A stretch of 64,000 nt of DNA. It comes from Billgrantia tianxiuensis (lineage in GTDB: Bacteria; Pseudomonadota; Gammaproteobacteria; Pseudomonadales; Halomonadaceae). A program made the translations under genes and the position numbers. How positions within the stretch are numbered: position 1 is the first letter of the stretch; every line of letters begins with the position of its first letter. Positions 1 to 64,000 of this stretch are shown in pieces. A model generated the notes under the pieces. It saw nothing but the letters and a program-made list of their open reading frames with translations. It was not told the DNA's origin and made no database searches. The DNA lies in contig NZ_CP035042.1 in assembly GCF_009834345.1 (NCBI RefSeq), positions 1-64,000 of the forward strand, in the 5' to 3' direction.

Positions 1-99
1 GTTTTCCACAGGAGCGTTCGGCATTGCCTGGCATGTGGATAACCCGCCGGCCGAAGGATACAATGGCCGGTCATGCATCAACGGGTATGGTGAGGTCGA
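1..99. other. oriC: partial oriC / dnaA upstream region
   Basis: The window begins just upstream of dnaA. A perfect DnaA box in reverse orientation (TGTGGATAA) lies at 34-42. A near-match in forward orientation (TTTTCCACA, one mismatch from TTATCCACA) lies at 2-10. Replication origins of pseudomonad-type gammaproteobacteria lie between rpmH and dnaA, so this is probably the dnaA-proximal edge of oriC. Most of the origin, including any AT-rich unwinding element, would be outside the window. Confidence 0.6.
34..42 (-). other. DnaA box (perfect match)
   Basis: TGTGGATAA is the reverse complement of the consensus DnaA box TTATCCACA. It lies 58 bp upstream of the dnaA start, where it could serve origin firing or dnaA autoregulation. 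A weaker forward box is at 2-10. Confidence 0.65.
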
Positions 100-1572
100 G
101 TGTCTCTAGCTCTCTGGCAACAGTGTCTGGAATACCTGCAGGACGAGCTGAACGCCCAGCAGTTCAATACTTGGATTCGTCCGCTCCAAGCCGAGGAGGG
201 GGACGCCAACGAGCTGCGTCTGCTGGCGCCCAATCGCTTCGTTCGCGACTGGGTTGGCGACAAGTATGCCAAGCGTATCAACGAGCTGCTCAGGGATCTG
301 TCACCTGCCAAGCCGCCGCGTGTGGTGCTGACCGTGGGCAGCCGCCAGGCGGCGACAGTCAAGCCGCAGCCGCGCGACTTGGGGGCTCCTGTCTCGGCCA
401 ACCCCCACTCGCCCTTGGCGCCGGCGGTTCAGGTGCCACCGCGTGGCGATATCGGTGACGAGCGCGAAATTGACCAACTGCGCGAGGAGGGGGCCACGTC
501 ACGCCGCTCCGGCGCGGAACGTGAGGTGCAAGTCGAAGGCAGTTTGAAGCACAGCAGTGGCCTCAACCCCAGCTTCACCTTCGAAACCTTCGTCGAGGGC
601 AAGTCCAACCAGTTGGCTCGGGCCGCCTCGCGACAGGTTTCCGAGAACCCCGGCGGCGCCTATAACCCGCTCTTTCTCTATGGTGGCGTCGGCCTGGGCA
701 AGACTCACCTGATGCACGCCGTGGGCAACGCCCTGGCGGCTCGGCGCGAGAACGCTCGTGTCGTCTACCTGCATTCCGAGCGCTTCGTGGCGGACATGGT
801 CAAGGCGTTGCAGCTCAACGCCATCAACGACTTCAAGCGCTTCTACCGCAGTGTCGATGCGCTGCTGATCGACGACATCCAGTTCTTTGCCGGCAAGGAG
901 CGCTCCCAGGAGGAGTTCTTCCATACTTTCAATGCCCTGCTCGAGGGTGGCCAGCAGATGATCCTCACCTCGGACCGCTACCCCAAGGAGATCAGCGGTG
1001 TCGAGGAGCGTCTCAAGTCGCGCTTCGGCTGGGGGCTGACCGTGGCCATCGAACCGCCCGAACTGGAAACCCGGGTCGCCATCCTGATGAAGAAGGCGGA
1101 CCAGGCCAAGGTGGATCTGCCGCACGATGCCGCCTTCTTCATTGCCCAGAAGATCCGCTCCAACGTGCGCGAACTCGAAGGGGCGCTGAAGAAAGTCATC
1201 GCCGACTCCCACTTCATGGGCAAGCCGATCACCCAGGACTTCATCCGCGAGTCGCTGAAGGACCTGCTGGCGCTGCAGGACAAGCAGGTGGGCGTCGACA
1301 ATATCCAGCGCACCGTTGCTGAGTACTACAAGATCAAGCTGGCCGACCTGCTCTCCAAGCGGCGCTCGCGCTCGGTGGCACGGCCACGGCAGGTGGCCAT
1401 GGCACTGGCCAAGGAATTGACCAACCATAGCCTGCCGGAAATCGGCGATGCCTTCGGCGGGCGTGATCACACCACGGTGCTGCATGCCTGTCGCAAGGTT
1501 CAGGCGCTGCAAGAAGAAAGTGCCGATATCCGTGAGGATTACAAGAACCTGCTGCGACTGCTGACCAGCTGA
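100..1572 (+). CDS. dnaA: chromosomal replication initiator protein DnaA
   Basis: AAA+ ATPase that binds DnaA boxes, melts oriC and loads the DnaB helicase; it also regulates its own transcription. The 490-residue protein has the four expected domains. An N-terminal DnaB/DiaA-interaction domain spans about 1-85 (starts [15 protein letters not shown]). A variable acidic linker spans about 85-155. The AAA+ core has Walker [10 protein letters not shown] near residues 195-203 and Walker B LLIDD near 255-259. The C-terminal helix-turn-helix carries the DnaA signature [11 protein letters not shown] near 455-465. The start is GTG at 100, because the ATG at 87 is out of frame; a GGTGAGG-like ribosome site precedes it. 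It heads the dnaA-dnaN-recF-gyrB block. The length is typical, slightly longer than E. coli because of the linker. Confidence 0.98.
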
Positions 1573-1639
1573 CGCATGCTCACCGGGACGCCAGACCCAA
1601 CGCCCGACATCCATCTACAGGACGAGACGTGGAGCCGAC

Positions 1640-2743
1640 ATGAGATTTTCCATTACCCGAGAAGCGCTGCTCCGGCCGCTGGCACTGGTGGCTGGCGTGG
1701 TGGAGCGGCGCCAGACCCTGCCGGTGCTGTCCAACGTGCTGATCCAGGTCGATCAGGATCAGGTGGCCCTGACCGGCACCGACCTCGAAGTCGAACTGAT
1801 CGGTCGCACGGCCGCCTCTCAGGTCGAGGTGCCAGGTGCCGTCACCGTGCCTGCCCGCAAGCTGATGGACATCTGTAAATCGCTGCCCGACCAGGCCGAA
1901 CTTCAGTTCAGTTTGGAGGAAGGGCGTGCCGTGCTGCGTAGCGGTCGTTCCCGCTTCACTCTGTCGACCCTGCCGGTTGCCGAGTTCCCCAATATCGAGG
2001 ACAGCGCTGGCGATGTCGAACTCAGCCTGCCGCGTGGAACGCTCAAGCACCTGATCGACTCCACCTCCTTTGCCATGGCCCAGCAGGACGTGCGCTATTA
2101 CCTCAACGGTATGCTGCTCGAGCTGCGTTCCAACCTGGTGCGCACCGTTGCGACCGACGGCCATCGCCTCGCCGTCTGCTCGCGCCCTGCCGAGATCCAG
2201 GTCGAGCCGGCACGCAAGCTCATCGTGCCACGCAAGGGCGTGCTCGAGCTGGTGCGTCTGCTCGACGATAGCGACGAGCCGGTGACGCTGACGCTGAGTG
2301 CCAGCCACGTACGTGCCCATACCGGCGATTTCACCTTCACCTCGAAGCTGGTCGACGGAAAATTCCCCGACTACGAGCGCGTGGTGCCGCGTGGTGGCGA
2401 CAAGGTATTCATCGCTGATCGCACCGAGCTGCGCCAGGTGCTCTCACGGACCTCTATTCTCTCCAACGAGAAGTATCGTGGCGTTCGGCTGCACCTTCAG
2501 GAGGGTAACCTTCAGGTCATGGCCAACAACCCCGAGCAGGAAGAGGCCGAGGAGAACGTGGCGGTCGAGTATGGCGGGGAGGCCCTCGAGATAGGCTTTA
2601 ATGTCGGCTATCTCATTGATGTGCTTAATGTTATTGGCGAGGATCGGGTGCAGATGACGCTTGCCGATTCGAACAGCAGCGCCTTGATGGAAGAGCCCGG
2701 CGGGGGCGATGCCCTGTATGTCGTCATGCCCATGCGTCTCTGA
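1640..2743 (+). CDS. dnaN: DNA polymerase III beta sliding clamp
   Basis: Ring-shaped processivity clamp that tethers DNA polymerases to the template and serves as a docking platform for many replication and repair proteins. The 367-residue product starts MRFSITREALLRPL and ends in MPMRL, the conserved C-terminus next to the hydrophobic protein-binding pocket. The length equals that of typical beta clamps, with three repeated clamp folds of about 120 residues. It lies 67 bp after dnaA and is followed by recF, the usual origin arrangement. No separate promoter could be identified with confidence; in relatives it is transcribed partly from dnaA. Confidence 0.98.
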   Translation: MRFSITREALLRPLALVAGVVERRQTLPVLSNVLIQVDQDQVALTGTDLEVELIGRTAASQVEVPGAVTVPARKLMDICKSLPDQAELQFSLEEGRAVLRSGRSRFTLSTLPVAEFPNIEDSAGDVELSLPRGTLKHLIDSTSFAMAQQDVRYYLNGMLLELRSNLVRTVATDGHRLAVCSRPAEIQVEPARKLIVPRKGVLELVRLLDDSDEPVTLTLSASHVRAHTGDFTFTSKLVDGKFPDYERVVPRGGDKVFIADRTELRQVLSRTSILSNEKYRGVRLHLQEGNLQVMANNPEQEEAEENVAVEYGGEALEIGFNVGYLIDVLNVIGEDRVQMTLADSNSSALMEEPGGGDALYVVMPMRL

Positions 2744-2824
2744 AGTATCCGGGGACCTCATTTCTCACCGTGCCCGGCTGTCGTGCGATACAGTCGGGCT
2801 CGGTCGTACGTTGCATAGTGCTTC

Positions 2825-3949
2825 ATGCTGATCGATCGCCTCGCTTTTACCGGCCTGAGGAACCTCGAGGCGCTCGACCTGACGCCGAGCCCTGGCATCA
2901 ACCTGGTCGTGGGGCCCAACGGCAGCGGCAAGACCAGCCTCCTCGAGGGGCTACACATCCTCGGTATGGGACGCTCCTTCCGCACCCGGCAGCTGAAACA
3001 CGTCATTTCCCACGAGGCCCCGGAGATGACGCTTTTTGCCCGCTTGGCCGGGGAAACTCCCATGCCTATCGGCATACGTCGGTCACGCGAGGCGGCCGAG
3101 CTTGAGATGCGCATGGGTGGTGAACGAGTACCGCGCCTGGCGCAACTGATCGAGGCATTGCCGCTGCAACTGGTCAACCCCGATGCCTTTCGGCTGCTCG
3201 AGGGGACACCTGCCGGCCGGCGCGAATTTCTCGATTGGGGAGTGTTTCACGTGAAACACGGCTTCTACGATGCCTGGCGGCGCGCCAAACGTGCGCTGAA
3301 GCATCGGAATGCACTCCTCAGACATGATAGAATAGACGCCAATAGCATGGCCGCCTGGGAGCAGGAGCTGGCCCAATGGGGCGAGCGAATCGATGCCCTG
3401 CGGCTGGAATGGATGGCCCATTTCGTTCCCGTCTTCGAGGAAACGCTGAGCAGGTTGATTGAGCTGCCTGCGCTGAGCTTGCGTTACTCCCGAGGCTGGG
3501 ACAAGCAGCGTTCACTGCTCGACGTACTCGAGCAGGGGCGCATGACGGATCGCCAGATGGGATTTACCCAGAACGGTCCGCAGCGCGCCGACCTGCGAAT
3601 TCGGCTGGGTCGACGCCCTGCCATCGAGGTGCTTTCCCGGGGCCAGCAAAAGCTCGTGGTAAGCGCGCTCAAGCTAGCGCAAGGAAGACTGCTGGAACGG
3701 ATGACCGGCCGCAGCTGTCTTTATCTGGTCGATGACCTGCCGGCCGAACTCGACGCTAAGCATCGGCGTGTTTTTTGCCGGCTGCTGGAATCGATGCGTT
3801 GCCAGGCTTTCATCACAAGTGTCGAACACGATGCCCTGGTGGGCCCCTGGGAGTCCCACATGCCAGTCGCGATGTTTCACGTGAAACAGTCGCCAGCTGG
3901 AACCGGGCAGCTAGTGCCCCAGGCACAGATAGATTTCATGACGGAGTAG
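2825..3949 (+). CDS. recF: DNA replication and repair protein RecF
   Basis: SMC/ABC-type ATPase of the RecFOR pathway; it loads RecA at single-strand gaps. The 374-residue product has Walker A GPNGSGKTS near residues 29-37, an ABC signature LSRGQQK near 268 and a Walker B YLVDDLPAELD near 298. Two perfect parS sites lie inside the frame at 3243-3258 and 3873-3888, encoding VFHVKH and MFHVKQ. The first falls in the segment after LDWG, which reads FHVEP in several relatives as I recall them. The second sits in a variable C-terminal stretch. It stops 3 bp before gyrB, implying translational coupling. Confidence 0.97.
   Translation: MLIDRLAFTGLRNLEALDLTPSPGINLVVGPNGSGKTSLLEGLHILGMGRSFRTRQLKHVISHEAPEMTLFARLAGETPMPIGIRRSREAAELEMRMGGERVPRLAQLIEALPLQLVNPDAFRLLEGTPAGRREFLDWGVFHVKHGFYDAWRRAKRALKHRNALLRHDRIDANSMAAWEQELAQWGERIDALRLEWMAHFVPVFEETLSRLIELPALSLRYSRGWDKQRSLLDVLEQGRMTDRQMGFTQNGPQRADLRIRLGRRPAIEVLSRGQQKLVVSALKLAQGRLLERMTGRSCLYLVDDLPAELDAKHRRVFCRLLESMRCQAFITSVEHDALVGPWESHMPVAMFHVKQSPAGTGQLVPQAQIDFMTE
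3243..3258. other. parS: parS site 1 (inside recF)
   Basis: TGTTTCACGTGAAACA is a perfect palindrome and an exact match to the conserved bacterial parS consensus (tGTTNCACGTGAAACa). It lies in recF and encodes VFHVKH. ParB binds such sites to nucleate the partition complex and load SMC/MukB-type condensin near the origin. Confidence 0.9.
3873..3888. other. parS: parS site 2 (inside recF)
   Basis: Second exact copy of TGTTTCACGTGAAACA, close to the 3' end of recF where it encodes MFHVKQ. It lies 630 bp from the first site. Confidence 0.9.
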
Positions 3950-6373
<2,424 letters not shown>

Positions 6374-6383
6374 GTCGCTGCGG

Positions 6384-6399
6384 TGTTTCACGTGAAACA
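6384..6399. other. parS: parS site 3 (between gyrB and its terminator)
   Basis: Exact TGTTTCACGTGAAACA 10 bp after the gyrB stop and 8 bp before the bidirectional terminator. Confidence 0.9.
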
Positions 6400-6406
6400 C
6401 CGCGTC

Positions 6407-6447
6407 AAAAGAAAGGGCCAGTTCAATTGAACTGGCCCTTTCTTTTT
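6407..6447. terminator. bidirectional intrinsic terminator gyrB/gmhB
   Basis: A 40-nt perfect palindrome (arms 6407-6426 and 6427-6446, centre CAATTG) carries A-runs on one side and T-runs on the other, so it can end transcription in both directions. The core stem is AAAGGGCCAGTTC pairing with GAACTGGCCCTTT. It sits between convergent gyrB (+) and gmhB (-). Confidence 0.9.
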
Positions 6448-6498
6448 GCTGCACGAGGTCTGCTGCGAAACAGCCAGCCCGGCCACGCAATCAATCGC

Positions 6499-7053
6499 TC
6501 AGCGACTCCCGAGCAACCAGTCGACGAAGCCGGCCAGGTCGTCGAAGATCAACGCACCCTCCAGGCCCACTCCCTTGGCTTCGGTCTTGTTCCCCTTGCC
6601 GGTTCTGACCAGTACCGGGCGGCAGCCCATGGGCTCGCCGGCCTGAAGGTCGCGCAGGCTATCGCCTACCATCCAGCTGCCCGCGAGGCTCTGCAGTCCC
6701 AAGGCGGCACGAATTTCCTCAAGCAAGCCTGGTAGAGGCTTGCGACATGAGCAGCCGTCATCGGGTCCATGCGGGCAGTAAGCAATATATGCAATCTTTC
6801 CTCCTGCATCGCCAACCAGTCTTTCGAGCTCGGCATGCATCGTTTCCAGCGTTGCTTCATCGTAGTAGCCGCGGGAAATGCCGGACTGGTTGGTGGCAAC
6901 GGCCACCGTCCAGCCGGCACGCGCCAGGCGTGCAATGGCTTCGATCGAGGAGGGGTAGGGGATCCACTCGTCCAGTGACTTGATGTAGGCGTCGGAGTCT
7001 CGATTGATGACGCCGTCCCTGTCGAGGATGACGAGCCTGGAGGCATCGGGCAT
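6499..7053 (-). CDS. gmhB: D-glycero-beta-D-manno-heptose-1,7-bisphosphate 7-phosphatase
   Basis: HAD-family phosphatase that removes the C7 phosphate of heptose bisphosphate during ADP-heptose synthesis for the LPS inner core. Counted from the ATG at 7053, the catalytic DRDGVIN motif is at residues 11-17. A zinc-binding Cys/His cluster (CPHGPDDGCSC) lies near 93-103 and the HAD motif GDSLRD near 130. An in-frame TTG four codons upstream (7065) is possible but less likely; neither start has a strong ribosome site. The length of 184 residues is normal. It belongs functionally with hldD and hldE further along. Confidence 0.93.
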   Translation of the reverse strand: MPDASRLVILDRDGVINRDSDAYIKSLDEWIPYPSSIEAIARLARAGWTVAVATNQSGISRGYYDEATLETMHAELERLVGDAGGKIAYIAYCPHGPDDGCSCRKPLPGLLEEIRAALGLQSLAGSWMVGDSLRDLQAGEPMGCRPVLVRTGKGNKTEAKGVGLEGALIFDDLAGFVDWLLGSR

Positions 7054-7095
7054 GTTGCGTACCAAAAGCTAAGGGGTTGGAGAAGAAGGAGGAAG

Positions 7096-7111
7096 TGTTT
7101 CACGTGAAACA
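7096..7111. other. parS: parS site 4 (upstream of gmhB)
   Basis: Exact TGTTTCACGTGAAACA in the glyS-gmhB intergenic region, 43 bp upstream of the gmhB start. Confidence 0.9.
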
Positions 7112-7181
7112 CGTCATGCCAAGTCATTGGCACAGTGCATCGGGAGCAGGACATCGGAAGCGCTGTCTTCTGGCGATGATG

Positions 7182-7197
7182 CGTTCCACGTGAAACG
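7182..7197. other. parS: parS site 5 (one-base variant)
   Basis: CGTTCCACGTGAAACG keeps the GTTNCACGTGAAAC core, with C at the degenerate position, but has C/G instead of T/A at the outer ends. It is 70 bp from site 4 and may be a weaker ParB site. Confidence 0.75.
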
Positions 7198-7210
7198 TCA
7201 TGAGTGGCAA

Positions 7211-7243
7211 TAAAAAACCGGCCGGGCAAATGCCTCGGCCGGT
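7211..7243 (-). terminator. intrinsic terminator of glyQS
   Basis: Read on the minus strand, an ACCGGCCG/CGGCCGGT stem (7217-7224 with 7236-7243) is followed by a run of six T. It begins 15 bp after the glyS stop. Confidence 0.85.
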
Positions 7244-7258
7244 GGGTACCCAAGCGCT

Positions 7259-9325
7259 TTACTGCTGCAGCAGGGCGATATCGGCAACTTCGAGGAACAG
7301 GCCTTGGAGCTGGGCCAGCAATGCCAGGCGGTTGCGACGAATGGCATCGTCGTCGGCCATGACCATGACATCATCGAAGAAGCCATCCACCGGAGCGCGC
7401 AGTCCTGCAAGAATGTCCAGCGCTTCGCGATAGCGTCCCTCGGCGAACAGTGGCATGACGCGCTCGCGGCTCGACGAGACGGCATCGAACAGGGTCCGCT
7501 CGGCGGCTTCCTGCAGCTGGCTGGCATCGATCTGGCTGCCGACCTCATCGGCCTGCTTGGCCAGGATGTTGGAGACCCGCTTGTTGGCGGCTGCCAGTGC
7601 AGCGGCTTCCTCGCGCTGAGTGAAGGCATGCACGGCTCGCAGACGGCGTGAGAAGTCCAGCGGCTTGGTTACCGGGCGGGCCCGCACCGCCAGGTAGACC
7701 TCGGCGGGGATGCCTTCGTCCTGTCCCCAGGCGCGGAAGCGATCAAGCATGTAGCTGAGCACTTCCTCGACCAGGTTCTCCGCATAGGGCAGCTCCTGAT
7801 GCTGCGCGGCGGCCAGTTCGAGCAGCTCGCGCAGGTCGAGGTCGAGCTCGCCCTTGATCATGATGTTGAGCACACCGATGGCGGCACGACGCAGGGCGAA
7901 CGGGTCCTTGGTGCCGCTGGGCCGCTGGCCGATACCGAAGATGCCCGTCAGGGTGTCCAGACGGTCGGCGAGCGCCAAGGCCTGACCGGTAGGGCTAACC
8001 GGGATCTCATCGGCAGCGAAGCGCGGCAGGTACTGCTCCTCAAGGGCCTGGGCCACTTCGGCGGGCTCGCCGTCATGGGTGGCGTAGTAACGTCCCATGA
8101 TGCCCTGCAGTTCGGGGAACTCGAGCACCATCTCGGTGACGAGATCGCACTTGGCGAGTTCGGCGGCACGGCGAGCCTTGGCCACATCGCCGCCGATACG
8201 TCCGGCAATAAAGGCGGCCACGGCGGCGCTGCGGTGCGCCTTGTCGGCCAGGGTGCCGAGCTGCTGTTGGAACACCACGTTGGCCAGGCCACCGATGCGC
8301 GCGGCCAACGGCTGCTTGCGGTCGGTATCGAAGAAAAAGGCAGCGTCGGCCAGGCGCGGACGAATGACTTTCTCGTTACCCTCGATGACCCGTTGGGGGT
8401 CCTGGCTGTCAATGTTCGAGATGGTAATGAACTGTGGCTTGAGCCGACCCTGCTCGTCGAGCAGGTGGAAGTACTTCTGGTTGGCCTTCATCGAGGAGAT
8501 GAGACACTCCGAAGGCACCTCGAGGAAGCGCTCATCGAAGCTGCCGGTGAGTGCCACCGGCCATTCGACCAGACCGCTCACCTCCGTGAGCAATGCCTCG
8601 TCGATGACGGCCTGGGCCTCCTGTACCTCCGCTTCGGCCAGCACTTGTTCGCGAATACGCTCACGGCGCAGCTCGCGGTCGGCCAAGACCCAGGCCTGCT
8701 CGAGAGCGCCGAGATAGTCGTCGGCGTGAGCCAGATCGAGGGGCTCGGGGGCGTGGAAACGATGGCCGCGAGTGGTGCGACCGGCCTTGAGTCCCAGTGC
8801 TTCGGCCTCGACCACCTCGCTGCCGTAGAGCATCACCAGCCAGTGCACCGGTCGCGAGAACTCGACTCGGGAGGCGCCCCAGCGCATGTTCTTGGGCACC
8901 GGTAGGGCAGAGATCGCCTTGCCGACAATGGCGGGGAGCAGCGCAGTGGTGGCTTCGCCACGCTGCTGCTCGCGATAGCCGAGCCAGGTGCCCTTGTCGG
9001 TTTCCAGGTGGATCAGGTCGGCCACTTCGACGCCACAAGAGCGGGCAAAGCCTTCGGCGGCCTTGGTCGGCTGGCCATCCTTGTAGGCGGCGGCGAGGGC
9101 CGGCCCGCGGCGCTCCACTTCGCGGTCCGGCTGCTTGTCGGCCAGCTCGGTGACCTGTACTGCCAGGCGGCGCGGGGTGGCATAGGCGCGGATGTCGCTG
9201 AAGGCAACTTCGGCATCGTCCAGGCCACGGCGAATGCCCTCGGCCAACGCGTCCGAGAGCGCGTCAATGGCGCTTGGCGGCAGTTCCTCGACGCCTAGTT
9301 CAATCAAGAAAGTGTTGGCGGCCAT
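7259..9325 (-). CDS. glyS: glycine--tRNA ligase beta subunit
   Basis: Beta subunit of the tetrameric (alpha2beta2) bacterial glycyl-tRNA synthetase; it binds and positions tRNA-Gly. The product of 688 residues starts [17 protein letters not shown], the diagnostic N-terminus, and the length matches E. coli GlyS (about 689). The C-terminal part has the HD-like and anticodon-binding regions usual for this subunit. It follows glyQ directly: the glyQ stop overlaps the glyS start at 9325, so the two are translationally coupled. A T-run hairpin ends the operon. Confidence 0.97.
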   Translation of the reverse strand: MAANTFLIELGVEELPPSAIDALSDALAEGIRRGLDDAEVAFSDIRAYATPRRLAVQVTELADKQPDREVERRGPALAAAYKDGQPTKAAEGFARSCGVEVADLIHLETDKGTWLGYREQQRGEATTALLPAIVGKAISALPVPKNMRWGASRVEFSRPVHWLVMLYGSEVVEAEALGLKAGRTTRGHRFHAPEPLDLAHADDYLGALEQAWVLADRELRRERIREQVLAEAEVQEAQAVIDEALLTEVSGLVEWPVALTGSFDERFLEVPSECLISSMKANQKYFHLLDEQGRLKPQFITISNIDSQDPQRVIEGNEKVIRPRLADAAFFFDTDRKQPLAARIGGLANVVFQQQLGTLADKAHRSAAVAAFIAGRIGGDVAKARRAAELAKCDLVTEMVLEFPELQGIMGRYYATHDGEPAEVAQALEEQYLPRFAADEIPVSPTGQALALADRLDTLTGIFGIGQRPSGTKDPFALRRAAIGVLNIMIKGELDLDLRELLELAAAQHQELPYAENLVEEVLSYMLDRFRAWGQDEGIPAEVYLAVRARPVTKPLDFSRRLRAVHAFTQREEAAALAAANKRVSNILAKQADEVGSQIDASQLQEAAERTLFDAVSSSRERVMPLFAEGRYREALDILAGLRAPVDGFFDDVMVMADDDAIRRNRLALLAQLQGLFLEVADIALLQQ

Positions 9326-10362
9326 TACGCATCTCCCTGTTCGGCGGTCTTGTCCTGGGCCAGCAGTTCCTGGCGCAGGGCTTCGGGGGCCAGCGGGAAG
9401 CCGGCTGCCTTGCGTGAGGCGTAGTAGGCATGGGCCACGTCACGGGCCATGGTGCGCACGCGCAGAATGAAGCGCTGACGTTCGGTCACCGAGATGGCGT
9501 GGCGCGCATCGAGCAGGTTGAAGGTGTGTGACGCCTTGAGCACCTGCTCGTAAGCCGGCAGTGGCAGGCCGGCTTCGAGCAGCTTGGCGCACTCACGCTC
9601 CTGATGATCGAAGGCGTCGAACAGGGTGGGCACGTCGGCGTGCTCGAAGTTGTACGCTGACTGTTCACGCTCGTTCTGCAGATAGACGTCGCCGTAGGTG
9701 ACCTTGGTGCCGTCCGGGGCGGTGGTCCATACCAGGTCGTAAACGCTGTCGACGTTCTGCAGGTACATGGCGATGCGTTCGAGACCGTAGGTGAGCTCGC
9801 CGGTGACCGGGTAACACTCCAGGCCGCCGGCCTGCTGGAAATAGGTGAACTGCGTCACCTCCATGCCGTTGAGCCACACCTCCCAGCCCAGGCCCCAGGC
9901 GCCCAGGGTCGGCGACTCCCAGTTGTCCTCGACGAAGCGAATGTCATGCACCAGCGGGTCGATGCCCAGCCGTACCAGCGAGCCGAGAAAGCGCTCCTGC
10001 AGGTCGGCCGGGGAGGGCTTCATGACGACCTGGAACTGATAGTAGTGCTGCAGACGGTTGGGGTTTTCGCCGTAGCGGCCATCGGTGGGGCGACGGGAGG
10101 GCTGCACGTAGGCGGCATTCCAGGTTTCCGGGCCGATGGAGCGCAGGAAAGTGGCTGGGTGAAAGGTGCCGGCCCCGACCTCCATGTCCAGAGGTTGGAG
10201 CACCACGCAGCCTTGTTCGGCCCAGTACTGTTGCAGGGCGAGTATCAGGCCCTGGAAAGTGGTCGCGTCTGGCGTCGACCCTGGAGCCGAGGTCGACGAA
10301 GGTGTCGAGAGCGTCTGCGACGGGTTTGACGAGGGAGTCATTGCGGAAGCACCGTTGGCCAT
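9325..10362 (-). CDS. glyQ: glycine--tRNA ligase alpha subunit
   Basis: Catalytic alpha subunit of tetrameric glycyl-tRNA synthetase. The conserved part begins [18 protein letters not shown] and continues with [19 protein letters not shown] and an [17 protein letters not shown] block. I place the start at the ATG at 10362 (MANGASAM...); a second ATG at 10341 is equally credible, while the upstream GTG at 10398 lies before a TATACT -10-like box and is unlikely. All starts leave a 20-35 residue Ser/Thr/Pro-rich extension before the conserved domain, which E. coli GlyQ lacks. It is divergent from hldD. Confidence 0.94.
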
Positions 10363-10407
10363 GAATTCACAGGGCGTCAAGTATACAATCACAGGCACAT
10401 CGGTTAT

Positions 10408-10426
10408 AGGCGCAACGGTTGCGCCT
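10408..10426. repeat. inverted repeat in the glyQ/hldD divergent promoter region
   Basis: AGGCGCAAC (10408-10416), one G, then GTTGCGCCT (10418-10426): a perfect 9-bp inverted repeat with a one-base spacer, 15 bp before the hldD start. The spacing suits a dimeric repressor site better than an RNA hairpin. No regulator is identified. Confidence 0.5.
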
Positions 10427-10440
10427 CAGCGAGGTTCACA

Positions 10441-11406
10441 ATGATCGTAGTGACAGGTGGCGCCGGCTTCATCGGCTCGAATCTGGTCAAGGCACTCAAC
10501 GAGCGCGGGCGGGATGACGTGCTGGTCGTCGATGACCTGCGCGACGGCACCAAGTTCGTCAACCTGGTGGACTGCACCCTGGGCGACTATCTCGACAAGG
10601 ACGACTTCCGTGCGCGAATCGAGGCAGCGCTGCGCGGCGAGCCTTCCCGCTTGCCGCCGATCGAAGCGATCTTCCACGAAGGTGCCTGCTCGGACACCAC
10701 CGAGTGGGACGGTCGCTTCATGCTCGACAACAACTTCGAGTACTCCAAGGTGCTGCTCCACTACTGCCAGCAGCAGGGCATTCCCTTCCTCTATGCTTCC
10801 TCGGCGGCAACCTACGGCGGCAGCCAGGTGTTCCGCGAGGAGCCTGAGTACGAAAAGCCGTTGAACGTTTACGGCTACTCCAAGCTGTTGTTCGACCAGC
10901 ACGTGCGTCAACACTGGGACGAGTTTTCCAGCCAGGTGGTGGGTTTCCGCTACTTCAACGTCTACGGCCCGCGCGAGCAGCACAAGGGCAAGATGTCGAG
11001 CGTCGCCTACCACAACCACACCCAGGTCAGGGCAGGCCAGGACCTCCGGCTGTTCGGTGCCTGGGACGGCTATGAGGCAGGCATGCAGAGTCGCGACTTC
11101 GTCTATGTGGGCGACGTGGTGGACGTCAACCTGTGGTTCCTCGACAACCCCGGCAAATCGGGCATCTTCAACCTCGGCTCCGGCCGGGCCGAGCCGTTCA
11201 AGGCCATCGGCGAGGCGGTCATCGATTTCTACGGCCGCGGTCGCATCGAGTACATCGACTTTCCCGAGGAGCTCAAGGGGCGCTACCAGAGTTATACCCG
11301 GGCGGACATCTCGCGCCTGCGCGAGGCGGGCTACGCGCGCGAGTTCCGCACCGTTGCCGAAGGCGTGAAGGCGTATCTCGAGTGGCTGAACGGGGCGCAG
11401 GGATGA
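10441..11406 (+). CDS. hldD: ADP-L-glycero-D-manno-heptose 6-epimerase
   Basis: NAD(P)-dependent short-chain (extended SDR) epimerase; last step of ADP-L-glycero-D-manno-heptose synthesis for the LPS inner core. The Rossmann motif [10 protein letters not shown] is at residues 5-14. The active site has a Ser/Thr in [10 protein letters not shown] near 120 and YxxxK (YGYSK) near 145. [12 protein letters not shown] is characteristic of HldD. The protein has 321 residues against about 310 in E. coli. It is the first gene of a rightward pair: its stop overlaps the waaF start (ATGA at 11403-11406). Confidence 0.97.
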
Positions 11407-12449
11407 GGCAGGCGGCAACGCCGACATCTCGCATTCTGGTCGTCGGCCCTTCCTGGGTCGGCGACATGGTCATGGCGCAGAGCCTGTTCAAGAGCCTGAA
11501 ACAGCGCCAGCCCGAGTGTCGCATCGGTGTCGTGGCGCCAGGTTGGTCGCAGCCAATCCTCGAACGCATGGAGGAGGTCGACGAGGTGTCGACCCTCGAT
11601 GTCGGTCACGGTGAGTTTGGCTGGGGAACCCGGCGCGCCCTGGCGCGACAGCTGCGGGGGCGCTTCGACAGGGCCATCGTGTTGCCGCGCTCGTGGAAGT
11701 CGGCACTGGTGCCGTTCCTGGCCCGTATACCCCGACGTACGGGGTTCACCGGCGAGCAGCGCTATGGCGTGATCAACGATCGGCGCGAACTCGACAAGAC
11801 GGTGCTGGACCAGACCGTCAAGCGCTTCGTGGCGCTGGGCCTGGCGGCGGAAGAGGTGCGAGGTGGAGAGTTTGCCATTCCCCGCCCGCAGCTGAGGGTC
11901 GATGCCGACAACCTGATAGAGCTGCGCATCCGCCTGGGACTGACTTCTCGTCCGGCCATCGGCATGATGCCCGGCGCCGAATACGGCCCGGCCAAGCAGT
12001 GGCCGCTAGGGCATTTTCGCGAGCTGGCCGAGCGCCTGGTGGCCGAAGGTTTCGAAATACGCGTGCTGGGCGGACCCAAGGATGTCGCTGCCGGGGAGAC
12101 GATTGCCGAAGGGCTGCCTCAGGTGCATAACCTGTGCGGCCAGACGCGCCTGGCCGATGCGGTCGACCTGCTGGCCGACTGCCAGCAGGTGGTAACCAAC
12201 GACTCCGGCCTGATGCACGTGGCCGCCGCGGTGGGCACTCGCGTCCATGCGCTCTACGGCTCGTCCTCGCCGGGCTATACACCGCCGTTGACCGACAGCG
12301 CCGTGATTCACTATCTAGGCCTGGATTGTTCGCCCTGCTTCGAACGTCACTGCCCGCTGGGACATACCAACTGCCTGGTGCAGCTCTCGCCCCAGCGCGT
12401 GCTGGCCGCCGTACTGGCCGCTTCTCCAGCGGCATTCACGCGCGGCTGA
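11403..12449 (+). CDS. waaF: lipopolysaccharide heptosyltransferase II
   Basis: Family 9 glycosyltransferase that adds the second heptose of the LPS inner core from ADP-heptose, at the cytoplasmic face of the inner membrane. The 348-residue product opens [19 protein letters not shown], the WaaF-type nucleotide-sugar loop. It has [11 protein letters not shown] and the C-terminal [14 protein letters not shown] motif near residue 268, then a Cys-rich HCPLGHTNC tail near 315-325. The start overlaps the hldD stop (ATGA). An open frame continues 90 codons upstream, but that part lies inside hldD and is not used. It ends 10 bp before the convergent OpgB-like gene. Confidence 0.95.
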
Positions 12450-12458
12450 GTCGGCGAC

Positions 12459-14134
12459 CTACTGTACCGTGGCGGGCTCCTCGCCAGTGGCATCCTCGGG
12501 TGTTTCCACGACCTGTTCCTGGGGCTCCGGCTCGGGATCCTGGCGCGGCGGCGCCAGCCCTCCCAGAGACGCTCCTGCAACGCGATCTCCTCACGCATGC
12601 GGGCGTTGAAGAACTCCTTGCCGTGCTCCTCGAGTAGGGTCGGCTCGTCGGAGAGCAGCGAAACCCCAAGGCCGGCGCGATGCCAGTCGATGGTGAAGCC
12701 CATTGCCTCGAGAATGGTGGGGAACGCATCGACCATGGCGGCTTCGCGCTGCTGGCGCCCCTGGGGGATGCCGGGGCCCAGCAGGATGAAGGTGTTGTCG
12801 CGCTCGCCCTGGATAAGCTGTTCCCAGGCCGAGACCCGCATGGTCAGGTGATCGCTGGCGATGACCACCACGGTATTGTCGAGCAGGCCTTCGGCGCTGG
12901 CCCGCTCGAGGAAGTCCCGCGCCAGCCAGGCCGAGCACTCCACCGAGTAGAGGATGTCGGTGCCGTCGAATTCGCCCTGGCGGTCGAGGCAGGCCTGAGC
13001 GGGATAGCCGTGAGGGGCGTGCCCCGCGATCGTCAGGCTGACCAGGCCCCAGGGGCCGTTCCCGGCGTTGAGGCGACGCAATTCCTCCAGGCTGAACTCG
13101 TAGAGTGAATCATCGTAGAGCCCCCAGTTGTTGACGTACTCGGGGTCGTCGAGCAAAGGCTGCAGCTCTTCGCGACCGAGTACGGTATCGAAACCGTGCC
13201 CCTGATAGAACAGTCCCTTGCCGGCAAAATTGACGCTTGCTCCGCCCATGTAGGTGAGCCGGTAGCCCTGCTCCGACAGCAGGTCGCCGAGGCAGTCGAC
13301 GCCGGGTACCACTTTCTCCAGCGGCGAAAACTGCCGGTCATGCAGCAGCCCGGCCGGCATCAGTGGAGTGCCGCACTGGCTGGCGATCATTCCCGCCATG
13401 GTCCAGCCGGTGTTGTCGACCTGACGGATACCCTCTATGACCAGGCCATGCTCGCCGATGGCATCCAGGTCGGCATAGGCCTCGCCGAATCGCTCGCGAT
13501 CGGCGTAGGTACGCTCGATGCTCTCCAGGTACATCAACAGCAGGTTGGGCGGCTCCCTGGGCGTCTCGAGCAGTATCGGCTCGACGTACTGGCGTTCGAG
13601 CCAGGCCCCGGGCTTGGTAACGATGGCGGCGCCACGCTGGCCCACGCCATACAGCAGGGGATTGCTTGCTAGCAGCACCAGGGCGAGCAGTGGCTCGCCG
13701 CGGCGCCAACGATGATCGTGGCGCACCAGCCAGGTGAAGGAAGCCAGCAGGGCGGCCATCGACAGCGTATAGAAAAACGCTGCCCCGATTCGGCTGACGC
13801 CGCCATGATCCGCCATGCCGGCCTGCAGGTGGAAGAACACGGCACTCAGATCGACGATGCCGAAGCTCTCGGCGAGATAGAGGTAGAGCCCCCACAGTGC
13901 GATGGGCAGCAGTGCCCAAGGCCACCGGCGTGATGAGGAGGCATACGATGCCGAGCCTGGCGCTCCCCAGTGAAAGACGATGCCCAGTCCTATCCAGGCC
14001 AGCGCCAGGAAGGGCAGTCCCCACTGGGGCACCCGGGTGAGCACGATGATGGCATAGCCAAGACACAGCCCGATGACCAGCAGCGACAGCCAGCGTGGGC
14101 GGGCCAGCTCGAGAAGTGTGGACGGAAACGTCAT
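12459..14134 (-). CDS. OpgB/MdoB-like membrane phosphoglycerol transferase (alkaline phosphatase superfamily), frameshift near 3' end
   Basis: Inner-membrane protein with about five N-terminal transmembrane segments and a periplasmic sulfatase-like domain. LESIERTYAD (nucleophile region), GWTMAGMIASQCGTPL and SDHLTMR resemble E. coli OpgB, which transfers phosphoglycerol to periplasmic glucans; other envelope acceptors are possible. The chosen ATG is 14134 (MTFPSTLLELARPRW). As given, the frame after about residue 525 runs on into the antisense of waaF with Arg/Ser-rich nonsense. Shifting by one base near 12543-12557 restores an acidic tail (DPEPEPQEQVVETPEDATGE) and a stop at 12459, just clear of waaF. 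The full product would have about 558 residues. OpgB itself is longer, so the acceptor is uncertain. Confidence 0.8.
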
Positions 14135-14286
14135 GTGGCGGATTCTTCCATTGAATTCGACTCCCAGCTTACAAGCCGCTCCCGACTTGTACCACGAATC
14201 GTCAGATCGATGGGCAACCCGCCGGTTTGCCGCTCTCATGGCTGCAACAGTACACTGGCCAGCCGCGAACCGACGAGGAGTGGCCG

Positions 14287-15066
14287 ATGAGCCTGGCTGC
14301 CGTACTGATCGTCAAGAACGAGGCCCACCACCTGCGCGCCTGCCTGGAAACGCTACGCTGGGCCGACGAGATCGTGGTGCTGGATGCCGGTAGCGTCGAT
14401 ACGACCTGTGACATTGCCCGCGAGTTCACTGGCAAGGTGATGGTGAATGCCGACTGGCAGGGCTTCGGTGTGCAGCGTCAGCGTGCCGAGGCCATGGTCG
14501 AGAGCGACTGGATCCTGATGGTCGATGCCGACGAGCGGGTGACGCCCGAGCTGCGCGACAGCATCCAGGCCGCCGTGGCCCGGGGCGAGCCGGCGATTCA
14601 CACGCTGCCGCGCCTCTCCTGGTGCTTCGGCGATTTCATTCGCCACTCCGGCTGGTATCCCGACCGAGTAGCGCGCCTCTACCCCCGGGGCAAGGCGGGC
14701 TACGATAACGCCCTGGTCCACGAAAAACTGCAGAACCCGGACGGGTTACCGGTCAAGGCGCTCGAGGGTGACTTGTTGCACTATACCTATCGCGACCTGC
14801 GCCATTACCTTGAGAAATCGGCCCACTACGCCCAGGCCTGGGCCGAGCAGCGCGCCGCGCGTGGCAAGCAGGGCAGTCTCTCGGCCGGGCTCGTACACGG
14901 CCTGGGCTGTTTCCTGCGCATGTACCTGCTGCGTGCGGGCTTCCTCGATGGTCGCCAGGGCTTGTTGCTGGCGTTGCTTTCGGCACACTCCACCTTCGCC
15001 AAGTATGCCGACCTATGGATCAGGACTCGGACGTCGCCGCCACCCGACGATGCACCAGGGCACTGA
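14287..15066 (+). CDS. glycosyltransferase family 2, LPS core WaaE/KdtX-like
   Basis: GT-A fold glycosyltransferase of the WaaE-type family, which adds a beta-linked glucose to the inner-core heptose. The protein begins MSLAAVLIVKNEAHHLRACL, and its catalytic metal-binding motif is DADERVTP near residue 79. DRVARLYPRG and VHEKL blocks follow, as in WaaE homologues. The start is the ATG at 14287 with a strong GAGGAG at 14275-14280; the ORF opens 20 codons earlier without a ribosome site. The product has 259 residues. Its 3' end overlaps the convergent family 9 gene by 47 bp. The exact sugar and acceptor cannot be read from the sequence. Confidence 0.85.
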   Translation: MSLAAVLIVKNEAHHLRACLETLRWADEIVVLDAGSVDTTCDIAREFTGKVMVNADWQGFGVQRQRAEAMVESDWILMVDADERVTPELRDSIQAAVARGEPAIHTLPRLSWCFGDFIRHSGWYPDRVARLYPRGKAGYDNALVHEKLQNPDGLPVKALEGDLLHYTYRDLRHYLEKSAHYAQAWAEQRAARGKQGSLSAGLVHGLGCFLRMYLLRAGFLDGRQGLLLALLSAHSTFAKYADLWIRTRTSPPPDDAPGH

Positions 15067-16129
15067 TCCCGGCAGCGGCGGCCTCGAGATCGATGGCTGC
15101 CATGTCGCTTTCGCCGGCCTCTTGGGGAGGGCTGAAGGCGAGTCGGCGCGACTCGTCGTTGCAGGTCTGCCAGCGCAGCGCCGTGGCCGAACGCCGTGCC
15201 GGGTAGAAGCCCGCCGTGGGAAGGTTCAGGCAGCCGGCGATATGCAGCGGTCCCGTGGAGCCGGCAATGAACAGGTCGGCGGCGGTAAGCGCCAGAGCGA
15301 AGTCGGCGAGGCCTTGGCGCGGCGGCAGCACTACGGCTTGGAGTCCCCTGGCGCCGAGCGAGTCGCATAGTTCCCGCGCGATCGGCTCCTCCCCGGGGCC
15401 GGCCGTGAGCAGCCACTGCGGGTGGAGGTCCTGGTCGGCAAGGCGCGAATCGACGGCCATTGCCAGCTCGGCGTACTGGGTCGGGGTCAGATTGACCGCC
15501 GAGCCGCCGCTGCCGGCATGCAGAAACAGCCAGGGAGCGCGCGTATCGAGGGCCAGCTCGGCGGCGATCGACTCGCGCCGGGCGGTTGCCGTGCCGGGAG
15601 GCAGCGGCCAGAAAGGTGGGGTTGGGCGGGGAGCTGGGGTGCGTCCTGCGGCTTTGAGCAGGGCCTCGGCGAGCTCGATATTGTACAGGTACTCCGGCTT
15701 GGCCGAGCGCGACCTGCGCTGGACGATACGATGATTGTAGAATAGCTGCGCCCACTTGGTGGCGGGCGCCACGCGGCGTGGAATGCCGGCGCGCCAGCCC
15801 AGCCAGCCGACGCGTGGGGTGGAGAACAGCGTCAGCATGGCCGTGAAGCGCTCGTCGCGGAGCCGGTCCAGCAGCTTGCGCTGTGCCGCCTTCCCGGCGC
15901 CGTCACCGGGGTCGATGATGGTCGCGTCGATCCACGGGCACTGCTGGGCCAGCGGTGCCGTGTAGGCCGGCACCAGGGCGCTGATCTTCGCCTCCGGGGC
16001 GGCGGCCTTGAGGCAGGCGAGCGCCGGCCAGGCGAGCATGAAATCGCCGAGTTTGTCGTTGCGCACCACCAGGATGTGCGGCGGCTGATCCGTTGCGTGG
16101 CGACCGGCCACGCTGGAAGAAGACGTCAT
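15020..16129 (-). CDS. glycosyltransferase family 9 (heptosyltransferase-like)
   Basis: GT-B family 9 transferase, presumably acting in LPS core assembly at the cytoplasmic membrane face. Of 369 residues, the nucleotide-sugar loop ILVVRNDKLGDFMLAWPAL starts near residue 19. The C-terminal domain carries HAGSGGSAVNL near 220 and AGSTGPLHIAGCLNLPT near 308. The family usually has D or N before SGPMHLA at that position, and here the loop reads GSTGPLH. It is transcribed opposite to its neighbours and divergent from the family 4 gene 41 bp away. WaaC/WaaQ-type specificity cannot be assigned. Confidence 0.85.
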   Translation of the reverse strand: MTSSSSVAGRHATDQPPHILVVRNDKLGDFMLAWPALACLKAAAPEAKISALVPAYTAPLAQQCPWIDATIIDPGDGAGKAAQRKLLDRLRDERFTAMLTLFSTPRVGWLGWRAGIPRRVAPATKWAQLFYNHRIVQRRSRSAKPEYLYNIELAEALLKAAGRTPAPRPTPPFWPLPPGTATARRESIAAELALDTRAPWLFLHAGSGGSAVNLTPTQYAELAMAVDSRLADQDLHPQWLLTAGPGEEPIARELCDSLGARGLQAVVLPPRQGLADFALALTAADLFIAGSTGPLHIAGCLNLPTAGFYPARRSATALRWQTCNDESRRLAFSPPQEAGESDMAAIDLEAAAAGISALVHRRVAATSES

Positions 16130-16170
16130 CTGGGCTCCCGAGCCCCGGTTGACCGACGAAGGAGACAGCC

Positions 16171-17307
16171 TTGTCGTACAAGGTCATGCACATCTGCCTC
16201 TCGGATGGCTGGGGCGGTCTCGAAATGTATCCTGCGCGGATTATACCCGAGCTGCAACGTCAGGGGTGGGAGGCCCATGGTCTGGCGCTGGCCGGCTCGC
16301 GGGTCGCCGAGAGCCTGGCGGCGGCTGGCATCGAGCCGCTGACGGTACTTTCCCGGGGGCGGGCCTTGCTGCAGGTGGGGCGCATATTGGCCTACCTTCG
16401 ACGCCACGGGATCGAGGTGTTGCACTGCCACAAGTCCAGCGACCTGCGCCTGGGAGCGCTGCTGGCGACCCTGCGGCCGACGCTCAGGCTGTTCTTCACC
16501 GATCACATGGGGGTCACCCGGCCGAAGAAGGACCTCTACCATCGCTGGGCCTATGGCCAAATCACAAGGCTCTTCGCCATCAGCGAGGCGACGCTGAAGC
16601 GCAACCTGGCGGCCTTTCCGCTGCCGCCCGAGCGTATCCGGCGCCTCTACCTGGGCATCGACCTGTCGCCCTATGCGCCGCAGTTGGACGCGGTAGCGCG
16701 CGAAGCGTTGCGCGAGGAACTGGGCGTGGCCGTTGGCCAGGTGGCGATTGGCCTGCCGGGCCGCTTGACCGATGGCAAGGGGCACGCGGTATGGCTGGAG
16801 GGCCTTGCCCGGCTGCGTGAGCGCGCCCCCTCCCTGAGCTGGCACGGCGTGCTGATCGGCGGCCTGACGGCTCGTGAGGGCAGCGATGAGGCTTATGTGG
16901 CACAGTTGCGTACGCGGGTGGCCGAGCTGGGGCTAGTGGAGCACGTGACCTTCACTGGCTTCCGCCCCGATCTACCGCGCCTCTTCGAAGCGCTGGACAT
17001 CGTCTGCGTGCCATCGCGCAACGAGGCCTTCGGCCTTACCGTGGTCGAAGCCATGGCCGCCGGCAAGGCGATCGTCGGTGCCGACAGCGGGGCGATTCCC
17101 GAGCTGCTGGAGGCCGGTTGCGGGCGCCTGGCGGCGCCGCACGACCCGGTGGCCTGGGCCGAAGCCATGGCGGAGCTGGGGCAGGACGCAGCATTGCGGC
17201 AGCGGTTGGGCCAGGCTGCCTGCGCCAGGGCCGCACTTCATTTCGATGTGACGACACACGTTAAAGCCTTGATCAGCGAATATGCAGGGAAGGAGTCGAA
17301 GCCATGA
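16171..17307 (+). CDS. glycosyltransferase family 4
   Basis: GT-B, GT1/GT4-superfamily glycosyltransferase with a nucleotide-sugar donor, probably for the outer part of the LPS core. The N-terminal donor loop is LSDGWGGLEMYP and the C-terminal E-x7-E motif is PSRNEAFGLTVVEAMAAGK near 283-301. The start is TTG at 16171, supported by AAGGAG at 16159-16164 and because the coding signal begins at once (SYKVMHICLSDGWGG). The length is 378 residues. Its last codons overlap the next gene (start 17304), so the two are coupled. Confidence 0.85.
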   Translation: MSYKVMHICLSDGWGGLEMYPARIIPELQRQGWEAHGLALAGSRVAESLAAAGIEPLTVLSRGRALLQVGRILAYLRRHGIEVLHCHKSSDLRLGALLATLRPTLRLFFTDHMGVTRPKKDLYHRWAYGQITRLFAISEATLKRNLAAFPLPPERIRRLYLGIDLSPYAPQLDAVAREALREELGVAVGQVAIGLPGRLTDGKGHAVWLEGLARLRERAPSLSWHGVLIGGLTAREGSDEAYVAQLRTRVAELGLVEHVTFTGFRPDLPRLFEALDIVCVPSRNEAFGLTVVEAMAAGKAIVGADSGAIPELLEAGCGRLAAPHDPVAWAEAMAELGQDAALRQRLGQAACARAALHFDVTTHVKALISEYAGKESKP

Positions 17308-18345
17308 AAGCCTGGATCGAAAAGGGCGGCTATCTCAACAGTCGCGGCCGCAAGTGGCTGTCGCAGCTGCATGTCGATCGGGTGCGCCGAATCCTGGTGA
17401 TCCGTCAATGCGCCTTCGGGGACATGATGGCGACGCGCCCGTTCCTCGTTGAACTCAGGCGCCTGTTTCCACAGGCCCACATCACCTTGAGCACCGTCAG
17501 TAAGTACCAGTATGCCGTGCCCGACGATCTGGTCGACGAGGTACACGTGCTGAATTCGCGAGGGTCGCTGCGCGAGCAGTGGCATTCGCTGCGCCAGCAC
17601 CGCGAGGTAGACGTGCTCTTCGATCTGGCCGATACGGCCCGCTCGCGTCTGCAGACCCTGCTCACTCCGGCACGGGTCAAGCTTGGCTTCCCCTATCGGC
17701 GCGAACTCAATCGTCTCCTGTTCGATGTCGGCATCCTGCGCTCCGACTTTCACTACGAGGCCGAGGTGCTGCTCGATTTCCTCAAGATCATGGGCCACAA
17801 GCCGCAATACCCGCTGGAGTTCGCCATGCCACGCCATCAGCGTGTCCTGGCGAAGCCACGCGTCGTTTACTTCCCCTATGCTGCGGTGGCCGAGAAGTCG
17901 CTCTCGCAGGATTCATGGTGCCAGCTGATCGAGCAGGCGGCAGTCGAGTTTCCCGATTATCGCCATGTCCTGCTCGAGGGCACAAGCCCGAGGAGTCGGG
18001 AGAATTCCTGTCCGATGTTGCCGCTCGGCACGCGAACGTGGAGATCCAGGCGCGCATGGATCTGGAGCGACTGGCTTCCTGGATGGCGGCTTCCAGCGCG
18101 CTGGTGTCAGGCGATACGGGGGTGCGCAACCTGGCGCTGGCCACCCATACACCGACGCTGGCATCTTCTTCATGACCGTGCCGTTCCGCTACTGGCCGCG
18201 CTACGAGGACTGTCATGAGGCGGTCTTCCACCGCGATGGCCAGGTGCCGGGCAGGATGGACATATTGCAGGGCTTGGAAGAGCTGCTCGAGCGCCTCTAC
18301 CCCGAGCGTGGCAAGGCGCGTCAGCCGGCCTCTTCGGAAGCGTAA
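17304..18345 (+). pseudogene. glycosyltransferase family 9 gene with two apparent frameshifts
   Basis: The first 225 residues read as a normal family 9 LPS glycosyltransferase (ILVIRQCAFGDMMATRPFL near residue 30). After YRHVLLEG at about 17980 the annotated frame turns into Trp/Arg-rich nonsense. The next frame continues sensibly (HKPEESGEFLSDVAARHANV, then SGDTGVRNLALATHTPT, the family C-terminal motif). At about 18160 the sense frame changes again (GIFFMTVPFRYWPRYEDC) and runs to a stop at 18345. Both steps need one extra base, at a GGG and a GG. If restored, the protein has about 347 residues. This is either a decaying gene or two base-calling deletions. It overlaps the convergent kdkA by 25 bp. 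Confidence 0.8.
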
Positions 18346-19031
18346 CCGCGGCGGATCGCCGCCATATGCTCGGCGCCGCCGAATTTGGCCAGCGAGCGTG
18401 CGAGGCGTTCGAGGTTGGCCTCGCGCCACGGGCCGGGGGCGCGCAGCCGGCAGCGGTCGAGATCGATCAGCCAGACGGTGCCGGCAGCATCGACAAGCAG
18501 GTTGCGTGCATTGAGATCGACGTGGTCGAGGCCGGCATCGTGAAAACGCCGCACGGTGGCCCCGACCCGTTCGAGCAGCGATGGCTCGATGCCTTCCAGG
18601 TACTCGGTCAGGGTGCGGGCGCCGGGAATGCGCACGGTGATCAGTGCCGCCGTGTAGGTCGGCCCATGGCGGGTGACGCCGGCCGCCACCGGCCGTGGTA
18701 CCGGCAGGTCTTGGGCGTGGAGGTGGGCGGTGAGACGAAGCTCGCGAAAGGCACGGGTGCGCTCCAGCCCCGTCCACAGATAGCGGCTCTCGCTCACCTT
18801 GGCGACCAGCCCGCCGCGGCGATAGCGGCGCAGCACCCACTGTTCGCCTCCAACATCGAGAAACAGGCTGCTGCCGCGGCCGGGAGCAGCACCGATTACC
18901 CCCCCTGCGCGGTGCCAGTGGTCGGGTTCGAACAGTGCGGGTCCGATTTGTGGCGCCGACTCGGCGTCACATACACTGTCCGCATCATATAGAATGAAAA
19001 CCTTTCCCGTTCGACATGTTGCCAAGTGCAT
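18321..19031 (-). CDS. kdkA: 3-deoxy-D-manno-octulosonic acid (Kdo) kinase
   Basis: Protein-kinase-like enzyme that phosphorylates the Kdo of the LPS inner core. The order FILYD, GRGSSLFL, VLRRYRRGGLVAKVSESRYLWTG, then RTRAFRELRL and PVPRPVAAGV matches Haemophilus KdkA as I recall it. The catalytic loop is HVDLNARNLLVD and the metal motif is WLIDLDRCR. I place the start at the ATG at 19031, preceded by GAGG, giving 236 residues and an N-terminus like Haemophilus KdkA. The open frame extends further upstream over the divergent gene. Phosphorylated single Kdo is typical of species with a Kdo1 core. Confidence 0.88.
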   Translation of the reverse strand: MHLATCRTGKVFILYDADSVCDAESAPQIGPALFEPDHWHRAGGVIGAAPGRGSSLFLDVGGEQWVLRRYRRGGLVAKVSESRYLWTGLERTRAFRELRLTAHLHAQDLPVPRPVAAGVTRHGPTYTAALITVRIPGARTLTEYLEGIEPSLLERVGATVRRFHDAGLDHVDLNARNLLVDAAGTVWLIDLDRCRLRAPGPWREANLERLARSLAKFGGAEHMAAIRRGYASEEAG

Positions 19032-20130
19032 GAAGCATCCTCTGCCTGCCCAACCGCGCCATATCGCCGTGCTGCGACTCTCCGCCCTCGGCGACGTGTG
19101 CAATCTGGTACCCACCGTACGCGCGCTGCAGCGCCAGTGGCCCGACGCTCGCATCACCTGGATCATCGGCAAGGCGGAACACAGTCTACTGGCCGGCCTC
19201 TCGGGGGTCGAGTTCGTCGTCTACGACAAGGCCTCGGGGCTTGCCGGCATGCGCCGGCTGTGGCGTGAACTCGGCGATACCCGCTTCGACGTGCTGTTGC
19301 ACATGCAGCAGGCGCTGCGCGCCAGCGTGCTCTCGCTGGGGCTCAAGGCCGACGTGAGGGTGGGCTACGACAAGGCGCGCGCCAAGGATGCCCAGCACTG
19401 GTTCACTCATCGCCAGCTGGCGCCGCACCCACGTGCCCATGTGCTGGAGTCGTTCCTCGACTTTGCCCGCCTGCTGGGAGTGGAGGATCTCTCGCTGACA
19501 TGGGACCTGCCGGTGCCTGAAGCGGCCTTCGAGGAGGCCGCAGCACTGACCGGTGCCGCGGCCTATCTGCTGATGAGCCCTTGCGCCAACCCTCGGCTGC
19601 GCAATTTCCGCAACTGGTCGGCCGAAGGCTACGCTGCCGTCATCGAGCATGCCTGGGCGCAGTACGGCCTCAAGACCGTGCTCACCGGCGGTGGCAGTAC
19701 CCAGGAGCGTGAAATGGGCGCGCGCATCGCCGCATTGTCACGTCCGGAGGCGGTAATCGATGCCATCGGCGCCACTTCGCTCAAGGGGCTGCTGGCCCTG
19801 ATCGGCCGTGCCCGGGTGGTGATCGCTCCCGACTCCGGACCGGTGCACATGGCCAATGCCATGGGCACGCCGGTGGTGGGCCTGTTTGCCACGACCAATC
19901 CGGATCGCGCGGCCCCCTATCTATGGCGCGATTTCGTGGTCAACCGCTACCCTGACGCCGTGCGGACCTACATGCATCGCGAGCTAGACGGGATCACCTG
20001 GGGACAGCGCGTGCGCCACCCTGATGCCATGTCACTAATTCGCATCGACGACGTCGTCCAGCAGCTCGATGCGCTGTTGATGCGTTCGGACGATGACCGC
20101 AAGGAAGAGGAACGACCCGATGAAGCTTGA
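19030..20130 (+). CDS. glycosyltransferase family 9 (heptosyltransferase I-like)
   Basis: LPS core family 9 transferase. The donor loop [22 protein letters not shown] and the C-terminal [21 protein letters not shown] motif (near residue 275) are intact. The product also has [15 protein letters not shown], reminiscent of WaaC-type enzymes, but specificity is not proven. The ATG at 19030 gives 366 residues; an ATG at 18994 would add 12. Neither start has a Shine-Dalgarno, and both overlap the 5' end of divergent kdkA. The 3' end overlaps hldE by 11 bp, so the two are probably co-translated. Confidence 0.85.
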
Positions 20131-21550
20131 CCTGACCGCGCTGGAGCAGGCGCACGTGCTGGTGGTGGGCGACGTGATGCTCGACCGTTATTGGCATGGC
20201 GCCACCTCGCGTATTTCCCCGGAAGCCCCGGTGCCGGTGGTGAGGGTGGACGAGTGTGAGGACCGCCCCGGTGGAGCGGCCAACGTGGCGCTCAACATCG
20301 CCTCACTGGGCGCCCACGCCGCGCTCAGCGGCATGGTCGGAGACGACGACAACGCCCGCCGGCTGGTCGAGCGCATGGAGGCTGCTGGCGTCGACACCTA
20401 CTTCGAGAGCAGCTCCGGCATTCCCACCATCACCAAGCTGCGGGTGATGAGCCGCAACCAGCAATTGATCCGGCTCGACTTCGAGGACGGCCTGGGCGAA
20501 CTCGATACCCATGGGCTGTTGGCACGGGTCGAGCAGGGGCTTCCCGACTGCAACCTGGTGATTCTCTCCGATTACGGCAAGGGTACCCTCAATCGGGTCG
20601 AGGAGCTGATCGCACTGGTGCGCGGTGCGGGCAAGCGGGTGTTGATCGACCCCAAGGGCAACGACTTCACCAAGTATCGCGGCGCCAGCGTGATCACGCC
20701 CAACCTGGCCGAATTCGAGGCGGTGGTCGGCCACTGCCGCGATGACGATGAGCTAGCCGCCAAGGGAGCGGCACTGTGTGCCGAACTCGAGTTAGAGGCG
20801 CTGCTGATTACCCGCAGCGAGCGGGGCATGACCCTGATTCGTGGCGATCACGAGCCGCTGCACCTGCCGACCCGGGCGCGCGAGGTGTTCGACGTCACCG
20901 GCGCCGGCGATACCGTGATTGGCGTGCTGGGGCTGGCGCTGGCGGCCGGCCATGGTTTCCCCGAGGCGATGACCCTGGCCAACCTGGCGGCCGGCCTGGT
21001 GGTGGCCAAGCCTGGTACCGCGACGCTCTCCATCGCCGAACTCTACACGGCGGTGCATGGCGACAAGCTGGCCGAGTTCGGCGTCATCGAGGAGGCGCCG
21101 CTGATCGAGGCGGTGCGCGCCGCCCAACTGCGGGGCGAACGGGTGGTGATGACCAACGGCTGCTTCGACATCCTGCATGCCGGTCACGTAGCCTACCTGG
21201 AGCACGCCCGGCAGCTCGGCGACCGGCTGGTGGTAGCGGTCAACGACGATGCCTCCATCGCCCGGCTCAAGGGACCCAAGCGCCCGATCAATCCACTCGC
21301 CCGGCGCATGCAAGTGCTGGCCGGCCTCGGTGCGGTGGACTGGGTGGTGCCGTTCAGCGAAGACACTCCGCAGCGCCTGATCGAGGCGGTATTGCCCGAC
21401 GTGCTGGTCAAGGGTGGAGATTACCGTGTCGACGAGATCGCCGGTGGCGATGCGGTGCGCGCCGCCGGGGGTGAAGTGAAGGTGCTGGGCTTCGAGGACG
21501 GCGTCTCCACTACGGCCATGATCGCTACTATTCTCGATCGCGAGAGCTGA
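20120..21550 (+). CDS. hldE: bifunctional heptose-7-phosphate kinase / heptose-1-phosphate adenylyltransferase
   Basis: Two-domain enzyme that phosphorylates D-glycero-D-manno-heptose 7-phosphate and later adenylylates the 1-phosphate, on either side of the GmhB step. The N-terminal PfkB-type kinase covers about 1-315, with GGAANVALN near 52 and the [11 protein letters not shown] catalytic loop near 260. The C-terminal nucleotidyltransferase (about 340-476) opens [18 protein letters not shown] with the HxGH motif. The start is ATG 20120 after AGGAAGAGG; the longer ORF start at 20093 is inside the previous gene. It has 476 residues, like E. coli HldE, and is followed by waaA with a TGATG overlap. 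Confidence 0.97.
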
Positions 21551-22854
21551 TGCCCAGGCCCCCTAGCCGCTGGCCTCGCTGGCTCTACTCGGCGGCGCTC
21601 TATCTGCTCTCGCCGCTGATCTGGAGGCGGGTCTGGCGTGAGCATGCGCTCACCAACCAGCGGCGTGAGCGGCTGGGGCTGATACCGCGCCAGCCGGCCG
21701 GGACGCCCCGTATATGGCTGCACTGCGCCTCGGTGGGCGAAGTACAGGCCGCCCGCCCGCTGGTGGAGGCGCTGCTGGCGCACTACCCGAGTCGCCGCCT
21801 GGTGATCACCACCATGACCGCCACCGGCGCCGAACGGGTACAGGCTCTAGTGGAGGCAATGCGCCGGGCCGGGGAGCCTGAACGCATTGGGCATCGCTTC
21901 CTGCCGCTCGACTTCCCTGGCACCGCGCGGCGCTTCGTCGCGCGGCTGGAGCCCGAACTTGCCATCTTCTTCGAGACCGAAATCTGGCCTAACCTGCTGA
22001 CGGCATGCCGCCGCCGCGGTGTGCCCACGGCGGTGGTCAACGGCCGCCTATCGCCGCGTGCTTTTCGCAGCTACCGCCGCCTGCGGCCCTTGATGGCGTC
22101 GGCCCTGGCCCAGCTCGACTGGCTGGCCGCCAAGTCCCGCGGCGACGCCGAGCGCTTCCGTGCGCTGGGCATGCCGACGACGCGTATCGACGTGGTAGGG
22201 TCGCTCAAGTACGACCTGACGCCGGACGCTGCGACGAGCGAGGCCAGCAAGCTGCTGTGCACGCGCCTTGGCTCACGCCCCGTCTGGGTGGCCGGTTCGA
22301 CCCACCCCGGCGAAGACGAGCAACTGCTTGAAGCCCATGCCCGCCTTCGTCAGCACTATCCCAATGCCCTGTTGATCCTGGTGCCGCGCCATCCTCAGCG
22401 CTTCGAGGCGGTGGCCGAGCTCGTCCAGGAGCGCGGAATGACGTTGGCGCGGCGTGCCCGCGGCGAATGGCCGGATGGGCGTACCGCGGTGTATCTGGGC
22501 GATACCATGGGCGAGCTGCTCACCCTGTACGGCGCTGCCGACCTGGCCTTCGTCGGCGGCAGCCTGGTGCCGGTGGGAGGACACAACCTGCTCGAGCCGG
22601 CCGCGATGGGCGTGCCGGTACTGACCGGCCCCGAGCTGGCCAACTTCGTCGACGTGGCCGAGACCCTGCGCCAGGGCGGCGCGCTGGTCGAAGTGAGTGG
22701 TAGCGCCATGTTGGCCGATACCCTCGTTACCCTGTTCCTCGACGAGGCCGAGCGCCACCGCCTGGCCGAGGCCGGCCTGGCGGTGGTGGCGGCCAATCGC
22801 GGCGCGCTGGCGCTCACTCTGGCCGGATTGGCACGCCTGCTGCCCGGTGAGTAA
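21550..22854 (+). CDS. waaA: 3-deoxy-D-manno-octulosonic acid transferase
   Basis: Membrane-anchored GT30 (GT-B) enzyme that transfers Kdo from CMP-Kdo to lipid A precursor. Of 434 residues, the N-terminal signal anchor is WLYSAALYLLSPLIW. Conserved WLHCASVGEVQAA, FFETEIWPNLL, and GSTHPGEDE follow, and a C-terminal GDTMGELLTLYGAADLAFVGGSL motif lies near 315-337. The start codon overlaps the hldE stop (TGATG at 21548-21552). The presence of KdkA nearby suggests that this WaaA may add a single Kdo, but the sequence does not tell. Confidence 0.95.
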   Translation: MPRPPSRWPRWLYSAALYLLSPLIWRRVWREHALTNQRRERLGLIPRQPAGTPRIWLHCASVGEVQAARPLVEALLAHYPSRRLVITTMTATGAERVQALVEAMRRAGEPERIGHRFLPLDFPGTARRFVARLEPELAIFFETEIWPNLLTACRRRGVPTAVVNGRLSPRAFRSYRRLRPLMASALAQLDWLAAKSRGDAERFRALGMPTTRIDVVGSLKYDLTPDAATSEASKLLCTRLGSRPVWVAGSTHPGEDEQLLEAHARLRQHYPNALLILVPRHPQRFEAVAELVQERGMTLARRARGEWPDGRTAVYLGDTMGELLTLYGAADLAFVGGSLVPVGGHNLLEPAAMGVPVLTGPELANFVDVAETLRQGGALVEVSGSAMLADTLVTLFLDEAERHRLAEAGLAVVAANRGALALTLAGLARLLPGE

Positions 22855-22879
22855 GCCTCCACTTACCGTCTGACGGCGA

Positions 22880-23554
22880 TCAGGCGGGAGTAAGGCGCTC
22901 CACGCCCTGCTCGGTGCCCAGCAGCAGCACGTCGGCACCGCGCGCGGCGAACAGGCCGTTGGTGACCACCCCGACGATGGCGTTGAGGCGTGCCTCCATG
23001 GCCACCGGGTCGTCGATCATGAACTCGAAGCAGTCGATGATCTGGTTGCCGTTGTCGGTGACCACGCCCTCGCGATAGACCGGGTCGGCACCCAGCTTGA
23101 CCAGCTCGCGTGCGACATAGGAGCGGGCCATGGGAATCACCTCCACCGGCAACGGGAAGGCGCCCAGGCGCTCGACGCGCTTCGAGGCGTCGGCGATGCA
23201 GATGAAGCGTTCGGCGCAGGCGGCCACGATCTTCTCGCGGGTGAGTGCCGCGCCGCCGCCCTTGATCATGTGCAAGTGAGCGTTCACTTCGTCTGCGCCG
23301 TCGATGTAGAAAGGCACCGTGCCCACGCTGTTGAGTTCAAACACCTCGATACCGTGGCGGCGCAGACGCTCGGCGCTGGCCTCGGAGCTGGCCACGGCGC
23401 CCTTGAAGTCGTCGCGTAGCCGCGCCAGGCGGTCGATGAACAGGTTGGCGGTGGAGCCGGTGCCGATGCCAAGGATGGTGTCGCGCTCGAGCCGCGGTTC
23501 GATCTCGGCAATGGCGGCGGCGGCCACGGCGTCCTTCAGTTCGTCCTGGGTCAT
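22880..23554 (-). CDS. rpiA: ribose-5-phosphate isomerase A
   Basis: Interconverts ribose 5-phosphate and ribulose 5-phosphate in the pentose phosphate pathway. The 224-residue product has the phosphate-binding [11 protein letters not shown] near residues 29-39, catalytic DGADEV near 84-89 and [11 protein letters not shown] near 96-106, the RpiA hallmarks. The N-terminus [14 protein letters not shown] and length are typical. It faces away from ilvA; the two share a 167-bp divergent region. It converges on waaA with 25 bp between them. Confidence 0.96.
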
Positions 23555-23721
23555 GTCTTGCTCGTATCAGTGAATGGCGGGTGCCGCGCCATTATAGGCC
23601 ACGTTGCGCCTCCTGCCGACGCGTCCGCTGGACGGCAAGGTAGCGGAAATGCTACCTATAGGGGTTCTCTGCAGTGCAGCACAGGCTGCCGCCCCTCTGC
23701 GCCACTCTTGGAAACGTCAGG

Positions 23722-25236
23722 ATGCTCGAAGCCACCGTCAAGAAGATCCTCCAGGCTCACGTCTACGAAGCCGCACGTGAAACGCCAATCTCTCCGGCTC
23801 CCTTCCTGTCACGCCGCTTCAACAACCAGATCCTGATCAAGCGCGAGGATCTGCAGCCGGTCTACTCGTTCAAGATTCGTGGCGCCTACAACAAGATGGC
23901 GCAGCTCTCCGAGGAGCAGAAGGCCAAGGGTGTCATCGCCGCTTCGGCCGGCAACCATGCCCAGGGGCTGGCTATGGCGGCCAAGCTGATGGGGGTCAAG
24001 GCGGTCATCGTCATGCCGCGCATCACGCCGGAGATCAAGGTCCAGGCGGTACGTGCCCGGGGGGCCAAGGTGGTGCTCAAGGGGGATGCCTTCGCCGCCG
24101 CCGCCGAGCATGCTCAAGAGTTGATCGCCGAGCACGGCTATACCTACATTCCTCCCTTCGACGACATCGATGTCATTGCTGGCCAGGGCACCGTGGCCGT
24201 GGAGATCCTGCGCCAGCACACCGGGCCGCTGGATGCGATCTTCGTGCCGGTGGGCGGTGGCGGGCTGATCGCCGGTGTGGCGGCCTACGTCAAGTACCTG
24301 CGCCCCGACATCAAGGTGATCGGCGTCGAGGCCGAGGACAGCGCCTGTCTCAAGGCGGCGCTTGCGGCCGGCAAGCGCGTGACTCTCGATCAGGTCGGCG
24401 TGTTCGCCGAGGGCGTGGCGGTGGCGCAGATCGGCAAGGTGCCGTTCAAGGTCGTGCGCGACCTGGTCGACGACGTCATCACCGTCAACGCCGACGAGAT
24501 GTGCGCAGCGGTCAAGGATATCTTTGACGATACCCGCGCGGTGTCGGAGACCTCGGGTGCGCTATCCCTGGCCGGGCTCAAGAAGTATATCCAGCAGACC
24601 GGCGTCGAGGGCCAGACCCTGCTATGCATCAACTCCGGGGCCAATACCAACTTCGACCGCCTGCAGCACATCGCCGAGCGCACCGAACTGGGCGAGCAGC
24701 GCGAGGCGATCCTGGCCGTGACCATTCCCGAGCGCCCCGGCAGCTTCAAGAAGTTCTGCCGCACCATCGGCAAGCGCATGGTGACCGAATTCAACTACCG
24801 CTACGCCGACCCCGAGGAGGCGCATATCTTCGTCGGCGTGCAGGTCAAGCCGGGTGGCGAGGATCGCCAGGCGGTGATCGACAAGCTGCGCGAGGCCGGC
24901 TATCCGGTGGTCGACCTGACCGACAACGAGCTGGCCAAGCTGCACATTCGCCACCTTGGCGGCGGCCGTCCCAAGGAGCACTTTGCCGAAGAAGTCTATC
25001 GCTTCGAGTTTCCCGAGCGCCCCGGCGCGCTGATGAACTTCCTCACCCACCTGCCCCAGGACTGGAACATCTCGCTGTTCCACTATCGCAACCACGGCGC
25101 CGCCTTCGGCCGCGTGCTGGTCGGCATGCAGGTGCCCAATGGCGATCGTGCCCATGTCGAGGAGCATTTCGACGAGATCGGCTATCGCTACTGGAAGGAG
25201 TCGGACAACGACGCCTACCGCCTGTTCATGGCCTGA
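23722..25236 (+). CDS. ilvA: L-threonine dehydratase (threonine ammonia-lyase), biosynthetic
   Basis: PLP enzyme that deaminates threonine to 2-oxobutanoate, the committed step of isoleucine synthesis. The PLP lysine is K51 in YSFKIRGAYNK, and the PLP phosphate loop is VGGGGLIAG near 192-200. Two ACT-like regulatory modules (ERPGSFKKFCR near 336 and ERPGALMNFLT near 434) mark the isoleucine-inhibited, valine-activated form. I use ATG 23722, giving 504 residues; the ORF is open to 23674 without a ribosome site. A 7-bp hairpin (AGGTAGC/GCTACCT, 23638-23657) lies in the upstream region but has no T-run. Confidence 0.96.
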   Translation: MLEATVKKILQAHVYEAARETPISPAPFLSRRFNNQILIKREDLQPVYSFKIRGAYNKMAQLSEEQKAKGVIAASAGNHAQGLAMAAKLMGVKAVIVMPRITPEIKVQAVRARGAKVVLKGDAFAAAAEHAQELIAEHGYTYIPPFDDIDVIAGQGTVAVEILRQHTGPLDAIFVPVGGGGLIAGVAAYVKYLRPDIKVIGVEAEDSACLKAALAAGKRVTLDQVGVFAEGVAVAQIGKVPFKVVRDLVDDVITVNADEMCAAVKDIFDDTRAVSETSGALSLAGLKKYIQQTGVEGQTLLCINSGANTNFDRLQHIAERTELGEQREAILAVTIPERPGSFKKFCRTIGKRMVTEFNYRYADPEEAHIFVGVQVKPGGEDRQAVIDKLREAGYPVVDLTDNELAKLHIRHLGGGRPKEHFAEEVYRFEFPERPGALMNFLTHLPQDWNISLFHYRNHGAAFGRVLVGMQVPNGDRAHVEEHFDEIGYRYWKESDNDAYRLFMA

Positions 25237-25324
25237 ATGCTCGACGATCTGGTAGGTAAGCGTTGACTTACGCCAAAGCGCCGAATTGGCTTGGGTTTCT
25301 TTTTGTAATCGCGGTTTGAATCGG

Positions 25325-25354
25325 TTGTCATCAAACCGTCTCAAGCCCTATAGT
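25325..25354 (+). promoter_or_regulatory. sigma-70 promoter of the 31-aa membrane ORF
   Basis: TTGTCA at 25325-25330, an 18-bp spacer and TATAGT at 25349-25354. It lies 62 bp upstream of the micro-ORF at 25417 and points toward it. Confidence 0.6.
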
Positions 25355-25416
25355 CGGCGCTGTCGTGGGCTACTGCGACGCTCTTCAACCACGGGAACGT
25401 CAGGGAGCAGGTAACA

Positions 25417-25512
25417 ATGAAGCGTAAGCCCGATCTGGTCATGGCACTGGTGCTGGCGTTTGGCATTGGTGTGGTGGTCACCGGCTATGCCCAGGCGCTG
25501 ACAGGCGGCTGA
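25417..25512 (+). CDS. 31-residue single-span membrane protein (hypothetical)
   Basis: Short ORF between ilvA and the convergent fau gene. The product starts MKRKPDLVMALVLAFGIG and continues through VVVTGYAQ to LTGG. It has a positively charged N-terminus (K2, R3, K4) and one hydrophobic helix at about residues 8-24, so an inner-membrane protein with its N-terminus inside is likely. It has a good ribosome site (GGGAGCAGG at 25403-25411), its own promoter (25325-25354) and an intrinsic terminator 35 bp after the stop. This complete unit argues that it is a real gene. Function unknown; I have the impression of similar short proteins in marine gammaproteobacteria but cannot verify it here. Confidence 0.7.
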   Translation: MKRKPDLVMALVLAFGIGVVVTGYAQALTGG

Positions 25513-25546
25513 GTCGGCGGACAGTGCCATGAGTAGATGATCTCGC

Positions 25547-25579
25547 AACCGGTCGGAGCCCTGCTTCGGCCGGTTTTTT
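25547..25579 (+). terminator. intrinsic terminator after the 31-aa ORF
   Basis: A 12-bp stem with two G-U pairs (25547-25558 with 25564-25575, five-base loop) is followed by T25574-T25579. It lies between the micro-ORF and the 3' end of fau. Confidence 0.85.
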
Positions 25580-25600
25580 CATTGCCGGCCACGTCGTCGC

Positions 25601-26230
25601 TCAGGGGCGCACGACCCGTGCGTCGCTGGCGATGGCATCCAGCGGTACGTCCCAGGGGGCGACGGGCAGGCGGTCCACCCGCTGGCAGTCGTGGGCCAGC
25701 CCGATCAGGGTGGGTCGCGGGCCGGGGCGCCGGGTGAAGGCCAGGCTGCGGTCGTAGAAGCCGCCGCCCATGCCCATACGCTGGCCTTGATCGTCGAAGC
25801 CCACCAGCGGCAGCAGGATCAGGTCCAGGGCCCAGGCCGCCAGGCGACGAGCACGATGAGCGCCGTGACGGGTATGAGGCTCCGGTATGCCGAAGCGGTT
25901 ACGCCGCATGGGCGTGCCCGGATGGTAGTGGACGAACCACAGGCTGTTCTCCGACAGCGGTTTCAAGACCGGCAGGTAGACGCGAACTCCGCGGCGGGTC
26001 AGCCAGGGAATCAGCGGACGGGGATCGATCTCGCCATCGTTGGGCAGGTAGAGTGCCACGCGCCTGGCGCGGCGCACCTCGGGTAGCTGGCGCAGCCTGC
26101 CGCACAGTGCGCGATCGGCCTGGCGTCGCTGCTGGGGGCTCAGTGCTCGGCGTCTGTGGCGCAGCTCCTGACGCAGCTGGCGTCGGGAAGCGAAAGTCGA
26201 AGAGGAAAGCGCGTCGTGCTGGTCGTTCAT
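25601..26230 (-). CDS. fau: 5-formyltetrahydrofolate cyclo-ligase
   Basis: Converts 5-formyl-THF to 5,10-methenyl-THF with ATP; folate salvage, YgfA in E. coli. The 209-residue product has an Arg-rich N-terminus (RRQLRQELRHRRRALSPQQR) and a YLPNDGEIDPRPL block. The C-terminal ATP/substrate-binding motif is LVGFDDQGQRMGMGGGFYDR near 142-161. It begins 11 bp after the 3' end of 6S RNA, the same ssrS-ygfA arrangement as in E. coli, so it is probably co-transcribed with the RNA. Confidence 0.94.
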   Translation of the reverse strand: MNDQHDALSSSTFASRRQLRQELRHRRRALSPQQRRQADRALCGRLRQLPEVRRARRVALYLPNDGEIDPRPLIPWLTRRGVRVYLPVLKPLSENSLWFVHYHPGTPMRRNRFGIPEPHTRHGAHRARRLAAWALDLILLPLVGFDDQGQRMGMGGGFYDRSLAFTRRPGPRPTLIGLAHDCQRVDRLPVAPWDVPLDAIASDARVVRP

Positions 26231-26241
26231 GATGCGGTGGG

Positions 26242-26423
26242 GTTCCCCAGAGTGCCGCTGTCGTTCTGGCCCTTGAACCCTTGGTTCAAGGTGGGTGGCC
26301 GCAGCCGAACCGTCAGGCTTTCCGACGCACGGACATGCACACGGGTCCGGCTAGCTAATGGCCGCCCTGGGTATTGCTCATAGGCTCGAGGGACTTCAAC
26401 GACTGGCCAACACCCCAGGGAAC
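26242..26423 (-). ncRNA. ssrS: 6S RNA
   Basis: About 182 nt between zapA and fau on the same strand, the conserved position of ssrS in gammaproteobacteria. The 3' half contains CACCTTGAACCAAGGGTTCA and AGCGGCACTCTGGGGAAC, close to E. coli 6S RNA (CACCUUGAACCAAGGGUUCA, then GCGGCAUCUC). The 5' half carries TTGGCCAGTC and GAGCCTATGAGC. The ends pair (GTTCCCTGGGGTG with CACTCTGGGGAAC, one side bulged), forming the closing stem. 6S RNA mimics an open promoter and sequesters sigma-70 RNA polymerase in stationary phase. The 5' end is set by the promoter; the 3' end is estimated from the stem. Confidence 0.93.
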
Positions 26424-26429
26424 ACCCTC

Positions 26430-26458
26430 ATCGTATCAGAGCTGGCAGGCGGGTCCAA
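26430..26458 (-). promoter_or_regulatory. sigma-70 promoter of ssrS
   Basis: On the minus strand TTGGAC (26458-26453), a 17-bp spacer and TACGAT (26435-26430). It predicts a start at about 26423, exactly where the 6S closing stem begins. It follows the zapA stop directly. Confidence 0.8.
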
Positions 26459-26460
26459 CG

Positions 26461-26781
26461 TCATTCGGCGGAAGTTCGGCTGCGCAGCGAGGCGCCCGCC
26501 GTGGCTTGCTCCAGACGCTCGCTGAGTTGGCCGAGCTGCTGCTCCTCGTGGCGGCGGGTATCCAGCACCTCCAGCAGCTCATGGGCGATGTTCAGGGCTG
26601 CCATGAGCGCCACGCGCTCGTTGCCGAGCAGGTTGTTCTGGGAGTGGATGCCTTGCATGGCGCGATCGAGGTAGCGGGCGGCGCGCTCCAGCTTGCGCTC
26701 TTCGCCGGGATTGCAGGCGAACACGTAGTGCCGGCCCAGTAGGGTCACCTGGGCGGTGGGGCGAGAGGCGTCTTCGCTCAT
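26461..26781 (-). CDS. zapA: cell division protein ZapA
   Basis: Small cytoplasmic protein that cross-links FtsZ filaments and stabilises the Z-ring. The 106-residue product has an N-terminal globular part (VTLLGRHYVFACNPGEERKLERAARYLD, a ZapA signature region) and a C-terminal coiled coil for tetramerisation (about 50-95). The ATG at 26781 has a GGAG eight bases upstream; the longer frame to 26835 lacks one. Gene order zapA-ssrS-fau, divergent from ygfB-pepP, is the classic gammaproteobacterial layout. Confidence 0.93.
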   Translation of the reverse strand: MSEDASRPTAQVTLLGRHYVFACNPGEERKLERAARYLDRAMQGIHSQNNLLGNERVALMAALNIAHELLEVLDTRRHEEQQLGQLSERLEQATAGASLRSRTSAE

Positions 26782-26806
26782 GGCGGGCTCCGGTGTCGGC
26801 TTGTCG

Positions 26807-26828
26807 ACCCGATGCGTTAACATCGGGT
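26807..26828. repeat. inverted repeat upstream of zapA
   Basis: ACCCGATG (26807-26814), six bases, CATCGGGT (26821-26828): a perfect 8-bp inverted repeat 26 bp upstream of zapA, within its likely leader. It could be a leader hairpin or a protein site. Confidence 0.45.
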
Positions 26829-26940
26829 GAAACAAGACGGATCAATTCAGTCACTCACTATAAGAGAGCCCTTCGCAGACGGTCAACGCAGCGCCGTTCG
26901 CAGGAGGACATTCACCGCAATCCGACCTAGGGGTTCTTGC

Positions 26941-27516
26941 ATGTCAACGACCGAAGACCGCCCGGACTTTTCCACCATTGCCGATCTGTTCCTCTCCCAC
27001 GGCAGCATGCAGTCGCCCGCCTTTCTCGACGGCCGCCTGTGCGCCGAGCTGGCGCTTCACGATCTCACCGCCGAAGCCTGGCTGGAAGAGGTCTGTCATG
27101 GGCTCGGCATCGAGCAGCCCCGCGATCGCGAGAGCGGCGAGGCGCTGCTGGCCTGGCGCCGCCAGACCCTGGATGCCCTTGCCGATGCCGCCCTCAACTA
27201 CGAGCCGCTGCTGCCCGACGATCTGTTCTCGCTGGCCGAGCGGGCTCGGGGCCTGCAGGAGTGGACGCTCGGTTTTCTCGAGGTGATCGAGGATGCCGGC
27301 GACAAGCCGCGCCAAGGCTGGTCGCAGGCGCTGCGCGAGGCCATCGAGGACCTCGAGGCGCTGGGCGGCATGGAGACCGATCTCGAGGACAACGCGGAGA
27401 ACGAGAACGACCTGTTCGCGCTGACTGAGCATGCCCGCATGGCTGCCATGCTGCTGTACACCGAGCAGCACCCCGGTCAGCCGCAGGTAGAGAGCGGCGA
27501 GCCCATCCAGCATTAG
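26941..27516 (+). CDS. ygfB: UPF0149 family protein (YgfB-like)
   Basis: All-helical cytoplasmic protein of the UPF0149/YgfB family. The protein is acidic throughout (for example LEALGGMETDLEDNAENEND) and ends with EHARMAAMLLYTE, the conserved C-terminal helix. In Pseudomonas aeruginosa a YgfB homologue has been linked to repression of the AmpDh3 amidase; whether that holds here is unknown. The chosen ATG at 26941 gives 191 residues and follows an AGGGG. It starts the ygfB-pepP-ubiH-ubiI series, 56 bp before pepP. Confidence 0.88.
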   Translation: MSTTEDRPDFSTIADLFLSHGSMQSPAFLDGRLCAELALHDLTAEAWLEEVCHGLGIEQPRDRESGEALLAWRRQTLDALADAALNYEPLLPDDLFSLAERARGLQEWTLGFLEVIEDAGDKPRQGWSQALREAIEDLEALGGMETDLEDNAENENDLFALTEHARMAAMLLYTEQHPGQPQVESGEPIQH

Positions 27517-27572
27517 GAAGTCCAGGCCTTGCCCAAGCCCAAGATTCCTTTTTCCGTAGCACGCAAGGAGCC

Positions 27573-28913
27573 ATGATGCTGCCCGATCCCCTGCCCCGCC
27601 CCGCCCCTATCGGCAACGACGAATACCGTGCCCGCCGGACGGCACTGATGCGGCAACTGCCGAAAGACAGCGCTGTGCTGCTGCTCGGTGCCGGGCTCGT
27701 CACCCGCTCGCGTGATAGCGACTACCCCTTTCGCCAGAACAGCGATTTTCACTACCTGACCGGGTTTCCCGAGCCCGACGCCCTGCTACTGCTGCTGCCG
27801 GGACGCACCGAAGGTGAAAGTGTGCTGTTCTGCCAGGAGCGTAACCCCAGCCTGGAAGCCTGGACCGGTATTCGACTGGGGGCCGAGGGGGCCGTGCGCG
27901 AGCACGGTGTCGATCAGGCTTACGAGAATGGCGAGCGCGACGCGCGTCTGGAGACGCTGCTCGACGGCCGCACGACACTTTACCTGATGCTCGACGATAC
28001 CGAAGCCATGGCGCTGGCCGATGACGTGCGCGGGCGCCTGGCCGCGCGGGTGCGGCGCGGTGCCCTTCCACCGCGCAGCTATGCCGACCTGGCGCCGCTG
28101 CTGCATGCACAGCGGCTGATCAAGAGCGAACACGAACTCGCCCTGATGCGCCATGCGGCACGCATCTCGGCCCTGGCGCACCTGCGTGCGATGCGCACCG
28201 CCCGCCCCGGCCTTGCCGAATACCACCTTCAGGCGGAGCTCGAGCACGAGTTTCGCTGGCACGGCGGCAGCGGGCCGGCCTACGCCAGTATCGTAGGTGG
28301 CGGCGCGAACGCTTGTGTGCTGCACTACATCGAGAATAACAAGCCGTTACGCGAGGGCGAGCTGGTGCTGATCGATGCTGGGGCCGAGTTCGAGCTGTAT
28401 GCCGGGGACATTACCCGCACCTTTCCTGTCGACGGCCGCTTCAGCGATGCCCAGCGTGCGCTCTACGAGCTGGTGCTGGCGGCTCAGGAGCGTGCCGTGG
28501 AGGCAGTTCGCCCCGGCGCGACCCTTACCGAAATCCATGATGGCGTGGTACGTGATCTCACTGCCGGCCTGATCCGTCTGGGGCTGCTGCAAGGCAAGGT
28601 CGAGGCGCGCATCGAGGACGAGAGCTACAAGCGCTTCTACCTGCACTCGACGTCGCACTGGCTGGGGCTCGACGTTCACGACGTGGGGGAGTATCGCCTC
28701 CAGGGTGAGCCGCGACCGCTGGAACCGGGCATGGTGCTGACGGTGGAACCTGGCCTGTATATCCCACCTGACGAGGACATCGCGCCCGAGTTTCGCGGTA
28801 TCGGTATCCGTATCGAGGATGACGTGGCGGTAACCGCCGAGGGGCACGAGGTGCTGACCGCCGACGTACCCAAGCGCGTGGCGGATATCGTGGCGTTGAT
28901 GGCTAGCGAGTAA
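27573..28913 (+). CDS. pepP: Xaa-Pro aminopeptidase
   Basis: Manganese-dependent pita-bread peptidase that removes an N-terminal residue preceding proline. The 446-residue product has an N-terminal AMP_N domain (about 1-170) and a catalytic domain with metal ligands in LIDAGAEFELYAGDITRTFP (two Asp, near 266 and 277). The remaining ligands are in STSHWLGLDVHDVG (His near 358), VEPGLY (Glu near 388) and IRIEDD (Glu near 411). Two ATGs, 27573 and 27576, follow AAGGAG at 27565-27570; the second has better spacing. The order with ygfB, ubiH and ubiI is as in E. coli. Confidence 0.95.
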   Translation: MMLPDPLPRPAPIGNDEYRARRTALMRQLPKDSAVLLLGAGLVTRSRDSDYPFRQNSDFHYLTGFPEPDALLLLLPGRTEGESVLFCQERNPSLEAWTGIRLGAEGAVREHGVDQAYENGERDARLETLLDGRTTLYLMLDDTEAMALADDVRGRLAARVRRGALPPRSYADLAPLLHAQRLIKSEHELALMRHAARISALAHLRAMRTARPGLAEYHLQAELEHEFRWHGGSGPAYASIVGGGANACVLHYIENNKPLREGELVLIDAGAEFELYAGDITRTFPVDGRFSDAQRALYELVLAAQERAVEAVRPGATLTEIHDGVVRDLTAGLIRLGLLQGKVEARIEDESYKRFYLHSTSHWLGLDVHDVGEYRLQGEPRPLEPGMVLTVEPGLYIPPDEDIAPEFRGIGIRIEDDVAVTAEGHEVLTADVPKRVADIVALMASE

Positions 28914-28942
28914 CCAGTGAAGGACGCTTTCTTCATGCTATT

Positions 28943-28955
28943 ACGTAATTTACGT
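28943..28955. repeat. AT-rich palindrome between pepP and ubiH
   Basis: ACGTAA-T-TTACGT, a perfect 6-bp inverted repeat inside a TTACG-rich stretch (28941-28959), 36 bp upstream of ubiH. It stands out from the GC-rich surroundings and might mark an independent ubiH promoter or operator. Confidence 0.35.
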
Positions 28956-28990
28956 TACGAAACGCTGGACTGTAGTACGGGTCTGGCCTC

Positions 28991-30202
28991 ATGACGGCGG
29001 CCGGTACGCATCAGGTGGACATTGCCATCGTCGGCGGCGGCCTGGTGGGGGCCAGCCTGGCCTGTGCCCTGGCGCCGCTGATCGAGCGCCACGGCATCAA
29101 GGTGGCGGTGGTGGAAGCCGCGCCCTTGACTAATAGTGCCAGTACGCCCTGGCAGCCCAGCTTCGATGCGCGTTCCAGTGCCATCGCCCAAGGTTCGGCT
29201 GAGCGCTTTCGTGCCATGGGGCTATGGGAGCCGATGTCCGAGCAGGCCGCGGCCATCCATCACATCCATGTGAGCGAAAAGGGGCATCTGGGGGTAACCC
29301 GGCTCACCGCCGCCGAGCTCGACCAGCCGGCGCTGGGCTATGTGATTTCCAATGCCTGGATGGGGCGCGTACTGCACCGCCGCCTGGCCGAGTTGCCTGT
29401 CGAGTGGCACTGCCCTGCCAGCGTGGAGGCGATCGACACCGCGGAGGAAGGGTATCGCCTCTCGCTTTCCGACGGTTGTACGCTGCAGGCCGGTCTGACG
29501 GTGCTGGCCGACGGCGGTCGCTCGGGGCTCAAGGAGCAGCTCGGCATCGCCAGCGATGCGACGCCTTACGATCAGGTCGCGCTGATCGCCAACGTCGAGG
29601 TCAGCCATCCGCACGACGGCGTCGCCTACGAGCGCTTCACTCGCGAGGGCCCCATTGCCCTGTTGCCGCTGCCGGGCCAGCAAATGGCGCTGATCTGGAC
29701 CCACCCCGCAGGGCGTGAGCAGGCGCGGCTGGCGCTCGGCGACGGCGATTTCCTGGCCGAGTTGCAGCGTGCCTTCGGCGATCGGGCCGGGCGCTTTCGG
29801 CGCGTCGGCAGCCGCCATGCCTACCCGCTCACCCTGGTCACCGCCCGGGAAACCATCCGACCGGGGCTGGCAGTGCTGGGCAATGCCGCCCACTCGCTGC
29901 ACCCTGTGGCCGGTCAGGGGTTCAACCTGGCGCTGCGCGGCGTGACCGATCTGGTCGCGGCTCTGGAGCAGGCCATCGCCGATGGCCAGCCGTTCGGCGG
30001 CATGCTGACGCTGCGCGACTTCGAGGCCAGGCGTATCGTCGATAGGCATCAAGTGATTCGCTTCAGCGACGGTCTGATACGGCTGTTCGGCATTGATCAC
30101 GGTCTGCTGGCCCACGCCCGCGCCGCTGGGCTGGTGGGGCTCAACCTCATCGGCCCGCTGCGCCGAGGGCTGGCGCGCCGTGCCATGGGGCTGGAACGTT
30201 GA
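28991..30202 (+). CDS. ubiH: 2-octaprenyl-6-methoxyphenol hydroxylase (UbiH)
   Basis: FAD-dependent aromatic monooxygenase of ubiquinone biosynthesis, hydroxylating C1 of the quinone ring. The N-terminal dinucleotide-binding motif is IVGGGLVGASLA near residues 13-24. The DG motif is LADGGRSGLK and the FAD-ribityl motif is GNAAHSLHPVAGQGFNLAL near 297-315. The 403-residue length fits. The N-terminal region carries the DARSSAIAQGS segment typical of UbiH. It is paired with a second hydroxylase 75 bp downstream; the short gap contains an 8-bp inverted repeat (30222-30242). Confidence 0.93.
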   Translation: MTAAGTHQVDIAIVGGGLVGASLACALAPLIERHGIKVAVVEAAPLTNSASTPWQPSFDARSSAIAQGSAERFRAMGLWEPMSEQAAAIHHIHVSEKGHLGVTRLTAAELDQPALGYVISNAWMGRVLHRRLAELPVEWHCPASVEAIDTAEEGYRLSLSDGCTLQAGLTVLADGGRSGLKEQLGIASDATPYDQVALIANVEVSHPHDGVAYERFTREGPIALLPLPGQQMALIWTHPAGREQARLALGDGDFLAELQRAFGDRAGRFRRVGSRHAYPLTLVTARETIRPGLAVLGNAAHSLHPVAGQGFNLALRGVTDLVAALEQAIADGQPFGGMLTLRDFEARRIVDRHQVIRFSDGLIRLFGIDHGLLAHARAAGLVGLNLIGPLRRGLARRAMGLER

Positions 30203-30277
30203 AATAACGCCGCGGCGGATGTATCGGCGACACGCGCCGATATCTCGGCGGGTGATGGATGGGCGAGGGAGTGAACA

Positions 30278-31525
30278 ATGACGGAAACGGCGCAACGGCC
30301 GACGGCGCACTATGAAGTCATCATCGTGGGGGGCGGCATGGTAGGTGCCGCCCTGGCTGCGCTATTGGGTCGGGCGGAGGTGGCCGTGGCCCTGCTCGAC
30401 GCCCGCCCCGAGCCGGTCGCCGCCGACCGGGTGGGGCGTGGCTTGCCGGCGATGCGGGTCAGCGCCTTGACTCCGGTATCCCAGCGGCTGCTGGAAGGCC
30501 TGGAAGCCTGGTCCTGGATGGCGGAGCGCCGGGTGACGCCTTATCGCTTCATGCAGGTGTGGGATGGCGAGGGTAGCGGTGAAGTGGGCTTCTCGGCGGA
30601 ACAGGCCGGCGTGCCGTTACTGGGCCACATCGTCGAGAACGATGTCATTCTGGCGGCACTGGAGCGATCGCTGGCCGAGCTGCCCACGGTTGCCGTGCAG
30701 CTCGGCACGCGAGTGACGGGGCTGGAAGCGGGGCCTGCGGGACGCGTGGTGGAACTCGACGATGGCCGTCGCCTCTCGGCGCCATTGGTAGTGGCGGCCG
30801 ATGGGGCGCTCTCGCCGCTGCGTGAGATGGCGGGCATCCCGGTGCACGCCCACGATACCGGCCATGTGGCGGTGGTGACCACGGTGCGCACCGAGCGCGG
30901 GCACGGCGGCGTGGCGCGCCAGGTGTTCCGGGAAAGCGGTCCGCTGGCCTTCCTGCCGCTGACGGTGGATGGCGATGAGCGCTACTGCTCCATCGTGTGG
31001 TCGACCTCGCCGGAAGAGGCCGAGCGACTGGTCGCGCTGGCTCCCGAGGGGCTGGCCCGCGAGCTGCAAGCGGCCTTCGAGGCGCGCCTGGGGGCGGTGG
31101 AAGTGGTCGATCGTGCCCTGGCGGTGCCCTTGACCCAGCGCCATGCCGAGCACTACGTAGCACCGGGCTTCGCCCTGGTGGGCGATGCGGCGCATAGCAT
31201 TCATCCGCTGGCGGGACAGGGCGTCAACCTGGGGCTGATGGACGTGGCGGTGCTGGCCGAAGAGGTGCTCGTCGCGAGGCGGCGAGGCATACCCTTGGGC
31301 GAGGTGCGCATGCTGGTGCGCTACGCTCGTCGCCGTCGCGGCGACAATGCCGCCATGCTGGCGCTGATGGATGGCTTTCGCCTGCTGTTCGGTACCCGCC
31401 ACCCGACGCTGACGCTGGCACGCAACCTGGGGCTTGCCGGCGTCGACCGGCTGGTGCCGCTCAAGCGACTGCTCATGCGCCAGGCAATCGGCGAACGTGG
31501 CCAGCTACCGGTATCCTGCCGCTGA
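30278..31525 (+). CDS. ubiI: FAD-dependent ubiquinone hydroxylase, UbiI/VisC-like
   Basis: Paralogue of the preceding UbiH, in the position of E. coli visC (ubiI), the C5-hydroxylase of ubiquinone synthesis. The 415-residue product has IVGGGMVGAALA near 16-27, RVSALTPVSQRLLE near 61-74, AADGALSPLRE near 171 and GDAAHSIHPLAGQGVNLGL near 304-322. Homologues of this family vary in regiospecificity (UbiI, UbiF, UbiM), so the exact position of hydroxylation is inferred from gene order only. It converges on ctpA across a GC-rich hairpin. Confidence 0.85.
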   Translation: MTETAQRPTAHYEVIIVGGGMVGAALAALLGRAEVAVALLDARPEPVAADRVGRGLPAMRVSALTPVSQRLLEGLEAWSWMAERRVTPYRFMQVWDGEGSGEVGFSAEQAGVPLLGHIVENDVILAALERSLAELPTVAVQLGTRVTGLEAGPAGRVVELDDGRRLSAPLVVAADGALSPLREMAGIPVHAHDTGHVAVVTTVRTERGHGGVARQVFRESGPLAFLPLTVDGDERYCSIVWSTSPEEAERLVALAPEGLARELQAAFEARLGAVEVVDRALAVPLTQRHAEHYVAPGFALVGDAAHSIHPLAGQGVNLGLMDVAVLAEEVLVARRRGIPLGEVRMLVRYARRRRGDNAAMLALMDGFRLLFGTRHPTLTLARNLGLAGVDRLVPLKRLLMRQAIGERGQLPVSCR

Positions 31526-31527
31526 GC

Positions 31528-31559
31528 CGCGCCCCGGCTGTGTCAGCGGCCGGGGCGCG
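31528..31559. terminator. hairpin between convergent ubiI and ctpA
   Basis: A perfect 11-bp GC stem (CGCGCCCCGGC at 31528-31538 with GCCGGGGCGCG at 31549-31559) with a 10-base loop fills the 41-bp gap between the two stop codons. There is no T-run, so termination would be weak or Rho-assisted; it may also protect mRNA ends. Confidence 0.45.
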
Positions 31560-31566
31560 AAGCGCG

Positions 31567-32871
31567 TCATCTATCCCGCCGTTCCAGCACGTTCAGTGCC
31601 TTGAGCAGGTTGAGCGCCTCGCCGAGCTGGTAGTCCTCGCGCAGGCGTTCGGCCATCTCGGTGGAAACCCGCGGTTCGCTGCGTGAGCGCAGGTGCCCCT
31701 CGAGATCGGCCTCGCGCAATTGACGGCTGCTTTCGGTGACCTCGAGCCGGCCGCGCACCACGGCGACATCGGGCTCGATGCCCATGGCCTGGATCGAGCG
31801 GCCATTGGGCGTGTAGTAGAGCGCCGTGGTCAGCTTCAGCCCTTCACCGTTGCCGAGTGGCATCACCTGCTGCACCGAGCCCTTGCCGAAGCTCTCGGTA
31901 CCCATGATCACGCCGCGGCGCTGATCCTGGAGCGCGCCGGCGACGATCTCCGCGGCGGAAGCACTGCCGCCGTTGATCAAGACCACCAGCGGTACGTCGG
32001 GAGCCGCGGTTTCGCGGCTGGCCGAGAAGCGCATCTGGGTATCGGGCAGGCGTCCCTCGGTGTAGACCACCAGACCCCCTTCGAGGAAGGCGTCGGCCAC
32101 GGCGACGGCGGCCTGCAGTATGCCGCCCGGGTTGTTGCGCAGGTCGAGGACCAGGCCCTGCAGCGCCCCGTCACGCTCCATGCGACGGATGGCGGCGTTG
32201 ACCTGCTCGCCGGTGCGGCTCTGGAACTGGCTGACACGGAGGTAGCCATAGCCCGGCTCCAGCATCTCGCTGCGCACGCTCTCGGTGCGAATGATCTCAC
32301 GGGTCAGGGTCACGTCGAGCGGGGCATCTTCGCCGCTGCGCAGGATGGTCAGCTGAATCCTGCTGCCGGACTCGCCGCGCATCAGGGTCACGGACTCCTG
32401 CAGTGAAAGGCCCTCGGTGGGAGTGCCGTCGATCTCCAGGATGACGTCGCGGGCCTGCAGGCCGGCGCGCGAGGCGGGCGTGTCGTCGATCGGCGTGATC
32501 ACCGTGAGGCGACCGTCCTCGAGGCCGACCTCGATGCCGATGCCGCCGAACTCGCCCTCGGTGGACTCCCGCAGGCTCTGGAACTCGCTGCGGTCGAGGT
32601 AAGCCGAATGCGGGTCGAGTTCGCTGAGCATGCCGCGCATGGCGTTGCGTAGCAGGGTACTGTCGTCGACCTCCTCCACATAGGCGCGCTTGATCCGTTC
32701 GAACACCTCGGCGAAGGTCTGGATGTCTTCCAGCGGCAGCGTATCGGCGGGCGGAGTCGCCTGGGCGGAGGCCGGCGGGGCGATGAGGGACAGCGCCAGC
32801 AGCGCCGTCGCCAGCACAGCGGCCATCGATCGTCGGGGAGCGGACAGTAGGCGGGCGGGACGTGAGGGCAT
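31567..32871 (-). CDS. ctpA: S41 family C-terminal processing protease
   Basis: Periplasmic serine protease of the CtpA/Prc family. A signal peptide (MPSRPARLLSAPRRSMAAVL... cleaved after PASAQA, about residue 37) precedes an N-terminal helical part. A PDZ domain (about 95-185; GIGIEVGLEDGRLTVITPID) and the S41 catalytic domain follow. The Ser is in NGGSASAAEIV and the Lys in GTESFGKGSVQ, 25 residues apart, as in the Ser-Lys dyad family. ATG 32871 has a GCGGAG; the frame is open to 32949. It is the last gene of gpmI-envC-ctpA, and co-occurrence with EnvC suggests a role in peptidoglycan-hydrolase control. Confidence 0.93.
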   Translation of the reverse strand: MPSRPARLLSAPRRSMAAVLATALLALSLIAPPASAQATPPADTLPLEDIQTFAEVFERIKRAYVEEVDDSTLLRNAMRGMLSELDPHSAYLDRSEFQSLRESTEGEFGGIGIEVGLEDGRLTVITPIDDTPASRAGLQARDVILEIDGTPTEGLSLQESVTLMRGESGSRIQLTILRSGEDAPLDVTLTREIIRTESVRSEMLEPGYGYLRVSQFQSRTGEQVNAAIRRMERDGALQGLVLDLRNNPGGILQAAVAVADAFLEGGLVVYTEGRLPDTQMRFSASRETAAPDVPLVVLINGGSASAAEIVAGALQDQRRGVIMGTESFGKGSVQQVMPLGNGEGLKLTTALYYTPNGRSIQAMGIEPDVAVVRGRLEVTESSRQLREADLEGHLRSRSEPRVSTEMAERLREDYQLGEALNLLKALNVLERRDR

Positions 32872-32945
32872 GCGAACTCCGCTGTTACGAGGCGAGGCTG
32901 ACCAGCATAGCCCGAGGCCCCGGGCTTGTGAAATCCCTGTCATCG

Positions 32946-34109
32946 TCATCTCCGTGCAATCCAGGCCTGTGGGTCAATGGGGTCGCCGTTACGGCGAACT
33001 TCGAAATAAAGCGCCGGCGTGGTATGGCCTCCGCTCTTGCCCACCGTACCCAGGGTATCACCCCGTGAGACGGCCTGGCCGACGCCGGTGCCGAACTGCT
33101 GCAGATGGGCATAAAGGGTCATGACGTTGTCGCCATGATCGATGATCAGCAAGTTGCCGAAGCCGCGCATCCAGTCGGCGAAGACCACCCGCCCGGCATG
33201 CACCGCCTGTACCGGTGTGCCCTCCCGGGCCTCGATCAGGATGCCGTTGTAGTGCACCCCGTCGCCGCGCCGATAGTTCGAGGTCACGTTGCCCTGTACC
33301 GGCCAGGGCAGATCGCCCCGGGTGCGCTCGATGGCGGTGGAGGGTGGCGGGCGCTGCAGCCGGGCGAGCTCCTCGCGGACACGCTCCAGCACCTGCTCGG
33401 CTTCGCTGCGGTCGCGGTTGAGGCGTGCCAGGCGCGACTGCTCGTCGCTGTAGCGTGCGTCCAGCTCCGCGACCAGGCGTTCACGCTCGGCCAGGCGCTC
33501 GGCAAGCTCGGCGCTGCGCGCGGCGAGTTCGTCGGCCAGGGCGCCCATTCGTTCGCCGCGCGCCTGCAGTTCGCGGTGGTTCTCGCTCAGTTGGGCATCG
33601 AGCCGGGCGATCTCGTCCAGCCGCGCGTTGCGGGCGCGGGCCAGGTGGTTGAGGTAGGTCTGCAGGCGGTCGAGCCGTGCCGGGTCGTCCTGATTGAGCA
33701 GCAGCTTGAGCTGCGGGGAGAGCCCCAGTCGATAAAGCGCGTCCAACTGCACGTTGAGTGCCTCGACCTGTTCGGCCCGTTCGGCCCGCAGTGCGTCGCG
33801 GGCAGACTCGAGCGTCTCTATCTCGTCACTGAGCCGGCGGCGGTCGGCCTGGATGGCGTCCAGCCGGGCATGGGTTTCGGCGAGGGCGGTCTCGACCTGA
33901 CGCAGCGCCTGGGTGGCCTCGTCCTGGGCCTCGCGGGTCTGGCCCAGGCGGCGGCTGAGCGCCTGGATCTCGCTGCCGATGGCGTCGAGACGCTCCTGGG
34001 CCTCCTGCTCGCTGGGCTGGGCCAGTGCACTGGCCCCGATCAGCCCCGGCAGCATGGCGAGAGCCACCAGCAGGGCTCTCAATGGGTAGCGCCACCGGGT
34101 CCGACTCAT
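32946..34109 (-). CDS. envC: murein hydrolase activator EnvC (degenerate LytM protein)
   Basis: Secreted coiled-coil protein that activates the amidases AmiA/AmiB at the division septum. A signal peptide covers about 1-30, with cleavage after ASALAQ. A long Arg/Glu-rich coiled coil covers about 30-260 and a C-terminal M23/LytM domain about 280-387. The usual zinc ligands are not all present: the first motif reads HYNGILIEA and the last HxH position reads LYFEVR. This is the degenerate pattern expected of an activator, not an enzyme. ATG 34109 is preferred over an upstream TTG (34127). It follows gpmI by 25 bp. Confidence 0.92.
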   Translation of the reverse strand: MSRTRWRYPLRALLVALAMLPGLIGASALAQPSEQEAQERLDAIGSEIQALSRRLGQTREAQDEATQALRQVETALAETHARLDAIQADRRRLSDEIETLESARDALRAERAEQVEALNVQLDALYRLGLSPQLKLLLNQDDPARLDRLQTYLNHLARARNARLDEIARLDAQLSENHRELQARGERMGALADELAARSAELAERLAERERLVAELDARYSDEQSRLARLNRDRSEAEQVLERVREELARLQRPPPSTAIERTRGDLPWPVQGNVTSNYRRGDGVHYNGILIEAREGTPVQAVHAGRVVFADWMRGFGNLLIIDHGDNVMTLYAHLQQFGTGVGQAVSRGDTLGTVGKSGGHTTPALYFEVRRNGDPIDPQAWIARR

Positions 34110-34134
34110 GGTTGCACGGGCTCGCAAGCGCTGG

Positions 34135-35703
34135 TCATGCCGGTTCGATCAACACCCGGCCGGTCATCTCCTCGGGAATCGGCTGCTCCATCATCGTCAG
34201 CAGAGTCGGCGCGATGTCGCACAGGCAACCGTCGTCGAGCAGCTTGACGGAGCGGGGGCCGACGTAGATCAGCGGCACTTCGAAGGTGGTATGGGCGGTC
34301 TGGGTCACACCGGTGTCGGGGTTGACCATCTGCTCGGCATTGCCGTGGTCGGCGGTGATCAGGCAGGCACCGCCGGCACGCTCAATGGCCTCCACCACCC
34401 TGCCGACGCAGGCGTCAACCGCCTCGATGGCCTTGACCGCGGCGTCGAAGTCACCGGTATGGCCGACCATGTCGCCGTTGGCGTAGTTGCACACGATCAG
34501 GTCGTAGCGGCCCGAGTCGATCGCTTCCACCAGGCGGTCGGTCACTTCCACGGCGCTCATCTCGGGTTTCTCGTCGTAGGTCTTGACGTCCTGGGGCGAG
34601 GGCACCAGCACACGGGTCTCACCCTCGAATTCGGCCTCGCGGCCGCCGGAGAAGAAGAAGGTGACATGAGCGTACTTCTCAGTCTCGGCGATGCGCAGCT
34701 GGGTCAGGCCGCGGCTTTCCATCACCTCGCCCAGGGTGTTGTGCAGGTCGGCCGGCGGAAAGGCGGCCGGGGCGGGGATGTCGGCGGCGTACTGGGTCAG
34801 GGTGACCAGGCTGCCACCGGCCAGCGCCGGGCGCACGCGACGCTCGAAGCCGTTGAAGCCATCCTCGACGAAGGCGCGGGTCAGCTCGCGGGCACGGTCG
34901 GCGCGGAAGTTCATGAAGATAGCCGCGTCGCCGTCGCCGATGGCCGCCGGCCCTTCGCCGTTGCGCACCACGGTGGCGGTGACGAACTCGTCGTTCTCGC
35001 CGCGATCGTAGGCGGCACGCAGGCCCTCCTCGGCGCTGCTGGCCTGGTATTCGCCCACCCCCTCGGTGAGCAGCCGGTAGGCCTTCTCGACGCGATCCCA
35101 GCGGTTGTCGCGGTCCATGGCGAAGTAGCGGCCGACGATCGAGGCGACGAAGCCGTTGTCGGCCCCGACCAGCTCGGCGAGACGGGCGTTGGTGCGCTCG
35201 ATGGAAGGCAGGGCGCTGCGCGGCGGCATGTCGCGGCCGTCGAGGAAACCGTGCACGTAGATGCGCTGGGCGCCGCGGCGGGCGGCCAGCTCGGCCATGG
35301 CCAGGATGTGGTCTTCGTGACTGTGCACGCCGCCGGGAGAGAGCAGGCCGAGCAGGTGAACGGCGCGGCCCGCGCTCACGGCGGCATCGATGGCATCGGT
35401 CAGCGCGGCGATGGTGTCGAGGTCGCCGTCCTCGATGGCCTTGGAGATGCGGGTGAGTTCCTGGTACACGACCCGGCCGGCGCCCAGGTTCATGTGACCG
35501 ACCTCGGAGTTGCCCATCTGCCCCTCGGGCAGGCCCACGTACTTGCCGTCGGTGTGCAGCAGGGCATGGGGACGCTCCTGCCACAGCCGATCCATGTTCG
35601 GCGTGCGAGCCGCGGCGACGGCGTTGTCGGTGGGATCGGGGTTATGGCCATAGCCATCCAGAATGATCAGCGCAACGGGGCGTGGGGCGGTCTGAGTCGT
35701 CAT
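34135..35703 (-). CDS. gpmI: 2,3-bisphosphoglycerate-independent phosphoglycerate mutase
   Basis: Mn-dependent, alkaline-phosphatase-fold enzyme of glycolysis and gluconeogenesis that interconverts 3- and 2-phosphoglycerate. The product of 522 residues begins near [14 protein letters not shown] (metal Asp). The phosphoserine is S66 in [17 protein letters not shown], and the other metal ligands are in [11 protein letters not shown] near 453 and [15 protein letters not shown] C-terminal sequence. ATG 35703 gives the normal length; upstream in-frame codons are not conserved. It starts the gpmI-envC-ctpA operon, the same gpmI-envC pairing as in E. coli. Confidence 0.96.
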
Positions 35704-35873
35704 TGGGGTAATGAGCCTCTTGAGCATGATGGGCGCGACATCGGGCCGTCCGGGGGGCTGTCCTCGGCCGATTCGCCAGTGCGGCGATGGGCGGCGGGTC
35801 TTCCTGAGTCGCTCGAGGGCCGCACGGGACAAGCACCTGGACGACGGGGTCGCGACTTGAGTCGGCTTGCGGC

Positions 35874-35902
35874 ATCATAACGCACGGTCAGGCGAGCGTC
35901 AT
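35874..35902 (-). promoter_or_regulatory. candidate gpmI promoter
   Basis: On the minus strand ATGACG (35902-35897), a 17-bp spacer and TATGAT (35879-35874). It sits in the 322-bp divergent region between gpmI and the rhodanese gene. That region otherwise shows only a TATACT -10-like box at 35954-35959 pointing toward the rhodanese gene. The -35 is imperfect. Confidence 0.4.
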
Positions 35903-36025
35903 GGTTCCGGCAAAACGCTGGCGGTCCCATGCCGCGGTGCTTCGGCATTGGTGTATACTCTCGCCTTCCGGGTGCCCTACCCTACCGATATTCTCGCTAT
36001 TTCCGACAAAGAGTGTGCCGGACCC

Positions 36026-36448
36026 ATGATCGATCAGCTGTTCGAATTCGTGCAGAATCACCCGCTTCTGGTGGGCGCCTTCCTCATGGTGCTGACCGCC
36101 TGGATCATCTACGAGGTCCGCAACAGTGCCGCCAGCGGCGTGTCGTCCAGCCAGGCGACCCAACTGGTCAACCGCGAGGATGCCGTGGTGGTGGATACCC
36201 GCGAGGCGAATGATTTCAAGGCCGGCCATATCGCCGGTGCACGCAACATCCCCCAGAGCCGCATCGACGATCGCATGAGCGAGCTCGAGAAGGTCAAGGA
36301 CAAGCCGATCATCGTGGTCTGCAAGAGCGGCCAGGCATCGGGCATTACCGTGGCCAAGCTGACCAAGGCCGGCTTTACGCGGGTCTTCAAGCTCAAGGGC
36401 GGCATGATGCAGTGGCAGGCCGACGGCCTGCCGGTGGTCAAGAAGTAG
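36026..36448 (+). CDS. membrane-anchored rhodanese-like protein (YibN-like)
   Basis: Single-span inner-membrane protein with a cytoplasmic rhodanese domain. A hydrophobic segment ([20 protein letters not shown]) covers residues 12-31. The rhodanese fold (about 40-140) has [20 protein letters not shown] and the active loop [10 protein letters not shown] with Cys99. ATG 36026 is preferred because the preceding 53 codons of the frame lack protein character and a promoter-like box is at 35954. E. coli yibN likewise precedes secB near gpmI. The persulfide acceptor is unknown. Confidence 0.88.
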
Positions 36449-36486
36449 CCAATACACAAGACGCACGACGCAAGAGGAATCTTCCC

Positions 36487-37014
36487 ATGGCCGATGAGAA
36501 CAGCCAGAACGCCGCCGGCGGCAACCAGGCCGCCGCGGGCCAGCAAAACAAGCAACAGCTCCAGTTCGCCGTTCAGCGTATCTACGTCAAGGACATCTCC
36601 TTCGAGGCGCCGAACTCGCCCGCCGTATTCCAGCAGCCGTTCAAGCCCAAGGTCGGCCTGGACCTGAATACCAGCAGCAAGAAAGTCGGCGAAGACCTCT
36701 ACGAAGTGTCGATCAAGGTGACCGCGCAAGTGCGTCACAGCGAGGAGGGCACAACTTCCTTCCTGGCCGAGATCGAGCAGGCCGGCCTGTTCCGCATCAG
36801 CGGTATCGAGGGTGCCCAGCTCGAGCACACCCTGGGGGCCTTCTGCCCCAACGTACTGTTCCCCTACGCCCGGGAGTGCATCGACAACCTGGTCAACCGC
36901 GGCGGTTTCCCGCCCCTGATGCTGGCGCCGGTCAACTTCGAGGCGATCTTCGCCCAGAAGAAGAAGCGCGAGGCCGAGCAGGCCCAGCAGCAGGGCGAGC
37001 AAACCACCCAGTAA
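36487..37014 (+). CDS. secB: protein-export chaperone SecB
   Basis: Tetrameric cytoplasmic chaperone that keeps secretory preproteins unfolded and delivers them to SecA. The 175-residue product has [19 protein letters not shown] near 28-46, [17 protein letters not shown] and [19 protein letters not shown], all family-specific. Both tails are rich in Gln/Ala/Lys. ATG 36487 is preceded by GAGGAA. It lies between a rhodanese gene and rsmE. The N-terminal tail, about 26 residues of Asn/Ala/Gln, is longer than in E. coli SecB. Confidence 0.96.
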
Positions 37015-37025
37015 GGGCGCGTCGC

Positions 37026-37757
37026 GTGTCGACCGGCCCGCGCATTCACGTCGCCGCCGACTTCAGTGTCGGCGGCGACGTCGTTCTACCCGAAGGGCCG
37101 GCACGTCATGTGGCGCGGGTGCTGCGCCTGGGCGAAGGCGCGCCGGTGCGGCTGTTCGACGGTGCCGGCCTGGAGGCCCGCGCGGTACTCGTCGAGGCCG
37201 GGCGCAAGCGCGTGGTGGCCCGCATCGAGGCGGTGGAGGCGGGCCGCGGCGAGTCGCCGCTGGCGGTGTACCTGGGCCAGGCGATCTCCAAGGGCGACCG
37301 CATGGACTATGCCATCCAGAAGGCCGTCGAGCTGGGTGTTGCCGCCATCACGCCGCTCTACACCGAGCACGGCGACGTGCGCCTCAAGGGCGAGCGCGAG
37401 GCAAAGAAGCACGCCCACTGGCAGGCGGTGGCCGCTAGCGCCTGTGAACAGTGCGGTCGCGCCGTGGTGCCCACCGTGCATCCGCCTAGGCCGCTGGCCG
37501 AATGGCTCGACGAGCGCCACGAGGCGCTGCGGCTGGTGCTGCACCCGGGCACGGCGAGAGCGCTCGAGCAGGTCGACCCGCCCGCCGATGCCGCGCTGCT
37601 GATCGGCCCCGAGGGCGGCCTCTCTTCCGCCGAAGTCGAGGCTGCCACGGCCGCAGGTTTCTCCCCGCTCTCCCTCGGCCCGCGCATTCTGCGTACCGAA
37701 ACCGCGCCGGTGGTGGCGCTGTCCCTGCTGCAGCACCGCTTCGGCGACCTGCGCTGA
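37026..37757 (+). CDS. rsmE: 16S rRNA (uracil-1498-N3)-methyltransferase
   Basis: SPOUT-class (trefoil knot) methyltransferase that methylates U1498 of 16S rRNA with SAM. An N-terminal PUA-like domain (RIHVAADFSVGGDVVLPEGPARHVARVLRL) is followed by the knot domain, with LIGPEGGLSSAEVEAA near 191-206 and LGPRILRTETAPVVAL near 219-234. The start is GTG at 37026, 11 bp after the secB stop with AAGGG upstream, giving 243 residues. The longer ORF start lies within secB. Confidence 0.94.
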   Translation: MSTGPRIHVAADFSVGGDVVLPEGPARHVARVLRLGEGAPVRLFDGAGLEARAVLVEAGRKRVVARIEAVEAGRGESPLAVYLGQAISKGDRMDYAIQKAVELGVAAITPLYTEHGDVRLKGEREAKKHAHWQAVAASACEQCGRAVVPTVHPPRPLAEWLDERHEALRLVLHPGTARALEQVDPPADAALLIGPEGGLSSAEVEAATAAGFSPLSLGPRILRTETAPVVALSLLQHRFGDLR

Positions 37758-37838
37758 TTCCCCACCTCACAAGATGCATTGAACTTTAGTCGCTGTTGGC
37801 CGAGAGCCGGCTTGTGCGCTTCTGCGTTCCCGTTTAAG

Positions 37839-37856
37839 TTGTATGATGTATGACAA
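37839..37856. promoter_or_regulatory. candidate GntR-family operator upstream of kdgD
   Basis: TTGTATGATGTATGACAA is an imperfect palindrome with TTGT...ACAA ends and overlaps a TATGAT -10-like box (37842-37847), 78 bp upstream of kdgD. FadR-subfamily GntR regulators bind short palindromes with TNGTnnnACNA-like character, and such a regulator is encoded in the operon (44671). Binding is inferred only. Confidence 0.4.
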
Positions 37857-37933
37857 ACGAAGGCGATAGGGGCTCCTCTACCGGACTGAAGTTGCCTTCC
37901 AACGGGTCGATGCATGAACAAGAGGGTGTCTTC

Positions 37934-38851
37934 GTGAAGTTTTCCAGAGCAGCCGTAATGGAAGCATTGGGCGATGGATTGCTGTCTTTCCCCATTACCG
38001 ATTTCGATAAGGAGGGGCGGTTCGATGCGGACAGTTACCGTCGTCGTCTGGAGTGGTTCATCAGCCATGATATCTCGGCCGTATTCGTCGCCGGCGGCAC
38101 GGGGGAGTTCTTCAACCTCACGCTCGAAGAGTACCGCGATGTGGTTCGTGTGGCCGTGGAAACCGTCGCTGGTAGACTACCGGTCATCGCCAGCGCGGGC
38201 CTGAGCGTTGCCAGCGGCAAGCTCTTCGCCAGGGCGGCCGAAGAGGCGGGTGCCGACGGTGTCCTGCTGATGCCGCCTTACCTCACCGAATGCCCCCAGG
38301 ATGGCTTGGTGGCATACGCGCGCGCGATCTGTGATGCCACCGCGCTCAATGTCGTTTACTACAACCGCGGCAACGGCGTGCTCGATGTCGCGGCGGTCCG
38401 CCAACTGGCCAACGATTGCCCCAACCTGATCGGTCTCAAGGACGGCAAGGGCGACATCCAGGCGCTGAACAGGATCATCAAGACCATCGGCGACCGGCTG
38501 GTCTATGTGGGCGGCGTGCCCACCGCGGAGATCTTCGCCGAAGCCTATCTCGCCATTGGGGTGAATACCTATTCATCCGCCGTGTTCAACTTCGTGCCGG
38601 ACATGGCCGTCAAGTTCTATCGGGAACTGCGCGCGGGAAATGCCGAGGTCGTGAAACGCATTACTCAAGACTTCTTCATTCCCTTCGTCGATCTCAGGGA
38701 TCGTAAGCCAGGCTATGCCGTCAGCCTGATCAAGGCGGGCGCGGAAATCATCGGCCGTCCGGCCGGTAGTGTCAGGGCACCTTTGGTCATGCCCACTTCG
38801 GAGGAGCGTAATCAGCTGGAAAAACTCGTCGGCATCGCTCAGCAGTTGTAA
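37934..38851 (+). CDS. kdgD: 5-dehydro-4-deoxyglucarate dehydratase
   Basis: DapA-family TIM barrel that dehydrates and decarboxylates 5-dehydro-4-deoxy-D-glucarate to 2-oxoglutarate semialdehyde. Diagnostic segments are ALGDGLLSFPITDFD near 10-24, FVAGGTGEFFNLTLEEY near 48-64, PPYLTECPQDGLVAY and VVYYNRGNGVLD. The Schiff-base lysine is in LIGLKDGKGD (K169). GTG 37934 with AGAGGG at 37921-37926 gives 305 residues, the family length; the frame is open to ATG 37850 but that part does not fit homologues. First gene of the uronate operon. Confidence 0.9.
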   Translation: MKFSRAAVMEALGDGLLSFPITDFDKEGRFDADSYRRRLEWFISHDISAVFVAGGTGEFFNLTLEEYRDVVRVAVETVAGRLPVIASAGLSVASGKLFARAAEEAGADGVLLMPPYLTECPQDGLVAYARAICDATALNVVYYNRGNGVLDVAAVRQLANDCPNLIGLKDGKGDIQALNRIIKTIGDRLVYVGGVPTAEIFAEAYLAIGVNTYSSAVFNFVPDMAVKFYRELRAGNAEVVKRITQDFFIPFVDLRDRKPGYAVSLIKAGAEIIGRPAGSVRAPLVMPTSEERNQLEKLVGIAQQL

Positions 38852-38900
38852 GAACCACCCACACAAGCTCATACCTTAGAAAAACAGCGAGGAGCACGTC

Positions 38901-39893
38901 ATGAAAACAACCTCAACAACCAAGACGTTCTATGCAATTGCCGCTACCGCCACCCTGGTGACCATGGCGCTGCCGGCGCAGGCCGACACCTGGCGCGGCT
39001 GGAACATTCACCCGCCGGGATATCCCAACACCGTGGCGCTGGAGGCCTTTGCCAAGAACGTGACCGAGCGTACCGAAGGGCGCATCACGGCGCAGGTCTA
39101 CAACAACGGCGTGCTTGGCGACCAGCCCGATGCTATCGAGCAGACCCGCAGCGGGGTGTTGAATTTCGCCAACTTCAACATGGGACCGATGGGACCCATC
39201 GTGCCGGAAACCAACGTACTCTCGCTGCCCTTCATCTTCAGCAGCGTCGAGCACATGCACGAGGTGATGGATGGCGAGATCGGCCAGCAGTTTGCCGAGG
39301 CCCTCGCCGAGAAGAACCTGGTGGCCCTCTCCTGGTTCGACTCCGGTGAGCGTAGCCTCTACAACACCAAGCGTCCCATCCACACGCCCGAGGACGTGCA
39401 GGGGCTGAAGATCCGGGTCATGAACAACGACCTCTACGTCGACATGATCGAGGCGCTGGGCGGCAACGCGACGCCAATGGCCTATGGTGAGGTATATCAG
39501 TCGTTGAAGACCGGCGTGCTCGACGGGGCGGAGAACAATTATCCCTCGTTCCAATCCAGCAACCACTACGAGGCCGCCGAGTACTACTCTCTCACGGAAC
39601 ACCTGATCATTCCCGAGTGCTTGTGCATTGCCAGGGCGAGCTGGGAGGCGCTTTCCGCCGAGGACCAGGAGATCGTGCGCGAGGAGGCGATCAAGGCCTC
39701 GGCCATGCAGCGTGAGTTGTGGGTCGAGGGCTCCGAGGCGAGCCGCCAGGTCGTGCTGGACGCTGGCGTCCAGGTCAACGAGGTAGAGGACAAGGCCGCC
39801 TTCCAGCAGCTCATGGGACCGGTTTATGCGGGCTTCATCGAGGCGAATCCCGACCTCGAGAGCCTGGTCAACGCCATCCGGAACTCGAACTGA
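38901..39893 (+). CDS. TRAP transporter substrate-binding protein (DctP family)
   Basis: Periplasmic solute-binding protein of a tripartite ATP-independent transporter. A signal peptide (cleaved after ALPAQA, about residue 28) precedes a mature DctP domain. The conserved arginine that binds a carboxylate is expected in GLKIRVMNNDLYVDMIEALGG near 169-189. The GWNIHPPGYPNTVALEAF start and MAYGEVYQSLKTGVLDGAENN block are typical of sugar-acid TRAP receptors. Encoded between kdgD and the small and large permease subunits, so the likely ligand is a hexuronate or its oxidised form. Confidence 0.9.
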   Translation: MKTTSTTKTFYAIAATATLVTMALPAQADTWRGWNIHPPGYPNTVALEAFAKNVTERTEGRITAQVYNNGVLGDQPDAIEQTRSGVLNFANFNMGPMGPIVPETNVLSLPFIFSSVEHMHEVMDGEIGQQFAEALAEKNLVALSWFDSGERSLYNTKRPIHTPEDVQGLKIRVMNNDLYVDMIEALGGNATPMAYGEVYQSLKTGVLDGAENNYPSFQSSNHYEAAEYYSLTEHLIIPECLCIARASWEALSAEDQEIVREEAIKASAMQRELWVEGSEASRQVVLDAGVQVNEVEDKAAFQQLMGPVYAGFIEANPDLESLVNAIRNSN

Positions 39894-39907
39894 GCTTCGC
39901 TGCAATG

Positions 39908-39936
39908 CCCCCTTGGCGCCATGCGCGCCGAGGGGG
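39908..39936 (+). repeat. intercistronic hairpin dctP-dctQ
   Basis: A 12-bp GC-rich stem (39908-39919 with 39925-39936, one G-U pair, five-base loop) without T-run, immediately upstream of the dctQ ribosome site AAGGAGG. Such hairpins commonly stabilise the upstream binding-protein mRNA so that it is made in excess over the permease. Confidence 0.55.
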
Positions 39937-39946
39937 AAGGAGGCTT

Positions 39947-40492
39947 ATGCCCATGAGAACCTATGTCGATGTCGAGGCTGCCGTGACGCTTCCCCGCCTG
40001 AAGAAAATCACCGGCAAGTTACTGGATGGCCTGGCCAACCTTTGCCTGGCGGTGGCGGGCGTCATGCTCGTCTTCCTCATCGCCATCTTCGGCTGGCTGG
40101 TGTTCGGCCGCTACGTACTCAACAACACGCCGACCTGGGTCGAGCAGGCTGCCCTGCTGCTGGTGGTCTACATCACCTGCCTGGGGGCTGCGGCCGGGGT
40201 CAGGGGAAATTCCCACTTGAGCATCGACTTCGTGCGCGAAGGCATGCCCGAGCCCTTCAGGACGGTCTTTCGCTATGTCGCCGATCTCTTCGTCATCGCC
40301 TTCGGCGCCTTCATGGCCTACCAGGGTTGGGGCCTGGTGATGGCCAACCTGGAGCGGGCGATACCGATGATCCGCCTCGCCGAGAGCTGGCGCGCCGCGC
40401 CCCTGGTGATCTGCGGCGTGCTGATCGTGCTGTTCTCCGTGGCCAATATCGTGTCGCGAATTACCGCTAACGCATCCAACGAGGGTAACTGA
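39947..40492 (+). CDS. TRAP transporter small permease subunit (DctQ family)
   Basis: Four-span inner-membrane subunit that joins the DctM permease. Hydrophobic segments lie near residues 30-50, 63-83 (following NNTPTWVEQA), 105-125 and 145-165. WVEQAALLLVVYITCLGAA and RGNSHLSIDFV are characteristic of DctQ. Two ATGs (39947 and 39953) follow AAGGAGG (39937-39943), the second with better spacing; I give the first, 181 residues. It is linked to dctM by one base. Confidence 0.87.
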   Translation: MPMRTYVDVEAAVTLPRLKKITGKLLDGLANLCLAVAGVMLVFLIAIFGWLVFGRYVLNNTPTWVEQAALLLVVYITCLGAAAGVRGNSHLSIDFVREGMPEPFRTVFRYVADLFVIAFGAFMAYQGWGLVMANLERAIPMIRLAESWRAAPLVICGVLIVLFSVANIVSRITANASNEGN

Positions 40493-40493
40493 C

Positions 40494-41774
40494 ATGGGCC
40501 TGGCCATTCTGTTCGGTGTCTTCTTTCTCGGCCTGGTGGCAGGCGCCCCCGTGGCCTTCGCCGTGGGGCTGGCCGCCGTGGCCACCTTCCTCTACGAGGG
40601 GCTGCCGCTGTTCGTGGCGTTCCAGCGCATCCTGTCGGGGATCTCGGTCTTCTCGCTGCTGGCCATTCCGTTCTTCATCTTTGCCGGCGAGCTGATGCTG
40701 CACGGCGGGATCTCCGCCCGCCTGGTGCGCCTGGCGTCCGCTGCGGTAGGCAAGATGCGCGGCGGACTGGGCATCGTCAACGTCAGCTCCTCGATGCTGT
40801 TCGGCGGCATCTCTGGCTCGGCCGTGGCCGATACCTCGGCGCTTGGTTCGATCCTGGTGCCGGTGATGAAAGAGAAGGGCTACGACGCCGACTATGCCGT
40901 CAACGTCACGGTGACCTCCTCGGTCGCCGGCGTGGTGATCCCCCCGAGCCACAACATGATTCTCTATGCCGTAGCGGCTGGCGGTGGCATTTCGGTCACC
41001 CAACTGTTCATCGCCGGTATCGTGCCGGGCATCCTGATGTGTTTGACGCTGGCCGTGGCGGCCTACCTGGTGGCGGTGAAACGCGGCTACCGGGGTGAGA
41101 CCTTTCCCGGCTGGGACGTGCTGATCATTAGCCTGGCCGCGGCCCTGCCGGGGCTGCTCACGGCGGTGATCATCGTCGGTGGGGTGCTGTCGGGCATTCT
41201 CACCGTGACCGAATCCGGGGCCTTCGGCGCCATCTATGCCATCGTCGTCACCGCGCTGGTCTACCGCGAGCTGCGCTGGGCCTCGTTCAAGGCGGCGGTG
41301 CTGCAGTCGGTGAAGACCACTGCACTGGTGATGATCCTGGTCGGCTGCGCCTCGGCGTTCTCCTACCTGCTGGCGCTCTACAACGTGCCGCTGCTGCTGA
41401 CCGACGTGCTGATGGCGCTTTCCGACAAGCCCATCGTCATCTTCCTGCTGCTCAACCTGCTGTTGCTGGGGCTTGGCATGATCATGGACATGGCGGCACT
41501 GATCCTGATCTGTACGCCGATCTTCCTGCCGGTGGCGATGCAGTTCGGCATGGATCCGATCCAGTTCGGCATCATCATGATGATGAACCTGGGGCTGGGG
41601 CTGTGCACGCCGCCGGTGGGGGCCTGCCTGTTCGTCGGCTGCGTGATCGGCAAGATCAAGATCGAAGAGGCCGTGCGCACCATCTGGCCCTTCTACCTGG
41701 CGCTGTTCGTCGCCCTGATGCTGGTGACCTACGTGCCGGCCGTCTCGCTGTCGTTGCCGGCGCTGTTCCGCTGA
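40494..41774 (+). CDS. TRAP transporter large permease subunit (DctM family)
   Basis: Twelve-span integral membrane permease of the TRAP transporter, driven by the sodium gradient in characterised members. The 426-residue protein contains GLPLFVAFQRILSGISVFSL, the SSMLFGGISGSAVADTSALG motif near 101-120, VIPPSHNMILYAV near 150 and NLGLGLCTPPVGACLFVG near 365-382, all hallmarks of DctM. The start is ATG 40494, two bases from the dctQ stop. The cargo is inferred from the operon to be galacturonate/glucuronate. Confidence 0.92.
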   Translation: MGLAILFGVFFLGLVAGAPVAFAVGLAAVATFLYEGLPLFVAFQRILSGISVFSLLAIPFFIFAGELMLHGGISARLVRLASAAVGKMRGGLGIVNVSSSMLFGGISGSAVADTSALGSILVPVMKEKGYDADYAVNVTVTSSVAGVVIPPSHNMILYAVAAGGGISVTQLFIAGIVPGILMCLTLAVAAYLVAVKRGYRGETFPGWDVLIISLAAALPGLLTAVIIVGGVLSGILTVTESGAFGAIYAIVVTALVYRELRWASFKAAVLQSVKTTALVMILVGCASAFSYLLALYNVPLLLTDVLMALSDKPIVIFLLLNLLLLGLGMIMDMAALILICTPIFLPVAMQFGMDPIQFGIIMMMNLGLGLCTPPVGACLFVGCVIGKIKIEEAVRTIWPFYLALFVALMLVTYVPAVSLSLPALFR

Positions 41775-41805
41775 GCACCCTTTCGACCGAACCGTAACGG
41801 ACTCG

Positions 41806-42945
41806 ATGATGAAAATTGCAGCCGTACACACCCATATCCTCGACCACGTGCTCGACACCACCTTTGAGAGCGCTTCGATGCACTTCGCCCGGCGCCAGCA
41901 CTGCCTGGTCGAGATCGTCTGCGACGACGGCACCACTGGCTGGGGCGAGTGCCTGGGGCCGGCCCAGCCCAACGCGGCGGTGGTCAAGGCCTACAGTGCC
42001 GCGCTGATCGGCCAGGACCCGCTGCAGACCGAGAAGCTCTGGTTGGAGCTCTACAACCGACTGCGCGACCAAGGCCAGCGCGGCCTGACCGTGACCGCCC
42101 TGAGCGGCATCGACATCGCCCTGTGGGACATCAAGGGCAAGCGCTTCGGCGTGCCGATCTCGACCCTGCTCGGCGGCCGCTTCCGTGACAGCGTGCGGGC
42201 CTACGCCACCGGTTCGTTCCGCCGTGCGGGTGTGGACCGGGTCGAGGACAACGCCCGCGAGGTGGCGGGCTACCGCCACGAGGGTTTTCATGCGGTGAAG
42301 ATCAAGATCGGTTTCGGCGTCGAGGAGGATCTGCGCGTCATCGAGGCGGTGCGTGAATCGATCGGTCCCGACATGCGTCTGATGATCGACGCCAATCATG
42401 GCTACGACTACCTGGAAGCCGTCGAAGTGGGCCGTCGGGCGGCGAAGTTCGGCATCGACTGGTTCGAGGAGCCGGTGCTGCCCGAGCACGTCTCGGCCTA
42501 TCGGGCGGTGCGTGCCGACCAGCCGATCCCGGTGGCCGGCGGCGAGACCTGGCACGGCCGCTATGCCATGCACGAACCTCTGGCGACCCGCGCCGTGGAC
42601 ATCATCCAGCCCGACATCTGCGGCGTCGGCGGCTTCACAGAGATTCGCCGGGTGGCGGACATGGCGGCGCTGCACGGCGTGCGCCTGGTACCGCACGTGT
42701 GGGGCACCGCGGTATGCCTGGCCGCCAGCCTGCAGTTCATGGCCGCACTGCTGCCCAACCCGCCGCGGCGCGACCCACTCGAGCCGATCCTCGAGTTCGA
42801 CCGCACCGAGAACCCCTTCCGCCAGGCGGTGGTGACCACCCCCATCGAACACTACCGGGGCGTGGTGGCGATACCGGATGGGCCCGGGCTCGGTATCGAG
42901 ATCGACCGCGAGGCGCTCGCCCGCTTCGCCCTCGTAGAGGCATGA
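41806..42945 (+). CDS. gci: D-galactarolactone cycloisomerase-like enolase-superfamily enzyme
   Basis: Mandelate racemase/muconate lactonising enzyme family protein, 379 residues. The general-base KxK is K165/K167 in HAVKIKIGFG. The metal ligands are an Asp in LMIDANHGYD (near 194), a Glu in WFEEPV (near 220) and a Glu in AGGETWHG (near 246), and the His base is in VPHVWGTA (near 296). In Agrobacterium a homologous gene beside TRAP, isomerase and Udh genes encodes Gci, which opens D-galactaro-1,4-lactone to 2-keto-3-deoxygalactarate; the same neighbourhood here supports that role. A galactarate or glucarate dehydratase activity is the main alternative. Confidence 0.82.
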   Translation: MMKIAAVHTHILDHVLDTTFESASMHFARRQHCLVEIVCDDGTTGWGECLGPAQPNAAVVKAYSAALIGQDPLQTEKLWLELYNRLRDQGQRGLTVTALSGIDIALWDIKGKRFGVPISTLLGGRFRDSVRAYATGSFRRAGVDRVEDNAREVAGYRHEGFHAVKIKIGFGVEEDLRVIEAVRESIGPDMRLMIDANHGYDYLEAVEVGRRAAKFGIDWFEEPVLPEHVSAYRAVRADQPIPVAGGETWHGRYAMHEPLATRAVDIIQPDICGVGGFTEIRRVADMAALHGVRLVPHVWGTAVCLAASLQFMAALLPNPPRRDPLEPILEFDRTENPFRQAVVTTPIEHYRGVVAIPDGPGLGIEIDREALARFALVEA

Positions 42946-42949
42946 CCAC

Positions 42950-43813
42950 GTGAACGCGATACCCGCCAATACCCGGCCGCTGGACGGTCCGCTGCCGCGG
43001 CTGGCCGCGCCGCCCGGCGCCACCGACTGCCACATGCACCTCTATCTGCCGGGCTTCGCGGCCCAGCCCGGCGGACCCGGCATCGCCGAGCTGGCAACGG
43101 TCGAGGATTACCGCCGAGTACAGGCGCGCCTGGGGCTGGAGCGCGTCGTTGTCACCCAGTCCAACGCCTATCAGCTCGACAACGGCGCCCTGCTCGAAGC
43201 CCTTGGTCAGCTGGGAACCGAAACGGCGCGCGGCGTGGCGGCAGTGGCTCCCGGCACCGCCGAGGCAACGCTGCGCGAATGGCATGCCCTGGGCGTACGC
43301 GGCGCGCGGATCATGAACCTGCCCGGCGGCGCCGTGACTCATGCCAGCATGCTCGAAGTCGAACGCCTGGTGCGCCCGCTGGGCTGGCACCTGATGGTGC
43401 AGTTCAACGGCCAGCACTTGGACGACTATCTCGATGGCCTGCAGCGCCTCGAAGGCGACTACATCATCGACCACATCGGCAAGTTCATGCCGCCGGTGCC
43501 GGCGGACGATCGCCGGGTCGACGAGATCCTGCGGCTGCTCGATCGCGGCAACGCCTGGTTCAAGCTGTGTGGCGGCTACGAGACCAGCACAGTCGGAGGG
43601 CCGCGCTACGAGGACGTGGGGGCAATTGCCCGTCGTGTCATTGCCCATGCCCCGCAGCGGGTGATCTGGGGCTCGAACTGGCCCCACGTCGGCGTGCCGC
43701 GCGAGCGCTATCCCGATGATGCCGAGCAGCTCGACGTGCTGCTCGGTTGGGCCGGGCCCGAGGCATGTCGCCGAATCCTGGTCGATAACCCCGCTTCCCT
43801 GTACGGCTTCTGA
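42950..43813 (+). CDS. gli: amidohydrolase family protein, probable D-galactarolactone isomerase
   Basis: TIM-barrel amidohydrolase (amidohydrolase_2/COG3618-like), 287 residues, start GTG at 42950 preceded by AGAGG. It has TDCHMHLYLPG near 24-34 (HxH) and DYIIDHIGKFMPP near 170. The C-terminal segment is WGSNWPHVG near 243-251, where many family members have Asp in place of the Asn. In Agrobacterium the neighbour of gci and kdgD is a D-galactarolactone isomerase that converts the 1,5-lactone made by Udh to the 1,4-lactone. Position and sequence suggest the same role; a lactonase is possible. Confidence 0.8.
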   Translation: MNAIPANTRPLDGPLPRLAAPPGATDCHMHLYLPGFAAQPGGPGIAELATVEDYRRVQARLGLERVVVTQSNAYQLDNGALLEALGQLGTETARGVAAVAPGTAEATLREWHALGVRGARIMNLPGGAVTHASMLEVERLVRPLGWHLMVQFNGQHLDDYLDGLQRLEGDYIIDHIGKFMPPVPADDRRVDEILRLLDRGNAWFKLCGGYETSTVGGPRYEDVGAIARRVIAHAPQRVIWGSNWPHVGVPRERYPDDAEQLDVLLGWAGPEACRRILVDNPASLYGF

Positions 43814-43839
43814 ACCCTTTGTTCGAAGGAGGAACATGC

Positions 43840-44637
43840 ATGATCGATCGACTGTTGGTAACGGGGGCCGGCGGCGGCATGGGCCGCATCATCCGGCCTC
43901 ACCTGGCGCAGCTGGCACGCATGGTGCGGCTGTCGGACATCGCCGACCTCGGCGAGGCGGCCAGCCACGAAGAACTCGTGCCGTGCGATCTCGCCGACGC
44001 CGAGGCGGTGGGTGAGCTGGTTCAGGGCTGCGACGCCATCATCCACCTGGGCGGCGTATCGGTGGAGAAACCCTGGGCGAGCCTGCTGCAGGCCAACATC
44101 GTCGGCACCTACAACCTCTACGAGGCGGCGCGCCGGCACGGCAAGCCGCGGGTGATCTTCGCCAGCTCCAACCACACCACGGGGTACTACGAGCGCACGC
44201 AGCGCATCGACACCACGGTGCCGCATCGGCCCGACTCGCTCTACGGCGTGACCAAGTGTTTCGGCGAAGACCTGGCCAGCCTGTATCATGACAAGTTCGG
44301 CGTCGAGACGCTCAGCGTGCGCATCGGCTGGTGCCACCCCAAGCCCACCGACACGCGCAAACTGGCGATCTGGCTCAGTGCCGAGGATTTCATCGGCCTG
44401 GTGCAGCGTGCCATCGTCACCCCGCGCCTGGGCTGCACGGTGGTCTACGGCTTCTCGAACAATGCCGAACGCTGGTGGGACAACAGCAAGGCCGCCTTTC
44501 TCGGTTGGATGCCGAAGGACAGCTCGGCGCCCTGGCGCGAGGAGATGGAAGCGCTCGACGCGAATCTCGATCCCACGGATCCGGCGGTCATCTACCAGGG
44601 CGGATCCTTTGCCAGCTCCGGGCACCCCGACGATTGA
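43840..44637 (+). CDS. udh: uronate dehydrogenase
   Basis: NAD-dependent extended SDR that oxidises D-galacturonate or D-glucuronate at C1 to the aldarolactone. Rossmann motif TGAGGGMGR at residues 8-16, ASSNHTTGYY near 111-120, and the catalytic YxxxK in YGVTKCFGEDLA near 134-138. The SDR-atypical SVRIGWCHPKPTDTRKLAIWLS block is typical of Udh. Start ATG 43840 with AAGGAGG at 43827-43833; 265 residues, the same size as the Agrobacterium enzyme. It is the entry enzyme of the operon. Confidence 0.92.
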   Translation: MIDRLLVTGAGGGMGRIIRPHLAQLARMVRLSDIADLGEAASHEELVPCDLADAEAVGELVQGCDAIIHLGGVSVEKPWASLLQANIVGTYNLYEAARRHGKPRVIFASSNHTTGYYERTQRIDTTVPHRPDSLYGVTKCFGEDLASLYHDKFGVETLSVRIGWCHPKPTDTRKLAIWLSAEDFIGLVQRAIVTPRLGCTVVYGFSNNAERWWDNSKAAFLGWMPKDSSAPWREEMEALDANLDPTDPAVIYQGGSFASSGHPDD

Positions 44638-44670
44638 GGGGCCGTCTACCCTTACCACGAACCATGACCG

Positions 44671-45438
44671 ATGGATGGCGATATGGCAGATAAATCCGAT
44701 ATCACGGCCGACTTCAAGCAACTGAAAGTCCAGAAGCTTTCACGCGAAGGCAGCCTGTCTGTGCATGTCGCCGACCAGCTCGAGGCGCTGATCGTCAACG
44801 GAGGGATCGGCGTGGGTGAGAAGCTGCCCACCGAGAACGGGCTGTGCGACGTCTTCGGCGTCAGCCGCACGGTGATCCGCGAGGCCATCACCCATCTCAA
44901 GTCGCTGGGGCTGGTGGAGACGCGCCGCGGCGTCGGCACCACCGTGCTGCGCTCGACCAGCGTCGAGGCGATGCCGGCGAAACGCATCAGCCCGACCACC
45001 GTGGAGGACATCCTGCACGTGCTCGAGCTGCGGCTCAACCTGGAGCCGGCGGCGGCGGCGCTGGCCGCCGAGCGGCACGACGAGGAGGACGAACACACCC
45101 TCGTGGAGAAGCATGCGGCCTTCATCGAGGCGCGTGCGGCGAAGTCCCAGGCGCGCGTCGAAGACTACGAATTCCACTATGCGATCGCCGCCGCCACCAA
45201 GAATCCTTTCTTCAAGATGTTCTATGAACAGCTCAGCCAGGGTGTGATTCCTCGCGCCAAGCTGATGAGCATCGAGATCAACACCGCGGCCACCGACAAA
45301 TACCTCGCCCGGGTCGAGGAAGAACATACCTACATTCTCGAGGCGATCCTGGCCCGCGATCCCGAGGCAGCGCGTGAGATGATGTACCAGCATCTCAACC
45401 GCGCGCGGACCATGTACGCCAAGTACCAGGAAGCCTGA
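44671..45438 (+). CDS. GntR-family (FadR/FCD) transcriptional regulator
   Basis: Sugar-acid responsive repressor type: an N-terminal winged helix (about 25-95; GEKLPTENGLCDVFGVSRTVIREAI) and an all-helical FCD effector domain (about 105-245; metal- or acid-binding His residues in EFHYAIAAATKNPFF and EEHTYILEAI). Two starts, ATG 44671 and ATG 44683, are possible; no clear ribosome site separates them. It is embedded in the uronate operon and is the obvious candidate regulator, perhaps through the TTGT...ACAA palindrome before kdgD. Confidence 0.88.
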   Translation: MDGDMADKSDITADFKQLKVQKLSREGSLSVHVADQLEALIVNGGIGVGEKLPTENGLCDVFGVSRTVIREAITHLKSLGLVETRRGVGTTVLRSTSVEAMPAKRISPTTVEDILHVLELRLNLEPAAAALAAERHDEEDEHTLVEKHAAFIEARAAKSQARVEDYEFHYAIAAATKNPFFKMFYEQLSQGVIPRAKLMSIEINTAATDKYLARVEEEHTYILEAILARDPEAAREMMYQHLNRARTMYAKYQEA

Positions 45439-45483
45439 ACGGCGGCTCTCCTGGCCATGCGATACCGGAAGACAGGAGCCATC

Positions 45484-47028
45484 ATGACCCCGCAAGGCAA
45501 GATGCTGATCGGCCGCGAGGCCGTCAGCGGCAGTTCCACGCCCATCCACGCCGTCAACCCCGCCACCGGCGAGCAGCTCGCGCCTACCTATGCCGGCGGC
45601 ACCCAGGCCGAGGTCGAGCGCGCCTGTGCGCTGGCCGAGGCGGCGTTCGGCACCTACCGCGAGACGACGCTGGAGCAGCGTGCGGCGTTTCTCGAAACCG
45701 TGGCCAGCGAGATCGAGGCCATCGGCGACGAACTGATCGAGCGCGCCATTGCCGAGACCGGCTTGCCCCGGGCGCGCCTCGAAGGCGAGCGCGGCCGCAC
45801 CTGCGGCCAGCTGCGCCTGTTCGCCTCGGTGGTGCGCGCCGGCGAATGGCTTGACCTGCGCCTCGATCCGGCCCTGCCCGAGCGCGATCCGATGCCCCGC
45901 GCCGACCTGCGCCAGCGCCACATTCCGCTCGGCCCCGTCGCCGTGTTCGGCGCCTCGAACTTCCCGCTGGCCTTCTCCGTGGCCGGCGGCGATACCGCCT
46001 CGGCGCTGGCCGCCGGCTGCCCGGTGATCGTCAAGGGTCACTCCGCCCACCCTGGCACCTCCGAGCTGGTCGGTCGTGCCGTGCAGCGCGCCGTCGAGAA
46101 ACGCGACCTGCCGGAAGGCGTGTTCTCGCTGCTGTTCGGTTCGGGCAACGAGATCGGCCAGGCCCTGGTCGCCGACCCGCGCATTCAAGCCGTCGGCTTC
46201 ACCGGCTCCCGCGGTGGCGGCACGGCCTTGATGAAAACCGCCCAGGCCCGCCCCCAACCGATCCCGGTCTACGCCGAGATGAGCTCGATCAACCCGGTGT
46301 TCCTGCTGCCCGAGGCGCTGCGCGCTCGCGGGGCGACGCTCGCCGAGGGCTTCGTTGCCTCGCTCAATATGGGCGCCGGACAGTTTTGCACCAACCCGGG
46401 CCTGGTCATCGCGGTGAAGGGCCCTGAGCTCGACGCCTTCGTCGAGGCGGCGGGCGATGCCATGACAGGCAGCGCCGCCCAGACCATGCTCACCCCGGGC
46501 ATCCATGACGCCTACGAGCAGGGCGTGGGCCGGCTCTCCTCTAACAGCAAGGTACGCGAAGCGGCGCGTGGCCAGGTCGGTGAATCGGCTCACTCCTGCC
46601 AGGCGGGACTGTTCGTCACCACGGCGGCTGACTTCCTCGCTGATCCCGAGCTTCAGGAGGAGGTGTTCGGCGCCACCTCGCTGGTGATCGAGTGCGCGGA
46701 TCAGAACGAGATGCGCCAAGTTGCCTCGCAGCTCGAAGGCCAGCTCACCGCCACGCTGCAGATGGACGACGGTGACCTGGACGCGGCAAAAGCCCTGCTG
46801 CCGATCCTCGAGCGCAAGGCGGGGCGGATCCTCGCCAACGGCTGGCCCACCGGGGTCGAGGTATGCCACGCCATGGTCCACGGCGGCCCATACCCGGCCA
46901 CCTCCGACTCACGCACCACCTCGGTGGGCAGCGCGGCGATCTTCCGCTTCCTGCGTCCGGTGTGCTACCAGGCGCTGCCGCAGGGCCTGCTGCCCGAGGT
47001 ACTGCGTGACGGCAATCCCTGGGGGTGA
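45484..47028 (+). CDS. 2-oxoglutarate semialdehyde dehydrogenase (aldehyde dehydrogenase family)
   Basis: NAD(P)-dependent aldehyde dehydrogenase that oxidises the KdgD product, 2-oxoglutarate semialdehyde, to 2-oxoglutarate. The 514-residue product has [24 protein letters not shown] near 157-180 and [10 protein letters not shown] near 187. GFTGSRGGG lies near 239 and [10 protein letters not shown] carries the general-base Glu near 265. The catalytic Cys is in [12 protein letters not shown] near 302. The family is the KGSADH group found with kdgD genes. ATG 45484 follows AGGAG. It is the last gene before the terminator. Confidence 0.9.
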
Positions 47029-47095
47029 CACGCCTGGTCGACGGCCAACGAGAAAGTTAACGCCACCTTCTCTTACCTATCTCCCTGGAACCTTT

Positions 47096-47119
47096 GGCGG
47101 CCTTCGGGCCGCCTTTTTT
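47096..47119 (+). terminator. intrinsic terminator of the uronate operon
   Basis: GGCGGCC (47096-47102), TTCG loop, GGCCGCC (47107-47113), then six T (47114-47119). Confidence 0.9.
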
Positions 47120-47166
47120 CTCCCGCATTTGCCATAATGGCTCCCTACCCACCTGTGGAGCTATGC

Positions 47167-47913
47167 ATGGCCTCTCCTCCCAACGACCGTCGTCAGGGTC
47201 GCCCGAATTCTCCAAGGCCCTCATCGGACCGTCAGCGCGAACGCGCCTCGCGCACGCCCAAGGCCCAGGTGGGCGAGGTGGCTTACCTGGAGGTGGTCAC
47301 GGTGAACGAGACCGGTGCCTTTCTCGACTGGGGCCATGCGCGCGACGTGCTGCTGCCCTTCGGCGAGCAGCGCTTCCGCCCCACGCCGGGCAAGCGGGTG
47401 CTGGTGCGGCTCTACGAGGACCAGCAAGGGCGACCGGTGGCGTCACAGAAGCTCGACCGCTTCGTACAGGACGAGGCAACGGGGCTGGCGCCGGGCGACG
47501 AGGTGGAGCTGATCGTCGCCGACGCCACCGACCTCGGCTACAAGGCGGTGGTCAATCATCGCTTCTGGGGGCTGCTCTACCGCGACGATGTCACCCGGCC
47601 GCTGCGCCGTGGGCAGCGGGCCAAGGGCTACGTAAAGCGCGTGCGCGACGACGGCCGGCTCGACCTCTCGCTGCTGCCGCCGGGGCCGGCACGTCTCGAC
47701 GTGGTGGGCGAGCAGGTGCTCAAGGCGCTGCGCGAGAGCGGTGGTTACCTGCCGCTCTCCGACAGCAGCGATGCTTCGGCGATCAAGGCGCGCCTGGGGG
47801 TGAGCAAGAACGCCTTCAAGCAGGCCATCGGGCGGCTCTACAAGCGACGCCTGATCGTCATCGAGGCTCACGGTATCCGCCTGGTGCCGGGGACCACCAC
47901 CGAGCCGGGCTAG
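47167..47913 (+). CDS. S1-like RNA-binding protein (CvfB/YitL family)
   Basis: Protein with tandem S1-like OB folds and a C-terminal winged helix. The N-terminal Arg/Pro/Ser-rich tail (about 1-38) is followed by EVAYLEVVTVNETGAFLDWG, GDEVELIVADATDLGYKAVVN and YVKRVRDDGRLDLSL blocks typical of CvfB, then a winged helix (about 190-240; SAIKARLGVSKNAFKQAIGRLY). ATG 47167 follows GGAG and gives 248 residues. CvfB-type proteins bind RNA and in staphylococci affect virulence gene expression; the role in Gram-negatives is unknown. It stands alone between a terminator and a convergent gene. Confidence 0.85.
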   Translation: MASPPNDRRQGRPNSPRPSSDRQRERASRTPKAQVGEVAYLEVVTVNETGAFLDWGHARDVLLPFGEQRFRPTPGKRVLVRLYEDQQGRPVASQKLDRFVQDEATGLAPGDEVELIVADATDLGYKAVVNHRFWGLLYRDDVTRPLRRGQRAKGYVKRVRDDGRLDLSLLPPGPARLDVVGEQVLKALRESGGYLPLSDSSDASAIKARLGVSKNAFKQAIGRLYKRRLIVIEAHGIRLVPGTTTEPG

Positions 47914-47933
47914 CCGGCTGCCGGTCGGGGCGC

Positions 47934-48479
47934 TCAGTCGAGCGCCTTGAACTCCTCCTCGTGCAGCCAGGCGGCATGCTTTGGCGCGCGCTTGGTCTTC
48001 GACCACTCCTCGACCATCGCCGGCGCCACTTCCTTGAGCTGGCGCATCTGCTCCGGTGTGCCCTTCACGTAGGTCAGCTCCAGGCGATGACCGTTGGGAT
48101 CGAAGAAGTAGATCGAGCGGATGATGCCGTGCTCGGTGGGGCCGATCACTTCCACCCCCTTGCTTTCGAGCTGCTCCTTCGCCGACAGCAGGGCGGCCTC
48201 GTCGGCGACGCGGAAGGCGATGTGCTGCACCCACTCCGGGGTGTTGGGGTCGCGGCCCATCTCGGGCGAGTTGGGCAGCTCGAAGAAGGCCAGGATGTTG
48301 CCGTTGCCGGCATCCAGGAACAGGTGCATGTAGGGATCGGGCGCCTTGGTGGAGGGCACGCGATCCTCGGCGATGGCGACCAGGAACTCCATGTTGAGCT
48401 TGTCCTGGTACCACTCGACGGTTTCCTTGGCGTCGCGACAGCGGTAGGCGACGTGGTGGATCTGCTGGATATCGATCAT
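47934..48479 (-). CDS. VOC/glyoxalase-family metalloprotein
   Basis: Vicinal oxygen chelate fold, 181 residues, with paired beta-alpha-beta-beta-beta modules. HHVAYRCRDAKETVEWY near 8-24 provides the first metal His, VQHIAFRV near 80 the second, and FFDPNGHRLELTY near 125 the Glu ligand. Dioxygenase, glyoxalase or isomerase activity cannot be told apart from sequence. ATG 48479 is chosen; the frame remains open to 48563 across an inverted repeat. It may form a single-gene unit controlled from the palindrome upstream. Confidence 0.8.
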   Translation of the reverse strand: MIDIQQIHHVAYRCRDAKETVEWYQDKLNMEFLVAIAEDRVPSTKAPDPYMHLFLDAGNGNILAFFELPNSPEMGRDPNTPEWVQHIAFRVADEAALLSAKEQLESKGVEVIGPTEHGIIRSIYFFDPNGHRLELTYVKGTPEQMRQLKEVAPAMVEEWSKTKRAPKHAAWLHEEEFKALD

Positions 48480-48535
48480 GGTGGGTCTCGTAGGGTGGCC
48501 GGAGGAGCGCCAGGGTCCTGCGTGGGCTTTTTTAG

Positions 48536-48571
48536 CCTCTATTTTAGTTTCATTTGAAACCAAAATAGAGG
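48536..48571. repeat. long inverted repeat between the VOC gene and gshB
   Basis: CCTCTATTTT-a-GTTTC (48536-48551), ATTT spacer, GAAAC-c-AAAATAGAGG (48556-48571): 16-base arms with one mismatch, AT-rich in a GC-rich genome. It is 57 bp upstream of the VOC start and contains TAAAAT, a -10-like box, on the VOC strand. It looks like an operator or promoter element; no T-run follows that would make it a terminator. Confidence 0.55.
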
Positions 48572-48662
48572 GGCTTGGTGTGCCCTGTCAAGCTGCCTTG
48601 GTGTTGCCGGAAGCCCTGGGTCATACTGCGCTCATTTCCCGCATCACGATGGAACGCTGCCA

Positions 48663-49640
48663 ATGAGCCAACTGACGAGCGAACGATCCTTGCGCGTGGG
48701 CGTGGTGATGGATTCCATCGCCCACCTCACCTACAAGAAAGACACTACCCTGGCCATGCTGTGGGCGGCCCAGGAGCGTGGCTGGTCGCTGCACTACATG
48801 GAGCAGGAGGATCTCTACTTGCGCGATGGCCGGGCTCACGCGCGTATGCGCGATCTCGCCGCCTTCCGCAACCCCGACGACTGGTACGCGCTGGGGGCGC
48901 CGGAGGAGCGCCCGCTGGCCGAGCTCGACGTGATCCTGATGCGCAAGGACCCACCGGTCGACGCGCACTTCCTCAACGCCGTGCACCTGCTGGGCTTCGC
49001 GGAACGCGAGGGCGTGCTGGTGGTCAATCCCACACGGGCGCTGCTGGAATGCAACGAGAAGCTGTTCGCCCAGCAGTTCCCGCAGTGCTGCACGCCGACG
49101 GTGGTCTCCTGCAGCGAGTCGGTACTGCGCGCCTTCCATGCCGAGCACCGGGACGTGATCTTCAAGCCGCTGGACGGCATGGGCGGCAGCGGGATCTTCC
49201 ACGTGCAGCCCGAGGGGCGGAACCTGGGAGCCATCATCGAGACGCTGACCGAACGCGGCCAGCGCCAGATCATGGCCCAGCGCTACATCCCCGAGATCAA
49301 GGACGGCGATACCCGCATCCTGCTGGTGGACGGCGAGCCGGTACCCTACGGCCTGGCCCGGGTGCCGATGGCCGGTGAGACCCGTGGCAACCTGGCCGCC
49401 GGCGGCACCGGCGTCAGCCGCGAGCTGACCGCACGCGACCACTGGCTGATCGAGCAGGTGCAACCCATGATCCGTGAGAAGGGGCTGATGTTCGTGGGGC
49501 TCGACGTGATCGGCGACTACATCACCGAGATCAACGTGACGAGCCCCACCTGCGTGCGTGAGATCGACGACCAGCGCGGCACCGATATCGCCGGCCTGCT
49601 GATGGATGCCATCGAGCGGCGCCTGGCGCAGCGTTCGTAA
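48663..49640 (+). CDS. gshB: glutathione synthetase
   Basis: ATP-grasp ligase that joins gamma-glutamylcysteine and glycine. The 325-residue product has GVVMDSIAHLTYKKDTTLAML near 13-33, KDPPVDAHFLNA near 95, an ATP-grasp fold with FKPLDGMGGSGIF near 167-179 and the Mg ligands in VGLDVIGDYITEINVTSPT near 279-297. All GshB hallmarks are intact and the size is typical. It leads the gshB-tonB-yqgE-yqgF order that I recall from Pseudomonas. The start ATG 48663 has no strong ribosome site. Confidence 0.96.
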   Translation: MSQLTSERSLRVGVVMDSIAHLTYKKDTTLAMLWAAQERGWSLHYMEQEDLYLRDGRAHARMRDLAAFRNPDDWYALGAPEERPLAELDVILMRKDPPVDAHFLNAVHLLGFAEREGVLVVNPTRALLECNEKLFAQQFPQCCTPTVVSCSESVLRAFHAEHRDVIFKPLDGMGGSGIFHVQPEGRNLGAIIETLTERGQRQIMAQRYIPEIKDGDTRILLVDGEPVPYGLARVPMAGETRGNLAAGGTGVSRELTARDHWLIEQVQPMIREKGLMFVGLDVIGDYITEINVTSPTCVREIDDQRGTDIAGLLMDAIERRLAQRS

Positions 49641-49674
49641 CGCAGATAAGGCAAGGGGAGGTTGGGCTCCGTTC

Positions 49675-50582
49675 ATGGCGGCCTCGATCAGCGACTCCAT
49701 CCGCTGCGCTCCGGTCACGCGACCCTACCGGCGCTGGCTGGCGCTGTCGGCTGCGCTGCTGTTGCACCTGCTGCTGATCGGGATAGTGGCAAGCTGGCAG
49801 TTCACGCCGATGCCCGCGGAGCGCACCAGCCTGGACGTGGTGCTGGTAACCCGACCTGCCGAGGAGCCGGTCGAGGTGGAGGCCATTGCCGATACGGACC
49901 AGGAGGCCGCCGGCCAAGAAGAGACTGCGGAGGCTCCCGCCGAACAGCGATCGGTACCTATCGACGAGCTGCCGCACCTCGAGGCGCCGGATAGCAGTGC
50001 GGCGCCGGCCGCGTCGGCCGAACGGCCCGCTGACGAACCCGAGGTGGCTGAGGAGGGGCCTGCCGAAGCCGCCGAGGAGAGCGAAGCCCAGCCACAGGCG
50101 GAGCCGCAAAGCGCCCCCCGCCGGAGGAATCACCGGCGGAGCCGGCTGCCACAGCACCTTCGACATCGGGGCGCGACCTGCTGGCCCAGGCCACCAGCAG
50201 CATCCGTCAGCAGGAACTCGATGCCAACCTCGCGGGCGAAGCTGGCGACACACCGCGTTCCGCCGCCCAGCGGGCCGCCGAGGCACGCTATATCCATGAC
50301 TGGACCCGCCGCGTCGAGGATTACGGCAACCGGGTTCATCCCGCCCCGAGCCATCTGCATGGACAGCTGCGCATTCGCGTAGTGATCGGACGAGATGGTC
50401 AGCTTCGCCAGGCGGAGGTGGTACAATCCTCAGGACATACCGAACTCGATCAGGCGGCACTCGATACCGTGCATGGAGCCGGGCCCTACCGGCCCTTCGA
50501 CAGCGCCATGGGCGAGCTGGACAGCCTCTCCATCACCCGCGTCTGGCGGTTCGGGCAAGGTAATCATTTTGGCGTGCGCTAA
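49675..50582 (+). pseudogene. tonB: TonB energy transducer, frameshift in a poly-C tract
   Basis: TonB couples the inner-membrane proton gradient to outer-membrane receptors. The first part has an N-terminal signal-anchor (WLALSAALLLHLLLIGIVASW, about 23-43) and a long Pro/Glu/Ala-rich periplasmic linker. At a run of six C (50114-50119) the frame becomes nonsense. Adding one base restores PPPEESPAEPAATAPSTSGR, then WTRRVEDYGN, LRIRVVIGRDGQLRQAEVVQSSGH and the conserved ending SITRVWRFGQG at 50582. The restored protein would have about 302 residues. The homopolymer location suggests a base-calling error or a recent slippage mutation. Confidence 0.82.
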
Positions 50583-50635
50583 AGGGAACGACGCGTACCG
50601 TGTTTCCTCGGATCTCGCCGCCGCCCGGGAGTCCC

Positions 50636-51208
50636 ATGCAATCCGTGCAAAACCTAGGCTTGAGACATCATTTTCTGCTGGCGATGCCGCACCTGGAAGA
50701 TCCCAATTTTGCCGGCACCCTCAGCTATCTCTGCGACCACGATGAGAACGGCACCATGGGCGTGATCGTCAACCGGCCGCTGGAGATCACCCTGGAGGCG
50801 CTGTTCGAGCAGCTCGAACTCGACGGCGAGGAGAGCCCGCATCGTAACGCGCCGGTCTATTACGGCGGTCCGACCCACAAGGACCGCGGCTTCATCCTGC
50901 ATCGTGGCTCTAGCGAGCCGTGGGATTCCAGCATCCAGGTGGATGACGACATCGCGCTGACCACCTCCATGGATATCCTGCTGGCGCTTGCCGCCGGCAC
51001 GGGCCCGGAGGAGTTCCTGGTATGCCTGGGCTGTGCCGGCTGGGAGGCGGGTCAACTCGAGCAGGAGCTCAAGGACAACGCCTGGCTCACCGTCGAGGCG
51101 CAGGGCGATATTTTGTTCAAGGTCCCGGCGGAGCAGCGCCTGAGCGCCGCCGCCGGCATCCTTGGCGTCGATCTGAACTTGATGTCGCGGGAAGCGGGCC
51201 ATTCTTGA
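50636..51208 (+). CDS. yqgE: UPF0301 family protein YqgE (AlgH)
   Basis: Conserved 190-residue protein of the UPF0301 family, known as AlgH in Pseudomonas where it affects alginate and pigment production; its biochemical activity is unresolved. Key segments are HHFLLAMPHLEDPNFAGTLS near 11-30, GTMGVIVNRPLEI, VYYGGPTHKDRGFILH and VCLGCAGWEAGQLEQE. ATG 50636 follows GGGAG; the ORF is open to 50600. It overlaps yqgF (TGATG at 51206-51210). Confidence 0.9.
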   Translation: MQSVQNLGLRHHFLLAMPHLEDPNFAGTLSYLCDHDENGTMGVIVNRPLEITLEALFEQLELDGEESPHRNAPVYYGGPTHKDRGFILHRGSSEPWDSSIQVDDDIALTTSMDILLALAAGTGPEEFLVCLGCAGWEAGQLEQELKDNAWLTVEAQGDILFKVPAEQRLSAAAGILGVDLNLMSREAGHS

Positions 51209-51657
51209 TGTCCGATCATCGCCTGGTCCTGGCCTTCGACTTCGGCACCCGCCGCATCGGTGTGGCGGTGGGCAACGAGCTGCTCGCCAGTGCCCGCCAG
51301 CTCGAACCGCTGCCGGCCCGTGACGGCATCCCCGACTGGAACGTCGTCACGCGGCTGGTCGAGGAGTGGCAGCCGGACCTGTTCGTGGTGGGGCTGCCGC
51401 TCAACATGGACGGCAGCGAATCGGAGATGAGCGCCAGGGCGCGTAAGTTCGGCAAACGGCTCTACGGTCGCTATGGCAAGCCCTGCGAGATGGTCGACGA
51501 GCGCGGTTCCACCCGCGAGGCCAAGGCCATCGCCCGCGAGTCGGGGCTGCTGCGCAACCCCAACAAGAGCTACCGCGACGATGGCGTCGATGGCATCGCG
51601 GCGGTGCTGATCCTGGAGAGCTGGTTCGCTCGCAGGGAAGGCCTGCCGGGGCGTTGA
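51208..51657 (+). CDS. yqgF: Holliday junction resolvase-like protein YqgF (RuvX)
   Basis: RNase H-fold nuclease, called RuvX or YqgF, implicated in 16S rRNA 5' processing and in junction resolution. The 149-residue product has LAFDFGTRRIGVAVGN near 8-23 (first catalytic Asp), FVVGLPLNMDGSES (Glu/Asp region near 57-70), and a C-terminal YRDDGVDGIAAVLILESWF (third Asp near 131). The length and motifs are typical. The start overlaps the yqgE stop. Confidence 0.93.
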   Translation: MSDHRLVLAFDFGTRRIGVAVGNELLASARQLEPLPARDGIPDWNVVTRLVEEWQPDLFVVGLPLNMDGSESEMSARARKFGKRLYGRYGKPCEMVDERGSTREAKAIARESGLLRNPNKSYRDDGVDGIAAVLILESWFARREGLPGR

Positions 51658-51681
51658 CGACCTCAGCTCGGCCCTGTCGCC

Positions 51682-52905
51682 TCAACTCTTGCGTGGTCGT
51701 TCGCCACCATCCATCAGCGCGTGGAATTCGGCGACGGCCAGGGCAGTGAACGCCGGGTCGTTGATATGCCAGGGGCAGCGAATCAGCCGTCGCTCGGACG
51801 TTTGCCGCACCGTCGCCTTCAGGGCCGCGAACAGCGCCGCGTCGGCCGCCGGGTCATGGAAGGGCTGACCGGGGGCATCCAGCGCCGAGACCCCGCCTTC
51901 AGGCAGCAGGAAGCGCACCGGCCCCCGGCTGCGATTCAACTTCTCCCCGATCCAGCGCCCCATCCGTGCGTTCTCCTCGGCGGTCGTGCGCATCAGGGTG
52001 ATCTGAGGGTTGTGCTCATAGAGCCGGCGTTTTCGATAAGGCTCGGGCAGCGTCTCGGGACCGGCGAAGTTGACCATGTCGAGAGCGCCGCAGGAGCCTA
52101 CGTAGGGCAGCTCGGTATGCGCCAGAACGTCCAGCCGTGTGTCGCCGGCGCTGAAGATGCCGCCCATCAGCAGGTCGCACACCTCGGTGGTGGTGATATC
52201 GAGCAGTCCCTTCAGCATGCCGCTCGCGGCCAGTTTCTCCATCGAGCGCCCGCCGGTGCCGGTGGCATGGAAGACCAGGCAGTCATACTCCGAGGCCAGT
52301 GCATCGGTGAGACGGTTCACGCACTGTGTGGTGACGCCGAACATGCTCAAGCCGATGGCCGGCTTGTCATCGGCGGCCTCGGGCACCTGCCCCTCGAGCA
52401 TGCCGAGCAGTGCATGGGCCGCGTTGCCCAGCACCCGGCGCGATATTCTGTTGAGTCCCGCCACGTCGGTCACGGAGTAGATCATGGCAATGTCGCTGGC
52501 GCCGACATAAGGTGCCACGTTGCCCGAGGCGATCGTCGAGACCATCACCTTGGGCACGCCAATGTCCAGGTCGCGCATGGCCGGTGTGATCAGCGCGGTG
52601 CCGCCGGAGCCGCCAATACCGATGACGCCGGCCACGTCATCGCGCCCTGCCAGCAGCTGGCGCAATGCCTCGGCCATCTGTGTCACGGCGCGCCCCCGGT
52701 CGTTGACGAAGACCGCCTCGGTGCCCTGGGGGTGGCAGGCGGCCACCTGTCTGGCAGAAATGTCGGCATCGGGAGCAGGGTCGCCGCTGGTGCCTACGTC
52801 GACGATCAAGGTATCGACGTTTGCGTTCCGCAACAGGTCGCGCAGATAGCAGAGCTCCGCGGCCTTGGTATCACAAGTGCCGATGATGAAGGCTTTGTGT
52901 CCCAT
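51682..52905 (-). CDS. Tm-1-like ATP-binding domain protein (UPF0261)
   Basis: 407-residue protein of the UPF0261 family, the domain that forms the N-terminal half of tomato Tm-1, an inhibitor of tobamovirus replication. It begins [20 protein letters not shown] and has [21 protein letters not shown] near 97-117, [23 protein letters not shown] near 124 and [14 protein letters not shown] near 215, consistent with a two-subdomain nucleotide-binding fold. Native function unknown. It is the last gene of a leftward operon with an SRPBCC protein, a PEP-hydrolase-family TIM barrel and a Liv-type ABC transporter. AGGAGG precedes ATG 52905. Confidence 0.88.
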
Positions 52906-52960
52906 GGGGCCTCCTGGCCGGCATGCGTCGCGCCGGCCTGATTGTTATCGGTCTGGGGCG

Positions 52961-53398
52961 TCAGCCCTGGCAGCGTTCGACAGCCCCTTCGAAGGCCAGC
53001 CGGAAGGTATCCGAGACCCGCTGCACGACATCTTCTCGGTCGGCTTCCTCTACCTCGAACTCGGCCCACCACTCACCGAAGCATTGGCCGGTGGTCGTGA
53101 TGGGCTTGAGGCGCATCTCGGCCACGTAGTTCTGCACCGGCAGGGCCGGAGCCTCGAGAATGCGGTAGCAGCAGCGGTGTTCCCGATCCGAGAGGGTGAG
53201 CAACTCCTCGCGAATGAAGTTGCCTTCGTGGTCGTGAAAGAATCGCACGCAGCCGACCTGGTCGGCGGGCTTGCCCGCCTCGATCTCGCTCCTGGCGAAG
53301 AAGGGATGGTAGTCCGGCAAGCCGTTGAAATCGCGTAGCACGCTCCAGGCCTGCTCGAGCGTGATGGGCATGACGGCGCTGACGTAGACCCTGGTCAT
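52961..53398 (-). CDS. SRPBCC (START-like) family protein
   Basis: 145-residue protein with the helix-grip ligand-binding fold. It opens TRVYVSAVMPITLEQAWSVL and continues DFNGLPDYHPFF, the usual SRPBCC N-terminus. A central RCCYRILEAPALPVQNYVAEM strand pair and a long C-terminal helix (EDVVQRVSDTFRLAFEGAVERC) follow. Members bind hydrophobic or aromatic ligands and include cyclases and hydrolases; no activity can be named. It has a good ribosome site (GAGGAG) and lies 19 bp after the TIM-barrel gene, 55 bp before the Tm-1-like gene. Confidence 0.8.
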   Translation of the reverse strand: MTRVYVSAVMPITLEQAWSVLRDFNGLPDYHPFFARSEIEAGKPADQVGCVRFFHDHEGNFIREELLTLSDREHRCCYRILEAPALPVQNYVAEMRLKPITTTGQCFGEWWAEFEVEEADREDVVQRVSDTFRLAFEGAVERCQG

Positions 53399-53417
53399 GG
53401 TGGCGTCTCCTCGGTAG

Positions 53418-54245
53418 TCAGGCGATTGCCTTGAAGCGGCGGATTTGCTCGGTCAGTGCCACTTCGGTGGGCAGGCGCTCCATGCTGCTGGCGCCATAGA
53501 AGCCGTTGCAGTGCTCGCTTTTCTGCATGACGTAAGTGGCATCCTCGGGGGTGGCAATGGGGCCGCCGTGACACAGGACGAGTACCTCCCGACGCACGCG
53601 CCTGGCCGCCTCGGCCCACTCGTCGATCAGCCGCACCGACTCGTCGAGGCTCTTGGCGGATTCGGCGCCGATGGTGCCACCGACGGTAACGCCCATGTGC
53701 GCCACGATGATGTCGGCGCCGGCCTCGGTCATGGCTACGGCCTCGTCGGCCGAAAACACGTAGGGCGTGGTCAGCATGTCCATTTCATGAGCCTGGCGAA
53801 TCATGTCCACTTCGCTGCCGTAGGTGATCCCGGTCTCTTCCAGGCTGATGCGGAACGTGCCGTCGATCAGGCCCACGGTGGGGAAATTCTGCACTCCCGA
53901 GAAGCCCAGTTCCTTAAGCTCGCGCAGCAGCTTGGGCATGATCACGAAGGGATCGGTGCCGTTGACCCCGGCCAGTACCGGGGTGCGCTTGACCACGGGC
54001 AGTACCTCCAGCGCCATCTCCTGCACGATCTGATTGGCGTTGCCGTAGGCCAGCAGGCCGGCGGAAGAAGCGCGCCCGGCCATGCGATAACGCCCTGAGT
54101 TGTAGATCACGATCAGGTCGATGCCACCGGCTTCCTCGCACTTGGCCGAGATACCGGTACCGGCACCACCGCCAATGATCGGTTGGCCACGAGCGGCCAT
54201 GTCCTGGAAGCGGGCCATCAGATCCTTGCGGTTGAAAGGCGGCAT
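53418..54245 (-). CDS. phosphoenolpyruvate hydrolase-family TIM-barrel protein
   Basis: 275-residue TIM barrel of the PEP_hydrolase (formerly TIM-br_sig_trns) family, homologous to the C-terminal half of Tm-1. Characteristic segments are [33 protein letters not shown] N-terminal strands (about 22-50), [10 protein letters not shown] near 91, [16 protein letters not shown] near 116, [19 protein letters not shown] near 181 and [19 protein letters not shown] near 217. ATG 54245 has AAGGAG. It is the first non-transport gene after livM (43 bp). The family name is historical; the reaction here is unknown. Confidence 0.87.
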
Positions 54246-54288
54246 GTCGTTCTCCTTTGTCAGTATTGGGGTAAGCGGTGTCGATGGG

Positions 54289-55269
54289 TCATTGGTGATG
54301 GATGCGGGGTCGGGAGTCGACCTTGGCCGCGGGAATCGAGGAACGTCGTGAACGGAGCGCAAGGCTGAGTTGGCCCACCACGCCTTGGCGGAAGGTGAGT
54401 ACACAGGCCATGAATACCAGGCCGGTGATCACGGTGACCCAGGCGCCGAAAGGATCCAGATAGTGATTCAGCGTGGAGACGAGCGCGGCCCCCACGGCCG
54501 GACCGAATACCGTGCTCATGCCGCCTAGCAGCGTCATCAGGATGACGTCGCCCGAGGTGTGCCAGTGCACGTCGTAGAGGGCCGCCAACTGGAAGACGAT
54601 CGCCTTGAGCGAGCCGGCGATGCCCGACAGGCCGGCCGAGATGGTAAAGACCAGTACCTTGTAGCGAGCCACGGGGTAGCCCAGCGAGATGGCGCGGGGT
54701 TCATGCTCGCGGATGGCGCGCAACACGTTGCCGAAGGGAGAGTTGACGGTGCGCCACACCAGCCACAGGCCGGCGCCGACGATGCCCACCACGACGTAGT
54801 AGAGCGCCGAGTCGTTGCTTAGGTCGAGGCCCAGGAAACTGCCGCGGGGAATCCGCTGCAGGCCATCCTCGGCGCCGGTAAAGGGCGCTTGAAGGAAGAA
54901 GAAGTAGACCAGCTGCGACAGGGCCAGGGTGATCATGGCCAGGTAGATGCCACTACGGCGAATCGCCAGGGCCCCTACGACAGTACCCAGCAAGGCTGCC
55001 ACCAGGCCTCCGGCGAGGATCCCCAGCTCGGTGGGCACGCCGTAGGCCTTGACCAGTTGACCGGTAACGTAGGCGCCGGTGCCGAAGAAGGCGGCGTGAC
55101 CGAAGGAGAGGATCCCGGTATGGCCCAGCAGCAGATTGAAGGCGCAGGCGAAGAGCACGAAGCACAGCGTCTTCATCACGAAAATGGAATAGACCAACTG
55201 CGGGAAGAAGGGAACCGCCAGCAACGCCAGCAGACCCAGGACGATGAGAGCCGAGGATAATGGTCGCAT
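54289..55269 (-). CDS. livM: branched-chain-type ABC transporter permease LivM
   Basis: Inner-membrane permease with about nine hydrophobic segments, 326 residues. [29 protein letters not shown] near 42-70 and [24 protein letters not shown] near 196-218 (the EAA-like coupling loop) are typical of Liv[16 protein letters not shown] near 257 is also conserved. It begins 3 bp after livH stops. The transported compound is unknown; Liv-type systems carry amino acids, amides, urea and aromatic acids. Confidence 0.9.
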
Positions 55270-55272
55270 GGG

Positions 55273-56160
55273 TCAGCCCTCCTCGCGGCCGAACAGCCCG
55301 GCCGGACGCAGCAGCAGCACCAGCACCATGACCAGGAAGACGATGGTCGACGAGAACTCGGAATAGAACACTCGAGTCAGGCCTTCCACCACACCCAGCC
55401 CAAGACCGGTGACGATGGCTCCCATGATCGAGCCCAGACCGCCGATGACCACCACGGCGAAGATAATGATGACCAGGCTGGAGCCCATCGAGGGGTTGAC
55501 GTGGAAGATAGGCGCGGCAAGCACCCCGGCGAATGCGGCGAGGCCTACACCGACCCCGTAGGTCAGAGTGATCAGTCGCGGCACGTTGATACCGAAGGCC
55601 TGGGTCAGCTCCGAGCGCTCTGTCGCCGCGCGCAGGCTGGCACCCAGCGAGGTGCGTTCGATGACGAACCAGGTCAACAAACACAACAGTAGCGCCGAGA
55701 CGATCACGAAGCCGCGATAGAGCGGCAGGATCATGAAGCCCAGGTTGAGGGTGCCGCGCAGCAGCTCCGGGGTGGCGAAGGGTTGGCCGGAGGAGCCGAA
55801 GGAGACACGAAAGCCTCCCTCCAGCACCAGCACCAGGCTAAAGGTCAGCAGCAGCCCGTAGATCGGATCGAGCCCGTACAGCCGGCGCAGGAACAGGAAC
55901 TCGAACAGCATGCCGAACAGCGCCACGACCAGCGGGGCGATGGCCAGCGTCACCCAATAGTTGGCGTCCAGGTACTGGGCCAGCAGGAAGGCAGTAAAGG
56001 CGCCCAGCATGAAGAAGGCACCATGGGCGAAGTTGACGATCTTGAGTACGCCGAAAATGATCGCCAGCCCCAGGCTGAGCACCGCATAGAAGGAGCCGTT
56101 GACGATGCCCAGCATGAGTTGCCCCAGCAGGGCCTGAATGGGAATGCCGAATATATCCAT
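55273..56160 (-). CDS. livH: branched-chain-type ABC transporter permease LivH
   Basis: Inner-membrane permease partner of LivM, 295 residues, about eight hydrophobic segments. MLGIVNGSFYAVLSLGLAIIFGVLKIVNFAHGAF near the N-terminus, RAATERSELTQAFGINV near 155-171 and GGLGSIMGAIVTGLGLGVVEG near 235-255 are LivH signatures. ATG 56160 matches the family start; the open frame to 56358 lies over the livK end. It follows livK by 68 bp. Confidence 0.92.
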   Translation of the reverse strand: MDIFGIPIQALLGQLMLGIVNGSFYAVLSLGLAIIFGVLKIVNFAHGAFFMLGAFTAFLLAQYLDANYWVTLAIAPLVVALFGMLFEFLFLRRLYGLDPIYGLLLTFSLVLVLEGGFRVSFGSSGQPFATPELLRGTLNLGFMILPLYRGFVIVSALLLCLLTWFVIERTSLGASLRAATERSELTQAFGINVPRLITLTYGVGVGLAAFAGVLAAPIFHVNPSMGSSLVIIIFAVVVIGGLGSIMGAIVTGLGLGVVEGLTRVFYSEFSSTIVFLVMVLVLLLRPAGLFGREEG

Positions 56161-56228
56161 GTTCACTTGCTCATCAGGCTGAGAGGGAGGCGCGTGCCCG
56201 GCTATCGCCGGGCACGAACGACAGGGCA

Positions 56229-57458
56229 TCAGCTGCCGTTGAGCAGACGGCAGGTACTGGCTTCCAGCGGCTGGAAGGCGTCCTCGCCGGGAATGGTGGT
56301 CACCAGGCGCAGGAAGTCGTAGTCGTACTCCGACTCGTCGGGGGACTTCACTTCCCACAGGTACTGGTCGTGGACCATGCGGCCGTTGGGCCGGATGTAG
56401 CCACCCGAGGCGAAGAAGTCGTTGATCTCCAGCTCGCGCATCTTCTCGGATACCGCATCGGGGTCGTCGCTGCCGGCGGCCTCGATGGCGTTCAGGTAAT
56501 GCATGGTCGAGGAGTAGTTGCCGGCGTGGGCCATGTTGGGCATGCGTCCGGTACGTTCGTAGAAGCGCTGGGAAAACTCGCGGGTCTCGTCGTTGGCATC
56601 CCAGTAGAAGGCATTGGTCAGCATCAGGCCTTGGGCGGTCTCCAAGCCCAGGCTGACGATATCGTCATACCACAGCAACAATGCGGCCGGGCGCTGCTCG
56701 GGGGTCACGCCGAACTCGGCCAGGGCATTGATGGCGTTGATGGCATCGGCGCCGGTGGAGGCGATGCCAATAATCTCCGCACCGGAGGCCTGGGCCTGCA
56801 GGGCGTAGGAGGAGAAGTCGGTGGTGTCGAGGGGGTGGCGAGCGGCGCCGACGACCTGGCCCCCGGCTTCGCGCACTACGTCCGATACCTGCTCTTCGAG
56901 GCCGATGCCGAAGGCGAAATCCACGGTGAGGAAGAACCAGGTATCGCCGCCGTCCTCGACGATCGACTTGCCGGTGCCGTGGGCCAGCGAATGGGCGTCG
57001 TAGGTGTAGTGGGTCACGTAAGGCGAGCAGTAGTCGTTGGTGAGCCCGATGTTGGACGATGAGTTGACGATGGCGTGGCGCTTCTGCTCGTCGGCCACGG
57101 CTGCCACCGCCAGGGCGACCCCGGAGTTGGACAGGTCGTTGATCATGTCCACGCCTTCGTTGTTGTACCACTCGCGGGCACGGCTGGCCCCGGTGTCGGC
57201 GCGGTTACGGTGGTCACCGTGGATGACCTCGATGGGCACGCCATTGACCTCGCCGCCGAAATCCTCGACGGCCATCCGTACGGCTTCCACCGCCGCCTCT
57301 CCGGAAAGGTCGGTATAAATACCGGACATATCGGTGAGCACGCCGATTCGCACCACACCGTCACTGTAGCCTTCGCTGGCCATGGCGCTGGAGAGGCCCC
57401 CCAGGCTCAGGACGGCGGAAGACACCACCAGGGTTTTCAAGGAGTTCGTGGCTGGCAT
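56229..57458 (-). CDS. ABC transporter substrate-binding protein (LivK-like)
   Basis: Periplasmic type I binding protein, 409 residues, first gene of the leftward operon. A signal peptide (cleaved after SSAMA, about residue 27) precedes VVRIGVLTDMSGIYTDLSGEAAVEA, NDLSNSGVALAVAAVADEQ, VNSSSNIGLTNDYCSPYVTHYTYD and WFFLTVDFAFGIGLEEQV, the pattern of Liv/amide-binding proteins often found next to catabolic genes. A Cys pair (in DYCSP and the C-terminal STCRLL) may form a disulfide. AGGAG precedes ATG 57458. It is divergent from the AraC-type gene. Confidence 0.9.
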   Translation of the reverse strand: MPATNSLKTLVVSSAVLSLGGLSSAMASEGYSDGVVRIGVLTDMSGIYTDLSGEAAVEAVRMAVEDFGGEVNGVPIEVIHGDHRNRADTGASRAREWYNNEGVDMINDLSNSGVALAVAAVADEQKRHAIVNSSSNIGLTNDYCSPYVTHYTYDAHSLAHGTGKSIVEDGGDTWFFLTVDFAFGIGLEEQVSDVVREAGGQVVGAARHPLDTTDFSSYALQAQASGAEIIGIASTGADAINAINALAEFGVTPEQRPAALLLWYDDIVSLGLETAQGLMLTNAFYWDANDETREFSQRFYERTGRMPNMAHAGNYSSTMHYLNAIEAAGSDDPDAVSEKMRELEINDFFASGGYIRPNGRMVHDQYLWEVKSPDESEYDYDFLRLVTTIPGEDAFQPLEASTCRLLNGS

Positions 57459-57567
57459 TGTTTTTTCTCCTGTTCTCATGGGGAGTTATTGTTGTAATTT
57501 GCTCTGATTCGAACGGTTTGTTTTCTTGCTGCCTTTAATAGTTAGAGCCAACGTGGGCAAATGCGCC

Positions 57568-58413
57568 ATGGCTTCAGAGCACGAACAGCTATCCGAAACC
57601 CACATCGTCGGTGACGATACCCAGCAGTGGATCGTGCGCGCCGACGACTGCACCGCCCTCGAGCAGCGGCATATTTCTCATGTGGGCTTCGGCGATGCCG
57701 CGGTGCCCTATCGCATCGTGCGTACCCGCCTGAGTGGCGCCTACATCCACGGCTCGCTGGGCGGCGAGGGCCGCATGCTGCTCGATGGGCGGTGGTGCAC
57801 CATGCGCGGCGGTATGATGTCCTTCGCTCCCGCACATGGGCTGCACGCCTTCCACGCCGTGCCCGAAAAGCGCTGGCAGTATTGCTGGCTGCGCTACCTG
57901 CCCAGCGCACCTCGCTCGGTGGTGGGAACCATCGCACCGATCATGCAGCACTTCGACCCCGAGCCGATGAAGCACGCGATCCTGGGCCTCTACAGTGAGG
58001 TATTCCACGGTGAGGGGGATCCGGCCAGCTGCGTGATGTGGGTCGACACCATCGAGCGCTACATCTCGCGCTTCGCCGACCCTTGGCGGCGCGACGCGCG
58101 CATCGTGGCGGTCTTCGATGCGGTGATCCCGACCCTGGAGCGGCACTGGACCATCGAGGAGATGGCCGAGATCGCCCACGTCAGCACCGAGCACCTGCGA
58201 CGGATCAGCCGCAAGGTGTTCGGGCGTAGCCCCATGCAGCAGCTGACCCAGCTGCGTATGCAGCACGCTACCCACCTACTGGCGACCAGCGACCTGCCGA
58301 TCGAGGAGATCGCCGAGCGGGTGGGCTACAGCAGCCCCTTTGCCTTCTCCAAGACCTTCAAGCGCATGAACGGCGTCTCGCCCTCGCACTTTCGCCTGCA
58401 TTCCCGCGCTTGA
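57568..58413 (+). CDS. AraC-family transcriptional regulator
   Basis: 281-residue activator with an N-terminal cupin-like sensor (about 20-160) and a C-terminal AraC DNA-binding domain (about 185-281). The latter contains WTIEEMAEIAHVSTEHLRRISRKVFGRSP and IEEIAERVGYSSPFAFSKTFKRMNG, the two helix-turn-helix units. ATG 57568 is chosen over a TTG at 57526; no strong ribosome site is present. It lies between divergent livK and convergent livF, so it probably controls the whole locus. A decayed copy of its first codons lies before livG (60037). Confidence 0.88.
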   Translation: MASEHEQLSETHIVGDDTQQWIVRADDCTALEQRHISHVGFGDAAVPYRIVRTRLSGAYIHGSLGGEGRMLLDGRWCTMRGGMMSFAPAHGLHAFHAVPEKRWQYCWLRYLPSAPRSVVGTIAPIMQHFDPEPMKHAILGLYSEVFHGEGDPASCVMWVDTIERYISRFADPWRRDARIVAVFDAVIPTLERHWTIEEMAEIAHVSTEHLRRISRKVFGRSPMQQLTQLRMQHATHLLATSDLPIEEIAERVGYSSPFAFSKTFKRMNGVSPSHFRLHSRA

Positions 58414-58446
58414 GCTCGTCGCCCGTTGAGCCTGTCCGCTTGATTC

Positions 58447-59175
58447 CTAGACGCCCAGGCGTGCCAGTAGGGCATCGGCGTCCTGCTCGATGCCCTTGCG
58501 GTCGTAGCGCGCCGTCACCTGGCCGTGGTCGATGAGATAGAAATGGTCGGCCACGCTCATGGCGAAGTGCAGGTTCTGTTCCACCAGCAGGATGGTGTAG
58601 CCCTGCGCCTTGAGGAGGCGGATGGTGTCGCCGATGTGCTCGACGATACTGGGCGCCAGCCCTTCGGTAGGTTCATCGAGCAATAGCAACCTGGCTCCGG
58701 TGCGCAGGGTGCGTCCTATGGCGAGCATTTGTTGCTCTCCACCGGAAAGCTTGGTTCCGGGGCTGTGAAGTCTCTCGCGCAGGTGAGGAAACAGATCGAG
58801 CACCTGCTCGGTGCTCAGGCCGCTATCGTCGATCCGTGTCGGCAGCTCGAGGTGCTCCCTGACGTCGAGCGTGGCGTAGATGCCGCGATCCTCGGGGCAG
58901 AAGGCCACGCCGTGGCGGGCAATATGGAAGGGACGCAGGCCGATGGTTTCGACACCGGCAAGCCGGATGCTGCCCCGTCGCCGCGGGACGATGCCCATGA
59001 TCGATTTCAGCGTGGTGGACTTGCCGGCACCGTTGCGGCCCAGCAGGGTAATCACCTGCCCCGCCGGTACCTCCAGGTCGATACCGTGCAGCACGTGGCT
59101 TTCACCGTACCAGGCATGCAGGTCGCGGATCGCCAGCATGGGTTCGGGGGCGTGTTTCATGGCGGCTTCAGTCAT
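58447..59175 (-). CDS. livF: branched-chain-type ABC transporter ATP-binding protein LivF
   Basis: ATPase subunit, 242 residues. Walker A GRNGAGKST near 46-54, Q-loop region FCPEDRGIYATLDVREHL, ABC signature LSGGEQQMLAIGRTL near 143-157 and Walker B LLLLDEPTEGLAP near 163-175 are intact; FHIARHGVAFCPEDR is LivF-type. ATG 59175 overlaps the livG stop by 8 bp and has GGAGGGG upstream. It converges on the AraC gene with 33 bp between them. Together with LivG it powers the LivHM permease encoded on the other side of the AraC gene. Confidence 0.92.
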   Translation of the reverse strand: MTEAAMKHAPEPMLAIRDLHAWYGESHVLHGIDLEVPAGQVITLLGRNGAGKSTTLKSIMGIVPRRRGSIRLAGVETIGLRPFHIARHGVAFCPEDRGIYATLDVREHLELPTRIDDSGLSTEQVLDLFPHLRERLHSPGTKLSGGEQQMLAIGRTLRTGARLLLLDEPTEGLAPSIVEHIGDTIRLLKAQGYTILLVEQNLHFAMSVADHFYLIDHGQVTARYDRKGIEQDADALLARLGV

Positions 59176-59923
59176 GGCGGGCCCCTCCGATATAGGATTC
59201 GATCACGCGTGGGTCGCGCGACACGGTAGCGTAGTCACCCTCCGCCAGCACCTCGCCGCGAGCCAGCACGGTAATGCGGTCGCAGAGTTCGGCCACCACG
59301 CCCAGGTTATGCTCCACCATCAGCACCGAGCGTCCTTCGGCCACGCGATGGATCAGCTCGGCGGTGCGGCCCACGTCCTCCGTGCCCATGCCGGCCAACG
59401 GCTCGTCGAGCAGCATTACCTCGGGGTCGAGCGCCAGGGTGGTGGCGAGCTCCAGGGCTCGCTTGCGCCCATAGGGCAGCTCGGCGGCAGGAGTGTCGGC
59501 CCACTGCCCCAGGCCAACATCGACCAGCAGCGCCATGGCGCGTTCGCGATGTTGGTCGAGGCGGTGATGCGAAGCCCAGAAGTCGTAGGACTCGCCGCGC
59601 TGGCGTTGCAGCGCCAGCTTGACGTTCTCCAACGCACTGAGGTGGCCGAACACGGCGGATATCTGAAACGAGCGGACCATGCCCAGTCTGGCCACCTGAT
59701 CCGGCTTGAGGTGCGTGATGTCACGCCCCTTGTAGAAGATGCTGCCGGCGCTGGGTTCGAGGAACTTGGTCAGCAGGTTGAAACAAGTCGTCTTGCCCGC
59801 GCCGTTGGCACCGATCAAGGCATGGATGGTGCCGGGCTCGATTCGGATGGAGATATCGCTGACTGCCGTAAAGCCCCGGAAGTTCTTGGTGAGGCCCCGG
59901 GTCTCGATGATTGCCTCTGCCAT
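59168..59923 (-). CDS. livG: branched-chain-type ABC transporter ATP-binding protein LivG
   Basis: ATPase subunit, 251 residues. Walker A GANGAGKTT near 39-47, GMVRSFQISAVFGHLSALENV near 84-104, a signature region reading LPYGRKRALELATTLALDP near 145-163 (the LivG form, GRKRALE in place of the usual LSGGQ) and Walker B VMLLDEPLAGM near 164-174. The C-terminal GDYATVSRDPRVIESYIGG is the LivG tail. ATG 59923 has GGAG; the frame stays open to 60097 over unrelated sequence. It starts a livG-livF unit. Confidence 0.92.
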   Translation of the reverse strand: MAEAIIETRGLTKNFRGFTAVSDISIRIEPGTIHALIGANGAGKTTCFNLLTKFLEPSAGSIFYKGRDITHLKPDQVARLGMVRSFQISAVFGHLSALENVKLALQRQRGESYDFWASHHRLDQHRERAMALLVDVGLGQWADTPAAELPYGRKRALELATTLALDPEVMLLDEPLAGMGTEDVGRTAELIHRVAEGRSVLMVEHNLGVVAELCDRITVLARGEVLAEGDYATVSRDPRVIESYIGGARHD

Positions 59924-60036
59924 CGTGTACTCCGCCGTTATTATTGTCCGTTGGTCTGGTCTCGGGTGACGGAGCAGCCGGCATGGGCCGACGGCTTTCG
60001 TCGGCTTCAGTGTTGACACGGAAGATAGGCAGCGCC

Positions 60037-60147
60037 ATGGCTGCAGAGCACGTGTGGCTATCCGAAACGCACATGTATGGAAGAGGCCGACAGGCAAGAG
60101 TACCGTGCGTGGCCGAAAGGCAGGAAGGCCAGCCGGACCCTCGATGA
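60037..60147 (+). pseudogene. remnant of an AraC-type regulator 5' end
   Basis: The 49 bases from 60034 match the start of the AraC gene at 57565 in about four of five positions. The two begin MAAEHVWLSETHMYG and MASEHEQLSETHIVG. After that the similarity ends and the frame closes at 60147 (36 codons). The upstream segments also share a GTTATT-TTGT element (59937 and 57485). It looks like a residue of duplication of a divergent liv promoter plus regulator start; translation is unlikely to matter. Confidence 0.5.
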
Positions 60148-60159
60148 GGGTCTGGCTGG
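60129..60159 (-). terminator. hairpin downstream of the membrane protein gene
   Basis: A 14-bp stem with one G-U pair (60129-60142 with 60146-60159, three-base loop) lies 30 bp after the stop of the leftward gene at 60190. It is followed, on the minus strand, by a pyrimidine-rich CCTTCCTGCCTTTC instead of a clean T-run. It probably terminates that gene. Confidence 0.55.
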
Positions 60160-60189
60160 TGAAGCATCAAGCTGCGTGTGGCGGTGGGT

Positions 60190-60837
60190 TCAGGTGGTCA
60201 GCACCCGTTCCTCGTCGTACTGCGCGGCGATGTCGTTCACCGAGATGCAGGTGTACTTGAGCACGAAGAAGGCCAGCGTGGCGGGGCAGGTGAAGCTCTC
60301 CTCGAAGCGTTCCACCTGGCCACCGTAGCCGCGGGTGACGCTGGCGCGATAGGCGTTGCCTGCCTTGGTCAGCTTGACCGTGGCCTGGCGATCGGCCTCC
60401 TGCTTTTCCAGCACCAGTTCGCGCTGCCGGGTCAGCAGTTCGTCGAGCATCTTGCCGCCCTCGCGCTCCTCGGGCGTAGCCCACACCTCCTGGTCCCGCT
60501 TGCCGTACTGGAACAGCATGATGGCCGGGAGTACGGAGAAGATGCCCCCGGTCAGCAGCCAGGTCAGCTCGGCGCCGGGAGGATGCAGCGCAAACACGGC
60601 AAACAGCTGCACCACGAAGGCGGCGGCGAGGATGCCCGCCAACGGACGCCACATGCGCGGGTTCATCACCGGCTTGCCCAGGGTATGGCCCCACAGGCCG
60701 GCCGCCACCAGTGCACCGAGTGCCAGGGTCGCCACGCCCCAGATCGGGCCGCCGCCCACTAGCAGGGCAATGGCGCCGATCGCCACCAGCACGCTGTAGA
60801 ACACCGCCAGCAATATGTACGCTCGTTCCAGGGTCAT
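60190..60837 (-). CDS. uncharacterised inner-membrane protein with a cytosolic or periplasmic C-terminal domain
   Basis: 215 residues. Four hydrophobic segments lie near residues 6-28, 31-50, 67-84 and 92-110. A charged linker (YGKRDQEVWATPEEREGGKMLDELLTRQRELVLEKQEAD) and a soluble C-terminal domain (about 150-215; RASVTRGYGGQVERFEESFTCP... ALKYTCISV-like) follow. I do not recognise the family. AAGGAG precedes ATG 60837. It follows pyrB by 182 bp, a gap in which I see nothing convincing, and ends at a hairpin. Confidence 0.7.
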   Translation of the reverse strand: MTLERAYILLAVFYSVLVAIGAIALLVGGGPIWGVATLALGALVAAGLWGHTLGKPVMNPRMWRPLAGILAAAFVVQLFAVFALHPPGAELTWLLTGGIFSVLPAIMLFQYGKRDQEVWATPEEREGGKMLDELLTRQRELVLEKQEADRQATVKLTKAGNAYRASVTRGYGGQVERFEESFTCPATLAFFVLKYTCISVNDIAAQYDEERVLTT

Positions 60838-61019
60838 GCGTCACATCTCCTTTATCCGGTTGCCTTGGATGGCAACACCGTCGTCATTCGACTTGTTATT
60901 CGAGATTGCAGCTCATTCGAGCCGTGTCGTCATGGGGTGGCGGCCGGTGACCGCCGGTCAGCTTCGCACACACACTTCTTCCGCCCTCAGCATAGCGATG
61001 CCGAGCGTTGGCTGCACCG

Positions 61020-62048
61020 TTACAGTGAGGGATCGTCGACTCCCACACGCTCGGGCACGAACCAGCGCACCGGGCGTAGGTCCTTCTCGATCAGCTCCTC
61101 CACCTGCAGCAGGGTGGCGAAGATCGCCATGCGTACCGGAATGCCGTTATCGGTCTGGCGGAAGATCGCCAGGCGCGGGTCGCCGTTGAGATCCACGTCG
61201 AGGTCGTTGGCATCCGGGCGGCTGTCGCGGGGCAGCGGGTGCATGACGATGGTGTCGCGGCCGCAGCGCTTGTCCATGAAGGCGCGATCGACGGTGAAGT
61301 CACGCGACAGGCTGAAGCCCTCGCTCATCTCGGCGGTGAAGCGCTCCTTCTGGATGCGGGTGGTGTAGACCACGTCCACGTCGGCATAGTCGTCGGCCAG
61401 GCTGGTGCGCTGTTCGACGCGGTGGCCGCGGGAGGCGACCAGGTCGATGAGGTAATCGGGCATCTCCAGCCCCGGCGGCGCCACCAGCGTGATGCGCATG
61501 GGATCGTAGAGCGACAGCAGCTTGATCAGCGAGTGCACGGTACGACCGTACTTGAGGTCGCCGGTGAGCAGTACGTGGGCGCCGGCGAGCTGCTTGCCCA
61601 GCCGGGTGAATTCCTTGTCGATGGTATAGAAGTCGAGCAGCGCCTGGCTGGGGTGTTCACCGGGGCCGTCGCCGCCGTTGATCACCGGCACGTGAGTGGC
61701 GGCGGCAAACTCCGCCACCGAGCCCTGGTCGGGGTGGCGCATGACGATGGCGTCGCAGTAGCCGCTCATTACCCGGCTGGTGTCGTAGAGCGACTCACCC
61801 TTGGCCATGGAGGAGAAGGTGAAGCCGGTGGTGTCGCACACGCTGCCGCCCAGGCGACAGAAGGCGGCGTGGAAGCTGACCCGGGTGCGGGTGCTGGCCT
61901 CGAAGAACAGGTTGCCGAGCACGGCGCCCTCCAGCACCCGGGTGACCTGGCGGCGTTGGGCGATGGGCTCCATGCGGGCGGCGATGCGCATCAGGTGGTC
62001 GACGCTTTCGCGGGTCAGGGAATCGACGGAGAGCAGATGGCGACTCAT
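61020..62048 (-). CDS. pyrB: aspartate carbamoyltransferase
   Basis: Transfers the carbamoyl group from carbamoyl phosphate to aspartate, the first committed step of pyrimidine synthesis. The 342-residue product has the carbamoyl-phosphate loop FFEASTRTRVSFHAAF near 48-63, HPDQGSVAEFA near 105, GDGPGEHPSQALLDFYTI near 126-143 and the aspartate loop RIQKERF near 232 and MHPLPR near 270. It lacks neighbouring pyrI or pyrC genes, so it may work alone or with a distant dihydroorotase-like partner. It lies alone, 85 bp downstream of the iclR-type gene. Confidence 0.92.
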   Translation of the reverse strand: MSRHLLSVDSLTRESVDHLMRIAARMEPIAQRRQVTRVLEGAVLGNLFFEASTRTRVSFHAAFCRLGGSVCDTTGFTFSSMAKGESLYDTSRVMSGYCDAIVMRHPDQGSVAEFAAATHVPVINGGDGPGEHPSQALLDFYTIDKEFTRLGKQLAGAHVLLTGDLKYGRTVHSLIKLLSLYDPMRITLVAPPGLEMPDYLIDLVASRGHRVEQRTSLADDYADVDVVYTTRIQKERFTAEMSEGFSLSRDFTVDRAFMDKRCGRDTIVMHPLPRDSRPDANDLDVDLNGDPRLAIFRQTDNGIPVRMAIFATLLQVEELIEKDLRPVRWFVPERVGVDDPSL

Positions 62049-62133
62049 CGAGGGCCTCGAAGATGGCAGCGAAGGATGGCCCGTAGTGTAACGCCACCGG
62101 GGCCGCGCTTCACAGAGCGCGACGGCATGACGC

Positions 62134-62811
62134 TCAACGGCCGAGCAGTTCGGCCAGCTCGTGTGCGTAAGCCTTCACTTCACGTATCGCCCGCTCAGTG
62201 TCGAGGTCGTCCATCGCCACCACGCCCACGCAGGCCTCGATGCCGGGACGAAACTGCGGCGTGGCCACGGGGCTGGCCACTCCCACCGCGCCGCGCTGCA
62301 GCTGGCCGCGGGTCAGGCTGTAGCCGTCGGCACGGGCCTGGCGCACCGCCTCGCTGTCGTCTGCGCGCGGAGGGCGCCCGGCGAGAATGGCGATGCCCGC
62401 GGCGCCGAGCGTCAGCGGGTGGCGGCTGCCGACCCGATAGCCGACCCGCAGCAGGCCCTCCTCCGGTTCCGCCACCAGCAGCACCACGCACTCTTCTCCC
62501 TGGGCCACCGACACGAAGGCGGTGGCCCGGGTCGCCTTGGCCAGCGCCTGTAGCAGCGGCTGGGCTACGGCGCGCAACTGTGGCTCGAAGCGCGAGGCCA
62601 GCAGCGAGATGCCGGCACCCAGGCGCAGCGCGCCCTCGCTGGTACGTGCCACCAGGCCGTGCTGTTCCAGGGTGGTGACGATGCGATAGGCGATGGCGCG
62701 GTGCACATCCAGCCGCTCGGCGAGTTCGGCGACGCTGATGCCCTCGGCGTGTTCGGCGACGATCTCCAGCGCGTGCAGGCCGCGATCCAGGGTTTGCAGG
62801 GTAGTGGCCAT
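62134..62811 (-). CDS. IclR-family transcriptional regulator
   Basis: 225 residues: N-terminal winged helix (about 5-65; LQTLDRGLHALEIVAEHAEG and VAELAERLDVHRAIAYRIVTTLEQHGLV) and a C-terminal IclR effector domain (about 75-225; LRVGYRVGSRHPLTLGAAGIAILAG). ATG 62811 is chosen as the family start. It is divergent from the P450 gene with a 201-bp intergenic region that holds a palindrome of IclR type (62906-62921), so it probably controls the P450 gene in response to an aromatic or terpene-like substrate. Confidence 0.88.
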   Translation of the reverse strand: MATTLQTLDRGLHALEIVAEHAEGISVAELAERLDVHRAIAYRIVTTLEQHGLVARTSEGALRLGAGISLLASRFEPQLRAVAQPLLQALAKATRATAFVSVAQGEECVVLLVAEPEEGLLRVGYRVGSRHPLTLGAAGIAILAGRPPRADDSEAVRQARADGYSLTRGQLQRGAVGVASPVATPQFRPGIEACVGVVAMDDLDTERAIREVKAYAHELAELLGR

Positions 62812-62867
62812 CGAACGGCATCTCTCGAGTTGATGGTGGCAGAGCATGGTAGCGCAGCCGGCGGGGA

Positions 62868-62896
62868 TTGACGTCCCCGGGCAAACTGCCTATGTT
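62868..62896 (+). promoter_or_regulatory. sigma-70 promoter toward the P450 gene
   Basis: TTGACG (62868-62873), 17-bp spacer, TATGTT (62891-62896). It faces the P450 gene 117 bp downstream and predicts a start near 62903, just before the palindrome at 62906. Confidence 0.55.
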
Positions 62897-62905
62897 TCCT
62901 TACGT

Positions 62906-62921
62906 GTTCGTTAAACGATAC
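62906..62921. promoter_or_regulatory. candidate IclR-type operator
   Basis: GTTCGTTAAACGATAC has the inner palindrome TCGTT-A-AACGA and resembles GTTCGataatCGAAC-type sites of the PcaU/PobR branch of IclR proteins as I recall them. It covers the predicted transcription start of the P450 gene, where a bound regulator would block or tune initiation. Confidence 0.5.
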
Positions 62922-63012
62922 CAAGTGTGCGATAAAAGTAAAACAGCTCGACACATAAACTCAGCCACGCATGACAGCAACGATTCCAGGCGACAGCCAC
63001 GCGGGAGGCCTC

Positions 63013-64000
63013 ATGACATCAGCAACACAGCGGAACGCTACCGGTGCGGACGGCTGCCTCTTCCACGGCGCCGGTGAACCGTCGATGGCGCCCAATGGCT
63101 GCCCCGTCTCGCCCCAGGCGGCGGCCTTCGATCCCTTCGACCGCCCCTACCAGCTCGACCCCGCCGAGGCGCTGCGCTGGTCCCGCGAGCAGGAGCCGGT
63201 GTTCTACAGCCCCAAGCTCGGCTACTGGGTGGTGAGCCGCTACGACGACATCAAGGCGATCTTCCGCGACAACCTCACCTTTTCGCCGTCGATCGCGCTG
63301 GAGAAGATCACCCCGGCGAGCGACGAGGCCCTGGCGGTGCTCAAGCGCTACGACTACGGCATGAACCGTACCCTGGTGAACGAGGACGAGCCGGCTCACA
63401 TGGCGCGGCGCCGCGAGCTGCTCGAGGCTTTCTCACCCGAGGCACTGGAGGCTCATGCCCCGATGGTGCGCCGCCTGGTGCGCGAGAAGCTCGACGCCAT
63501 CATCGACCGCGGCCAAGCCGACCTGGTCGCCGAAATGTTCTGGGAGGTGCCGCTTACCGTTGCGCTGCACTTCCTCGGCGTGCCCGAGGAGGACATGGAG
63601 CAACTGCGGCGCTTCTCCGTCGCCCATACGCTCAATACCTGGGGACGCCCCTCGCCCGAGCAGCAGGTCGAGGTGGCCGAGGGCGTCGGCAAGTTCTGGC
63701 AGTACTCCGGCGAGGTACTGAGGAAGATGCAGGCCCGGCCGGAGGGTCACGGCTGGATGTACGACATGATCGAGAAGAACCGGCACAAGCCGGATGTCGT
63801 CACCGACAACTACCTGCACTCGATGATGATGGCGATCATCGTCGCCGCCCACGAGACCACGGCGCTGGCCACCGCCAACGCCTTCCGCCAGCTGCTCTCG
63901 CGCCCCGCGGTATGGGCCGAACTGTGCGACAACCCGGCGCTGATCCCCGCCGCCGCCGAGGAGTGCCTGCGCCATGCCGGCTCGGTGGTGGCCTGGCGGC
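63013..64000 (+). CDS. cytochrome P450 (5' part, truncated by the window end)
   Basis: Class I bacterial P450, 329 residues visible. The N-terminus has DGCLFHGAGEPSMAPNGCP and then FDPFDRPYQLDPAEALRWSR. The substrate-recognition and C-helix region is NEDEPAHMARRRELLEAFSPEAL near 125-147, and the I-helix oxygen-activation motif is AAHETTALATANAF near 278-291. The ExxR and haem-Cys loops lie beyond the edge. GGGAGG precedes ATG 63013. It is divergent from the IclR gene; P450s with such neighbours are often followed by their ferredoxin reductase, which cannot be checked here. Confidence 0.9.
   Translation, partial: MTSATQRNATGADGCLFHGAGEPSMAPNGCPVSPQAAAFDPFDRPYQLDPAEALRWSREQEPVFYSPKLGYWVVSRYDDIKAIFRDNLTFSPSIALEKITPASDEALAVLKRYDYGMNRTLVNEDEPAHMARRRELLEAFSPEALEAHAPMVRRLVREKLDAIIDRGQADLVAEMFWEVPLTVALHFLGVPEEDMEQLRRFSVAHTLNTWGRPSPEQQVEVAEGVGKFWQYSGEVLRKMQARPEGHGWMYDMIEKNRHKPDVVTDNYLHSMMMAIIVAAHETTALATANAFRQLLSRPAVWAELCDNPALIPAAAEECLRHAGSVVAWR

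Follow-up and report, generated by a model that had tools for sequence, protein, structure and literature searches.

The tomato virus-resistance protein Tm-1 binds ATP and is a single fused protein, with a UPF0261 domain as its N-terminal half and a PEP_hydrolase-family TIM barrel as its C-terminal half. According to the available text of PMC5028733, Tm-1 blocks tobamovirus RNA replication, Tm-1L proteins are present in nearly all sequenced land plants, and only two Aspergillus genes match the plant protein along its length, while the remaining homologues, fungal and prokaryotic, each have a single domain. The statement in the earlier note that the fungal homologues are fusions thus stands for the two Aspergillus genes but not for the other fungal ones. 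The pairing and co-evolution of the two families in bacteria, archaea and fungi are already published: the same text gives 159 pairs of UPF0261 (COG5441) and TBST/PEP_hydrolase (COG5564) proteins with a Mirrortree r of 0.886, and the available text of PMC8963296 gives a fungal pair with a STRING score of 0.988. In the portions available, both papers deal with co-evolution or phylogenetic profiles and report no importer, SRPBCC or cupin protein, LivF fusion or aldolase swap. Our literature search found no reaction for either family, in line with the earlier note's view that substrate and reaction are undescribed; "PEP_hydrolase" is an annotation name, for which the search found no assay of phosphoenolpyruvate-type hydrolysis.

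The window, by which we mean the whole 64,000-nucleotide stretch analysed here, encodes the same two families (Table 1). Unlike in Tm-1, they occur as separate genes: the barrel gene comes first, the UPF0261 gene last and an SRPBCC gene in the middle, and importer genes lie alongside. Both UPF0261 domains exceed the curated Pfam cut-off (27 bits each), and the protein, whose family goes by the NCBI product name "Tm-1-like ATP-binding domain", aligns over residues 4-393 to the Tm-1 crystal chains (PDB 3wry, 330.7 bits). The barrel matches PF09370 over its full length (profile 3-267 of 267; 423.2-424.1 bits against a cut-off of 33.8) and PDB 2p10 with 407.2 bits. Pfam matches above the curated cut-offs bear out both family assignments of the earlier note, and also its gene set and its leftward run of livK, livH, livM, barrel, SRPBCC and UPF0261 genes. 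Because the gaps within this run are only 19 to 96 nt, using likely starts, the six genes fit one transcription unit. The AraC gene and livG-livF are present beside it as described, with the correction that livG-livF sit past the divergent AraC gene and outside the run. Position 59923, where the earlier note ends the locus, corresponds to the likely start of LivG. The region between the livK and araC starts likely serves as a shared promoter region.

Table 1. Features of the UPF0261/barrel locus in the window
Feature	Position	Strand	Evidence
UPF0261 protein (Tm-1 N-terminal half), 407 aa	51682..52905	-	PF06792 216.9 bits; PF23189 (UPF0261_C) 299.2 bits
SRPBCC / Polyketide_cyc2 protein, 145 aa	52961..53398	-	PF10604 69.3 bits (cut-off 27.4)
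PEP_hydrolase-family TIM barrel (Tm-1 C-terminal half), 275 aa	53418..54245 (longest ORF to 54404)	-	PF09370
LivM-type permease	54289..55176 (longest ORF to 55269)	-	PF02653 (BPD_transp_2) 114.2 bits
LivH-type permease	55273..56160 (longest ORF to 56358)	-	PF02653 (BPD_transp_2) 123.6 bits
LivK-type solute-binding protein	56229..57458 (longest ORF to 57479)	-	PF13458 (Peripla_BP_6) 336.6 bits
Intergenic region between divergent livK and araC starts	57459..57567	.	likely start coordinates
AraC-family regulator	57568..58413 (longest ORF from 57526)	+	HTH_18 84.6 bits; AraC_binding 33.3 bits
LivF-type ATPase	58447..59175	-	ABC_tran 92.8 bits
LivG-type ATPase	59168..59923 (longest ORF to 60097)	-	ABC_tran 90.7 bits; BCA_ABC_TP_C 32.2 bits
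Whole nine-gene cassette	51662..60185	.	missing en bloc from close relative G406

The nine genes come or go as a single block, a conclusion supported by direct comparison with close relatives. In G406, the locus (L237) aligns to window positions 50500-51661 and then to 60186-62692, with 11 nt between, so that the whole block is absent between the ruvX- and pyrB-like genes. Among 13 same-genus genomes, the ruvX-pyrB spacing is 9149-9369 nt in three, 735-856 nt in nine and 3293 nt in one. It is possible that G406 lost the cassette, rather than the window's lineage gaining it.

Linkage of the two Tm-1 halves can be observed directly over a much wider range. In the co-localisation search suggested in the earlier note, 97 of 100 other loci had a UPF0261 gene at most two genes from the barrel, and the neighbourhood is therefore not due to chance. 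These comprise 20/20 loci of a phylum sample and 77/80 named loci, two sets that may overlap in species; counted by genus label, the figure is 61 of 64, spanning three phyla. Ten weaker or fragmentary PF09370 matches are left out of the adjacency count, two of which adjoin UPF0261 in a divergent pair. Adjacent pairs on the same strand have a median gap of 13 nt (<60 nt in 71 of 78, with 10 overlapping), and within the window's family the two genes occur in an identical set of 10 out of 121 genomes. The barrel family is widespread, with at least 8000 relatives. A haloarchaeal plasmid has the window's gene order with a cupin in the SRPBCC slot, and the archaeal model Haloferax volcanii, our search control, holds both families; a DNA-level search of E. 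coli genomes with one Yersinia-type barrel gene gave no match. The halves are not always paired, since UPF0261 can be present where the barrel is not: it was found in 28 genomes, 27 of them above the cut-off, against 20 of 299 for the barrel. We nevertheless consider it very likely that UPF0261 and the barrel are one functional unit.

Such a unit might be a single hetero-oligomeric enzyme, in which an ATP-driven UPF0261 subunit powers or gates the barrel, for example as an ATP-dependent lyase, carboxylase or dehydratase. The tight gene coupling, the co-evolution given in the available text of PMC5028733 and the fusions found naturally in plants and in certain bacteria would all suit this arrangement, and the fused proteins P0121, P0126, P0133 and P0144 have junctions that are clean by eye. 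However, UPF0261 also occurs without the barrel or with a class II aldolase, so that it is not solely a barrel subunit, and we regard the hetero-oligomer as unlikely. As for the other fused candidates, P0138 (eukprot source) has a linker between the domains and P0129 is doubtful. The triple ABC-UPF0261-PEP fusions (P0131, P0137, P0150) were discounted as probable frame-shift artefacts, having by eye shifted-frame-like stretches between the domains, as were P0122-P0124, P0127, P0128, P0130, P0134, P0135, P0145-P0147 and P0171, which resemble them by eye. FastTree trees of both halves included 22 proteins taken as eukaryotic, several of which are metagenome or transcript proteins. In both trees 21 of the 22 fall outside the sampled bacterial pairs, with P0133 and P0144 deeper; the position of P0138 differs between the trees. 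Since sampling favoured relatives of the window, the trees fit one linked history but do not tell it apart from the two-transfer model of PMC5028733.

The transporter in the window shares all five subunit types of the HAAT (Liv/Urt-type) ABC importers by Pfam, namely a binding protein, two permeases and two ATPases. In contrast to described HAAT importers, it falls short of the cut-off in each of the NCBIfam Liv and Urt models listed (for example, LivF 159 vs 441, LivG 172.8 vs 362 and UrtB 194 vs 250.3). By these models it does not count as a genuine leucine (Liv) or urea (Urt) importer, and "Liv" is here a family label that does not denote leucine. In the PDB, the binding protein matches 3i09 (416 bits) and 3n0w (286.1 bits). 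Elsewhere, among 100 loci, 36 have Liv-type permeases within eight genes of the barrel and 27 have CUT1 permeases; the enterobacterial loci of the sample have neither type, these two being the only types counted, and single loci carry a TRAP (L078) or MFS (L235) transporter. A dedicated Liv-type importer, as worded in the earlier note, is thus not a general partner, and because the importer varies between loci, the core is the UPF0261/barrel enzyme pair. The linked halves often come with a transporter and a third small protein. Relatives of the SRPBCC protein are concentrated close to the barrel (58 of the 594 genes lying up to three genes away, 1 of 566 at four to six, 0 of 599 further away), and the SRPBCC gene lies within the operon in 45 of 100 loci; it is not general, a cupin being found instead in others.

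A further departure from known HAAT importers is a fusion of LivF to UPF0261 in 15 relatives, all 15 of which hold ABC_tran and both UPF0261 domains. In 10 of 12 Liv operons that carry the fusion, a single further ABC ATPase of the cluster lies within 8.5 kb; in 18 of 19 that lack it, there are at least two. A conceivable but quite doubtful reading is vectorial ABC import, in which UPF0261 would dock on the LivF ATPase, to which it is fused in one clade, use ATP to modify the solute emerging from the channel and pass it on to the TIM-barrel lyase. If true, this would amount to a PTS-like trapping system based on an ABC importer, with plant Tm-1 a descendant of such an importer-coupled enzyme pair. 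Relatives of a PEP_hydrolase-sigma-54 activator, one of which was run against Pfam, were observed near 11 of 101 barrel stretches, and we count them in favour of ligand recognition by the barrel. The partner of UPF0261 can also be exchanged. In a subfamily without a nearby barrel, a class II aldolase gene comes next in 12/12 loci, with CUT1 genes directly before in nine, and the same arrangement of aldolase after UPF0261 was seen on a Thermus plasmid; one such aldolase was checked by Pfam, and an aldolase next to UPF0261 scored 96.9 bits against NF043034, below the cut-off of 250. Our literature search found no report of the LivF-UPF0261 fusion, the barrel-sigma-54 activator family or the class II aldolase swap.

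The aldolase loci recall the operons of DUF1537 four-carbon acid sugar kinases (OtnK/OtnC), which encode a transporter, an ATP-using two-domain protein and a class II aldolase/decarboxylase. The likeness is one of logic only. When the UPF0261 profile was compared with DUF1537 and PFK by hhalign, the probabilities were 0.2 and 1.8 percent, below that of the SDR control (5.2), and the alignments held stray neighbouring domains; in this comparison UPF0261 shows no profile homology to DUF1537, and kinase homology to these two families was discarded. The case for ATP activation therefore rests on gene context. FGGY kinases are encoded in the CUT1/aldolase loci too, where the kinase role therefore need not fall to UPF0261, and in Tct-linked UPF0261 loci the partner is an aldehyde dehydrogenase and not a lyase, which counts against activation followed by a lyase.

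With high confidence, we interpret the nine-gene block as a catabolic cassette. The AraC regulator would control the five-subunit importer, which would bring in a small molecule, perhaps a sugar acid, polyol or similar compound. UPF0261 would spend ATP to activate this compound, probably by phosphorylation; the barrel would cleave a C-C bond in the activated product or rearrange it, and the SRPBCC protein, or a cupin elsewhere, may handle an intermediate. The direction of the pathway would be breakdown, and the cassette would be horizontally mobile. Taken as a whole, this reading of a mobile, inducible cassette with ATP activation and then cleavage or rearrangement is, in our judgement, slightly favoured over its negation; the specific step of ATP-dependent activation followed by a lyase is tentative, with less than an even chance. 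Sugar-type neighbours in some loci include Gfo/Idh/MocA and xylose-isomerase-like proteins and a CUT2-type transporter, and further neighbours of this type are an FGGY kinase and a lactonase-like MBL protein (NCBIfam matches below cut-off). A role for UPF0261 in symbiosis was rejected: in the available text of PMC3462710, disruption of SMa1334, which we infer to be the UPF0261 gene of S. meliloti, left symbiosis unimpaired, and neither nodules nor plates showed a GUS signal. That result neither supports nor excludes catabolism.

Alternatively, the barrel could be an FMN-dependent, nitronate-monooxygenase-like redox enzyme and UPF0261 its ATP-dependent activase, so that a nitro or hydrophobic compound would be oxidised. 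Pointing this way, 19 of 20 barrel members match the Pfam nitronate monooxygenase family weakly, the PDB gives weak hits to FMN TIM barrels (3bo9, E=0.041), and some loci carry SRPBCC, molybdenum hydroxylase, nitroreductase and quinol-monooxygenase genes. However, the window protein reaches only 25.7 bits against a cut-off of 28 and other loci have the sugar-type neighbours, making this improbable. The two proteins might also be a sensor or signalling unit that detects a metabolite and controls transport without degrading the compound. The older family name in the available text of PMC5028733 (TIM-barrel signal transduction) and the fusions of the barrel to a sigma-54 activator and of UPF0261 to a transporter ATPase might suggest this. 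It is highly improbable, however, given that the linked genes include many enzymes and that 109 columns are invariant among 20 diverse stand-alone barrels, as would be typical of an active enzyme.

The catabolic cassette delimits a minimal gene set around the two Tm-1 halves. Its LivK protein offers direct access to the ligand, from which the ancestral reaction of a crop-resistance protein could be approached. The original role of tomato Tm-1 is thus now testable in simple microbes.

The earlier note had described both halves of the plant virus-resistance protein Tm-1 as separate genes beside an SRPBCC gene and a Liv-type importer, and these genes are present as described, with all of the cassette families passing their Pfam cut-offs in the scan of the window. 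Among the matches listed, the nearest named relatives of the window barrel (PF09370, the C-terminal half of Tm-1) are from Halomonas and Billgrantia. The importer proteins reached none of the NCBIfam Liv and Urt models listed.

Features of the window cassette and of one LivF-UPF0261 fusion
Feature	Location	Strand	Basis or extent
livK-livH-livM-PEP_hydrolase-SRPBCC-UPF0261	57458 down to 51682	-	ORF calls, Pfam
AraC gene, divergent	57568-58413	+	ORF call, Pfam
livG-livF	59923-58447	-	ORF calls, Pfam
LivF-UPF0261 fusion	L037:10449-12656	-	plus 14 further proteins

The flanking genes, judged from their sequence, are presumably ruvX and pyrB. Among 13 same-genus genomes, the distance between them is 9149-9369 nt in three, 735-856 nt in nine and 3293 nt in one. 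In the close relative G406 (pyrB product 99 percent identical to that of the window), 11 nt separate the sequences that match window positions 51661 and 60186; in the window, the nine genes are the only ones called between these positions. Because the ruvX-pyrB spacing varies and G406 misses exactly those genes, the nine genes act as a single unit, gained in the window lineage or lost in G406. Two genomes from a different genus of this family carry the UPF0261-barrel pair at another site.

Co-localisation was assessed in 20 loci outside the window with a barrel above 420 bits, taken from a 299-genome phylum sample, and in the best 80 loci of genome_contigs, which are ordered by closeness to the query and thus biased to near relatives. 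UPF0261 and the barrel are at most two genes apart in 20/20 and 77/80 of these, respectively (97/100 together), or in 61/64 when counted per genus label; per phylum, the counts are 69/72 for Pseudomonadota, 7/7 for Actinomycetota and 1/1 for Planctomycetota. UPF0261 was absent from the stretch examined in Pragia (L099) and Bauldia (L113), and in Rhodovibrio (L101) it is found about 9 kb from the barrel. Where the two are adjacent on the same strand, the median gap is 13 nt, with 71 of 78 pairs separated by less than 60 nt and 10 overlapping. At the genome level, 20 of the 299 genomes have a PF09370 match and 28 have a PF06792 match, which exceeds the cut-off in 27; all 20 barrel genomes also carry UPF0261. 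Within the family of the window, both occur in the same 10 of 121 genomes. The linked pathway proposed earlier is upheld for the enzyme pair, but not for a dedicated Liv importer, which is one of several solutions. In G366, a genome of the same family, and in locus L094, two barrel genes flank SRPBCC-UPF0261, the first copy looking split or short in both. A Vibrio alginolyticus plasmid (L232) carries TetR, UPF0261, barrel and DUF1097 genes; since it is typed as conjugative, it suggests that the pair is mobile.

Within eight genes of the barrel, Liv-type permeases are encoded in 36/100 loci and CUT1 permeases in 27/100, and a TRAP or MFS transporter is found nearby in single loci. The enterobacterial loci have no Liv-type or CUT1 permease within that distance. 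The exact order AraC-LivK-LivH-LivM-barrel-SRPBCC-UPF0261 recurs in L052, L067, L069 and L094, and with transporter genes rearranged or missing in L055, L058, L064 and L131. Window-order loci occupy two places in the UPF0261 tree, L052 and L094 being next to the window; in a second tree the two groups adjoin each other, with a support of only 70. The SRPBCC gene is part of the operon in 45/100 loci, and its relatives cluster near the barrel (58/594 genes within three genes, 1/566 at four to six and 0/599 beyond). A cupin gene is found within eight genes in 22/100 loci, mostly rhizobial, and the haloarchaeon Haloterrigena has barrel-cupin-UPF0261, an order matching barrel-SRPBCC-UPF0261 of the window.

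In one protein group of 711-792 aa, a LivF-type ATPase is N-terminal to UPF0261. ABC_tran and both UPF0261 domains were matched in 15/15 of these proteins, and the Walker A, ABC-signature and UPF0261 residues are invariant. Together with the unfused L042 and L115, the fusions make up one clade of the UPF0261 tree. One other ABC ATPase of the cluster is encoded within 8.5 kb in 10/12 Liv operons with the fusion, and two or more in 18/19 without it; the fusion seems to take the place of a stand-alone LivF in most fusion operons. In one alphaproteobacterial family, judged by frame length, 18 of 25 UPF0261 matches of at least 168 bits sit in ORFs 725-770 codons long. Flotillin is also encoded in the fusion operons, in some cases along with a molybdenum hydroxylase or a fusion of SRPBCC to a dehydrogenase; in most, the flotillin gene (L040:6660-9563(-) and relatives) follows the barrel gene.

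The barrel also occurs as a sensor domain. A 584-aa protein (L132:10766-12520(-)) joins PEP_hydrolase to a sigma-54 activator and a Fis-type HTH, and its relatives, one of them matching at about 400 bits, occur in 11/101 barrel stretches. The use of an enzyme-like barrel as a sensor beside such operons suggests that the barrel binds the compound of the pathway. A short divergent PEP_hydrolase-like protein (L120:3366-3995(-), 209 aa, 41 bits, profile 75-180) has counterparts in 10 further loci, its gene mostly adjoining the gene of this sigma-54 regulator. Since four bacterial proteins (P0121, P0126, P0133 and P0144) are apparently clean UPF0261-barrel fusions, assembly errors being possible, the Tm-1 layout may not be confined to eukaryotes.

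In published work, the two families are described as co-evolving across bacteria, archaea and fungi, where their genes are mostly separate, and plant Tm-1-like proteins as derived from two transfers and a fusion (PMC5028733); the fungal pair has a STRING score of 0.988 (PMC8963296), and the barrel-sigma-54 activator architecture has already been mentioned and is not new (PMC5167734). S. meliloti mutants disrupted in SMa1334, with possible polar effects on SMa1332, -1331 and -1329, nodulated normally and showed no GUS signal, whether in nodules (0/11, 0/13) or in free-living cells; the sentence on shoot length prints SMa1344 (PMC3462710). We infer from length and gene context that SMa1334 is the UPF0261 gene: the protein has 398 aa, and its location on pSymA, the M24 peptidase SMa1329 (PMC8175422) and the ORFs of locus L229 fit. 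A Brucella UPF0261 gene is reported, by description only, as screened by signature-tagged mutagenesis (PMC2364660). Among the titles and abstracts listed from the openly licensed literature on these families, none dealt with a LivF-UPF0261 fusion or with a reaction. The pair of Tm-1 halves is already known, and the importer-linked cassette, the LivF fusion and the partner swap described below appear to be new.

UPF0261 is also encoded without the barrel. A low-scoring subfamily comprises L140, L141, L146 and L149-L157, the latter chosen for that score; in its loci, Pfam and NCBIfam assignments come from scans of single members. Class II aldolase directly follows UPF0261 in 12/12 of these loci and CUT1 genes directly precede it in 9/12; most encode GntR, a lactonase-like MBL protein, HAD and a second aldolase, and a divergently encoded FGGY kinase is frequent. 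A profile search did not find PF09370 in the whole genomes of L140, L141 and L146. On a Thermus plasmid, UPF0261-class II aldolase occurs with a Tct transporter, and another UPF0261 group has TctABC in 7/9 such loci, with aldehyde dehydrogenase, class III aminotransferase and an APH-type kinase. UPF0261 is likewise accompanied by class III aminotransferase in L136, L139, L144, L159, L161, L162 and L167, several with an APH-type kinase or HAD protein; we take such aminotransferase/APH-type kinase loci to resemble hydroxylysine-type phospholyase pathways. In two loci, a divergent barrel-UPF0261 pair is found with a CUT2 (ribose-type) transporter and, by eye, an SDR.

Because class II aldolase replaces the barrel in some loci, and given that the barrel family belongs to the PEP/pyruvate TIM-barrel class, the barrel would act as a lyase. 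UPF0261 would use ATP, as its NCBI name and, reportedly, the Tm-1 structures indicate. An FMN role for the barrel, which has weak similarity to NMO, is possible as an alternative to lyase action. A kinase role for UPF0261 is disfavoured by its profile showing no homology to DUF1537 or PFK, in admittedly imperfect alignments, and by the extra FGGY kinase in one UPF0261 group. Judging from the swap to class II aldolase and the other neighbour sets, UPF0261 appears to be a catabolic enzyme of general use, paired in many cases with a member of a C-C lyase family; many of its neighbours tend towards sugar-acid or polyol chemistry.
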